NCBI GenBank assembly: GCA_945872795.1
Contig: CAMCAZ010000037.1
Location: 1 to 36,360 of the forward strand
DNA: 36,360 nt
DNA from: Chryseobacterium gleum
Lineage (GTDB): Bacteria > Bacteroidota > Bacteroidia > Flavobacteriales_F > PHOS-HE28
Reading direction: 5' to 3'
Each line of letters starts with the position of its first letter. Within the stretch, counting starts at the first letter, position 1. The position numbers were made by a program, and so were the translations under genes. Shown here in pieces: positions 1-36,360 of the stretch. The notes beneath the pieces were generated by a model, which searched no databases, was not told the DNA's origin, and saw nothing but the letters and a program-made list of their open reading frames with translations.

Positions 1-2
1 AC

Positions 3-275
3 CTGCTCATCGATCGTGATGATAACGTGATCAACCTCTGTGAGATGAAGTTCGCCGCAGGTCCCTTCACCGTTGATAAGAAGTACGCTCGGGAGTTGGC
101 CACGAAGGTGGAGGTGTTCCGCTTTTCCACCCGAACGCGCAAGAGCATCTTCCTCATCTTCGTGACCACGCATGGTTTGGTGCAGAACGCCTACAGCCGA
201 CAGCTGGTGCAGAATGAAGTCGCCTTGGAGGCCCTCTTTGAAGGTGATCAACCGCAGCCAAATATGTCCTATTAG
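3..275 (+). CDS. AAA family ATPase with PD-(D/E)XK nuclease-like C-terminus, 3' fragment
   Basis: Only the last 90 or so codons are in the window; the frame is open to the left edge, so the GTG at 27 is not the true start. The visible part begins LLIDRDDNVINLCEMKF. This is the D...(E)xK core of the PD-(D/E)XK nuclease-like region that ends the Bacteroidota archaeal-type ATPase family (ATPase_2, DUF234-like). It is followed by the family's usual KKY...L..K...FR..T.TRKS.F.....T.G...N.Y....VQNEV.L..LFE ending. The function of these ATPases is not well established; many look like mobile or defence-associated loci. The last ten residues (GDQPQPNMSY) extend past the usual LFE end and are encoded by an inverted repeat. 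Family assignment is from recalled sequence patterns. Confidence 0.75.
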   Translation: MLIDRDDNVINLCEMKFAAGPFTVDKKYARELATKVEVFRFSTRTRKSIFLIFVTTHGLVQNAYSRQLVQNEVALEALFEGDQPQPNMSY

Positions 276-299
276 AACCATATTTGGCTGCGGTTGATC
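246..299. terminator. Perfect 21-bp inverted repeat spanning the ATPase stop codon
   Basis: Arms at 246-266 and 279-299 are exact reverse complements with a 12-nt loop that contains the TAG stop (273-275). It could act as a bidirectional terminator between the ATPase gene and the leftward gene ending at 443. No T-run follows on either strand, so intrinsic termination is not certain; it may equally be a small palindromic repeat element. Confidence 0.6.
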
Positions 300-442
300 T
301 GTTCCTTAGTGCGGCAGAACCGCTAATGCCGGACATCGATAGGCCGCACGCGATAGGGATCGCTGCCAACAGCGCTTAACAGCATTCATCCCATACGCGG
401 TCTGGGTCGCATAGTGCTCCGACCGCCTTCCCTGAGGGCCGC

Positions 443-1699
443 TCACCTCACCTCCACAACCCGCACCCTGTATGGATTCGCCACCCACACACCACGCTCC
501 CACTTCGGATGCGGCATCTGCCGGAACCGATAGCGGCCCGGCGGCAGCGGCTTCATGGTGAACCCGAACGACTGCTGTTCGATATCGCAGCACATCTCGC
601 CGGGAAGCTGGCCGAAGTAAAGGAACACATCGCGTGGACCACCATCCTTCGGGGCTGGTTGTACTCTTGCGTAGGCCTCATATCGCCCGCAAGAACCGCC
701 GATCCAGTGGAAGGTCACCGTGAGTTCATCATCGCTCGTCGGATCGGCCGGGACGATCCTCAGTGACATATCGGAGATCTCCGTCCATATCGAGTCCGGG
801 TCCACAGTGAATTCGATCACCTTGCTTTGTTCGATGGATCGGAATGTGCGCGGATGGATCGTATTGCGGACATTCTCCACGGCGGCGGGCTCCCACCAAC
901 TGCTCAGCTGCAGTACCCGCTTGAACTCGCGGTCCAATTCGGGGTAGGCGCTACCGTTCAGGTCCACCCGGTGGATGCTCCCATCCGTCTCGATGGTCAC
1001 CAACGCCGAGAGGTTTACCCGCGTATTAGTTCGTTCGATCAATGGCTTGCTGAAGTGCGCACGGATGAAGCGATCGAAGTTGGGCATACCTCCGGGGTAG
1101 CTGGCCTCGCGTGCGGCCGTCGGCGGCATACGTGGAACACGCTTCATGAACGGCATCAGGTCCAGGATGCGCACTTCAGCATGAATGCCGCCGCCACGCG
1201 TGTACACCAAACGACCGCCGCGGCAGGCCAGGGTATCCACCGCACCGAAAGGATGCTCCAAGTTCCAACCGGGGCGTTGGGTGTCGCGCCGTTGGAGATC
1301 ATCGGCTTGGTCGCCAAGGCATTTCATGATCCGGCGGGTATCGAGTTCGAATTCCCCTTGAGTGAACGGCAGCCGCAGGGTAAGACCCATCGGTAGCGGG
1401 TCGTAGTTCAGGTAGACGTTCATCATGGCACCGCCGGGCAGGTACTTCACGCTCCATAGGCGATCGTCGTTCGAAGTGTTCACCATGAAGGAAAGCACGC
1501 TATCCCCGGTCGCGGGGCGCAGGTCGTCAACCGTCAACGTGTCGTTGCCCGGTGTGATGACCATGTACTGTGCCCTTCCATCCCGAACCAGCTCATGGTC
1601 CAGCGTCACCACTACGTGGAGGGGCCGCTCCATGGGGCCGGGTTGGGCGGCAGCCAACAAGGAGCCAAGCATCAGGAATGCGGTGATCGTGCTTCGCAT
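443..1699 (-). CDS. Secreted protein with TonB C-terminal-like domain
   Basis: A 418-residue protein. The start at 1699 is chosen because it gives a clean signal peptide (MRSTITAFLMLGSLLAAAQ); an upstream ATG at 1750 would run into the preceding gene and bury the signal. Around residues 205-300 there is a TonB_C-like segment: YPGGMPNFDRFIRAHF, then VNLSALVTIETDGSIHRVDL and ELDREFKRVLQLSSWWEPA. This is the pattern of Bacteroidota energy-transducer-like periplasmic proteins. The rest has no recognised domain; the C-terminal 110 residues resemble a beta-rich module. It lies 35 bp downstream of the diacylglycerol kinase and is probably co-transcribed. A role in the TonB system is not implied: there is no transmembrane anchor or proline-rich spacer. 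Confidence 0.7.
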   Translation of the reverse strand: MRSTITAFLMLGSLLAAAQPGPMERPLHVVVTLDHELVRDGRAQYMVITPGNDTLTVDDLRPATGDSVLSFMVNTSNDDRLWSVKYLPGGAMMNVYLNYDPLPMGLTLRLPFTQGEFELDTRRIMKCLGDQADDLQRRDTQRPGWNLEHPFGAVDTLACRGGRLVYTRGGGIHAEVRILDLMPFMKRVPRMPPTAAREASYPGGMPNFDRFIRAHFSKPLIERTNTRVNLSALVTIETDGSIHRVDLNGSAYPELDREFKRVLQLSSWWEPAAVENVRNTIHPRTFRSIEQSKVIEFTVDPDSIWTEISDMSLRIVPADPTSDDELTVTFHWIGGSCGRYEAYARVQPAPKDGGPRDVFLYFGQLPGEMCCDIEQQSFGFTMKPLPPGRYRFRQMPHPKWERGVWVANPYRVRVVEVR

Positions 1700-1734
1700 G
1701 GCGGTTGGTACACGCGCAGAGCGCAAAGGTTCGA

Positions 1735-2598
1735 TCACCGCACCACCCACAACCGATCCGCCTCCAACCGGAACAGGATGTCGTGCCCTACTTCCAAGGG
1801 TTCACCGTCCAGGTGGGCGGTCGTATCCCGTTGCCATACACTGGCCTTTGTGGCAGTGAGATTCAGGATGTACGCGCTCTTATCCGCCTTGTGCGTGTAG
1901 ATCTGAACGAAGGCCTTGATCAAGGGAAAGAACCCCGGCTTGCGTACCACGCGCAATTCCGCCATGCCATCGTCGGGTTTGCTTCCCGGACTGATGTCCG
2001 CGCCATTCCCGAACTCGCGCGTATTGCAGAAGACGAGCATCAGCACCTGGTGTTCCGTGGTGGTGCCATCGATCGTCACCCTGACGGGCATGGGTGCCGC
2101 ACCGAGGATCTCCTGCACGATGATCTTCGCATAGCCGAACATCCCGCGCCCCTTGCTCTTGTCGAAACGATGGGCCACCCGCGCATCGAAACCGATGCCT
2201 GCAGTGCCCAGGAACAGGTGGTCGTTAAGGTAACAGACGTCCATTGCCGCTGCCGGCGAGGTCAACGCATGCCGCAAAGCTGCAGTGGGGTCCAGGGGCA
2301 GGCCCAGTGACCGTGCATAGCCGTTGCCACTGCCCATGGCCACGACGCCCATTGGGATAGGGGATCCCAGAAGTCCTTGCGCAATGGCGTTGTTGGTGCC
2401 ATCGCCGCCCACACTGATCACCCGGTCGAAGCCGTGCGCCACCGCCTCCCGGGCCAGTTCCGTGCCATGGCCCGGACCTTCGATCTCCCGCAGTTCAAGA
2501 TCGGCACCGATCTCCTGTCGCACGGCCTTAGCGATGGCCTTGATCCGCGGCGCCTGTTTCTTGCCCGACCGTGGGTTGTAGATCACCATCGCCTTCAT
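1735..2598 (-). CDS. Diacylglycerol/lipid kinase (DgkB/YegS family)
   Basis: A 287-residue soluble kinase with the DAGK catalytic domain (PF00781). It opens with MKAMVIYNPRSG, followed by the nucleotide-binding GGDGTNN at residues 64-70 and GSGNGYARSLGLP from residue 89. The beta-sandwich lipid-binding half includes GTAGIGFDARVAH, and the end is AHLDGEP. Members phosphorylate diacylglycerol, or sometimes sphingoid or phosphatidylglycerol lipids, with ATP at the inner face of the membrane. The ATG overlaps the stop of the upstream LtaS-like gene as ATGA (2595-2598), indicating translational coupling. That context favours recycling of diacylglycerol released by phosphoglycerol transfer, which is an inference. 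Exact lipid specificity cannot be read from the sequence. Confidence 0.9.
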   Translation of the reverse strand: MKAMVIYNPRSGKKQAPRIKAIAKAVRQEIGADLELREIEGPGHGTELAREAVAHGFDRVISVGGDGTNNAIAQGLLGSPIPMGVVAMGSGNGYARSLGLPLDPTAALRHALTSPAAAMDVCYLNDHLFLGTAGIGFDARVAHRFDKSKGRGMFGYAKIIVQEILGAAPMPVRVTIDGTTTEHQVLMLVFCNTREFGNGADISPGSKPDDGMAELRVVRKPGFFPLIKAFVQIYTHKADKSAYILNLTATKASVWQRDTTAHLDGEPLEVGHDILFRLEADRLWVVR

Positions 2599-4475
2599 GG
2601 TCGCTGCTGTTCGGTGCTCAGGTCGGCGCGCACGATGTGACCGGTGAATTGCTGGATGGCAGCCTTCAGGTGAAGCTCCATCTCCGCCGCCAGGACGGCA
2701 TCAGGCGCGGAGCCATCCTGGATCGGCACCACGCCCAACACCTGTTCACCATCGAACTGCACCTGCTGGGTAGCGCTGGTGATGGTATAAAGACCATTGT
2801 TGGACCAGATGGCATAGGGTGGGACGGTCGGGTCCAGCGCATTGTGGCCGAAGGCAAAGAAGGGCTTGTCCAGCCCTGCCAGTGCCAGGGCCGTGGGCAG
2901 GATATCGATGTGCTGTGTGATCCGGTCCATCGCCCCGGCCTTCACCCAAGGCGCATAGTACACCAAGGGCACCCAGTAGTCGATGGGCCGGTTTCCCTGT
3001 GAGCCCGAGCGTTCCAGGTCGGCTGTATGGTCGGAGGTGATGACGAAGAGCGTGTTCCCGAACCAAGGCATGGTGCGCGCTGTGGCGAAGAACTGGCGCA
3101 GGGCATCATCGGCATAGCGCAACGTGGGGTGGATGGGCTGTGTGCCCCCGGTAAAACGAGCAGCCTCCACTGTGGGTAGCGCATAGGGGTGATGGCTGCT
3201 GAGCGTGAAGACCGTGCTCATGAAGGGCTGTTGTTCTTGTGCGAGCTGGCGGGCATGGAACTGCAGGAAGGGCCGGTCACGCACCCCCCAGTGTCCATCA
3301 AAATCGTCCTCGCCGTTGTCGTATTCGTTCAGTCCCACGTAGCGCTGGAAACCGGCGCTGTTAGCGAATCCATCGAATCCCATCGTGCCATTGCGACCGC
3401 CGTGGTAGAAGCTGGTCCGATAGCCTTCCTCCTCCAGGATGCTGGCCAGCGATGTGAAGGGCAGGCTGGCGTAGGGCGAGGTGATGAAGGCCTCGTCCAT
3501 CCACTGCGGCATGCTGGCCAGGATGGCCGGTACTCCATCGATGCTCCGCCGGCCATTGGCGTAGGCATTGTTGAAGGTCAGTCCCTGCTCCATCAGTGAA
3601 TCAAGGAAGGGCATATAGCCATCACCCCCGGAAAGTCGGGCGCTGTAGAGTGCGGAAAAGCTTTCGAGGATGATGACCACCACGTTGGGTCGCTCAGGAC
3701 GCATGGCCAGTGAGGCGCTGTCCGGAGTAACACGACCAGGGTGCTGGACCACCGGCCATAGGGCATCGGCCTCCTCCTGAGGCATGTAGGTGCGTTCCAT
3801 CACGATGGGCTTTCCCAAGGTGGTGAGGATGGTGAAGGGCGTGTTCAATACCACCGGCAGATAGCTGGCTCCACCATATCGGGCGCCATCCAAGGCCTGA
3901 AGGGGTATCAATTGGAGACCTCCGCGCGAGGCCAGTACCCATAACGCGACAGCCAGCACACGCCAAGCCACCTGCCCTGGCCAGCGCATCGGGGTTTCCC
4001 GCTGAAAACGGCCCAGTCGGGGATAAGCCCATGCCAATACCGCCAGGCTGCCCACGTACACCAGGCCGATGTGCCAATAATCGCGCAGGAAAGCCGGAGC
4101 TAGGTTGGCCGTATCGCCGCCGGCGGTCAGGATCTGGAGGAAGTCGGCGGTGGAGCGTTTGAGGCTGAAGGCGAAGTAGCCGAGGTCCACACAATTGAAG
4201 AACAGTGCCAGTGCATTGATCGCCAGGAAGAACCCGAACTGGACGCGTCCGAACAACCGGCCGGGCTGCGGCGCGACCAGGACCAACAGCACCCAGGGGA
4301 GGTGGAGCCATGCAATGGCCGAAGCATCGAAGCGCAGGCCACCCGTGAAGGCCGAAAGCGGCGGGTCGGGGAAAAGCTCCCGGTTACAGAGCCAGAACAG
4401 TACCCGCAGCAGGGAATACACAAGGCCCACAGCCCCCAGACGGAGCAGCAGAACGGTCAAGGGGCCACGGAACAT
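2595..4475 (-). CDS. LTA synthase family phosphoglycerol transferase (sulfatase-like)
   Basis: A 626-residue membrane enzyme with about five N-terminal transmembrane segments (roughly 8-30, 48-70, 76-98, 133-152, 168-188) and an extracytoplasmic alkaline-phosphatase-superfamily domain from about residue 260. Visible motifs are PNVVVIILESFSA (metal-binding Glu near 270), NGRRSIDGVPAI (nucleophile region near 310, with Ser where Gram-positive LtaS has Thr), SSHHPYALP near 427 and TSDHTAD near 478. The family transfers phosphoglycerol from phosphatidylglycerol to an acceptor glycan or lipid and leaves diacylglycerol. Gram-negative relatives such as OpgB decorate periplasmic glucans. The acceptor here is unknown. 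It overlaps the diacylglycerol kinase gene by 4 bp. An arylsulfatase role is less likely given the five-helix anchor. Confidence 0.88.
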   Translation of the reverse strand: MFRGPLTVLLLRLGAVGLVYSLLRVLFWLCNRELFPDPPLSAFTGGLRFDASAIAWLHLPWVLLVLVAPQPGRLFGRVQFGFFLAINALALFFNCVDLGYFAFSLKRSTADFLQILTAGGDTANLAPAFLRDYWHIGLVYVGSLAVLAWAYPRLGRFQRETPMRWPGQVAWRVLAVALWVLASRGGLQLIPLQALDGARYGGASYLPVVLNTPFTILTTLGKPIVMERTYMPQEEADALWPVVQHPGRVTPDSASLAMRPERPNVVVIILESFSALYSARLSGGDGYMPFLDSLMEQGLTFNNAYANGRRSIDGVPAILASMPQWMDEAFITSPYASLPFTSLASILEEEGYRTSFYHGGRNGTMGFDGFANSAGFQRYVGLNEYDNGEDDFDGHWGVRDRPFLQFHARQLAQEQQPFMSTVFTLSSHHPYALPTVEAARFTGGTQPIHPTLRYADDALRQFFATARTMPWFGNTLFVITSDHTADLERSGSQGNRPIDYWVPLVYYAPWVKAGAMDRITQHIDILPTALALAGLDKPFFAFGHNALDPTVPPYAIWSNNGLYTITSATQQVQFDGEQVLGVVPIQDGSAPDAVLAAEMELHLKAAIQQFTGHIVRADLSTEQQRP

Positions 4476-4610
4476 GGGTGCGAATTTCGGCAGGGGCGGA
4501 CCATGAACGGCCCGCGACCGAAATATTCATGGCGCCTTCCGCATTCTTCGACCAACAATGTCCTGCCAACAACGCTGGGCCGGATGAACGGACAACGCCC
4601 CGCGCCCCGA

Positions 4611-4618
4611 TACCTTTG
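4611..4618 (+). promoter_or_regulatory. Bacteroidota -7 box upstream of E1 gene
   Basis: TACCTTTG matches TAnnTTTG exactly and ends 18 nt before the ATG at 4637, in the 161-bp gap between divergent genes. No TTTG-like -33 box is seen at the normal spacing. Confidence 0.55.
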
Positions 4619-4636
4619 CGACGCAGAACCGCTACC

Positions 4637-6688
4637 ATGTCCCTACTGACCACCGAAGACCGCCAGCTCCGTTATGAGCGCGGCATGCATTCCGACGCCT
4701 TCCTGCTGAGCACCTACGAGATGCTGGTGTTCCCGCGCATCATCGAGGAGAAGATGCTGAGCCTGCTGCGGCAGGGCAAGATCAGCAAGTGGTTCAGCGG
4801 CATCGGTCAGGAGGCCATCAGTGTGGGTGCAGCCATGGTGCTGCATGAGGAGGAATACATCCTGCCGATGCACCGCAACCTGGGCGTGTTCACCACACGG
4901 GGCATGCCCTTCCAGAAGCTCTTCGCGCAGTGGCAGGGCAAGACCACGGGCTACAGCAAGGGCCGTGAGCGCAGTTTCCACTTCGGCAGCCAGGAGCACA
5001 AGGTGGTGGGCATGATCAGCCACCTCGGGCCGCAGATGGGCATCGCTGACGGCATAGCGCTGGCGCACAAACTGAAGAAGGAGAACCGCTGCACCATCGT
5101 CTTCACCGGTGATGGCGCGACGAGCGAAGGCGACTTCCACGAGAGCGTGAACGTGGCCGCCGTGTGGGACCTGCCGGTGCTCTTCATCATCGAGAACAAC
5201 GGCTACGGACTGAGCACGCCCAGCAGCGAGCAGTTCCGCATGAAGAGCTTCACCGACAAGGCCATCGGCTACGGTATCGAGGCGGTGCAGATCGCGGGGA
5301 ACAACATCCTGGAGGTCTACAACAACCTGGCGAAACTGGCCGACAGCGTGCGCGAGAACCCGCGTCCGATCCTGGTGGAGTGCATGACCTTTCGCATGCG
5401 AGGCCATGAGGAGGCCAGCGGAACGAAGTACGTGCCGAAGGAACTGTTCGAGACCTGGGGCAAGAAGGACCCCGTGATGAACTACGAGACCTGGTTGATC
5501 AGTCAGGGCATTTTGACCGTGGCCAAGCGCGACGAGATCCGTGCCCGCCTGAAGGACAGCATCGAGGACGACCTGAAACACGCGTTCGAGGAGCCGGAGC
5601 CGGTGCCGGTAGAAACGGCTGAATTGGCCGATGTGTACGCGAATGCCGCTTCTGACCTTTCGCCACTGGCTACTGGCCCGTTGGAGGATCGGGCCAGTAG
5701 CCAGCGGCCAGAAGCCAGTGGCGTATTCCCCGAAAAACGCATGATCGACGCCATCCAGGAAGGCCTGCGCCAGAGCATGGAGCGTCACCCGGAGTTGGTG
5801 TTGATGGGCCAAGACATTGCGGAGTACGGCGGTGCCTTCAAGATCACCGATGGCTTTGTGGAGCAGTTCGGGAAGGACCGGGTGCGCAACACGCCGTTGT
5901 GCGAGAGCGCGATCCTCGGTGCTTCGCTGGGCCTGAGCATCAAGGGCATGAAGGCCATGATGGAGATGCAGTTCGCTGATTTCGTGAGCGAGGGCATCAC
6001 CCAGATCTGCAACAACTTCGCGAAGATGCACTACCGCTGGGGCCAGAACGCCGATGTGGTCGTGCGCATGCCCACCGGCGCGGGCGTAGGAGCGGGACCG
6101 TTCCACAGCCAGAGCAACGAGATGTGGTTCGTGAAGACGCCCGGGCTGAAGGTGGTGTACCCAAGCAACCCATACGACGCCAAGGGCCTGCTGATGACCG
6201 CCTTCGATGACCCCAACCCCGTGATGTTCTTCGAGCACAAGGCGATGTACCGCAGCGTGAGCGGACCTGTGCCCGAGCAGCCCTACAGCATTCCCTTCGG
6301 CAAGGCGAACGTTGTGCGGGAAGGCGCTGCGATGAGCATCATCACCTACGGAATGGGCGTTCACTGGGCGGTGGATGTGCAGAAGGAGACCGGCCTCGAT
6401 ATTGAGATCGTCGACCTCCGCACCTTGGTCCCGTTGGATGTGGACACCATCCTCGCCAGCGTGAAGAAGACCGGCAAAGTGCTGTTGCTGCACGAGGACA
6501 CGCTGACCGCAGGTTTCGGTGGTGAGTTGGCCGCGATCATCGCCGAACATGCCTTCGAGCACCTGGATGCGCCGATCGTGCGTCTGGCCAGCTGGGATAC
6601 GCCGGTGCCGTTCTCGGTTCCGCTGGAGCAGGGTTTCCTGCCGAAGGGGAGGTTGAGGGCGGCGGTGGAAAGGTTGGTGGGGTATTGA
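4637..6688 (+). CDS. 2-oxoacid (branched-chain) dehydrogenase E1, alpha/beta fusion
   Basis: A 683-residue thiamine-diphosphate enzyme in which E1 alpha (residues about 20-335) and E1 beta (about 368-683) are one chain, as is common in Bacteroidota. The alpha half has IGQEAISVGAA and the ThDP motif GDGATSEGDFHE at about 158, ending in ENNGYG. The beta half has MGQDIAEYGGAFKIT, the E1 beta core FADFVSEGITQICN and the C-terminal transketolase region (TAGFGGELAA). It decarboxylates 2-oxoacids, most likely branched-chain ones, and reductively acylates the lipoyl group of E2; no E2 or E3 gene is nearby. The start at 4637 is chosen over an upstream in-frame ATG (4478) because it follows a -7 box and gives the family's N-terminus. 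The linker, residues about 342-362, is encoded by a palindromic insert. Confidence 0.92.
   Translation: MSLLTTEDRQLRYERGMHSDAFLLSTYEMLVFPRIIEEKMLSLLRQGKISKWFSGIGQEAISVGAAMVLHEEEYILPMHRNLGVFTTRGMPFQKLFAQWQGKTTGYSKGRERSFHFGSQEHKVVGMISHLGPQMGIADGIALAHKLKKENRCTIVFTGDGATSEGDFHESVNVAAVWDLPVLFIIENNGYGLSTPSSEQFRMKSFTDKAIGYGIEAVQIAGNNILEVYNNLAKLADSVRENPRPILVECMTFRMRGHEEASGTKYVPKELFETWGKKDPVMNYETWLISQGILTVAKRDEIRARLKDSIEDDLKHAFEEPEPVPVETAELADVYANAASDLSPLATGPLEDRASSQRPEASGVFPEKRMIDAIQEGLRQSMERHPELVLMGQDIAEYGGAFKITDGFVEQFGKDRVRNTPLCESAILGASLGLSIKGMKAMMEMQFADFVSEGITQICNNFAKMHYRWGQNADVVVRMPTGAGVGAGPFHSQSNEMWFVKTPGLKVVYPSNPYDAKGLLMTAFDDPNPVMFFEHKAMYRSVSGPVPEQPYSIPFGKANVVREGAAMSIITYGMGVHWAVDVQKETGLDIEIVDLRTLVPLDVDTILASVKKTGKVLLLHEDTLTAGFGGELAAIIAEHAFEHLDAPIVRLASWDTPVPFSVPLEQGFLPKGRLRAAVERLVGY
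5661..5723. repeat. Palindromic repeat inside the E1 linker
   Basis: Three related 18-nt arms lie in the coding sequence. 5663-5680 pairs with 5690-5707 (17 of 18) across a 9-nt loop. The first arm, read as 5661-5678, can alternatively pair with 5706-5723 (17 of 18). The two downstream arms are near-tandem copies. The insert keeps frame and encodes a hydrophilic stretch rich in Ser, Pro and Ala between the two E1 domains. Confidence 0.8.
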
Positions 6689-6747
6689 GCGGTGGTCGGC
6701 AACAGCCCGACAGTGTCCCATCAGGACTGATCCATTTCGACTGTCGA

Positions 6748-8055
6748 TCAACGCAAGGCCACCCAGCCGATGCACGCCAGAGTGACCAGGAACATGGCCG
6801 CGAATCCCGGAGTCACCGCCTTGCGCAGCGCGGGGCCGCCCAGGGTGACGACGATGACGAACTTGACAAGCGTATTGGACAGCGCAGCCAATAGAATGGT
6901 GATCATGGCCGTATGCGTGACACACGTGTCATTGGACATGCGTGCCATGCCCAGGGTGATCGCGTCCATGTCGGTGGCGCCCGATAGCAGGCCGGCCACG
7001 TAGGTGCCGGTGTCGCCAAACCGCTCCTGTGCAAAGGAGGTGAGCCAGCGAACGGCCGCGTAGATGAGCGCGAACTGCAAGGCTACCCGTAGGTTCAGGG
7101 GGTTGGTGAGCGGTGCTTCGGTCCCTTCCTCGGAACTCTTCGTGCGGAGCATGGCGAAGGCGACCCCGAAACCCGCAAGGGCGATCAGGCCGATGGGCAG
7201 CCAAAGTTTACCGGCAAGGGCAGGTGCCACCACCACCACCTCCAACAGCACCCGGGGGAACATGATGGCCGACGAGGCGATGATGCTCAACGCCAGAAAG
7301 GGGAGTGGGCCACTGCCCTCCCGAGCCCGCCGGGCGAAGGTGAGCGCCACCGCCGTGCTGGACACCAGGCCGCCGAGGACCCCCGCCCACAACGTGCCCT
7401 TGCTGCCCCCCAGGACCTTGGAGAGCAGGTAACCCGTCAAACCGATGCCCGAGACCAGGATCACCATGGTCCAGATCTCCTTGGGGTTGAACGAACCATG
7501 GGGCCCATAACCGGTGTTGGGCAGGAAGGGTAGCACCAAGGCACTGATGATCACGAATTCGATGATGGCGCGGACGTCCTGCTCCGTCAGGGTCTTCACG
7601 AAGCGGTGCAGGGGGAGTTTGAACGAGAGCAGCAGCGCCATCAGTACCGCGAGCCCCACGGCGAGCAACAACTGGCCTTGGAACGCCAGGCCGCCCAAGA
7701 GAAAGGCGAGCATGGCGGTGATCTCCGAGGTGGCCCCTACATCGCCCCCGCGACCGCTGATCAGGTAGGATGTGATGACCAGGCCGAAGAAGCCGGCCAG
7801 CGACACGATGTAGAGCCACACGCCCCACTCCTCGGCCAGGAGCGCAGCGAGGAAGCCGAAAAGAGTGATCAGGGTATACGTGCGCAGTCCGGCGAACTGA
7901 TGGCCCAGACGACCGTTCGACCCCATCCCTGGTTCGCGGACCTGCTTGGCGAACTCACGTTCCAGCCCGATCAGGAAGCCGGTCCCGGCAGCGACCAGCA
8001 ATCGCACCCATACGGGTACATCCTGCTCCATCCACCATAGGGTGACCTCGTCCAT
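6748..8055 (-). CDS. MgtC/SapB and DUF4010 family membrane protein
   Basis: A 435-residue polytopic membrane protein with about 12 hydrophobic segments. The N-terminal third carries the MgtC/SapB-like signature GFLIGLEREFAK followed by AGLRTYTLITLFG. The remainder is the DUF4010 region, including VGATSEITAMLAFLLGGL, VSSTAVALTFARRARE and LLSGATDMDAITLGMARM. Function is unproven; MgtC proteins affect magnesium and phosphate homeostasis in pathogens, and DUF4010 members are often annotated as putative transporters. The ATG at 8055 is preferred; a GTG at 8073 would add six residues. A possible -7 box (TAGATTTC, complement of 8085-8092) lies upstream. The gene is convergent with E1, with 59 bp between them and no strong terminator. 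Confidence 0.85.
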   Translation of the reverse strand: MDEVTLWWMEQDVPVWVRLLVAAGTGFLIGLEREFAKQVREPGMGSNGRLGHQFAGLRTYTLITLFGFLAALLAEEWGVWLYIVSLAGFFGLVITSYLISGRGGDVGATSEITAMLAFLLGGLAFQGQLLLAVGLAVLMALLLSFKLPLHRFVKTLTEQDVRAIIEFVIISALVLPFLPNTGYGPHGSFNPKEIWTMVILVSGIGLTGYLLSKVLGGSKGTLWAGVLGGLVSSTAVALTFARRAREGSGPLPFLALSIIASSAIMFPRVLLEVVVVAPALAGKLWLPIGLIALAGFGVAFAMLRTKSSEEGTEAPLTNPLNLRVALQFALIYAAVRWLTSFAQERFGDTGTYVAGLLSGATDMDAITLGMARMSNDTCVTHTAMITILLAALSNTLVKFVIVVTLGGPALRKAVTPGFAAMFLVTLACIGWVALR

Positions 8056-8180
8056 CTGCCGCTCGTTGAACACCGATGCTCGCCGAAATCTACGACGGGC
8101 AGCGGGGACCGCCCCTGACGTTCGTCCGGTGCCAGATCTCCATCTTCCCTACCCTCAGGTCACCAAGGATGGTGGGTGAG

Positions 8181-8192
8181 CGGACCGGTCCG
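8181..8192. repeat. 12-bp perfect palindrome in a divergent promoter region
   Basis: CGGACCGGTCCG is its own reverse complement and lies between the divergent starts at 8055 and 8237. It could be an operator for a dimeric regulator; there is no second copy nearby to support this. Confidence 0.3.
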
Positions 8193-8236
8193 GTGGAGCC
8201 AATCGTGTATCTTGCCTTCAAATCGATCAACCCTGC

Positions 8237-10207
8237 ATGCTGCGACAACTACTTCTTTCATCCCTCCTGGTGGGTGCCGCATCGGCGGTTTCAGCTCAGG
8301 CCACCTGCGCCACCGCTGTTCCCATTGGTTTGGGACAGTTTGCGGTAGCTCCTCTCTCGGGCACCGCTCCGGCACTCATCTGTGCAGGCAACCCTACGGT
8401 GGCCGACCTCGGTGCTTGGTACAGCTTCACGGCCACCTCGGATACCACGGTACGCCTCTCCAGCCACATCACCGGGCTTCCCGACGTGGACACGCGGGTA
8501 CACGTCTATACCGGCCCCTGTGATGCACTGACCTGCTACTCCGGCGATGATGACTCCGGCCCCGGTTATTCATCGATCTGCACCTTCAACGTGACGGCCG
8601 GTGTCACCTACACCATTGCGTTTGACAACTATTGGACGGCCAGCGGCTTTTCCTTCGTTATGGAGGCCTTGTTCGTTCCTCAGCCACCCGAAGGGATCGT
8701 GGCCTTTGTGGGACAGACGGTGCCCGGTGCGGGCGGCGTGATGGGCGTGGTGGACATGAACGGTGATGGCCTGGATGACCTGGTCTCTCCCGGTTCGTCC
8801 AGCGTGATCATGAGCTATCAACTGGCCGCTGGGGGCTTCACCACCACCACCATCATCACCCCAGCAGCGGATCACACCGCATCATGGAGCTTCGCAGCCG
8901 GCGACATCGATGACAACGGCTACAACGACATGATGTACGGCGGTGGACAGGGCGTGACCTTCATGATCGCGAACGCCACCGGTACGGGCTATTCGGAGGT
9001 CTCCTTCCCCCAATACATCTTCAGCCAGCGCACCAACTTCGTGGACGTCAACGCGGACGGATTTCTGGATGCCTTTGTATGCCACGATGTGGACGCCAAC
9101 GTGCACTTCATCAACGATGGCGAGAACAACCTCAGCTTCGTACAGGGCGGCTTGGGCCAGACCTGCGGGAACTACGGTTCCATTTGGACGGACTATGACA
9201 ACGATGGTTCGGTCGACTGTTTCGTGGCCAAATGCGGTTGCGATCCCGTGGACCTGCTGCTGCGCAACAACGGTGACTACACCTTCTCCAGCATGGCCGC
9301 TTCCCTGGGCCTGGCCGACGGCCACCAGAGCTGGAGCGCTGCCTGGGGTGACTTTGAGAATGACGGTGACATGGATATGCTCATTGGCAGCAGTTCAGGT
9401 CCGGTGCACAAATTGATGGCCAATAACGGCGATGGCACCTTCACCAATATCACGACCAATTCCGGTTTCGATACGTTCGGTGGCCAGAGCATCGAGTGGA
9501 CCACCCATGATTTCAACAACGACGGCTTCCTCGACATCCTCGGAGGTGGTGCGCTGCACTACAACAACGGCGATATGACCTTCTCCTCTGATGACAGCGC
9601 GCCAGGTAATGGCCCCATCGGTGACGTGAACAACGACGGGTTCCTCGATGTCATGAACGGAAATTCCGCCCGCATCAACCAGGGCAACGACAACAACTGG
9701 ATCAAGATCTTCCCGATCGGCATCGTGAGCAACCGCAACGGCATCGGTGCACGCATCCAGGTGGTGACCGCACAGGGCAGCCAGATCCGCGACGTGAAGA
9801 GCGGGGACGGCTTTGCCTACATGAGCACCATCACCGCGCACTTCGGACTGGGTACCGCCACTGCGGTGGAGGAGATCCGCATCACCTGGCCCAGCGGCAT
9901 CGTGGACGTGATCGAGAACCCCGCCATCAACGGTACGCTCACCGTGACCGAAGGCATCAGCACCTCGGTGGACGACCTGAAGGCCTCCTCCCTGCTGGCC
10001 TTCCCGAACCCTGCCGTGGATGTCATCACCATCCAGGGTGTTGATCTGAACAGCGAGGTGGAGGTGATCGATGTGACCGGCAAGCGTGTGCTGGAAGGAC
10101 GTCTGGTGACGGGCGTGCTCAATGTGGCACAGCTCGTTCCGGGTGTCTACCACGTGGTGGTGCGCGATGCTTCCGGCGTGAAGCAGCTGCGCTTCACCAA
10201 ACAGTGA
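8237..10207 (+). CDS. Secreted FG-GAP/ASPIC-UnbV repeat protein with T9SS sorting domain
   Basis: A 656-residue surface or secreted protein. Residues 1-20 are a signal peptide ending ASAVSAQ. Residues 21-150 form a beta-rich, cysteine-containing domain like pre-peptidase C-terminal modules. Residues about 170-475 hold at least seven FG-GAP/VCBS motifs of calcium-binding type, for example DMNGDGLDD, DVNADGFLD, DYDNDGSVD and DFNNDGFLD. Residues about 486-575 are an ASPIC/UnbV domain (NRNGIGARIQV, FGLGTATAVEEIRITWPSG). From about 587, FPNPAVDVITIQG through GVYHVVVRD is a type A T9SS C-terminal signal. It is expected to fold as an integrin-like beta-propeller with an adhesion or ligand-binding role; the ligand is unknown. 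A candidate -7 box (TATCTTGC, 8208-8215) precedes it. Confidence 0.9.
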   Translation: MLRQLLLSSLLVGAASAVSAQATCATAVPIGLGQFAVAPLSGTAPALICAGNPTVADLGAWYSFTATSDTTVRLSSHITGLPDVDTRVHVYTGPCDALTCYSGDDDSGPGYSSICTFNVTAGVTYTIAFDNYWTASGFSFVMEALFVPQPPEGIVAFVGQTVPGAGGVMGVVDMNGDGLDDLVSPGSSSVIMSYQLAAGGFTTTTIITPAADHTASWSFAAGDIDDNGYNDMMYGGGQGVTFMIANATGTGYSEVSFPQYIFSQRTNFVDVNADGFLDAFVCHDVDANVHFINDGENNLSFVQGGLGQTCGNYGSIWTDYDNDGSVDCFVAKCGCDPVDLLLRNNGDYTFSSMAASLGLADGHQSWSAAWGDFENDGDMDMLIGSSSGPVHKLMANNGDGTFTNITTNSGFDTFGGQSIEWTTHDFNNDGFLDILGGGALHYNNGDMTFSSDDSAPGNGPIGDVNNDGFLDVMNGNSARINQGNDNNWIKIFPIGIVSNRNGIGARIQVVTAQGSQIRDVKSGDGFAYMSTITAHFGLGTATAVEEIRITWPSGIVDVIENPAINGTLTVTEGISTSVDDLKASSLLAFPNPAVDVITIQGVDLNSEVEVIDVTGKRVLEGRLVTGVLNVAQLVPGVYHVVVRDASGVKQLRFTKQ

Positions 10208-10245
10208 GCCTTGGCCGGCTTTTCATCGCCAGCTTCAACGAATCT

Positions 10246-10284
10246 GATCGCCCTTCCGGTCCCATGTGGATCGGAGGGGCGATC
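10246..10284 (+). terminator. Hairpin downstream of the T9SS propeller gene
   Basis: Arms 10246-10258 and 10272-10284 match at 12 of 13 positions, with a 13-nt loop, 38 nt after the stop. No T-run follows, so it is a structured 3' end rather than a textbook intrinsic terminator. Confidence 0.5.
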
Positions 10285-10341
10285 GGGCGTTGTGCCCATG
10301 CGTTCCGTCCCTGTTCCTTGGCGGGTCATCCGCACTTCGAT

Positions 10342-10349
10342 TATCTTGG
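10342..10349 (+). promoter_or_regulatory. Candidate -7 box upstream of the lamin-tail protein
   Basis: TATCTTGG differs from TAnnTTTG at one base. A TTGG lies 20 nt upstream (10318-10321), close to the expected -33 spacing. The ATG at 10368 follows 18 nt after the box. Confidence 0.5.
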
Positions 10350-10367
10350 ACGGATAGAACCGAGCCC

Positions 10368-11225
10368 ATGCGTTCCATACCCCTCGTCGCAGCCCTCATC
10401 CTACCTGCCCTGCTTAGCGCCCAGGTGGTGATCAACGAAGTGGATTATGATCAGCCCGGTACGGACGGTGCCGAGTTCATCGAGATCAAGAACGTGGGGA
10501 CCACTTCCTTCCCCTTGCAGTACCTGGCGGTGGTGATGGTCAACGGTGCGTCGGGGACCGCCCAGACCTACCTCACGATCTCCTCGCCGTCCTGGCCCGC
10601 GCTGGAGCCGGGGGCCTACTTCGTGATCTGCGGGAACAATGCGGCCACCGCCAACTGCGACCATGTGGCCGCGCCCAGCACCAACCTGATCCAAAACGGG
10701 GTACCCGATGCCATCGCCCTTGTGAACTCCCTCACCGATGAGGTCCTGGATGCCGTGAGCTACGGAGGCAGCGTCATCGGCTACACCGAAGGCACCGGGA
10801 CCACCGCTGTGGATGTCAATTCCATCGATGGCCGCAGCCTGAACCGTTGGCCTGACGGCACCGATACCAACGACAACGATGGCGACTTCCGCGTGGGTTG
10901 CAGCACGCCCGGTGCCCCCAACCTGGTGGACGCCGTGGAGTGTGATGTCCCCAGCACGGTCACGGAGATCAGCGTACCCACCACATTCTCCGTGGTGCTC
11001 GACGCCAACCGCGATGAGCTGGTGCTGAGCTGGGGTGGCGATGCGTCCTCGCCGGTCAGTTTCGAGGTGTTCAACATCGCGGGCACCCGGGTGGCCGAGC
11101 GCCAGGCAGGCACGGGCCGCTCCGTCAGCTGGAGCCTGCCACTGACCCACCTGTACGGCCAGCTCCTGCTGGTCAGGGCCTCCAGTGGCGGGCGCCAACA
11201 GGTGCGCCGCGTGGTGGTGCCCTGA
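10368..11225 (+). CDS. Secreted lamin-tail-domain protein with probable T9SS sorting signal
   Basis: A 285-residue exported protein. The start at 10368 gives the signal peptide MRSIPLVAALILPALLSAQ; an upstream ATG at 10266 would hide it. Residues 20-150 are a lamin tail domain (LTD, PF00932): VVINEVDYDQPGTDGAEFIEIKNVG, LEPGAYFVICG and DAVSYGG. Such domains are common in Bacteroidota secreted nucleases and surface proteins. The last 80 residues (FEVFNIAGTRVAERQ... LLLVRASSGGRQQVRRVVV) have the beta-strand pattern of a T9SS type A C-terminal domain, without the usual G-Y pair. It follows another T9SS cargo gene by 160 bp but has its own promoter-like box. No catalytic domain is present; function is unknown. 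Confidence 0.85.
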   Translation: MRSIPLVAALILPALLSAQVVINEVDYDQPGTDGAEFIEIKNVGTTSFPLQYLAVVMVNGASGTAQTYLTISSPSWPALEPGAYFVICGNNAATANCDHVAAPSTNLIQNGVPDAIALVNSLTDEVLDAVSYGGSVIGYTEGTGTTAVDVNSIDGRSLNRWPDGTDTNDNDGDFRVGCSTPGAPNLVDAVECDVPSTVTEISVPTTFSVVLDANRDELVLSWGGDASSPVSFEVFNIAGTRVAERQAGTGRSVSWSLPLTHLYGQLLLVRASSGGRQQVRRVVVP

Positions 11226-11534
11226 TCACCGCTCGTACTTCGCTGAGCTGCCGAGGCCCCCGCGTCCGGCAAGGAGCAGATCGCTCCCCCAAGACCGCGC
11301 CTCTTTCCATGGTCCCCGACCACCGTTGTTCGCCCCCCCCCGCAGTGTGGTCCAAAGGCTACATAGATATGGGTGGGGCAGTGTCAATAAGTCCCTGTTT
11401 GCGTGGTATTTCGCTGATAATCAAGTGAGTGTGAGCCTTGGATCCAAGCGTTCCGCTTCCGATCAAAACCGGGTTGTTGGTAATCCTAGACCAGCGGCCC
11501 AAGCAGGGGGGCGTCACCATCGGACCTTGGCACC
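11226..11534. other. 309-bp gene-free region
   Basis: No credible gene is present. The region holds a run of nine C at 11333-11341 and a segment at about 11360-11440 that is more AT-rich than its surroundings. At the right edge, GACCTTGG (11523-11530) sits four nt before the ATG at 11535 and resembles the -7-like boxes seen upstream of other genes here. No clear terminator hairpin or riboswitch was recognised. Confidence 0.5.
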
Positions 11535-12215
11535 ATGACAGCGGCGGTGTTCGAAGCGCGATGGAACCGGATCCTGCGATCGCGTGAGCAGGGGTATGAA
11601 GAGCTCACCGATTTCATGGGTCGGTACGTCGACCTCGGGCCATTGGTCCGCACCGGCCTGCTGCGGCGTCGCGAGGAGGATGGCGAATACCAGCGTTACA
11701 ACGGCTACGTGCCCACCGAGCTCGGACAGGACCTGCTGCTCTACATCCCCGAGAAGGAACTGATCCTGGTACGGCCCGAGAAAAGTGCCTCGCTCTACCT
11801 GGTGTTGCAGAACGACCGCTCGCCCAAGGTCCCCTTCAAAGGCACCTACGCCGAGCCCACCGCCAAGCAGTTCGAGGTGGTTCGGGAGATGCGCCAGAAC
11901 GCCGGACGCGACGTGTGGCGCACGCAGCGTGCCGACCAGCTGGAGACCCGCCTGCTGGCCGGTTTCATGGACATCCGCCACTTCACCGTCCGCACCGGTA
12001 TAGGCGAAGGCGCCCTGCTGCGCTCCGGGCTCTGCGCACCACGCACCGAACGCGCCCACGACCGTGCCCTGCACCTGGAAGTGACGGAGAAAGGCGCCCC
12101 CTACCTGGAAGTGGCCGACCCCTGGGAGCTGCTGCTCGTGAAGCCCGGCATGGAGCTGCCGCTCTTCGCGGTGCTCGATCCGGAACGCGCCGACTACTGG
12201 TGCAACCTGCCCTAG
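11535..12215 (+). CDS. Uncharacterised protein with internal duplication
   Basis: A 226-residue soluble protein with no signal peptide, no membrane segment and no family I recognise. It contains two related halves. Residues about 27-95 include FMGRYVDLGPLVRTGLL, a Y-P-TE-G stretch and ELILVRP..SASLYLVLQNDR. Residues about 144-218 repeat the pattern as FMDIRHF...GALLRSGLC, EVTEKG and ELLLVKP..ELPLFAVLDPER. The charged, Arg-rich composition suggests a cytoplasmic protein, perhaps with a two-fold pseudo-symmetric beta fold. It is preceded by a -7-like box only four nt from the ATG. Its TAG stop lies in the terminal CTAG of a palindromic element, so the element abuts the gene exactly. Coding status is supported by the conserved internal repeat and codon usage like its neighbours. 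Confidence 0.7.
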   Translation: MTAAVFEARWNRILRSREQGYEELTDFMGRYVDLGPLVRTGLLRRREEDGEYQRYNGYVPTELGQDLLLYIPEKELILVRPEKSASLYLVLQNDRSPKVPFKGTYAEPTAKQFEVVREMRQNAGRDVWRTQRADQLETRLLAGFMDIRHFTVRTGIGEGALLRSGLCAPRTERAHDRALHLEVTEKGAPYLEVADPWELLLVKPGMELPLFAVLDPERADYWCNLP

Positions 12216-12379
12216 TGTGGCAACCCGTAAGTTCCTTAACCATCTCCGCCCCTCCTTCACCTTCCTGCCGCGTTGGAACATTTCGTCGTAGCGCCCGCTA
12301 CGCCGTGCATGTTCCGCCTTGCATGAAGGCGAAATAGTGGCAGACCTTCAGTTAACCAACTTACGGGTTGCGACACTAG
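12212..12379. mobile_element. 168-bp full-length palindromic (MITE-like) element, copy 1
   Basis: The ends 12212-12240 and 12351-12379 are inverted repeats, matching at 26 of 29 positions, both starting with CTAG. Inner stretches also pair: 12275-12281 with 12309-12315, and 12287-12293 with 12296-12302. All are centred on about 12295, so the whole unit is one imperfect hairpin. The first 72 nt recur at 36289-36360 with three differences. It encodes no protein. A MITE-like non-autonomous element or a large REP-type palindrome both fit. CTAG at both ends may be a target duplication or part of the repeat. Confidence 0.8.
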
Positions 12380-12408
12380 ACAGCTCCCTGTCCTCTCCGG
12401 CGCCTCCC

Positions 12409-12416
12409 TACCTTGG
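12409..12416 (+). promoter_or_regulatory. Candidate -7 box upstream of the FNR-like gene
   Basis: TACCTTGG, one base from TAnnTTTG, ends 8 nt before the ATG at 12425 and lies just outside the palindromic element. If used, the 5' leader would be almost absent. Confidence 0.45.
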
Positions 12417-12424
12417 CACCGTTC

Positions 12425-13093
12425 ATGGCACCACTGGAGACGACCATCATCAGCACGGAGTATGTGACGCCGGACGTGAAGCGTTTCGTGCTCACGAAAC
12501 CCAAAGGTTTCCGTTTCGTTCCCGGCCAGGGCTGTATGGTCTCCATCAATATCCCGGAGCTCCTCACCGAACGGCGTCCCTTCACCTTCACCAACCTGCC
12601 CGGTGCACGCACCCTGGAGCTGATCGTGAAGATCTACGCCTCGCACAAGGGGGTCACCGAACAGATGGCCCTGTTGCGCAAAGGCGATGGGCTGCTGCTG
12701 CACGAGGTCTTCGGCACCATCGCCTACAAGGGCCCCGGCTATTTCTTCGCCGGTGGCGCGGGGATCACGCCCTTCCTCTCCATCTTCCGCGACCTGCACA
12801 AGAAGAAGAAGCTGAAGGGCTGCACCCTGGTCTATTCCAACAAGTCCGCGCAGGATGTCATCCTGGACAAGGAACTGGAGACCATGCTGGGCCGTCATTT
12901 CCTGAAGACCTTCACCCGACAGGGCGTCATCGGCTTCCGCGAGCGCCGCATCGATCGCGACATCCTCATCACGCTGGTGCAGAACTTCGACCAGTACTTC
13001 TACCTCTGCGGGCCACAGGCCTTCGTGGCCGACCTGGAGCGCATGCTGCTGGAGCTGGGCGCGAGGCCGGACAGTCTCGTGGTCGAGGCCTGA
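12425..13093 (+). CDS. Ferredoxin-NADP reductase-like flavoprotein oxidoreductase
   Basis: A 222-residue protein with FAD-binding and NAD-binding halves of the ferredoxin reductase superfamily. RRPFTF at residues 50-55 is the flavin-binding RxY[ST]-type motif, with Phe in place of Tyr. GGAGITPFLSIFRDL from 110 is the pyridine-nucleotide loop, and LCGPQAFV from 194 is the C-terminal CGP motif. There is no iron-sulphur cluster domain. The family moves electrons between NAD(P)H and a one-electron carrier; the partner is not evident and no ferredoxin gene is adjacent. The ATG at 12425 is preferred to a TTG four codons upstream because it matches the family N-terminus (ETTIISTEYVTPDVKRF). The gene stands alone, with a convergent gene five bp beyond its stop. 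Confidence 0.88.
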   Translation: MAPLETTIISTEYVTPDVKRFVLTKPKGFRFVPGQGCMVSINIPELLTERRPFTFTNLPGARTLELIVKIYASHKGVTEQMALLRKGDGLLLHEVFGTIAYKGPGYFFAGGAGITPFLSIFRDLHKKKKLKGCTLVYSNKSAQDVILDKELETMLGRHFLKTFTRQGVIGFRERRIDRDILITLVQNFDQYFYLCGPQAFVADLERMLLELGARPDSLVVEA

Positions 13094-13097
13094 TCCC

Positions 13098-13607
13098 TCA
13101 GCCGTTCGGGCCTTTACCCACCTGGAAGTTCCCCTCCTCGAAACGGCGCAGGAGCTCGGCGATCCGCTTGGCACGCGTGGCCTGTGTCTTCGCACTTCCC
13201 ACCCAGTACGCCATGCTGCGCTGCATGCCCGGGGTGAGCTTGTCCCACCCGGCTTTCAACTCGGGAATGAAGTCCAGCGTCTCGGCCAGTTCCTCCGGAA
13301 GCTCCACCTGCGTCGGATCCGGATGCACCCGGAACTCCACCTGCACCGGGTCGCCCACCTTTTTCAGCCTGGCCGCCCGGCGGATGTCGCCGCCCAGGAT
13401 GATGATGTGAACCCCGCTCTTCTGCGGCATCAGCGCGCGGTCCACCGCCACGCCGTTCACGGTGCCCAACACGCGCACCCGGCTGCGGGTCCCGAACTCC
13501 TGCTCCACATCGATCGGCACCTCCACGTACATGAAGGCCATCTCCGCGTTCATCTTCTCCAGCGGGGCTGTGAAGCGATAGGTCCGGAGGCGTGACTTGC
13601 CGGCCAT
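13098..13607 (-). CDS. DUF1905 / YdeI-OmpD-associated domain protein
   Basis: A 169-residue cytoplasmic protein with two small domains. Residues about 5-95 match DUF1905: F.APLEK...... FMYVEVP, then FGTRSRVRVLGTVNGV and DPVQVEFRVHPDP. Residues about 100-165 match the bacteriocin-protection YdeI/OmpD-associated domain: LPEELAETLDFIPELKAGWDKLTPGMQRSMAYWV followed by TRAKRIAELLRRFEEG. The combination is widespread in Bacteroidota, but its biochemical role is unknown; the name derives from YdeI-linked bacteriocin tolerance and should not be over-read. It starts 12 bp after the GT87 gene and is probably translated from the same transcript. The stop is five bp from the convergent reductase gene. 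Confidence 0.87.
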   Translation of the reverse strand: MAGKSRLRTYRFTAPLEKMNAEMAFMYVEVPIDVEQEFGTRSRVRVLGTVNGVAVDRALMPQKSGVHIIILGGDIRRAARLKKVGDPVQVEFRVHPDPTQVELPEELAETLDFIPELKAGWDKLTPGMQRSMAYWVGSAKTQATRAKRIAELLRRFEEGNFQVGKGPNG

Positions 13608-13619
13608 GGTCGCGAAGGC

Positions 13620-14894
13620 TCAGGAGCCTGATGCCGGACCGGATGGGACAGAGCGTTCCGGGCTGAGCCAGATGAGCATGCCGATGAGCAGCAGCACAAT
13701 GAAGGACTTCACCTTATAGTGCGCGTAAATGGGGGCGAATTCACCCACGAGCAGTTCCGTGTTGAAGCCGAGGTAGGCCAGCGCGCAGCCGATCAGCCAG
13801 GCTTTGCCGATGCCCGCGCCACGGAACCGGAGCAGCGTGCCGCTGACCAACCAAAGCACCGCCGGGGCCGCCAGGAACATGGAATAGTTGCGCTGGTGCG
13901 GGAAGATGAGGATGGTGCAGAGCAGCAGGTAGCTGGTCTCCCAAAGGATGTGATCGCCGGAAGGTGCCGGGCGGAAGGGCGGCCAGCGCAGGAAATAGAG
14001 CGTTAACCCGGCCAGCAGCAGTCGGCCCAACAGGAGCAGCACGGCGATGGTGCCCACATCCAAGGCCGCCAGCGTGCGGGGCAGCGACAGGGTGTGGGTG
14101 TTGCCGCCCTCGGTGCTGAGGTAGGCCGAAAGCAGGGAGCCCAGCGCGATGAAGGAGGGCTCCTCCTCATCCAGCACATGGCGGACGTCGGTGGGGTCGA
14201 TGAGGGCCTGTCGGGAGGCCAGCAGGTCCACGTGGCGCTCCCAGCCCAGGACCAGGGCCGGGGCGAAGGTGAGCAGCACGGCCGCAGCGAGCACGGCCAG
14301 GGCGTGGGGCCAGCGACCGCGGTACACCAGGTAGGGCAGCAGCACGATCGGGATCAGCTTCATGTCGATGGCCATGCCCAGGATGAGCGCGCCCCAGATC
14401 CATTGGCCCGTGCGCAGGCGGTGCAGCCCTTCCAAGCTGGCCCAGACCACCAGGAGGGTGACCTGCGCGGAGTTGAAATTGTCCCGGATGGGCTGGAAGA
14501 GCACCAGGAGGATGAAGAACCGCGTGCGGGCTTCGCCCAACATGGCCAGGCGCTCCGGACCTGCCAGCAGCTGCACCAAGCGAGCGGACCGCAACAACAT
14601 GGTCATGCCCAGCAGCCCCCAGACCACCTTGGCGGCGGCAGCGCTCAGGGGCAGCAGGGGCGCGATCAGCAGGGCGAAGAAGGGGCTGTAGAAGTAGGAG
14701 TACCACTCGCTGTACTTCAGCACATAGGGGTCCTGGCCCTGCAATAGGGCCTGCGAGGCTTCGCGGAAGATGTCCAGGTCGTTCCGGCCTTCGGTGGTGA
14801 TGAGGATGGTGACCAGCAGCCCGAGGAGCAGCGCCCCGATGCCGGCCGTGTACCAGCGCTCTGAGCGGCTCATGGAACGAAGGTCAAGGGTCAT
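13620..14894 (-). CDS. GT87-family (DUF2029) membrane glycosyltransferase
   Basis: A 424-residue integral membrane protein with about ten transmembrane helices and a GT-C architecture. The diagnostic first loop is NDLDIFREASQALLQGQDPY followed by WYSYFYSPFFALLIAPL, typical of GT87/DUF2029 enzymes, where an acidic pair serves as the presumed catalytic site. Known GT87 members are polyprenyl-phosphate-mannose-dependent mannosyltransferases of Actinobacteria; donor and acceptor here are unknown. ATG at 14894 is used; ATG at 14873 (MSRSERWY) is a possible alternative. A candidate -7 box (TACATTCG, complement of 14952-14959) lies upstream. It is the first gene of a likely pair with the YdeI-like gene. 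Confidence 0.82.
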   Translation of the reverse strand: MTLDLRSMSRSERWYTAGIGALLLGLLVTILITTEGRNDLDIFREASQALLQGQDPYVLKYSEWYSYFYSPFFALLIAPLLPLSAAAAKVVWGLLGMTMLLRSARLVQLLAGPERLAMLGEARTRFFILLVLFQPIRDNFNSAQVTLLVVWASLEGLHRLRTGQWIWGALILGMAIDMKLIPIVLLPYLVYRGRWPHALAVLAAAVLLTFAPALVLGWERHVDLLASRQALIDPTDVRHVLDEEEPSFIALGSLLSAYLSTEGGNTHTLSLPRTLAALDVGTIAVLLLLGRLLLAGLTLYFLRWPPFRPAPSGDHILWETSYLLLCTILIFPHQRNYSMFLAAPAVLWLVSGTLLRFRGAGIGKAWLIGCALAYLGFNTELLVGEFAPIYAHYKVKSFIVLLLIGMLIWLSPERSVPSGPASGS

Positions 14895-14986
14895 CGGCTC
14901 GGGCCTTGTGTGGTCGCGGCACGGCGGTTCGGAGGGGCCGTTCAGGTCCGACGAATGTAGCAGGATCGTCCCAAGGCTATTGCGGT

Positions 14987-15319
14987 TCAGCCGCCGGCCT
15001 TCTTGGCGCGGTAGCCCTTTTCAGCCAGATGGGCCAACACCTTATCCCGGTGGTCGCCTTGCAGCAGGATCACGCCGTCCTTGGTGTTGCCTCCCACGCC
15101 GCACTTGCTCTTCAGCGTGCGACCCAGGTCCTCCAGGTCGCCGGGCTTCCCGACGAAGCCCACGATGCGGGTCACCTCCTTGTTGCCCTTCAGCCGGTCC
15201 AGGTGGATGCGCAGGTCCTGCTGCTGCGGCGGAAGCGTGGCGGGCTCCCGGGCCGTGCTCATGTCCTTGTTGGTGCTGTACACCAGGCCGCCAAGGCCGC
15301 TGGGTGGGCGCTTCTTCAT
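14987..15319 (-). CDS. yciH: SUI1/eIF1-like translation factor (YciH)
   Basis: A 110-residue protein with a short basic and proline-containing N-terminus (KKRPPSGLGGLVYSTN) and a SUI1 domain at about 35-106. Visible signatures are LRIHLDRLKGNKEVTRIVGF, LEDLGRTLKSKCGVGGNTKDGVILLQGDHRDKV and a final LAEKGYRAKKAGG. YciH is the bacterial homologue of eIF1. It binds the small ribosomal subunit and can influence start-site fidelity or act as a stress-related initiation inhibitor. Length and motif order are normal for the family. It stands alone, 92 bp before the GT87 gene and downstream of a short repeat-rich spacer. Confidence 0.93.
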   Translation of the reverse strand: MKKRPPSGLGGLVYSTNKDMSTAREPATLPPQQQDLRIHLDRLKGNKEVTRIVGFVGKPGDLEDLGRTLKSKCGVGGNTKDGVILLQGDHRDKVLAHLAEKGYRAKKAGG

Positions 15320-15364
15320 GCTTCTACCGCCGGAGCTTTAGGCGAAGGCGGAATGCGAATTAAC

Positions 15365-15433
15365 CGCAGAGCGCGCAGAGTACGCAGAGGCCTTTCCCAT
15401 TTTCTGATCTTCTGATCCTCTGATCTTCTGATC
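15365..15433. repeat. Short tandem repeats between GH38 and YciH genes
   Basis: Two blocks occur. At 15365-15389, GCAGAG appears three times separated by four-base spacers. At 15402-15433 the octamer TTCTGATC is repeated four times, the third unit starting with C instead of T. The same octamer and its complement GATCAGAA/T build the hairpin at 22563-22649. Confidence 0.75.
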
Positions 15434-15437
15434 GCCC

Positions 15438-18224
15438 CTACTTCCACCATGTGATCAACGGCCGCGTCATTTCCAGCCCGAACCGCCGCGCCTCCTCCAG
15501 CTTGAACGGCCCGTGCATCTTCAGGTAGAGGTCGAAGGTGATGGGCCCTTCCTGGTCGGCCTTGAAGTTGGTGTGCCAGTAGTTGTTGAGGGCGTAGAGG
15601 TAGATGGTGCTGCTGCTCTTCGCCTCGGTCTTCCAGGCCTTGTACATCTCCGGGTTGGTGCCGCGACCGGGGTTCACCTTGCGCTCGTCCACCATCTCAC
15701 CCACCTCCCAGATCGCGCCTTGCGGGCAGACGATGGTGACGCCCATGCTGTCGTTGCTCACATCGATCCAACGCTGGGCGCAGAAGAAATCGTTGTTGCT
15801 GCCAGGGATGCGGCCGCTCTCGGGCGTTACGCAGGTATCGCCGATGCCGATGCGGACGGTGGCGTTGGGGATGTTGAAGGGAAGGGCAAGGTGGAGGGAT
15901 TCCTTCTCACGCGTGCCACATCCCGACACATCGAGCCTTACGGTATAGATATCGTCGGCGCGTTTTCCATAGACTACATGCGTCTCTTCGACTGGACGGG
16001 CCTGCACTGGTCCAAATTGGTAGACAAGAGGGGTAGCGATATCCATGATGGATGCGGGGATCACCGTTCGGTCGATAGGTTTAAAGTAGGGCGCTATTTG
16101 GATAAGGGCGCCATGGCCCAGCCACTCTTCTATTCTGTCCACATACCACCCCGCGCTATCCGCGAACGCCTTCTTCACCCGCCACTGGTCCGTGGTGAAG
16201 TGCGCATCCGGATCGCTGATGCTGCACCACGCGCCCCAAGTGTGTTCGTGCCACATCACGATGCTGCGCTTGGCGCGGTAGAGCAGGTGCGGGTCGATCG
16301 GGTTGGCGCGGGCCTTTGCCCCCTCGATCAGGTTGGAAAGACGCGCGCTGAGCACACGCACGCTTCCTTCTTCCGCCGCCGTGCTGTAGGCGCCATCCTC
16401 CCAATAGGGCGTGAAGTCACCACTCCAGGTGGGGATGTCCTTGCCGTACTTCGTTTCGAACTCCTGCATCATCGCACCCGCATTGGCGATGATCAAGCGT
16501 GGTGAGGCGTACTTCTCGTTCCAGTCGCGCACGAAGTCGCTGAGCGTGCTGTCCACCGGGCCGTTGTCGCTCACGATGTTGTAGCGCCACTGCAGCATGT
16601 CGTAGGGATAGCCCTTCGCGGCCAGATCGTTCATGTACGCGGCGATCTTCCGCGTGCCGCGCTCCTTGATCGCACCGGCCGTGTATCCGTGCCAGCCGCC
16701 ATAGCCCTGGCCGGCCGTCCACACGAGGATGCTGTCCTTGCCCGTAGTGCTCTTCCACCAGTAAGGTTTGTCGCCCTGTTCGCGCAGGGTGCTGCCGATG
16801 CGGTCGCCGCCGTCGGGCATATCGGGGATGTAGTTCGGTCCCTGGCTCAGATGGCGAATGCCGTGCGCGGCGTAGGCGTCCACCATGCTCCAGCTCATGC
16901 CGGGGATGTCCGTCTGCATCGCCATGGTGATCGGCAGGGCGCCTTCGCCAAAGCGCTCCGGCGACCCGCCGTCGTACCACTTCCGCAGCGAATCGGCGTA
17001 CTCCACGATCCAGTGCATCTCCTCGGGCGTGCAGAGGCCGGTGAGGATGTTCGCGTAGTTCGCGCTGAGGGCGATGCTGCCCGCCTTCACCGCCGCGATG
17101 AAGCGCTGCTTGTCCGCCTCGCTGGCGATGCCGAGGAAGTTCTCCACGGCCCAGAGGCTCTCCACGTTCCACACGAAGCGGCTGTCGGCGGGATAGTCTT
17201 TCGTGCGGTCGATCAGCTCCAGCGCCTTCCAGATGTTGTTGTTCTGGATCGTCTCCACTTCCGCCTGCAGGTGGCTGTAGCCGATGTCGGTGTGGCTGTG
17301 GTGGACGAGGTGGATGTCGCGGTGGATGATCGGGAGCACGTCGACTGTTCTGGTCTTGTCGAACTCTATGGAATACGGGTCTTCCTTTCTCCGAGCGATC
17401 ACGGACCGGACCGCTATCACGGAGTGGTTGGTAACGGGTTCTATCGGGACTCTGAACTCATTAAGACCGTTCACGATCTTGAAGTTGCCTCTGATCGGTT
17501 CGTCATCAATAGAAACGGCGAGCACATTTGGCGCACCGAAGTGCATCATCGTGAGGAGCAGCTCCTGTTTGCCATCCATGCGTATGAACGGCAACACTTC
17601 CACCTCCACCTTCTCCTCGAAGCTGTACCGAAAGGTCATGAACCAATCGGGGCTGTCCTGCGCGTGGCCAACGATCTTCAACTTCAGCGGCTGTCCGGGC
17701 GTGATGTACTTCCCCGGCACTCGCAAATGCGCGAATCCATGCGCATCGCCGTGGCGGTCGGCCTTGCTGAACTCGAAGAGGAGCTTGGTACTGTCCGCTC
17801 CAATTGCCGACCAGGAGCCCGGCTTGGTCGTGTGGTGGGTGGTGAAGGTGAGCGCCTTCGTGTCGTTGATGTAGAGATCGAAGCTGCGATCTCCACCGCT
17901 GGTGGTGCTGTTGTGCGCAGCGATCCAGCTGAAGTAGAAGTACTGGGTCGATTCCCTTTCTGCGAAGGGGACTTCGGCGGTCTCCCAGGCAATCGCCTTC
18001 TTCCCATCGGTGCAACGCGTGAGCAAGGCCGTGGTGGCATGCTCCGGGTAGACGCTGAAGTAGGAGAGGACCTCGCCCTCCACATCCTTCGCGTAGCCGT
18101 TGATCACGTGCTGCTTGCCTAAGACGGGCAGGTCCACCTGGGCAAAAGCGCACAGGCCGATCGTGAAGGCGTACAGGGCTATCAGCAGTCGTTCCACCCG
18201 ACCAAGGTAGAAGTGGGAGGCCAC
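15438..18224 (-). CDS. Secreted glycoside hydrolase family 38 (alpha-mannosidase-like)
   Basis: A 928-residue exported enzyme. The N-terminus (VERLLIALYAFTIGLCAFAQ) is a signal peptide. Residues about 30-300 are beta-sandwich regions. The GH38 catalytic domain begins near 305 with DIHLVHHSHTDIGY, whose H-x-H-x-D pattern holds the zinc ligands, then FVWNVESLWAVE. The expected nucleophile Asp lies in AMQTDIPGMSW near 436, and MWHEHTWGAW near 645 supplies a further His ligand region. The rest is beta-rich. GH38 enzymes hydrolyse alpha-mannosides; the substrate here could be fungal, algal or host N-glycan mannan. There is no SusC/SusD pair beside it. The longest start is GTG at 18224. GTG at 18197 gives a cleaner signal peptide and is preceded by TACCTTGG (18202-18209), so it may be the true start. 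Confidence 0.87.
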   Translation of the reverse strand: MASHFYLGRVERLLIALYAFTIGLCAFAQVDLPVLGKQHVINGYAKDVEGEVLSYFSVYPEHATTALLTRCTDGKKAIAWETAEVPFAERESTQYFYFSWIAAHNSTTSGGDRSFDLYINDTKALTFTTHHTTKPGSWSAIGADSTKLLFEFSKADRHGDAHGFAHLRVPGKYITPGQPLKLKIVGHAQDSPDWFMTFRYSFEEKVEVEVLPFIRMDGKQELLLTMMHFGAPNVLAVSIDDEPIRGNFKIVNGLNEFRVPIEPVTNHSVIAVRSVIARRKEDPYSIEFDKTRTVDVLPIIHRDIHLVHHSHTDIGYSHLQAEVETIQNNNIWKALELIDRTKDYPADSRFVWNVESLWAVENFLGIASEADKQRFIAAVKAGSIALSANYANILTGLCTPEEMHWIVEYADSLRKWYDGGSPERFGEGALPITMAMQTDIPGMSWSMVDAYAAHGIRHLSQGPNYIPDMPDGGDRIGSTLREQGDKPYWWKSTTGKDSILVWTAGQGYGGWHGYTAGAIKERGTRKIAAYMNDLAAKGYPYDMLQWRYNIVSDNGPVDSTLSDFVRDWNEKYASPRLIIANAGAMMQEFETKYGKDIPTWSGDFTPYWEDGAYSTAAEEGSVRVLSARLSNLIEGAKARANPIDPHLLYRAKRSIVMWHEHTWGAWCSISDPDAHFTTDQWRVKKAFADSAGWYVDRIEEWLGHGALIQIAPYFKPIDRTVIPASIMDIATPLVYQFGPVQARPVEETHVVYGKRADDIYTVRLDVSGCGTREKESLHLALPFNIPNATVRIGIGDTCVTPESGRIPGSNNDFFCAQRWIDVSNDSMGVTIVCPQGAIWEVGEMVDERKVNPGRGTNPEMYKAWKTEAKSSSTIYLYALNNYWHTNFKADQEGPITFDLYLKMHGPFKLEEARRFGLEMTRPLITWWK

Positions 18225-18247
18225 ACTATTGTCTAAGCATTTTCGCG

Positions 18248-18291
18248 ATTCCGGGTCGTCCTTCGACTCCGCTCAGGACTGGTCCCGGAAT
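18248..18291. repeat. Intergenic hairpin repeat (ATTCCGGG/CCCGGAAT)
   Basis: ATTCCGGG at 18248-18255 pairs with CCCGGAAT at 18284-18291, and the inner GTCCT (18258-18262) pairs with AGGAC (18275-18279). The loop CTTCGACTCCGCTC resembles a motif I recall as dispersed in intergenic regions of several Bacteroidota. It sits between the outer-membrane protein and the GH38 gene and could serve as a terminator for the former. Confidence 0.6.
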
Positions 18292-18306
18292 GACCACGCC
18301 AGTGAC

Positions 18307-19275
18307 TCAGAACGCGTAGCGCAGCCCCACGTTCAGCACCTGGCTTCGGGTTAGGCCGTCCGGGCGTTCCTCCCGCACGATGAGCGGGGAACCGTAGGCC
18401 AGTTCGATCGCCCAACGATCGTTGAGGGTGTAGCGGGCATCCACGGTCAGGTTCAGCGTGAGACCCTCCGAGCCGACGATCTCCACCACCTCCGGCAAGC
18501 GGGGCATTCCGGCGGGATCCATCGGCACCTCCTGCCGCTTGTCCCTGGCCACGTGGTAGATCGCCAGCAGACCCGGCTGCACGACCAGCGAGCCGACGGG
18601 CACGGCGTACTGGATCCTGGCCACGGCATCGGCGGCGCGTTCGAGGTAGGCGCTCTCGAAGTAGCCCTGCGCCATGGGGTCGTCCATCCAGGCCGCGTGG
18701 GTGAAGGTGTTCTCGTTGGAGTTCGCCAGTACGGCCTGGTAGGCCAGTGCCGCGCTCCATCGTCCATGGCGGTAGTTCAGTCCCAGCAGCAGGTCCGTGG
18801 TGCCCAGGCTGGTCTGGTAGGGCATGGGCAAGGGTCGGCCATCGGGCGCGGTGGCATTCGCGTTACCCGCGTTCAGCTTCACCCCGATCATGGCATCAAG
18901 CCGCCTGTACGTCTTGGCCGAAATGGCATAGGACGCGGTGATCACCGGGTCGCCCACGCCGCTGTTGCTTCCCAGGTCGCCATCCACCGCGAGGTAGGGC
19001 ACCCGCAGCTGGAATCCCCAGCGCTCTGTGGCCCGTAGCCCCAGTTCGGCGATCCCTTGCAGGATGGTGGTGTTCCGCTCGCCCACCGCATAACTGAAGG
19101 TCATGCGCGCGAAATGGGGGTGCTCGGTGGCCGCCACCGTGGTATCGTTCGGCGCGTGCAGTTCACCGATCGGGCCGGCCGTGCACACGCCCGCATCACT
19201 GCAGCCTTGGGCCTGTGCCGCACGCGGCAGGTATGGAAGTGACGCGACCAGGATCAGGGGTAGGACGCGGGACAT
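18307..19275 (-). CDS. Probable outer-membrane beta-barrel protein
   Basis: A 322-residue exported protein. Residues 1-23 are a signal peptide ending AAQAQ. A cysteine-containing leader (GCSDAGVCTAG) follows. The remainder alternates short amphipathic strands (MTFSYAVGERNTTILQGIAELGLRA, WGFQLRVPYLAV, TTDLLLGLNYRHGRWSAALAYQAVL, LTLNLTVDARYTLNDRWAIELAYG) and ends LNVGLRYAF. The terminal Phe is typical of BAM-assembled barrels. The pattern resembles transporter-like or MetA-pathway-type outer-membrane barrels of about 12 strands. No TonB box or plug domain is present, so it is not a TonB-dependent receptor. Substrate is unknown. TACCTTGG (complement of 19280-19287) lies only four nt before the ATG. 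Confidence 0.75.
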   Translation of the reverse strand: MSRVLPLILVASLPYLPRAAQAQGCSDAGVCTAGPIGELHAPNDTTVAATEHPHFARMTFSYAVGERNTTILQGIAELGLRATERWGFQLRVPYLAVDGDLGSNSGVGDPVITASYAISAKTYRRLDAMIGVKLNAGNANATAPDGRPLPMPYQTSLGTTDLLLGLNYRHGRWSAALAYQAVLANSNENTFTHAAWMDDPMAQGYFESAYLERAADAVARIQYAVPVGSLVVQPGLLAIYHVARDKRQEVPMDPAGMPRLPEVVEIVGSEGLTLNLTVDARYTLNDRWAIELAYGSPLIVREERPDGLTRSQVLNVGLRYAF

Positions 19276-19279
19276 TGGG

Positions 19280-19287
19280 CCAAGGTA
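19280..19287 (-). promoter_or_regulatory. Candidate -7 box of the outer-membrane protein gene
   Basis: TACCTTGG on the minus strand ends four nt before the ATG at 19275. Transcription from it would give a leaderless or nearly leaderless mRNA. Confidence 0.4.
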
Positions 19288-19353
19288 ACTCGGCCTTTTT
19301 GCCGCGTCTTATCCGGTGGTCGTTCCCACCCCGCCTTTCCTGACCGGGCCTGC

Positions 19354-20106
19354 TCAGCGCGCGAGATATCCGCCGTCCACCGCGTAGTAGCTGCCGGTAA
19401 CGAAGCTGGCCTTGTCTGTGGCTAGCCAGAGGACCAGTTCGGCCACTTCCTCGGAGGTGCCCAGCCGGCCGATGGGGTGCATCGCCGCGATGCCCGTGAG
19501 CTGCTCCTCGGTGAGGTGCTTGGTGAGCAGTGGTGTGCGGATGAAGCCCGGCCCCACACTGTTCACGCGGATACCTTGGGTGGCATACTCCATGGCGGCG
19601 TTCTTGCTCAAGCCCACCACGCCGTGCTTGGCGGCGACGTAGGCGCTGGCCGTGGCAAAGCCCACCTGGCCTAGGATCGAGGCGATGTTGATGATGCTGC
19701 CTCCGCCGCTCTTCAGCATGGCCGGGATCTGGTAGCGCATGCCGTAGAACACGCCGTTCAGGTTCACGTTGATCACCTGGTGCCAGCCGTCCAGCGGATA
19801 GTCGCCGGTGAGGGCAGGAGGGCCGCCGATGCCTGCGTTGTTCACCGCGATATCGAGGCGGCCGAAGGTCTTCAGCGCAGCGGCAACGGCAGCTTCGCAT
19901 TCCGGAGCGGAACTGACGTCGTTGCGCACCACCAAGGTCTCGCCACCGGCCTGCTTCACCAACGCGGCCACGCGTTCCGCACCGGGCAGGTCCACATCGG
20001 TCAGTACCACCTTGGCTCCTTCCCTGGCAAGGGCGATCACCACCGCCTCACCGATCCCCGATCCCGCACCTGTCACTAATGCCACTTTTCCCTCCAACTG
20101 TTTCAT
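19354..20106 (-). CDS. Short-chain dehydrogenase/reductase (SDR) family oxidoreductase
   Basis: A 250-residue classical SDR. TGAGSGIG at residues 12-19 is the cofactor loop. An acidic residue at the end of beta2 (LTDVD) favours NAD over NADP. NNAG is at 89-92, and the catalytic tetrad is Asn116, Ser143, Tyr156 and Lys160 (SAYVAAK). The PG motif (VGPGFIRTPL) and terminal YAVDGGY are normal. The family includes glucose 1-dehydrogenase-like and 3-oxoacyl reductase-like enzymes; the substrate cannot be told. It is divergent from kdnA with 158 bp between starts; a shared role is possible but not indicated by the motifs. Confidence 0.9.
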   Translation of the reverse strand: MKQLEGKVALVTGAGSGIGEAVVIALAREGAKVVLTDVDLPGAERVAALVKQAGGETLVVRNDVSSAPECEAAVAAALKTFGRLDIAVNNAGIGGPPALTGDYPLDGWHQVINVNLNGVFYGMRYQIPAMLKSGGGSIINIASILGQVGFATASAYVAAKHGVVGLSKNAAMEYATQGIRVNSVGPGFIRTPLLTKHLTEEQLTGIAAMHPIGRLGTSEEVAELVLWLATDKASFVTGSYYAVDGGYLAR

Positions 20107-20232
20107 GTCCTTCTATGGTTTATCGGCCTTCCTGGCCGCAATCATTCCTGTTCACTAATGCTTCCGAACGAAGCTAGGTCAAGCAGTACTCCTCGCCGAT
20201 GACGCCGGTCAGGGTTGGCGAAAAGGGACGGT

Positions 20233-20240
20233 TAACTTTG
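20233..20240 (+). promoter_or_regulatory. Bacteroidota -7 box upstream of kdnA
   Basis: TAACTTTG is an exact match to TAnnTTTG and ends 24 nt before the ATG at 20265. A GGTTGG at 20213-20218 is a possible, closely spaced -33 element. Confidence 0.55.
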
Positions 20241-20264
20241 CGGTCCTTAACACGCAGTGATACC

Positions 20265-21470
20265 ATGCCCGGCACAGAGCTTTTCGGCGAAGAAGAGAAG
20301 AAGGAAGTGATGGACGTCCTCAACAGCGGCGTCCTGTTCCGCTTCAACCACGATGCGCAACGCCAGGGCCACTGGAAGGCCAAGGATTTCGAGGCCGAGG
20401 TGGCCAAGTTCTGCGGCGCGAAGTACGGGCTGGCCGTCAGCAGCGGTAGCACCGCCGTGAACACCATGCTGGCCGCGTGCGGCGTGGGTTACGGCGATGA
20501 GGTCATCGTGCCGCCCTTCACCTACATCGCCACCATCGAGGCCGTGCTGCTCGCCGGTGCCCTGCCCGTCTTCGCCGAGATCGACGACACGCTTTGCATG
20601 AGCGCCGAAGGCATCCGTGCGGTCATCAGCCCGAAGACCAAGGCCGTGCTGCTCGTGCACATGTGCGGCGCCGCGGCCGACCTGGACGGGATCATGGCCG
20701 TGTGCCGTGAACACAACATTCAGCTGATCGAGGATAGCGCACAGGCCTTGGGCGGCAGTTACAAGGGCAAGATGCTCGGCACCTTCGGGCGCATGGGCAG
20801 CTTCAGCTACGACTTCTTCAAGATCAACACCTGCGGCGAAGGCGGCGTGGTGATCACCGACGACCACCAGTTGTGGGACACCGCCCAGCAGTTCGCCGAT
20901 CACGGTCACGACCACATCGGCAACAACCGCGGCATGGAGCAGCACCCCATCATGGGCACCAACTTCCGCATCGGCGAGATCAACGCCGCCATCGGCCTGG
21001 CCCAGACGCGCAAGCTGCCCTACATCCTGGAACAGCAGCGCACCCACAAGGCCATCATCAAGGAGCGCCTCGGCAAGATCCCCGGCCTGCAGTTCCGCCG
21101 CCACACCGACGAGGCCGGCGACAGCGCCACCTTCTTCCACCTGCTGCTGCCCAGCGAGGCCGTGGCCCGCGCCACCGTGAAGGGCTTCGCCGAGGCCGGC
21201 ATCCCGCACGGCTACTGGTATGACAACATGTTCCACTACATCAAGCAGTGGGACCATGTGAAGAACCTCAGCATGCCCTACAAGCTGGTGGCCCACGAGC
21301 TCGGTCTCCCGCAGGACCTCAAGACCATGACCTTCCCCAAGAGCGACGCCGTCATGAGCCGCCTCATCAGCTTCAACATCCGCGTTACGTGGACAGCGGA
21401 AGAGTTGGATGCGATGCTCACTAAGATGGAAGGGGCGATCCTCAGCGCGATGAAACCGGTGACCGCCTGA
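20265..21470 (+). CDS. kdnA: 8-amino-3,8-dideoxy-Kdo aminotransferase (KdnA, DegT family)
   Basis: A 401-residue PLP enzyme of the DegT/DnrJ/EryC1 family. The N-terminus MPGTELFGEEEKKEV, the FRFNHD...WKAKDFE stretch, HMCGAAADLDGI, FADHGHDHIGNNRG and FPKSDAVMSRLISF follow the Shewanella KdnA pattern as I remember it. The PLP lysine is Lys186 in SYDFFKINTCGEGG. KdnA transaminates the C8 aldehyde of oxidised Kdo, using glutamate, to give Kdo8N. Assignment rests strongly on its partner: a KdnB-like dehydrogenase begins five bp downstream. The ATG at 20265 fits the family N-terminus, against an upstream in-frame start at 20199. The expected product is 8-amino-Kdo for the inner LPS core, which in Shewanella contributes to polymyxin resistance. 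Confidence 0.87.
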   Translation: MPGTELFGEEEKKEVMDVLNSGVLFRFNHDAQRQGHWKAKDFEAEVAKFCGAKYGLAVSSGSTAVNTMLAACGVGYGDEVIVPPFTYIATIEAVLLAGALPVFAEIDDTLCMSAEGIRAVISPKTKAVLLVHMCGAAADLDGIMAVCREHNIQLIEDSAQALGGSYKGKMLGTFGRMGSFSYDFFKINTCGEGGVVITDDHQLWDTAQQFADHGHDHIGNNRGMEQHPIMGTNFRIGEINAAIGLAQTRKLPYILEQQRTHKAIIKERLGKIPGLQFRRHTDEAGDSATFFHLLLPSEAVARATVKGFAEAGIPHGYWYDNMFHYIKQWDHVKNLSMPYKLVAHELGLPQDLKTMTFPKSDAVMSRLISFNIRVTWTAEELDAMLTKMEGAILSAMKPVTA

Positions 21471-21475
21471 TCGAC

Positions 21476-22558
21476 ATGCAACTGTTCCGCAACTTCAAGT
21501 CCGTCACCAAGACCTGCTATGGCCGCGGCAGCTTCGGCAAGCTGGGCGAGATCCTCGAACTGCACCGCAGCACGGGAAACGGGTTCATGGTCTTCCTGGT
21601 GGACCACTACTTCCAAGGCAACGAGGCTTTTCTGTCCCGCATCCCGAAGCAGGAAGGTGACGAGATCATCTTCTGCAGCACCGCCAAGGAACCCAGCACC
21701 GAACAGATCGACGGCCTGCGTGATGACATCCTCGCGCGTCGTGGCCTGCCTGCTGGGCTCGTCGGCATCGGTGGCGGCAACGTGATGGACGTGGCCAAGG
21801 CGCTCTCGCTGATGCTCACCAACGAAGGCAGTAGCGTGCAGTACCAAGGCCTAAACCTGATCAAGAAGCCCGGCATCTACCATTGCGGCGTGCCCACCAT
21901 CAGCGGCACCGGCGCGGAGGTGAGCATGACCGCCGTGCTCACCGGTCCTGTGAAGAAGCTCGGCCTGAAGTGCGACTGGACCGTCTTCGACCAGATCGTG
22001 CTGGATCCGGACCTCATCGCTAGCGTGCCCAACGACCAGTGGTTCTACACCGGCATGGACACCTACATCCACAGCGTGGAGGCCATCACTGGCACCAAGA
22101 AGAACACCTTCGCCGAGGCCTATAGCGAGAAGAGCCTGGAGATGTGCCGTGAGGTCTACCTCCGCATGGACCGTAGCGACCCCAAGAGCGACGAGTTCCT
22201 GATGGTGGCCAGTTACATGGGTGGCCTCAGCCTGACGTACAGCGAGGTGGGCGTGTGCCATGCGCTGAGCTACGGTCTGGGCAAGATCCTGGAGATCCAC
22301 CACTGCATAGCCAATTGCATCGCCTTCGACAAGCTGGAGGACGTCTACGGCGACTACGTCCAGGAGTTCAAGGGCATGGTGAAGCACAACAAGGTCCACA
22401 TCCCGCAAGGCCTCGCGAAGGACTGGAGCGAAGAGACCATCAGCGCGATGGCCGAGGTGGCCTATAACCTGCCGCACATGTGGGACCACGCCTTCGGCCC
22501 CGATTGGCAGCAGGTGCTGGACCGCGAGCGGATCAAGGGGTGGTATAGGAGGATGTGA
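21476..22558 (+). CDS. kdnB: 3-deoxy-alpha-D-manno-octulosonate 8-oxidase (KdnB, iron-type alcohol dehydrogenase)
   Basis: A 360-residue member of the group III, metal-dependent alcohol dehydrogenases. YGRGSFGKLGEIL opens the Rossmann half. GIGGGNVMDVAKALSLMLTNEGS is the nucleotide-binding segment, and VPTISGTGAEVSMTAVLTGPVKKLGLK leads into the helical metal-binding half (MDTYIHSVEA, CHALSYGLGKILEIHHCIANC). The His and Asp ligands are present. These segments closely follow Shewanella KdnB, which oxidises the C8 hydroxyl of Kdo to an aldehyde for KdnA. It starts five bp after kdnA, so the two form an operon. Kdo synthesis genes are not in the window. Confidence 0.87.
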   Translation: MQLFRNFKSVTKTCYGRGSFGKLGEILELHRSTGNGFMVFLVDHYFQGNEAFLSRIPKQEGDEIIFCSTAKEPSTEQIDGLRDDILARRGLPAGLVGIGGGNVMDVAKALSLMLTNEGSSVQYQGLNLIKKPGIYHCGVPTISGTGAEVSMTAVLTGPVKKLGLKCDWTVFDQIVLDPDLIASVPNDQWFYTGMDTYIHSVEAITGTKKNTFAEAYSEKSLEMCREVYLRMDRSDPKSDEFLMVASYMGGLSLTYSEVGVCHALSYGLGKILEIHHCIANCIAFDKLEDVYGDYVQEFKGMVKHNKVHIPQGLAKDWSEETISAMAEVAYNLPHMWDHAFGPDWQQVLDRERIKGWYRRM

Positions 22559-22562
22559 GGTC

Positions 22563-22649
22563 GATCAGATGATCAGAACATCAGATGATCAGATAATGGA
22601 CCGCTGCGGCGATCATCATCTGATCTTCTGATCATCTCATTTTCTGATC
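22563..22649. repeat. Octamer-built hairpin between convergent kdnB and cupin genes
   Basis: The left arm (22563-22594) is four octamers of the form GATCAGAT/A. The right arm (about 22611-22649) carries the complementary TCTGATCT/A units. A 16-nt spacer containing CCGCTGCGGC separates them. It lies directly between the stop of kdnB and the stop of the cupin gene, whose TGA falls in the last unit, so it probably serves as a shared bidirectional terminator. Confidence 0.75.
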
Positions 22650-22983
22650 AGCGCAAGAACGCCCCGTCCACGATCAGCAGCTTCACCGGCCCGTTCGTCC
22701 GCGACCGATGCGAGCTGAGCCCATCGCTCACGTGGTAGGACATGCCGGCCTTCAGCACGTTCACCGTTCCATCCTCGTGTTCGTTTATCAATTCACCCTC
22801 CAGCACGAAGACCAAGTGGCCGAGCTGGCACCAATGGTCGGCGAGGTAGCCTTCTGAGTACTCGATCATCCGGATGCGCAAGCCATCGTACTGCACGGTG
22901 CGCATGGTGGCCGTTCCGGTGCTACCGTTCACCACCGTGTTCGGTATCTGCGACCAATCAGTCGTTTGGAAAGGGATCTTCAT
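22648..22983 (-). CDS. Small cupin-fold protein (DHCW-motif type)
   Basis: A 111-residue single-domain cupin. It begins MKIPFQTTDWSQIPNTVVNG, and has YDGLRIRMIEYSEGYLADHWCQLGHLVFVLEGEL, which carries the Asp-His-Trp-Cys signature of this small family, then LKAGMSYHVSDGLSSHRS and KLLIVDGAFL. His and Cys residues in the first motif and His in the second could bind a metal. The function is unknown; the fold commonly binds small molecules. Convergent with kdnB, sharing an octamer hairpin at its 3' end. A 321-bp spacer separates it from the next, divergent gene. Confidence 0.85.
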   Translation of the reverse strand: MKIPFQTTDWSQIPNTVVNGSTGTATMRTVQYDGLRIRMIEYSEGYLADHWCQLGHLVFVLEGELINEHEDGTVNVLKAGMSYHVSDGLSSHRSRTNGPVKLLIVDGAFLR

Positions 22984-23304
22984 GGGTTCTCTTCGGTGAA
23001 TGTGTGGCGCAACAAAAGACTGATCGCGCGTAGCTAAAGATCCCTCGCTTCGACCCGCTCGCTCTGAGGTGGTCTACCCGATCAGGACAGGTCCAGATCA
23101 AATGTAGGTGTGGTTGTTGGTGTTGAAATGAGGGGTCCAGGGGAGACCTGCCTACCGCAGGAAGGCTCATAACTCGTTGTTCTGTTGATATCTCAGGCCG
23201 CCATTCGGTGGCAGGCTGCTGGTGTGCGGTAGCCCAGCGAAGAGTGCCTACCGTGTGCAAACGTCGTTCCGGATCGGCCCACGGGTGTCCGTAAATTCGC
23301 CGAC
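22984..23304. other. 321-bp divergent intergenic region
   Basis: No credible gene. On the plus strand GGGAGACCTGCC (23141-23152) resembles the B12 box at the 3' end of cobalamin riboswitches, but I do not find the conserved core that should precede it. CTACCGCA (23152-23159) can pair with TGCGGTAG (23224-23231), and a second GCCTACCG follows near 23248. TAAATTCG (23292-23299), one base from TAnnTTTG, lies five nt before the permease ATG. Confidence 0.4.
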
Positions 23305-24321
23305 ATGCGAAACCGAGGCTTGGGGCCTGTACTGCTGCTGCTGGCCCTGTGCGTCGCGCTCTTCCTCATCCATCTCTTGGTGGGAAGCGTGGAAATTCCG
23401 GCATCGACCGTGTGGTCCGGGCTGGTCGGTGGATCGTCCGGCACCTTCGATCGGATCATCCGTGATGTGCGCCTGCCGGGTGCCATCACCTCCCTCGTCG
23501 CGGGCGGTGGCCTGGCGGCGAGCGGGCTGCTGATGCAGACGCTGTTCCGCAATCCGCTCGCCGGACCATCGGTCATGGGCCTGAGCTCGGGTGCCAGCCT
23601 GGGCGTGGCACTGCTGATGCTGGCCCAGCCGCTCTGGAAAGGGCTGCCGGTGCCGCATGACCTGGCTCTGGTGATCGCATCCATGGCGGGCTCGGTGCTG
23701 GTGCTCCTGCTCATCCTGCTGGCCGATCGTCGGCTTGGCGATGCGGTGACCCTGCTGATCGTGGGGCTCATGGTGGGCTATCTCTGTTCAGCCTTGATCA
23801 GTGTGCTGCAGGTGGCCAGTCCGGCCGCTGCGCTGAAGGGCTTCGTGCTCTGGGGCATGGGTTCCTTCTCGGGCGTGGGGCTCGACCGGCTGCCCTGGCT
23901 GGTGGTGCCTGTGCTGCTGGGGCTGCTGGGTGCGCTGCTGCTGGTGAAACCGCTGAACGCCCTGTTGCTGGGGACCGAGCAGGCCGCATCCTTGGGTGTG
24001 GATGTGCCTGCCACACGCCAACGGGTGATGTGGATCACGGGCATCCTGGCCGGCACGGTCACGGCGTTCTGCGGCCCCATCGCGTTCCTGGGACTGGCCA
24101 CTCCGCATGTGGCGCGCGGCCTTCTTCGCACCAGCGACCATGCACCCCTGATGCCCGTGACCATGCTGCTGGGCGCATGCCTGGCGCTGTTCTGCGATAT
24201 CCTTTGCCGGCTCCCCTCCGTGGGTGGCGCATTGCCGCTCAACGCGGTGACATCGCTCCTGGGCGCACCGGTGGTGGTCTGGGTGCTGCTCCATGGTAAA
24301 CGCTGGTCCCGCGCAGCATGA
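23305..24321 (+). CDS. FecCD-type ABC transporter permease
   Basis: A 338-residue polytopic protein with nine or ten hydrophobic helices, of the FecCD/BtuC permease family. Landmarks are DRIIRDVRLPGAITSLVAGGGLAASGLLMQTLFRNPLAGPSVMGLSSGASLGVA near the N-terminus. FCGPIAFLGLATPHVARGL is the cytoplasmic coupling region near residue 255, and the end is LPLNAVTSLLGAPVVVWVLL. It forms the membrane channel for import of ferric siderophores, heme or cobalamin. Its stop overlaps the start of the ATPase gene as ATGA (24318-24321). No substrate-binding protein or TonB receptor is adjacent, so the ligand cannot be named. Confidence 0.92.
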   Translation: MRNRGLGPVLLLLALCVALFLIHLLVGSVEIPASTVWSGLVGGSSGTFDRIIRDVRLPGAITSLVAGGGLAASGLLMQTLFRNPLAGPSVMGLSSGASLGVALLMLAQPLWKGLPVPHDLALVIASMAGSVLVLLLILLADRRLGDAVTLLIVGLMVGYLCSALISVLQVASPAAALKGFVLWGMGSFSGVGLDRLPWLVVPVLLGLLGALLLVKPLNALLLGTEQAASLGVDVPATRQRVMWITGILAGTVTAFCGPIAFLGLATPHVARGLLRTSDHAPLMPVTMLLGACLALFCDILCRLPSVGGALPLNAVTSLLGAPVVVWVLLHGKRWSRAA

Positions 24322-25088
24322 GCATCCTATTGAACACCCAGGACCTGGTGGTCGGTCATGGCGAACGCGCTGTGCTGCCCGCTGTCTCCCTGCAGCTGTC
24401 CTCCGGTTCGCTGGTTGCCATGGTCGGTGCCAATGGTATCGGGAAATCCACGCTGCTGCGCACCATGGCCGGCCTGCAACCTTCCTTGCGGGGCTCGGTG
24501 CTCGTGGATGGACGCTCGGTCCACACACTATCGGCGATGGAACGTGCGCGGTCCATCGGTGTGGTGCTGCCCGGTCGACCGGACATGGGCATGTTGGACG
24601 TGCGTACGCTGGTCTCTTTCGGCCGCCAACCGTGGACCGGCTATTTCGGTCGCTTGACGGAGGAGGACGAACGAAGTGTGGACGATGCCATGGCACGTGC
24701 CGGAGTGACTGCACTGGCGAAGAGAGGTCTGCGGACCTTGAGCGATGGCGAGCTCCAGCAGGTGCTCATCGCCCGTGTGTTGGCGCAGGGAACACCCATC
24801 ACATTCCTGGATGAGCCCACGGCCTTCCTGGATGTGGTGAACCGCTTACGCGTCATGCACCTTTTGCAGCAGGTGGCGCATGGCCTGGACAAGCTGGTGC
24901 TGCTGACCACCCATGACCTTCAGGCGGCCCTCGACCTGGCCGACATGATCATCCTGGTGACGGCCGATGCAGTGTGGTGCGGCACTCCCGCTGAGGTGGT
25001 GGGACAGGGCCGATTGCAACAGGCCTTCGCGGTCCCGGGCATGCGCTTCGATGTGGCATCTTCGTCTTTCAGGCCGGTCGGGAAATGA
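24318..25088 (+). CDS. ABC transporter ATPase (FecE/BtuD/HmuV type)
   Basis: A 256-residue nucleotide-binding subunit. The Walker A motif is GANGIGKST at residues 37-45, the signature LSDGE at 141-145 (a variant of LSGGE), Walker B ITFLDEP at 161-167 and the H-loop His199 in TTHD. The remaining features match the FecE/HmuV group that pairs with FecCD permeases: GRQPWTGYFGRL in the helical domain and a C-terminal end with GTPAEVV. It energises import across the inner membrane. It is translationally coupled to the permease by a 4-bp overlap. A hairpin lies just beyond the stop, but its T-run faces the opposite strand. Confidence 0.93.
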   Translation: MSILLNTQDLVVGHGERAVLPAVSLQLSSGSLVAMVGANGIGKSTLLRTMAGLQPSLRGSVLVDGRSVHTLSAMERARSIGVVLPGRPDMGMLDVRTLVSFGRQPWTGYFGRLTEEDERSVDDAMARAGVTALAKRGLRTLSDGELQQVLIARVLAQGTPITFLDEPTAFLDVVNRLRVMHLLQQVAHGLDKLVLLTTHDLQAALDLADMIILVTADAVWCGTPAEVVGQGRLQQAFAVPGMRFDVASSSFRPVGK

Positions 25089-25090
25089 AA

Positions 25091-25114
25091 AGCCCCCCGG
25101 CGATGCGGAGGGCT
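25091..25114 (-). terminator. Intrinsic terminator of mscL
   Basis: Read on the minus strand, AGCCCTCC (25114-25107) pairs with GGGGGGCT (25098-25091) at 7 of 8 positions and is followed by TTTTC. It lies 21 bp beyond the mscL stop and immediately after the convergent ATPase stop, so it may serve both. Confidence 0.7.
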
Positions 25115-25135
25115 ATTCAAGAGGGATGACGTGGC

Positions 25136-25546
25136 TTATTTCCGGAGCGCGTCACGGATCTCCATCAGCAGTTTCTCTTCGTTGGTAGGACCAGCTGGAG
25201 CCGGAGCGGGTTCGGCCTTTTTCGCCTTGTTCACCGCCTTCACCACGAGGAAGATCACGAAGGCTACAACGAGGAAGTTGATGATGGTGGTGATGAACGC
25301 ACCGTAGGCGATCGCCACCTCCGGCTGGGTGACCACACCCGCAGCGTCCTTCACCTGGTCCTGCATCACATGCTTCATGTCATTGAAATTCACACCGCTC
25401 GTGACCTTGCCGATGAGCGGCATGACCATGCCATCAATGAATCCGGACACCACCTTGCCGAAGGCAGCACCCATGACAAAACCGACGGCGATGTCGATGA
25501 GGTTGCCTTTGATCGCGAACTCCTTGAATTCTTTCATCATGCCCAT
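25136..25546 (-). CDS. mscL: Large-conductance mechanosensitive channel MscL
   Basis: A 136-residue channel of normal family length. The N-terminal helix KEFKEFAIKGNLIDIAVGFVMGAAFGKVVSGFIDGMVMPLIG is the pore-lining TM1 with its Gly/Ala pattern. A periplasmic loop follows (NFNDMKHVMQDQVKDAAGVV), then TM2 (YGAFITTIINFLVVAFVIFLVVKAVNK) and the cytoplasmic C-terminal helix (EEKLLMEIRDALRK). It forms a homopentamer that opens under hypo-osmotic membrane tension. The start could be ATG 25546 or ATG 25540 or 25537 (MMKEF). TACTTTCG (complement of 25576-25583) is a plausible -7 box 29 nt upstream. Confidence 0.97.
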   Translation of the reverse strand: MGMMKEFKEFAIKGNLIDIAVGFVMGAAFGKVVSGFIDGMVMPLIGKVTSGVNFNDMKHVMQDQVKDAAGVVTQPEVAIAYGAFITTIINFLVVAFVIFLVVKAVNKAKKAEPAPAPAGPTNEEKLLMEIRDALRK

Positions 25547-25591
25547 GGGTACTGCGGATTTGGTTGGTTGGTCGACGAAAGTAACTATTGG

Positions 25592-27178
25592 TCACTGACG
25601 GACCTGTGCATCCAAGGTGCTCCGCCTGCGGATGGCTTGCGCCCGGGCCTGTTGTGTTCCTTCCACACGCAGCAGGGCATGCGTTGCGGCACGGAGATCA
25701 CCGTCGGGCAAGGGGACATCCCAGTAGTCCAAGGGTCGCTCGGCGAAGCGCGCGGGAAGAAGCAAGGGTGTGGCGAGCGGGATCGTATCACCATCGATCA
25801 GGATGGCCTCCACCTCCAGCGGCAGGACGTGGATGTTGGCGATGCGGATGGTATAGCCTTCGGGACCGTCCTGTGCAATGGCGATCGCCATGTCCTTCGG
25901 GTACAGGGTCCTCCGGATGACGGTCCGGTCATGCGCCAGCACACGCTTGTCGAAGGGACGGTCCGGGTATTCCACCTGCAGCGTGCGGTCCAGCCGGATC
26001 ACGGTGCTGTCCGAGCCCATCTGCAGATCTTCCATCCAGCCCGGTGCGCTCAGCGTGTCGAGCCAACTGTGATAGCGCGGTCGGAAGTAACGGTCCGAGT
26101 GGATGCGTTGGATCAAGACATCCGGGTCGGCTTTGTTATCCAGTGAGCCGATGGCAGCGATGGGCTTTCCGGCCAGCGGATGAAGGACGAAAGGGATGAG
26201 CCGGTTACCGGCACTGTCCAGCAGGAAGGCCATGTTCGTCCAGGTCAGTGCCGCCTGTGCTCCGAACAGATCATGCAGGGCGAAGAGTGCCGCAGTACGG
26301 TCCAGATCGAGCACTTCGCGGATCGGCTTGGAACCTTGTTGCAGGGCGATCAACAGGTTCACCGCCCGGCGTGCCCGCTCCGTGGTCGGGACCGTTCCGG
26401 TCGGCATCATCATCACCGCCGCCGTGGCCATCTGTTCCTGTGGCAGGGGGAGGGCGGTGAAGTGCAGACCGGCGAGGCCCACGGTGGCCCGGTCGTGCAT
26501 GGTCCTGTCGAAGCTCACTACCGGTCCATCGCCCAAGGCCCAACGTTGCAGCGTGCTACTGTCCGGCATTTCGATGGCCGTATGCAGTCCACGTGATCGT
26601 TCGTTCAACTGAACCTCCGTGAGTCCGATGGACAGCGAGGGAAGTGCACAGCGCTCCGCCGCGCGGTGGAGCAGCCAGCTGTGCAGATGCCCGGTGCGCG
26701 TGGGGTCGTCCAACTGGAAGCGGGTGAAGTTCATCGGACCTGTCGGTCCTTCCCCCTGGATGAGCAGCTGCCATTTGTTCGAGCGCAGATGGTCCACCCG
26801 CCCGGCCACCAGTTCGACCTGCCCGTTCACGCTGTCATTGCCAGTGATCAGCTGAACAGCGTAGGACGGGTTCCGCTCGGGTTCCAGGTAGCCCGCGGTG
26901 AGGGCGGAATCGCGCATCACCATCAGGCTGTCCAGCCCTTCCGCCGAAAGCAGGACGGTCAACCGATCAACCTCCGGAGGGGAGCCCCGGAACACGTTCA
27001 GCACTGGTCGGGTGATCCGTTTGATCCCTGGGTCGAGCACATCCCGCACAAAGCCTGTGCGTTCCGTGCGGATGCCGAGAAAGAAGACCAGGCCGATGAG
27101 CAGCAGCGCGATCAAGGGCACGCTGGCCGTGGTCAGCTGCCTGATGCCCGACAGGATCCGGGTGCGCAGGTCCTTCAT
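25592..27178 (-). CDS. CotH-kinase-like membrane-anchored protein
   Basis: A 528-residue protein. The ATG at 27178 gives a short basic tail and one transmembrane segment (PLIALLLIGLVFFLGI, about 20-36), with the rest outside. The body shows a CotH-like order of motifs: RSNKWQLLIQGEGP, FQLDDPTRTGHLHSWLLHRAAERCALPSLSIGLTEVQLNERSRGLHTAIE, EVLDLDRTAALFALHDLFGAQAALTWTNMAFLLDSAGNRLIPFVLHPLAG. Spore-coat CotH is an atypical protein kinase. The bacterial CotH superfamily is broad and many members are surface or exopolysaccharide-related. Whether the catalytic Asp and Lys are intact cannot be decided by eye. A longer start at 27244 is possible but adds a His-rich tail before the anchor. It is not obviously in an operon. 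Confidence 0.7.
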   Translation of the reverse strand: MKDLRTRILSGIRQLTTASVPLIALLLIGLVFFLGIRTERTGFVRDVLDPGIKRITRPVLNVFRGSPPEVDRLTVLLSAEGLDSLMVMRDSALTAGYLEPERNPSYAVQLITGNDSVNGQVELVAGRVDHLRSNKWQLLIQGEGPTGPMNFTRFQLDDPTRTGHLHSWLLHRAAERCALPSLSIGLTEVQLNERSRGLHTAIEMPDSSTLQRWALGDGPVVSFDRTMHDRATVGLAGLHFTALPLPQEQMATAAVMMMPTGTVPTTERARRAVNLLIALQQGSKPIREVLDLDRTAALFALHDLFGAQAALTWTNMAFLLDSAGNRLIPFVLHPLAGKPIAAIGSLDNKADPDVLIQRIHSDRYFRPRYHSWLDTLSAPGWMEDLQMGSDSTVIRLDRTLQVEYPDRPFDKRVLAHDRTVIRRTLYPKDMAIAIAQDGPEGYTIRIANIHVLPLEVEAILIDGDTIPLATPLLLPARFAERPLDYWDVPLPDGDLRAATHALLRVEGTQQARAQAIRRRSTLDAQVRQ

Positions 27179-27303
27179 GACGGGCAGGCCATGTGGGTGG
27201 CAGGCTGGATGAGGCCCACAGGCCGTGATAGCGGTGTGGTGCACGCACAGTGGGCCATCCGTGCGGAGGCGATCACGTCCCGGAAATGGACCATGTCCGC
27301 AAG

Positions 27304-27720
27304 TTAACGCAGCATCGTTGAGGCAAGGGCCTCACGGATCGTCGCAGGGACCTCCACCTTGTGCGCAGCGACGTAGTCATACATCACCAGCACGCTGATG
27401 CCCGTGGCGCATTCCTCACCGGTCTCGTTCGTGATGCTGTAGGTCAGCCGGAAGCTGGTGCGGCCGATGTGGTCACAGGCGGTGGACACCGTCAGTTGCT
27501 GCGGCCAATGCACCGGTCGAAGGAAGTTGCACGTGGTGCTGGCCAGGATCACACCGATCTGGTGGTCACGGTGGGAGCGGAGGATCCCCACCCGGTCCAG
27601 CAGGTGCATGCGGACGTTCTCGAAATAGCGCAGGTAGGCCACGTTGTTCAGGTGCCCGAAAGCGTCCTGTTCTCCCCAGGCGATGGGGAAGGTGATGGAG
27701 ACCTGGTAGCCCGCGCTCAA
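27304..27720 (-). CDS. Hotdog-fold acyl-CoA thioesterase (4HBT family)
   Basis: A 138-residue hotdog protein. The family signature is at the N-terminus: PIAWGEQDAFGHLNNVAYLRYFENVR, with the Asp/His active-site region in the WG.QD.FGHLNN motif. FLRPVHWPQQLTVSTACDHIGRTSFRLTYSI completes the fold. It probably hydrolyses short or medium acyl-CoA. The start is TTG at 27720, overlapping the DUF349 gene stop as TTGA. No ATG occurs before the catalytic motif, so the TTG is well supported and implies translational coupling. Confidence 0.88.
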   Translation of the reverse strand: MSAGYQVSITFPIAWGEQDAFGHLNNVAYLRYFENVRMHLLDRVGILRSHRDHQIGVILASTTCNFLRPVHWPQQLTVSTACDHIGRTSFRLTYSITNETGEECATGISVLVMYDYVAAHKVEVPATIREALASTMLR

Positions 27721-29471
27721 CGCAGTTCCTTCAGGAGATCACGGTGCTGCACCTTCAGGCGCTCCACATCGCGTCCAAGGCGCTCTATCTTCTTCTCCAT
27801 GTCCTTGCGCATGGCCTCGCCGCTGGCGCTCTTGAAGTTGAACATGCCCATGTTCTGCTCCATCTGCCGCATCTCGATCTGCAGTTCCTCGATCTTGCGC
27901 TTCACGAAGCGGCTCTCGCGTTCGATGCGGTCCTTGCCATCGGGACCCGTCTTGAGGGTCTCCACATGGTCCTGGAACTGCATGCGTCGGCGTTCATCGC
28001 CCTCCATCTTCAGCTGGCCGTATTGTTTGTCCAGCGCTGCGCGGTACCGTTCGCTGAAGGCATCGTACTGCTTGGGTGACACACGCCCGGAGTTCATCCA
28101 GCGCTGCGAGAAGTTCTTCAGGGCATCGAGGTCTTTGCCCCGCTCGCCGGTGAGCTGGTAGGCTTCGATCTCCGCCAGCAAGGCTTCCTTTTCCTGTGCA
28201 TGGACGGCCTGCTCGGCATCCATCTGGGCGAAAGTGTCCTTGCGGGCCTGGAAGAACGCATCGCAGGCCTCACGGAAGCGGGTCCACAGGCGGTTCTCAT
28301 CGCGTGGCCCGGCACTTCCGGCTTCCTTCCACTGTTGCTGCAGGGCCTTCAACCGTTCGGCCGTGCGCTTCCATTCCTGGCTGTCCTTCAGGGTAAGCGC
28401 CTCTTCCAGCAGGGCCTGTTTGCGCTCGCGGGCTTCGCGGAACTGGTCCTTCAGGGCATCGAAGTAGGCCTTCTTGGCATCGAAGAAGGTGTTGCAGGTG
28501 TTGCGGAACTCCTTCCAGATGCGCTCGTTCTCCTTCTTGGTGGCAAAGCCGATGCTCTTCCACGCGTTCTGCAGTTCAAGTACCTCCTCGGTGAGCTGCT
28601 TCCATTCCTTGGCACCGGCGTTCGTGGTCCGCTCGATCACGGCGCTCACCTTGTCCACGAGGTTCTGCTTGGCCTGCAGGTTCACCTCATGTTCGGTGCG
28701 GCGGGCGCGGTAATGCTCGTGGACCTTTTCGTAGACCGCACGGGTGGCGTTCCAGAAGCCGTCGCGGATGGCCTCCCATTCCTCGCGTACCACGGGACCC
28801 ACCTGCTGCCATTTCTCCTGGTACTCGCGCACCATCTGCTCCAGCTCGCGGATGTTGTCCTTGGCTGCCAGGCTCTGCATGTCGCTGATCAGCGCCTGCT
28901 TCAGCGCCGTGTTCTTGCGCAGGTCATGATCGCGCAGCTCCTGGTAGATGCGGATGTGGTAGAAGAACTCGTCCCGCAGGTGCGAGTAGTCGCTCTGCAG
29001 TTCGCGGTAGTTCTGGCCGGGGACCGTCCCGACGGCCTTCCACTGTTCGTGAAGCTCGTTGAAGCGCTGGAAGGCACTGGCGATGTTCTCCTCGCTGGCG
29101 ATGAGGGCCTTGAGCTCCTCCATGATCGCCTTCTTGGCGGCCAGGTTGTCGGCTTCGGCCTTCGCTTTTTTGCGACGGATGTCGTTCACCCGCTGGTTGT
29201 ACGTGTCCAGCAGTTGCTTGAAGCGCTTGTCCTCCTCGTCATGCAGCGGTGCGGATTCGATCGCCATGGGCACCGTCTCGGCGGGCAGGGTGGCCTCGTT
29301 CGCTTCCTCGGTGCTCACTTCAGGTGTGTCCGCAGGATGCTCCTGAAGCATCGCTGCAACAAGTGCTTCGTACGATTCCTTCACACCTTCCACCGCTTCG
29401 GATGCCTGTTCGACATCCTCCTGAGCGATGAGTTCCTCGAGCCGATGGATCAGCTCTGCTTTCGTTGCCAT
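27717..29471 (-). CDS. DUF349 repeat coiled-coil protein
   Basis: A 584-residue soluble protein, highly charged and helical. After an acidic N-terminal region (residues 1-95) it carries about five DUF349 repeats. Each has a conserved Trp-containing helix: LHEQWKAVGTVPGQNYRELQSDY, YQEKWQQVGPVVREEWEAIRDGFW, LQNAWKSIGFATKKENERIWKEFR, LQQQWKEAGSAGPRDENRLWTRFREACD and FSQRWMNSGRVSPKQYDAFSERY. A C-terminal coiled coil follows. DUF349 proteins are near-universal in Bacteroidota; the function is unknown. The start at 29471 is chosen because a perfect -7 box lies 39 nt upstream, within what would otherwise be coding sequence. The stop overlaps the thioesterase start. Confidence 0.9.
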   Translation of the reverse strand: MATKAELIHRLEELIAQEDVEQASEAVEGVKESYEALVAAMLQEHPADTPEVSTEEANEATLPAETVPMAIESAPLHDEEDKRFKQLLDTYNQRVNDIRRKKAKAEADNLAAKKAIMEELKALIASEENIASAFQRFNELHEQWKAVGTVPGQNYRELQSDYSHLRDEFFYHIRIYQELRDHDLRKNTALKQALISDMQSLAAKDNIRELEQMVREYQEKWQQVGPVVREEWEAIRDGFWNATRAVYEKVHEHYRARRTEHEVNLQAKQNLVDKVSAVIERTTNAGAKEWKQLTEEVLELQNAWKSIGFATKKENERIWKEFRNTCNTFFDAKKAYFDALKDQFREARERKQALLEEALTLKDSQEWKRTAERLKALQQQWKEAGSAGPRDENRLWTRFREACDAFFQARKDTFAQMDAEQAVHAQEKEALLAEIEAYQLTGERGKDLDALKNFSQRWMNSGRVSPKQYDAFSERYRAALDKQYGQLKMEGDERRRMQFQDHVETLKTGPDGKDRIERESRFVKRKIEELQIEMRQMEQNMGMFNFKSASGEAMRKDMEKKIERLGRDVERLKVQHRDLLKELR

Positions 29472-29510
29472 GCGAGATACGATGGACACTAACGTTCCGT
29501 CCATCCGTTC

Positions 29511-29518
29511 CAAAGATA
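29511..29518 (-). promoter_or_regulatory. -7 box of the DUF349 gene
   Basis: TATCTTTG on the minus strand matches TAnnTTTG exactly, 39 nt before the ATG at 29471. The best -33 candidate is a weak TTTA about 22 nt further upstream. Confidence 0.6.
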
Positions 29519-29551
29519 GGAGGATGCCCCGGTACCACTGTAAAGGGAACG

Positions 29552-31015
29552 TTATACGGCCAGCCCGATCATGCACACATCGTCCACCTGCTCCTCGCCG
29601 CCCTTCCATTCCAGGAAGGCGTGTTCCAGGAGTTCGGCCTGCTCGGGCATCGACAGATGGGGGTGTGCGGAAAGCAGGGTGTGCAGCCGCGCGGCCATGA
29701 AACGCTTGCGTTCCGGGCCACCGAACTGGTCCACGTAACCGTCGCTGAAGAGGTAGATCCGGTCACCCTCGGCGAAGGCCAGACGATGGCAGGTGAAACG
29801 GCGGTCCAGCTCATGCTGCGAACCGCCGATGGGCCTTCGGTCACCATTGATGACGGTCAATTGCCCCCGGTGCAACCAGTAGAGCGGGCGCATGGCACCG
29901 GCGAAGAGGATCTCGCGCCCCTGGCGGTCGATGCGGCATAGGGCGATGTCCATGCCATCGCCGGCACCGCGCTTCACACCCTGCTGATGAAGGGTGGTGG
30001 TGAGGCGGGTGTTGAGGATGCCGAGGATCTCCGCCGGGTCCTTGTCGGCGTGATGGATGGCGATCTCGTTCAACAGGGAACAGCCGATGGCGGCGAGCAT
30101 GGCACCCGGCAGCCCGTGACCCGTGCAGTCGGCCGTGGCCACCAAGCTCACGTCCTCGCTGATGCGATGGCACCAGTGGAAATCGCCGCTCACCACATGC
30201 TTGGGCCGGTCGATGATGAAGGCATCCCTGTACAAGGCCGTGTACACGGTGGCCGAGGGTACCAACGCGCGTTGGATCTTGCCGGCGTAGGCGATGCTGT
30301 CGGTGATGCCCGTGTGCTCGGCGTACAGGCGTTCGCGTTCCCGTTCGTCGCTGCGCAACCAGCGGCCCACCGAGCGGAACAGCACAACACCCGCGGCCCC
30401 GAACAGGACCACCGCGATGAGGATGTTGCGCCACAGGCTGTCCATGGACCCGGCCTCGATCGTGGCGTTTGAAAGACAGGCGACCACCACAGCGGTTTGG
30501 CGTCCATCCGGCGAACGGAGCGGGGCCACGTGGGTGAGCACCGTGCCTTCGGGTTGAATGAGCTCCACGATCCCGCCTTCCGCATACCGCTCCAGGATCG
30601 GCCCTGCGGTCCCTTGAAAGGGCATGCGGTAGCTGGGCTGCTGGTCCGAGGTGACGACCACCTGCAGCTCCTGCTTCTGTTCATCATATACCAGGACCTG
30701 CACGGGCAGCGTCAGCCCCTGGCCCTTCGATGCGCGACGCAGGTGGTCGTGCATCACGTAGTACCAGGCATCCTGGGTGCTCCTGATGATGGTGCCGCGA
30801 CCATCATACTTCTCCAACAGCAGGTCCACATGGTCGGCGTTCAACTGCTCCGTGAGTGCGGAAGTGACGCTGTTCAGCACCACCTGTGCCTCCTTGTGCC
30901 GCGCCCGTTGCTCCATGCGATGGAACACCACGATCACCGCCACGCACAGCACCAACAGGGTGGCGTACACGGCCAGCAGGACCTTCTGGGTGGTGGTTCG
31001 GATGGGGAGGGTCAC
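29552..31015 (-). CDS. Membrane-bound SpoIIE-type PP2C serine phosphatase with sensor region
   Basis: A 487-residue signalling protein. TM1 is at about 12-32 (LLAVYATLLVLCVAVIVVF) and TM2 at about 195-213. Between them is an extracytoplasmic sensor-like domain of about 160 residues. Then comes a short linker and a PP2C/SpoIIE domain at about 260-487. The metal-binding Asp motifs are visible: HVVSGDFHW, VATADCTGHGLPGAMLA, GDGMDIALCRI, LFSDGYVDQFGG and QVDDVCMIGL. It would dephosphorylate a Ser/Thr-phosphorylated partner, often an anti-sigma antagonist, or act in another partner-switching pathway; none is nearby. The start is GTG at 31015. It is separated from pruA upstream by a hairpin. Confidence 0.87.
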   Translation of the reverse strand: MTLPIRTTTQKVLLAVYATLLVLCVAVIVVFHRMEQRARHKEAQVVLNSVTSALTEQLNADHVDLLLEKYDGRGTIIRSTQDAWYYVMHDHLRRASKGQGLTLPVQVLVYDEQKQELQVVVTSDQQPSYRMPFQGTAGPILERYAEGGIVELIQPEGTVLTHVAPLRSPDGRQTAVVVACLSNATIEAGSMDSLWRNILIAVVLFGAAGVVLFRSVGRWLRSDERERERLYAEHTGITDSIAYAGKIQRALVPSATVYTALYRDAFIIDRPKHVVSGDFHWCHRISEDVSLVATADCTGHGLPGAMLAAIGCSLLNEIAIHHADKDPAEILGILNTRLTTTLHQQGVKRGAGDGMDIALCRIDRQGREILFAGAMRPLYWLHRGQLTVINGDRRPIGGSQHELDRRFTCHRLAFAEGDRIYLFSDGYVDQFGGPERKRFMAARLHTLLSAHPHLSMPEQAELLEHAFLEWKGGEEQVDDVCMIGLAV

Positions 31016-31023
31016 AACGGGAA

Positions 31024-31049
31024 CACGCCGAAGTGTTGGCTTCGGCGTG
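31024..31049 (-). terminator. Hairpin downstream of pruA
   Basis: Arms CACGCCGAAG (31024-31033) and CTTCGGCGTG (31040-31049) are perfectly complementary with a TGTTGG loop. An outer GGAAC/GTTCC (31020-31024, 31051-31055) extends it loosely. It lies 46 bp beyond the pruA stop. No T-run is seen, so termination is inferred. Confidence 0.55.
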
Positions 31050-31095
31050 CGTTCCTACGTGGGGAAGGGCATCATGGTTGCCCTGTCGGGCAGGT

Positions 31096-32724
<1,629 letters not shown>

Positions 32725-32749
32725 GATGGGAACGATGGATAATGGCCTT

Positions 32750-32780
32750 CAAAGATACCTGCCTTGGCGGAGTGCTCAAT
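32750..32780 (-). promoter_or_regulatory. Bacteroidota-type promoter of pruA
   Basis: On the minus strand ATTG (32780-32777) is followed after 19 nt by TATCTTTG (32757-32750), close to the consensus TTTG-N19-TAnnTTTG. The ATG at 32724 is 25 nt downstream. Confidence 0.75.
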
Positions 32781-32784
32781 GAAT

Positions 32785-32816
32785 AAAGGCCGCTGCTCGA
32801 TGAAGCAACGGCCTTT
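32785..32816 (-). terminator. Terminator hairpin of the carbonic anhydrase operon
   Basis: AAAGGCCGCTGC (32785-32796) pairs with GCAACGGCCTTT (32805-32816) at 11 of 12 positions with an 8-nt loop. It lies 20 bp beyond the stop of the last carbonic anhydrase. On the minus strand the stem ends in CTTTATTC, a weak T-rich tail. The hairpin sits next to the -33 element of the pruA promoter. Confidence 0.7.
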
Positions 32817-32836
32817 GTTGAAATGGAAAAGTGCGA

Positions 32837-33478
32837 TCAGGAGATCACCACGGAGCCTGGTTCGGCTTCGTAATGTGAACGGGTCACGTTCAGGTCCTTG
32901 ATCACCCCATCATTGAGGCTGTATACCCAACCGTGCACTTGGATGGGACGACCTGCCCTCCAGGCATCGCGAAGGATCACGGTGCGGCTAAGGTCGTAGA
33001 CCTGTTCGGCCACGTTCAACTCCACCAAACGGTCAAAGCGAGTGTCCGTATCCGCGATCCCGTCCAGCTCTTCATGGTGCAACCGGGCCACGTCGCGGAT
33101 GTGGCGCACCCAGTTGGCCGCCAGCCCGCCGAACTCTTCGCCCATGGCCGCTTTCACACCGCCGCAGCCGTAGTGGCCGCAAACGATGATGTGGTTGATG
33201 CCCAGCGCATTCACACCGTAATCCACCACGCTCAATAGGTTCATGTCCGTGTGTACCACCATGTTGGCGATGTTTCGGTGAATGAACATGTCACCTGGTT
33301 GCGTGCCCGTGATCTGGTTGGGAGGTACACGGCTGTCCGAGCAACCGATCCACAGGAAGAAGGGGGTTTGGTGCTTGGCGAGCTCTGTGAACAATCCGGG
33401 GTTTTCCGAACGCATACGAGTGCTCCATTCCTTGTTGTTGGCCAACAAGGTGTGGTGTAGGTCCTGGTCGTTCTGCAT
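32837..33478 (-). CDS. Beta-carbonic anhydrase (first of two)
   Basis: A 213-residue beta-class enzyme similar to E. coli Can. Zinc ligands are Cys46 (IGCSDSRV), His102 and Cys105 (CGHYGCGGV), and the Asp48-Arg50 dyad is present. GTQPGDMFIHRNIANMV and VHGWVYSLNDGVI are standard. It interconverts CO2 and bicarbonate in the cytoplasm. ATG at 33478 is preferred; a TTG at 33496 would overlap the upstream gene's stop as TTGA and add six residues. Together with the upstream SulP transporter and second carbonic anhydrase it forms a three-gene unit; the terminator hairpin lies after this gene. Confidence 0.95.
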   Translation of the reverse strand: MQNDQDLHHTLLANNKEWSTRMRSENPGLFTELAKHQTPFFLWIGCSDSRVPPNQITGTQPGDMFIHRNIANMVVHTDMNLLSVVDYGVNALGINHIIVCGHYGCGGVKAAMGEEFGGLAANWVRHIRDVARLHHEELDGIADTDTRFDRLVELNVAEQVYDLSRTVILRDAWRAGRPIQVHGWVYSLNDGVIKDLNVTRSHYEAEPGSVVIS

Positions 33479-33492
33479 GGTGCGAAGTTGGC

Positions 33493-34125
33493 TCAAGCGA
33501 AGACCGGGTGGACGAGTTCGACCTGACCATTCTCCACATCGTACATGGCACCAGCGATCATGATCTCACCGTTTTCAACCATCTCCTTTAGAATAGGGCT
33601 ATGTTGCGTGATGTGTTCCATGGCCAATTGCACGTTCCGCAAGGCCACATCTTCAACGAATGCAGCGTTTCCGCTGTTGCGTGTTCCAGAAGTAGCGGTA
33701 TCGTCCACCGCAGGGCGGAGTTTGGTGAGCAGTGCGGTAAGGTTACCCATGCGCACATCGTCGCATGCACCTTTGATAGCGCCGCATTTGGAGTGGCCCA
33801 GGACCAGTATCAGTTTAGATCCGGCCACTTTGCAGGCGAACTCCATGCTTCCCAGAATATCCTCGTTCACGCAGTTGCCTGCGATGCGTATGCTGAAGAT
33901 GTCGCCCAGGCCTTGGTCGAAAACGAGTTCGGCGCTGGTTCGGCTATCGATGCAACTGAGCACAGCAGCGAACGGGAATTGTCCCGTGCTGGTCTCGTTC
34001 ACTTGTTTCAACAGGTCGCGGTTGGCCTTCAGGTTGTTCACGAAGCGCTTGTTGCCTTCCAAGAGAATGTCCAACGCCCGCTGGGGTGTAAGGTGTCCTT
34101 GGGTTTCTTTGGTCTGTGTTCTCAT
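33493..34125 (-). CDS. Beta-carbonic anhydrase (second, divergent paralogue)
   Basis: A 210-residue beta-carbonic anhydrase of the type found beside SulP transporters. Zinc ligands are Cys58 (VLSCIDSRTSAE), His111 and Cys114 (LGHSKCGAIKGA), with the Asp60-Arg62 dyad. It has a longer N-terminal helix (LTPQRALDILLEGNKRFVNN) and an insertion with TATSGTRNSGNAAFVED that is absent from the neighbouring paralogue, so the two are different subgroups rather than a recent duplication. ATG at 34125 is preferred; an upstream start at 34191 would overlap the transporter gene. It starts 37 bp after the SulP stop and likely hydrates CO2 in step with bicarbonate transport. Confidence 0.94.
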   Translation of the reverse strand: MRTQTKETQGHLTPQRALDILLEGNKRFVNNLKANRDLLKQVNETSTGQFPFAAVLSCIDSRTSAELVFDQGLGDIFSIRIAGNCVNEDILGSMEFACKVAGSKLILVLGHSKCGAIKGACDDVRMGNLTALLTKLRPAVDDTATSGTRNSGNAAFVEDVALRNVQLAMEHITQHSPILKEMVENGEIMIAGAMYDVENGQVELVHPVFA

Positions 34126-34162
34126 GTTGTATGGCGTCTTTATGAGTGCGCTGTAAGTGGCA

Positions 34163-35791
34163 CTACTTTTTTCTTCCCAATCGTTTTGCAACAGCTCTTA
34201 CTTGGCGTTCCAGCTCTGCAGGCTTCAGTTTTTTCGATCCATCGGTCTCGAAACCGATCAATTCGCACCGAATGGCGCGTTCGGACGCATTGTGCATGAA
34301 GTCATCCAGGATCTCCTGCACATCGGGGTCCAGGTCTACGGTGCGGCGCGCATCGATCACCACGTGCGCCCCATCGGGTAGTTCGCCCAAGGTGCGCTTG
34401 ATCCCTGCTTTGTTCAGGAAGGTGACATCCTCACTGAGCTCGATGCGTATGGGCATCCCTTCTTGGTGCTTGGTCGGATCGAAGTGGAAGGGTATGCTGT
34501 AGTTCTTCCACAGGATATGGATGATTGCCACGGTGAGACCCATGAACACGCCGCTGAGCAGATCGATGGCAGCAACGCCGATCACCGTGATGATGAAGGG
34601 CAGGAACTGCATAGGGCCAGCTTCCCACATCTCCTTGAACTGCGATGGCTTCGCCAGTTTATAGCCCACCATGAGCAGCACTGCGGCCAAACTGGCCATG
34701 GGGATGAGCATGAGGACGCCGGGAATGACCAGTACGCAGATCAGCAACAAGGCACCATGTAGGATGGTACTGAGCTTGGAGCGTCCCCCACTGTGGATGT
34801 TTGCGGAACTACGTACGATGACCTGGGTGATGGGCAGACCACCAATGAGCCCGCTCAGGCTGTTGCCGATGCCTTGTGCATGCAGCTCGCGATTGGCAGG
34901 GGTGACACGTTTCCAGGGATCGAGCTTATCGGTCGCCTCAACACATAACAAGGTTTCCAAGCTGGCCACAATGGCCAGTGTGAAGGCCACTACCCAGAAT
35001 TTGGTGCTCCACATCCCACTGAAGTCAGGTACCGTAATCAGGGTACTGAAGTCGAACTGGTTCAAGTTGCCCAAAGTGGGCAGTTCGGGAAGGCTCACGA
35101 AGTGGGTAGGGTCCACGTGAAGCAGTGCATGCCCATTGAACAACTTGGCCAAGAAGATCCCGGCCACCACGGCCATCAATGATCCCGGTATGTAGGTCAA
35201 CGCCTTGATACGTTTGATGAAGGGGCGGTCCCACAGCAGCAGTAACGCAAGGCCCACCAATGTGATTACCACGGCTCCCGGTGTGATGTGCGTCATCATC
35301 TGGGTGAATTCCGTCGCTTGGTCATAGTGGTCGGCCTCCTCGAAGGTGAGGTGCTCCGCGGCATGTTCATCGTAGCCCATCGCCGGGAAGATCTGCTTGC
35401 GCAAAATCAGGATGCCAATACCCGCCAGCATGCCTTTGATGACAGAGTTCGGGAAGTAATATGCAATGATGCCCCCTTTCACGATCCCCAGAATGATCTG
35501 AATCACACCGGACATGACCACAGCAGCCGTGAACAGTTCAAAGGAGCCCAGGTCCGCCACGGCGGATAGAACGATTGCGATTAGGCCGGCCGCAGGTCCA
35601 CTGACACCAAGCGGTGAGCCGCTGATGGAACCCACGACGAGGCCCCCTACAATGCCAGCGATAAGGCCGGCGATGGGGGGGGCTCCGGATGCTGCGGCGA
35701 TGCCGAGACACAAGGGCAAGGCAATGAGAAAAACGACGATGGACGAAGGCAGGTCCTGCTTCCAAAAACTGAAGATATTCGAACGTTCCAT
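34163..35791 (-). CDS. SulP-family anion (probable bicarbonate) transporter
   Basis: A 542-residue transporter with 10-14 membrane segments. It opens MERSNIFSFWKQDLPSSIVVFLIALPLCLGIAAASGAPPIAGLIAGIVGGLVVG, whose SGAPP loop in the SulP core precedes SGSPLGVSGPAAGL. LPITQVIVRSSANIHSGGRSKLSTI is the family signature. A short STAS-like cytoplasmic domain (about 440-542; TFLNKAGIKRTLGELPDGAHVVIDARRTVDLDPD) completes it. SulP proteins carry sulphate, bicarbonate or other anions. The two following beta-carbonic anhydrases favour bicarbonate, as for BicA-like transporters; sulphate cannot be excluded. The ATG at 35791 is preferred over 36019 because the extra sequence is not SulP-like. A C8 run lies within codons of the first helix region (complement of 35675-35682). 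Confidence 0.92.
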   Translation of the reverse strand: MERSNIFSFWKQDLPSSIVVFLIALPLCLGIAAASGAPPIAGLIAGIVGGLVVGSISGSPLGVSGPAAGLIAIVLSAVADLGSFELFTAAVVMSGVIQIILGIVKGGIIAYYFPNSVIKGMLAGIGILILRKQIFPAMGYDEHAAEHLTFEEADHYDQATEFTQMMTHITPGAVVITLVGLALLLLWDRPFIKRIKALTYIPGSLMAVVAGIFLAKLFNGHALLHVDPTHFVSLPELPTLGNLNQFDFSTLITVPDFSGMWSTKFWVVAFTLAIVASLETLLCVEATDKLDPWKRVTPANRELHAQGIGNSLSGLIGGLPITQVIVRSSANIHSGGRSKLSTILHGALLLICVLVIPGVLMLIPMASLAAVLLMVGYKLAKPSQFKEMWEAGPMQFLPFIITVIGVAAIDLLSGVFMGLTVAIIHILWKNYSIPFHFDPTKHQEGMPIRIELSEDVTFLNKAGIKRTLGELPDGAHVVIDARRTVDLDPDVQEILDDFMHNASERAIRCELIGFETDGSKKLKPAELERQVRAVAKRLGRKK

Positions 35792-35891
35792 AAGTACGGA
35801 CGGAGGATAAAGGGATCCAGTGAAATGGGGGGCGCGGACCAGGTCCACTGCCCAAGTGACCCCGGTCAGGGCCATGGCATGGAGGGGCCGC

Positions 35892-36221
35892 TCAGGCCGT
35901 GGCGCGGTCACACCAAGGCGGAGGCACCGGGACCTCGCCATGCAGCACGCTGAACGGAAGAACGGTGATCTCCCCCCGTACACGACCCGGGACCTGTAGT
36001 TCCGGATGGGAGGATGCACTGGTGGGGCGGTTCACGTTGATGTCGTGCTTCACCTCCTCCTCTTCAATGATCGGCAGCGGACAGGTCCCCTGTTCCATGA
36101 ACAGGTCGATGATCACCTTGGAATACATCACCTGTGGCAGGGCCAAGAGCCACACGCTCAGCACCAGAGCAAAAACACGGAGTGCTCTGCTGGACCGAAG
36201 GGAACGGTACGGACCTGTCAT
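35892..36221 (-). CDS. Small hypothetical membrane-anchored protein
   Basis: A 109-residue protein I do not recognise. It has a basic N-terminus (MTGPYRSLRSSRALR) and one hydrophobic segment (VFALVLSVWLLALPQVMYS), either an uncleaved anchor or a signal peptide. The rest is short: an acidic cluster (CPLPIIEEEEVKHD) and a proline-rich tail ending VPVPPPWCDRATA. Two cysteines lie outside the membrane part. The ATG at 36221 is seven nt after TACCTTCG (complement of 36229-36236), one base from TAnnTTTG. It is transcribed toward the SulP gene, 100 bp upstream of it. No function is assigned; coding status is likely rather than certain. Confidence 0.6.
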   Translation of the reverse strand: MTGPYRSLRSSRALRVFALVLSVWLLALPQVMYSKVIIDLFMEQGTCPLPIIEEEEVKHDINVNRPTSASSHPELQVPGRVRGEITVLPFSVLHGEVPVPPPWCDRATA

Positions 36222-36288
36222 GGGTACGCGAAGGTAGGATCTGCACCGAACGCGACCGTGACGTTGGGATGTTTTAACGGTTCGGCCC

Positions 36289-36360
36289 AGTGTCGCAACC
36301 CGTAAGTTCCTTCACCATCTCCGCCCCTCTTTCACCTTCCTGCCGCGTTGGAACATTTCG
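36289..36360. mobile_element. 168-bp palindromic (MITE-like) element, copy 2, cut by window edge
   Basis: The last 72 nt of the window match 12214-12285 at 69 of 72 positions, starting at the same terminal repeat (AGTGT[CG]GCAACCCG). At the sixth base it matches the right-hand terminus of copy 1. The right half is outside the window. Confidence 0.8.

Follow-up and report, generated by a model that had tools for sequence, protein, structure and literature searches.

Among the described systems that come closest to the element reported here, the repeat unit of pneumococcus (RUP), attributed to IS630-Spn1, is likewise gene-less, shorter than 200 bp and intergenic, with IS630-like ends and a TA target (PMC2229807, PMC3049150). 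RUP, however, measures 107 bp and has 9-bp ends similar to those of an IS of the same species, whereas the present element spans 162 bp, is palindromic throughout, and was found without a matching IS in its genome. The Correia/NEMIS elements of Neisseria (about 107 to 155 bp) share with it terminal inverted repeats and TA at the termini (PMC2229807); our element differs in having a conserved core and arms that vary between species. REPINs, the mobile hairpins of the REPIN/RAYT system, are reported to undergo compensatory changes in the stretch between their conserved ends (PMC3116915), and REPs lie near the 3′ ends of genes (PMC3733652). Both traits recur here, but the RAYTs that were read have other hairpins, the element ends carry CTAG or TA, and the arms are not hairpins themselves. 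MITEPsy1 of P. syringae, possibly of the IS5 group, has a similar target (CTAG or YTAA), but its 4-nt duplication (PMC3189936) does not fit most sister-species copies of our element. For IS630 and ISY100, insertion at TA with duplication of the TA is reported (PMC2170065), and a title in the reference list of that article makes CTAG a reported IS630 target, an IS630-associated transposon preferring TA in CTAG.

The element lies at positions 12215 to 12376 of the window, i.e., the whole stretch of 36,360 nucleotides analyzed, which is the complete contig G000:C37 of the source genome (G000; 3.32 Mb, 102 contigs, completeness 100). It is probably a MITE, a 162-bp gene-less DNA transposon moved in trans by a DDE transposase of the IS630/Tc1-mariner type at the TA of YTAR or CTAG, belonging to a family spread over one genus. 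As in MITEs generally, its length is below 200 bp, a transposase gene is lacking, and terminal inverted repeats are present. The sequence-only reading had proposed a full-length palindrome at 12212 to 12379, and folding confirmed it: as DNA, this segment reaches −40.3 kcal/mol, whereas 200 shuffled sequences average −18.75 and none of them does as well (z = −7.46); as RNA, its fold has a z value of −9.95. The DNA fold pairs the copy end to end and includes several inner helices. The 29-bp terminal inverted repeats claimed for this copy were also recovered by an inverted-repeat search (26 of 29 positions matching, 90% complementary).

The fold, the genome copies, and the alignment define as the best repeat unit a 162-bp quasi-palindrome, GTGT...ACAC, with CTA on its left and TAG on its right. 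Specifically, the left terminal arm (12215 to 12233, its GTGT tip at 12215 to 12218) pairs with the right terminal arm (12358 to 12376), both delimited by the inverted repeat and covariation; in 41 aligned copies, 95.1% of the cells in the 19-column arms are paired. Consensus comparison and covariation mark a species-specific block within each arm, at 12219 to 12230 (columns 5 to 16) and at 12361 to 12372 (columns 147 to 158). The conserved core extends from 12244 to 12347 (columns 30 to 133) and encloses a central hairpin, CGTAGCGCCCGCTACG, at 12287 to 12302, recognized from sequence and fold. Two CTAGs border the element: the left one (12212 to 12215, forward strand) is the putative target with its TA duplicated, and the right one (12376 to 12379) bears the second TA; all other parts are assigned no strand. 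The first 19 bp read GTGTCGCAACCCGTAAGTT in G000 and GTGTGGTGGCCCCTAAGTT in the relative G026, and the end sequence is also written as CTAGTGTCG. Rfam gave 0 matches at the gathering threshold in the window and 0 at E values up to 5 for six loci, and the element contains no terminator-like or promoter-like match.

A second copy had been claimed at 36289 to 36360, and it was indeed recovered there, matching query positions 3 to 74 with 96% identity, i.e., about three differences in 72 nt. It comprises the first 71 of the 162 bp (36290 to 36360, no strand assigned) with the left junction CCA, a changed CTA, and is partial because the contig of the window ends at 36360. Since its flank, when reverse complemented, equals that of the complete copy C47:26557-26724, both are taken as one copy. 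Far from being confined to these two copies, the element occurs in the source genome at 25 forward places representing 24 distinct copies, 22 of them complete and 2 cut by contig ends. All are 93 to 98% identical to copy 1, and their flanks are unrelated to each other. A 52-bp derivative without the middle is present at G000:C81:492-543. Searched with up to three mismatches, the 19-bp end pattern has 49 sites in G000, all in these copies and the 52-bp derivative. The 15-bp end pattern additionally gave solitary ends, three of which are identical to the pattern and two of which deviate at one position; the solitary outer 15 to 17 bp are located at G000:C11:27367, C28:6969, C43:4184, C38:18415, and C67:8313 (L066, L060, L061, L062, and L063, respectively). 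The one at C11:27367 sits on the TAG stop of a gene, as full copies do. These solitary ends, above all the coding-like ones, may equally be remnants or chance occurrences, and in the 600 to 700 bases read, no transposase was seen beside them.

Copy 1 lies between two forward-strand genes. The upstream gene (11535 to 12215) encodes 226 amino acids without a Pfam match, and the downstream gene (12413 to 13093) encodes an oxidoreductase with an NAD-binding domain. The proposal that the copy touches the stop codon of the gene before it was borne out: the TAG at 12213 to 12215 belongs to the left CTAG. The further proposal, that it adjoins a promoter box of the gene after it, could not be confirmed, as a scan of 12000 to 12600 limited to sigma-70-type sites returned none. 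The sequence TACCTTGG at 12409 to 12416, about 30 bp outside the element, resembles the Bacteroidota −7 box.

The coincidence with a stop codon recurs at other copies. The coding potential of the frames entering the element was scored for 46 ends, one of them counted twice, and a threshold of a score of ≥0.2 with ≥80 open codons was chosen while reading the table. Eleven ends at 10 copies pass this threshold, and in all 11 cases the terminal CTAG supplies the TAG at which the gene stops; with random phase, an 11-of-11 agreement would have a chance of (1/3)^11, about 6e-6. Lowering the score threshold to 0.1 adds two ends, the left end of L011 (in phase) and the right end of L003 (out of phase), resulting in 12 of 13. 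With a looser gene call, a stop codon is found at 12 of the 24 copies, involving 13 gene ends. Called genes never extend across a copy, and three weak calls enter one by 19 to 57 bp (L008, L016, and L024). For typA, comparison with relatives shows that gene length is kept: in all 29 relatives, the position of the gene end agrees to within a few residues, and in none of the 29 does the stretch read after the stop codon contain the element. In four of them (L115, L116, L124, and L137), the context of the typA stop is an empty C-TAG. The alignment with G015 and G039 continues past the stop into a hairpin resembling a typA terminator, which places the G000 element between stop and hairpin. At L007, two convergent genes meet the element, each with its TAG at one of the two ends, and G029 has this site without it. 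Hence, element-free sites exist in relatives at both loci compared, typA and L007.

A simple account of this placement is a CTAG target combined with the loss of insertions that split genes. An element on a stop codon seems harmless to the gene, and the hairpin may influence the mRNA transcribed from the preceding gene. Stop codons supplied by repeats have been described before, namely, by BOX repeats in 36 pneumococcal genes (PMC3049150). Among the papers listed by the literature searches, none describes this element family, or an IS630 MITE that follows a stop-codon rule, in its title or the opening of its abstract, which leaves the absence of either from print unproven. A CTAG target together with selection can thus park insertions exactly on stop codons, where annotators could mistake them for designed 3′ elements.

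The junctions were counted in 41 copies of exactly 162 bp from seven genomes, including 20 of the 24 G000 copies; copies of other lengths as well as L076 and L090 were left out. In the three bases that flank each end, the 20 full-length G000 copies have C in 39 of 40 cases, T in 36 of 40, and A in 35 of 40; for the 21 copies in other genomes, the corresponding counts are 37 of 42 (Y), 29 of 42 (T), and 33 of 42 (A). The whole CTA is present at 30 and TA at 31 of the 40 G000 ends, and TA at 21 of 42 ends elsewhere. Both ends carry TA in 12 of 20 G000 copies and in 6 of 21 copies elsewhere. Identical 4-mers at both ends (CTAG in G000) occur in 11 of 20 and 2 of 21 copies, respectively. Within G000, a 4-bp duplication of CTAG is indistinguishable from a CTAG target with duplication of TA. 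The G026 copies L081 and L094, from a sister species, read TTAG...CTAA and thus have no 4-bp direct repeat. This is the arrangement expected if the target had been TTAA, the TA had been duplicated, and the terminal G and C belonged to the element, and it favors a 2-bp duplication. Of the CTAG or TA target duplication that the sequence-only reading advised looking for, the observed part is TA or CTAG at many ends; the duplication itself is putative.

Under the MITE reading, both ends would be recognized in trans by a transposase of the IS630/Tc1-mariner type, which would excise the element at GTGT/ACAC in a cut-and-paste reaction and insert it at the TA within YTAR (CTAG in G000), so that TA would come to stand on both sides. 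Insertions that split genes would presumably be lost; CTAG is strongly depleted in the window, where base composition predicts 127 occurrences but 8 are found, two of them contributed by copy 1. Surviving copies would then lie in intergenic CTAGs or in CTAGs made by ...C TAG stops, the gene keeping its stop codon and length.

A survey of 98 genomes found matches in 17, all of the same genus. Four of these (G008, G015, G029, and G041) were rejected as carriers, their sole match being a 24-nt look-alike read as coding. In total, 24- to 25-nt matches in these four genomes, at G005:C82, and at G000:C2 were dropped as coding look-alikes, whereas a 64-nt match in G028 was kept as a degenerate fragment. 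The element is thus carried by 13 of 45 genomes of the genus, G000 included, and by 0 of 53 others. Eleven relatives were rescored, and copy numbers per genome from the survey, which scored up to 8 candidates in each genome, are to be read as "at least" values; the richest relative is G026, with 28 places listed, fragments included. One insertion, with the same flank, is common to G026 (L095) and G023 (L054), and its arms no longer match. At the ends of contigs G026:C44 and G026:C8 (L088 and L100), an element copy has apparently been interrupted by a different mobile element that shows TAATGGACAAAAGGGATGG-like ends and a 7-bp repeat, AGATCTT. In a wider contig collection, an exact 17-mer of the element end occurred once in each of three stretches from unrelated groups and was taken as chance. 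A distant-mode search of plasmids gave no element match, and the exact core pattern was absent from viral contigs.

Comparison of the G000 and G026 consensus sequences revealed that divergence is concentrated in one block of each arm: identity is 100% for the tips, 96% for the inner arm, and 93% for the core versus 58% for columns 5 to 16 and 147 to 158 together. These two blocks (12219 to 12230 and 12361 to 12372 in copy 1) differ between the species yet stay complementary to each other, and in helix 1, 12 of 18 pairs are changed on both sides. Over the whole structure, there are 13 covarying pairs versus a shuffled mean of 7.1 and 4 to 6 in slid controls, and 0 of 500 shuffles are as high, a test that relatedness can inflate. 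The arms of a MITE are expected to follow the binding site of its helper transposase, and the joint change of both blocks therefore suggests helper switching. Conceivably, though we consider it unlikely, the MITE keeps its tips and body and swaps a 12-bp recognition block in both arms via hairpin-templated repair, switching transposase when a helper dies out. If true, such a swap would explain the conserved core and GTGT tips, the covarying arms, and the missing helper. It raises a testable question, namely, whether the copying of one arm into the other would allow a palindromic MITE to adopt a different helper transposase.

A transposase with fully matching ends, as sought at the suggestion of the sequence-only reading, was not found, and the enzyme family is therefore inferred from the tip, the target, and the TA pattern. 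A scan for IS630 (DDE_3) genes gave matches in 11 of 43 genomes of the genus, i.e., in 5 of 12 carriers and 6 of 31 noncarriers, without a clear link to the element. The only one detected in G000 (C15) is truncated, with a 255-residue frame and unrelated ends (TTACTGAGCCGG). The sister genome G001, by comparison, holds an IS630-family IS on C132, with an unbroken frame of 359 amino acids (244 bits to the NCBIfam IS630 model, cut-off 100). Its ends read CTA followed by GTGTTGTGATTTGTAA... and, inverted, CTA followed by GTGTTGCGATTTATT..., so that CTA and GTGTTGYGATTT... are found on both sides, with the same CTA-GTGT tips as in the element. Little is shared past the GTGT tip, 10 to 11 of the first 20 bases matching the G000 element end. 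No IS630 IS with the ends of the element was found in G000, and only the GTGT tip and CTA are clearly shared, with the IS of G001. At E values up to 1e-10, G000 contains nothing that matches the transposase of G001, and the three other matches of this enzyme among the 45 genus genomes are only 26 to 28% identical. Two related fragments in G289, of another genus (67% identical), run into ACAC-TAG, and a further relative in G117 runs into ACAC-TGG; the relatives in G144, G016, and G034 have no ACAC-TAG-like end.

Besides spread as a nonautonomous transposable element, the sequence-only reading had offered a REP-like hairpin mobilized by a RAYT. The former agrees with the 24 copies, their unrelated flanks, the element-free sites at two loci, and the TA or CTAG at many ends; the latter is not supported. 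We regard it as rather improbable that a RAYT (Y1 tyrosine transposase) moves the element in single-stranded form, as a REPIN-like hairpin, and leaves the target unduplicated, even though the hairpin is full length, the arms covary much as the compensatory changes reported for REPINs (PMC3116915) would lead one to expect, and copies are placed beside the 3′ ends of genes. G000 does contain one RAYT-like Y1 gene, albeit scoring 38.5 bits to the NCBIfam RAYT model and thus below the cut-off of 80. The best point in favor of RAYT mobilization comes from G026, where the sole Y1/RAYT gene found (C43:2405-2826, L169) terminates at the TAG that borders an element copy, a case that we count as another stop-codon insertion; the copy is followed by the RAYT's own hairpin type, CACAGGCG.... 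Seven RAYTs were read among the Y1 matches, all from one subfamily that includes the G000 gene and a broken member in G008. All seven are bordered by different hairpins (CACAGGCG..., CCGGCTTCCAGCCGG...), which are unlike the element, and the element lies beside only the one in G026. Y1 matches do not follow the distribution of the element (8 of 12 carriers versus 23 of 31 others in 43 genomes), and the carriers G001, G007, G038, and G039 have none, two of these genomes being 94% (G038) and 97% (G039) complete. Moreover, the folds of the 32-nt element arms alone do not surpass those of shuffled sequences (z = 0.89 and −0.19), whereas two RAYT-flanking stretches do fold alone (z = −3.5 and −4.0). 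A Y1 gene on the contig of the element in G005 was considered and discarded, as it does not match this RAYT subfamily.

The element might also be a MITE served by a different DDE family with a 4-bp duplication (CTAG or YTAR), such as the IS5 group, in which case the element would read TGTCGC...GCGACA. Such duplications are known from the P. syringae MITE cited above, and CTAG is directly repeated at both ends of 11 of 20 G000 copies, but with equal 4-mers in only 2 of 21 copies from other genomes, where TTAG...CTAA, CTGG...CTAA, and CTAG...CTAT are seen instead, we consider this origin very unlikely; mutation could explain some of these junctions. G000 and G026 each contain one DDE_Tnp_1 gene, with no element-like ends in the stretch read. 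Least plausible is that the host maintains the sequence as a structured RNA or DNA, for instance, as a 3′ end or mRNA stabilizer after stop codons. The strong RNA fold, the stop codons at half of the copies under the lenient gene call, and the compensatory arm changes would suit such a function, but no copy was found in 32 of 45 genus genomes, typA does without the element in every relative compared, the old insertion common to L095 and L054 has lost its arm matching, and neither Rfam nor the terminator and promoter searches gave a match.

The window contains further repeats outside the element. At 5647 to 5723, there is another imperfect inverted repeat, with 34-nt arms that are 79% complementary and lie 9 nt apart. 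Short arrays of an 8-bp repeat of the TCTGATCN type occupy 15390 to 15449 and 22564 to 22657, the second of which includes inverted copies.
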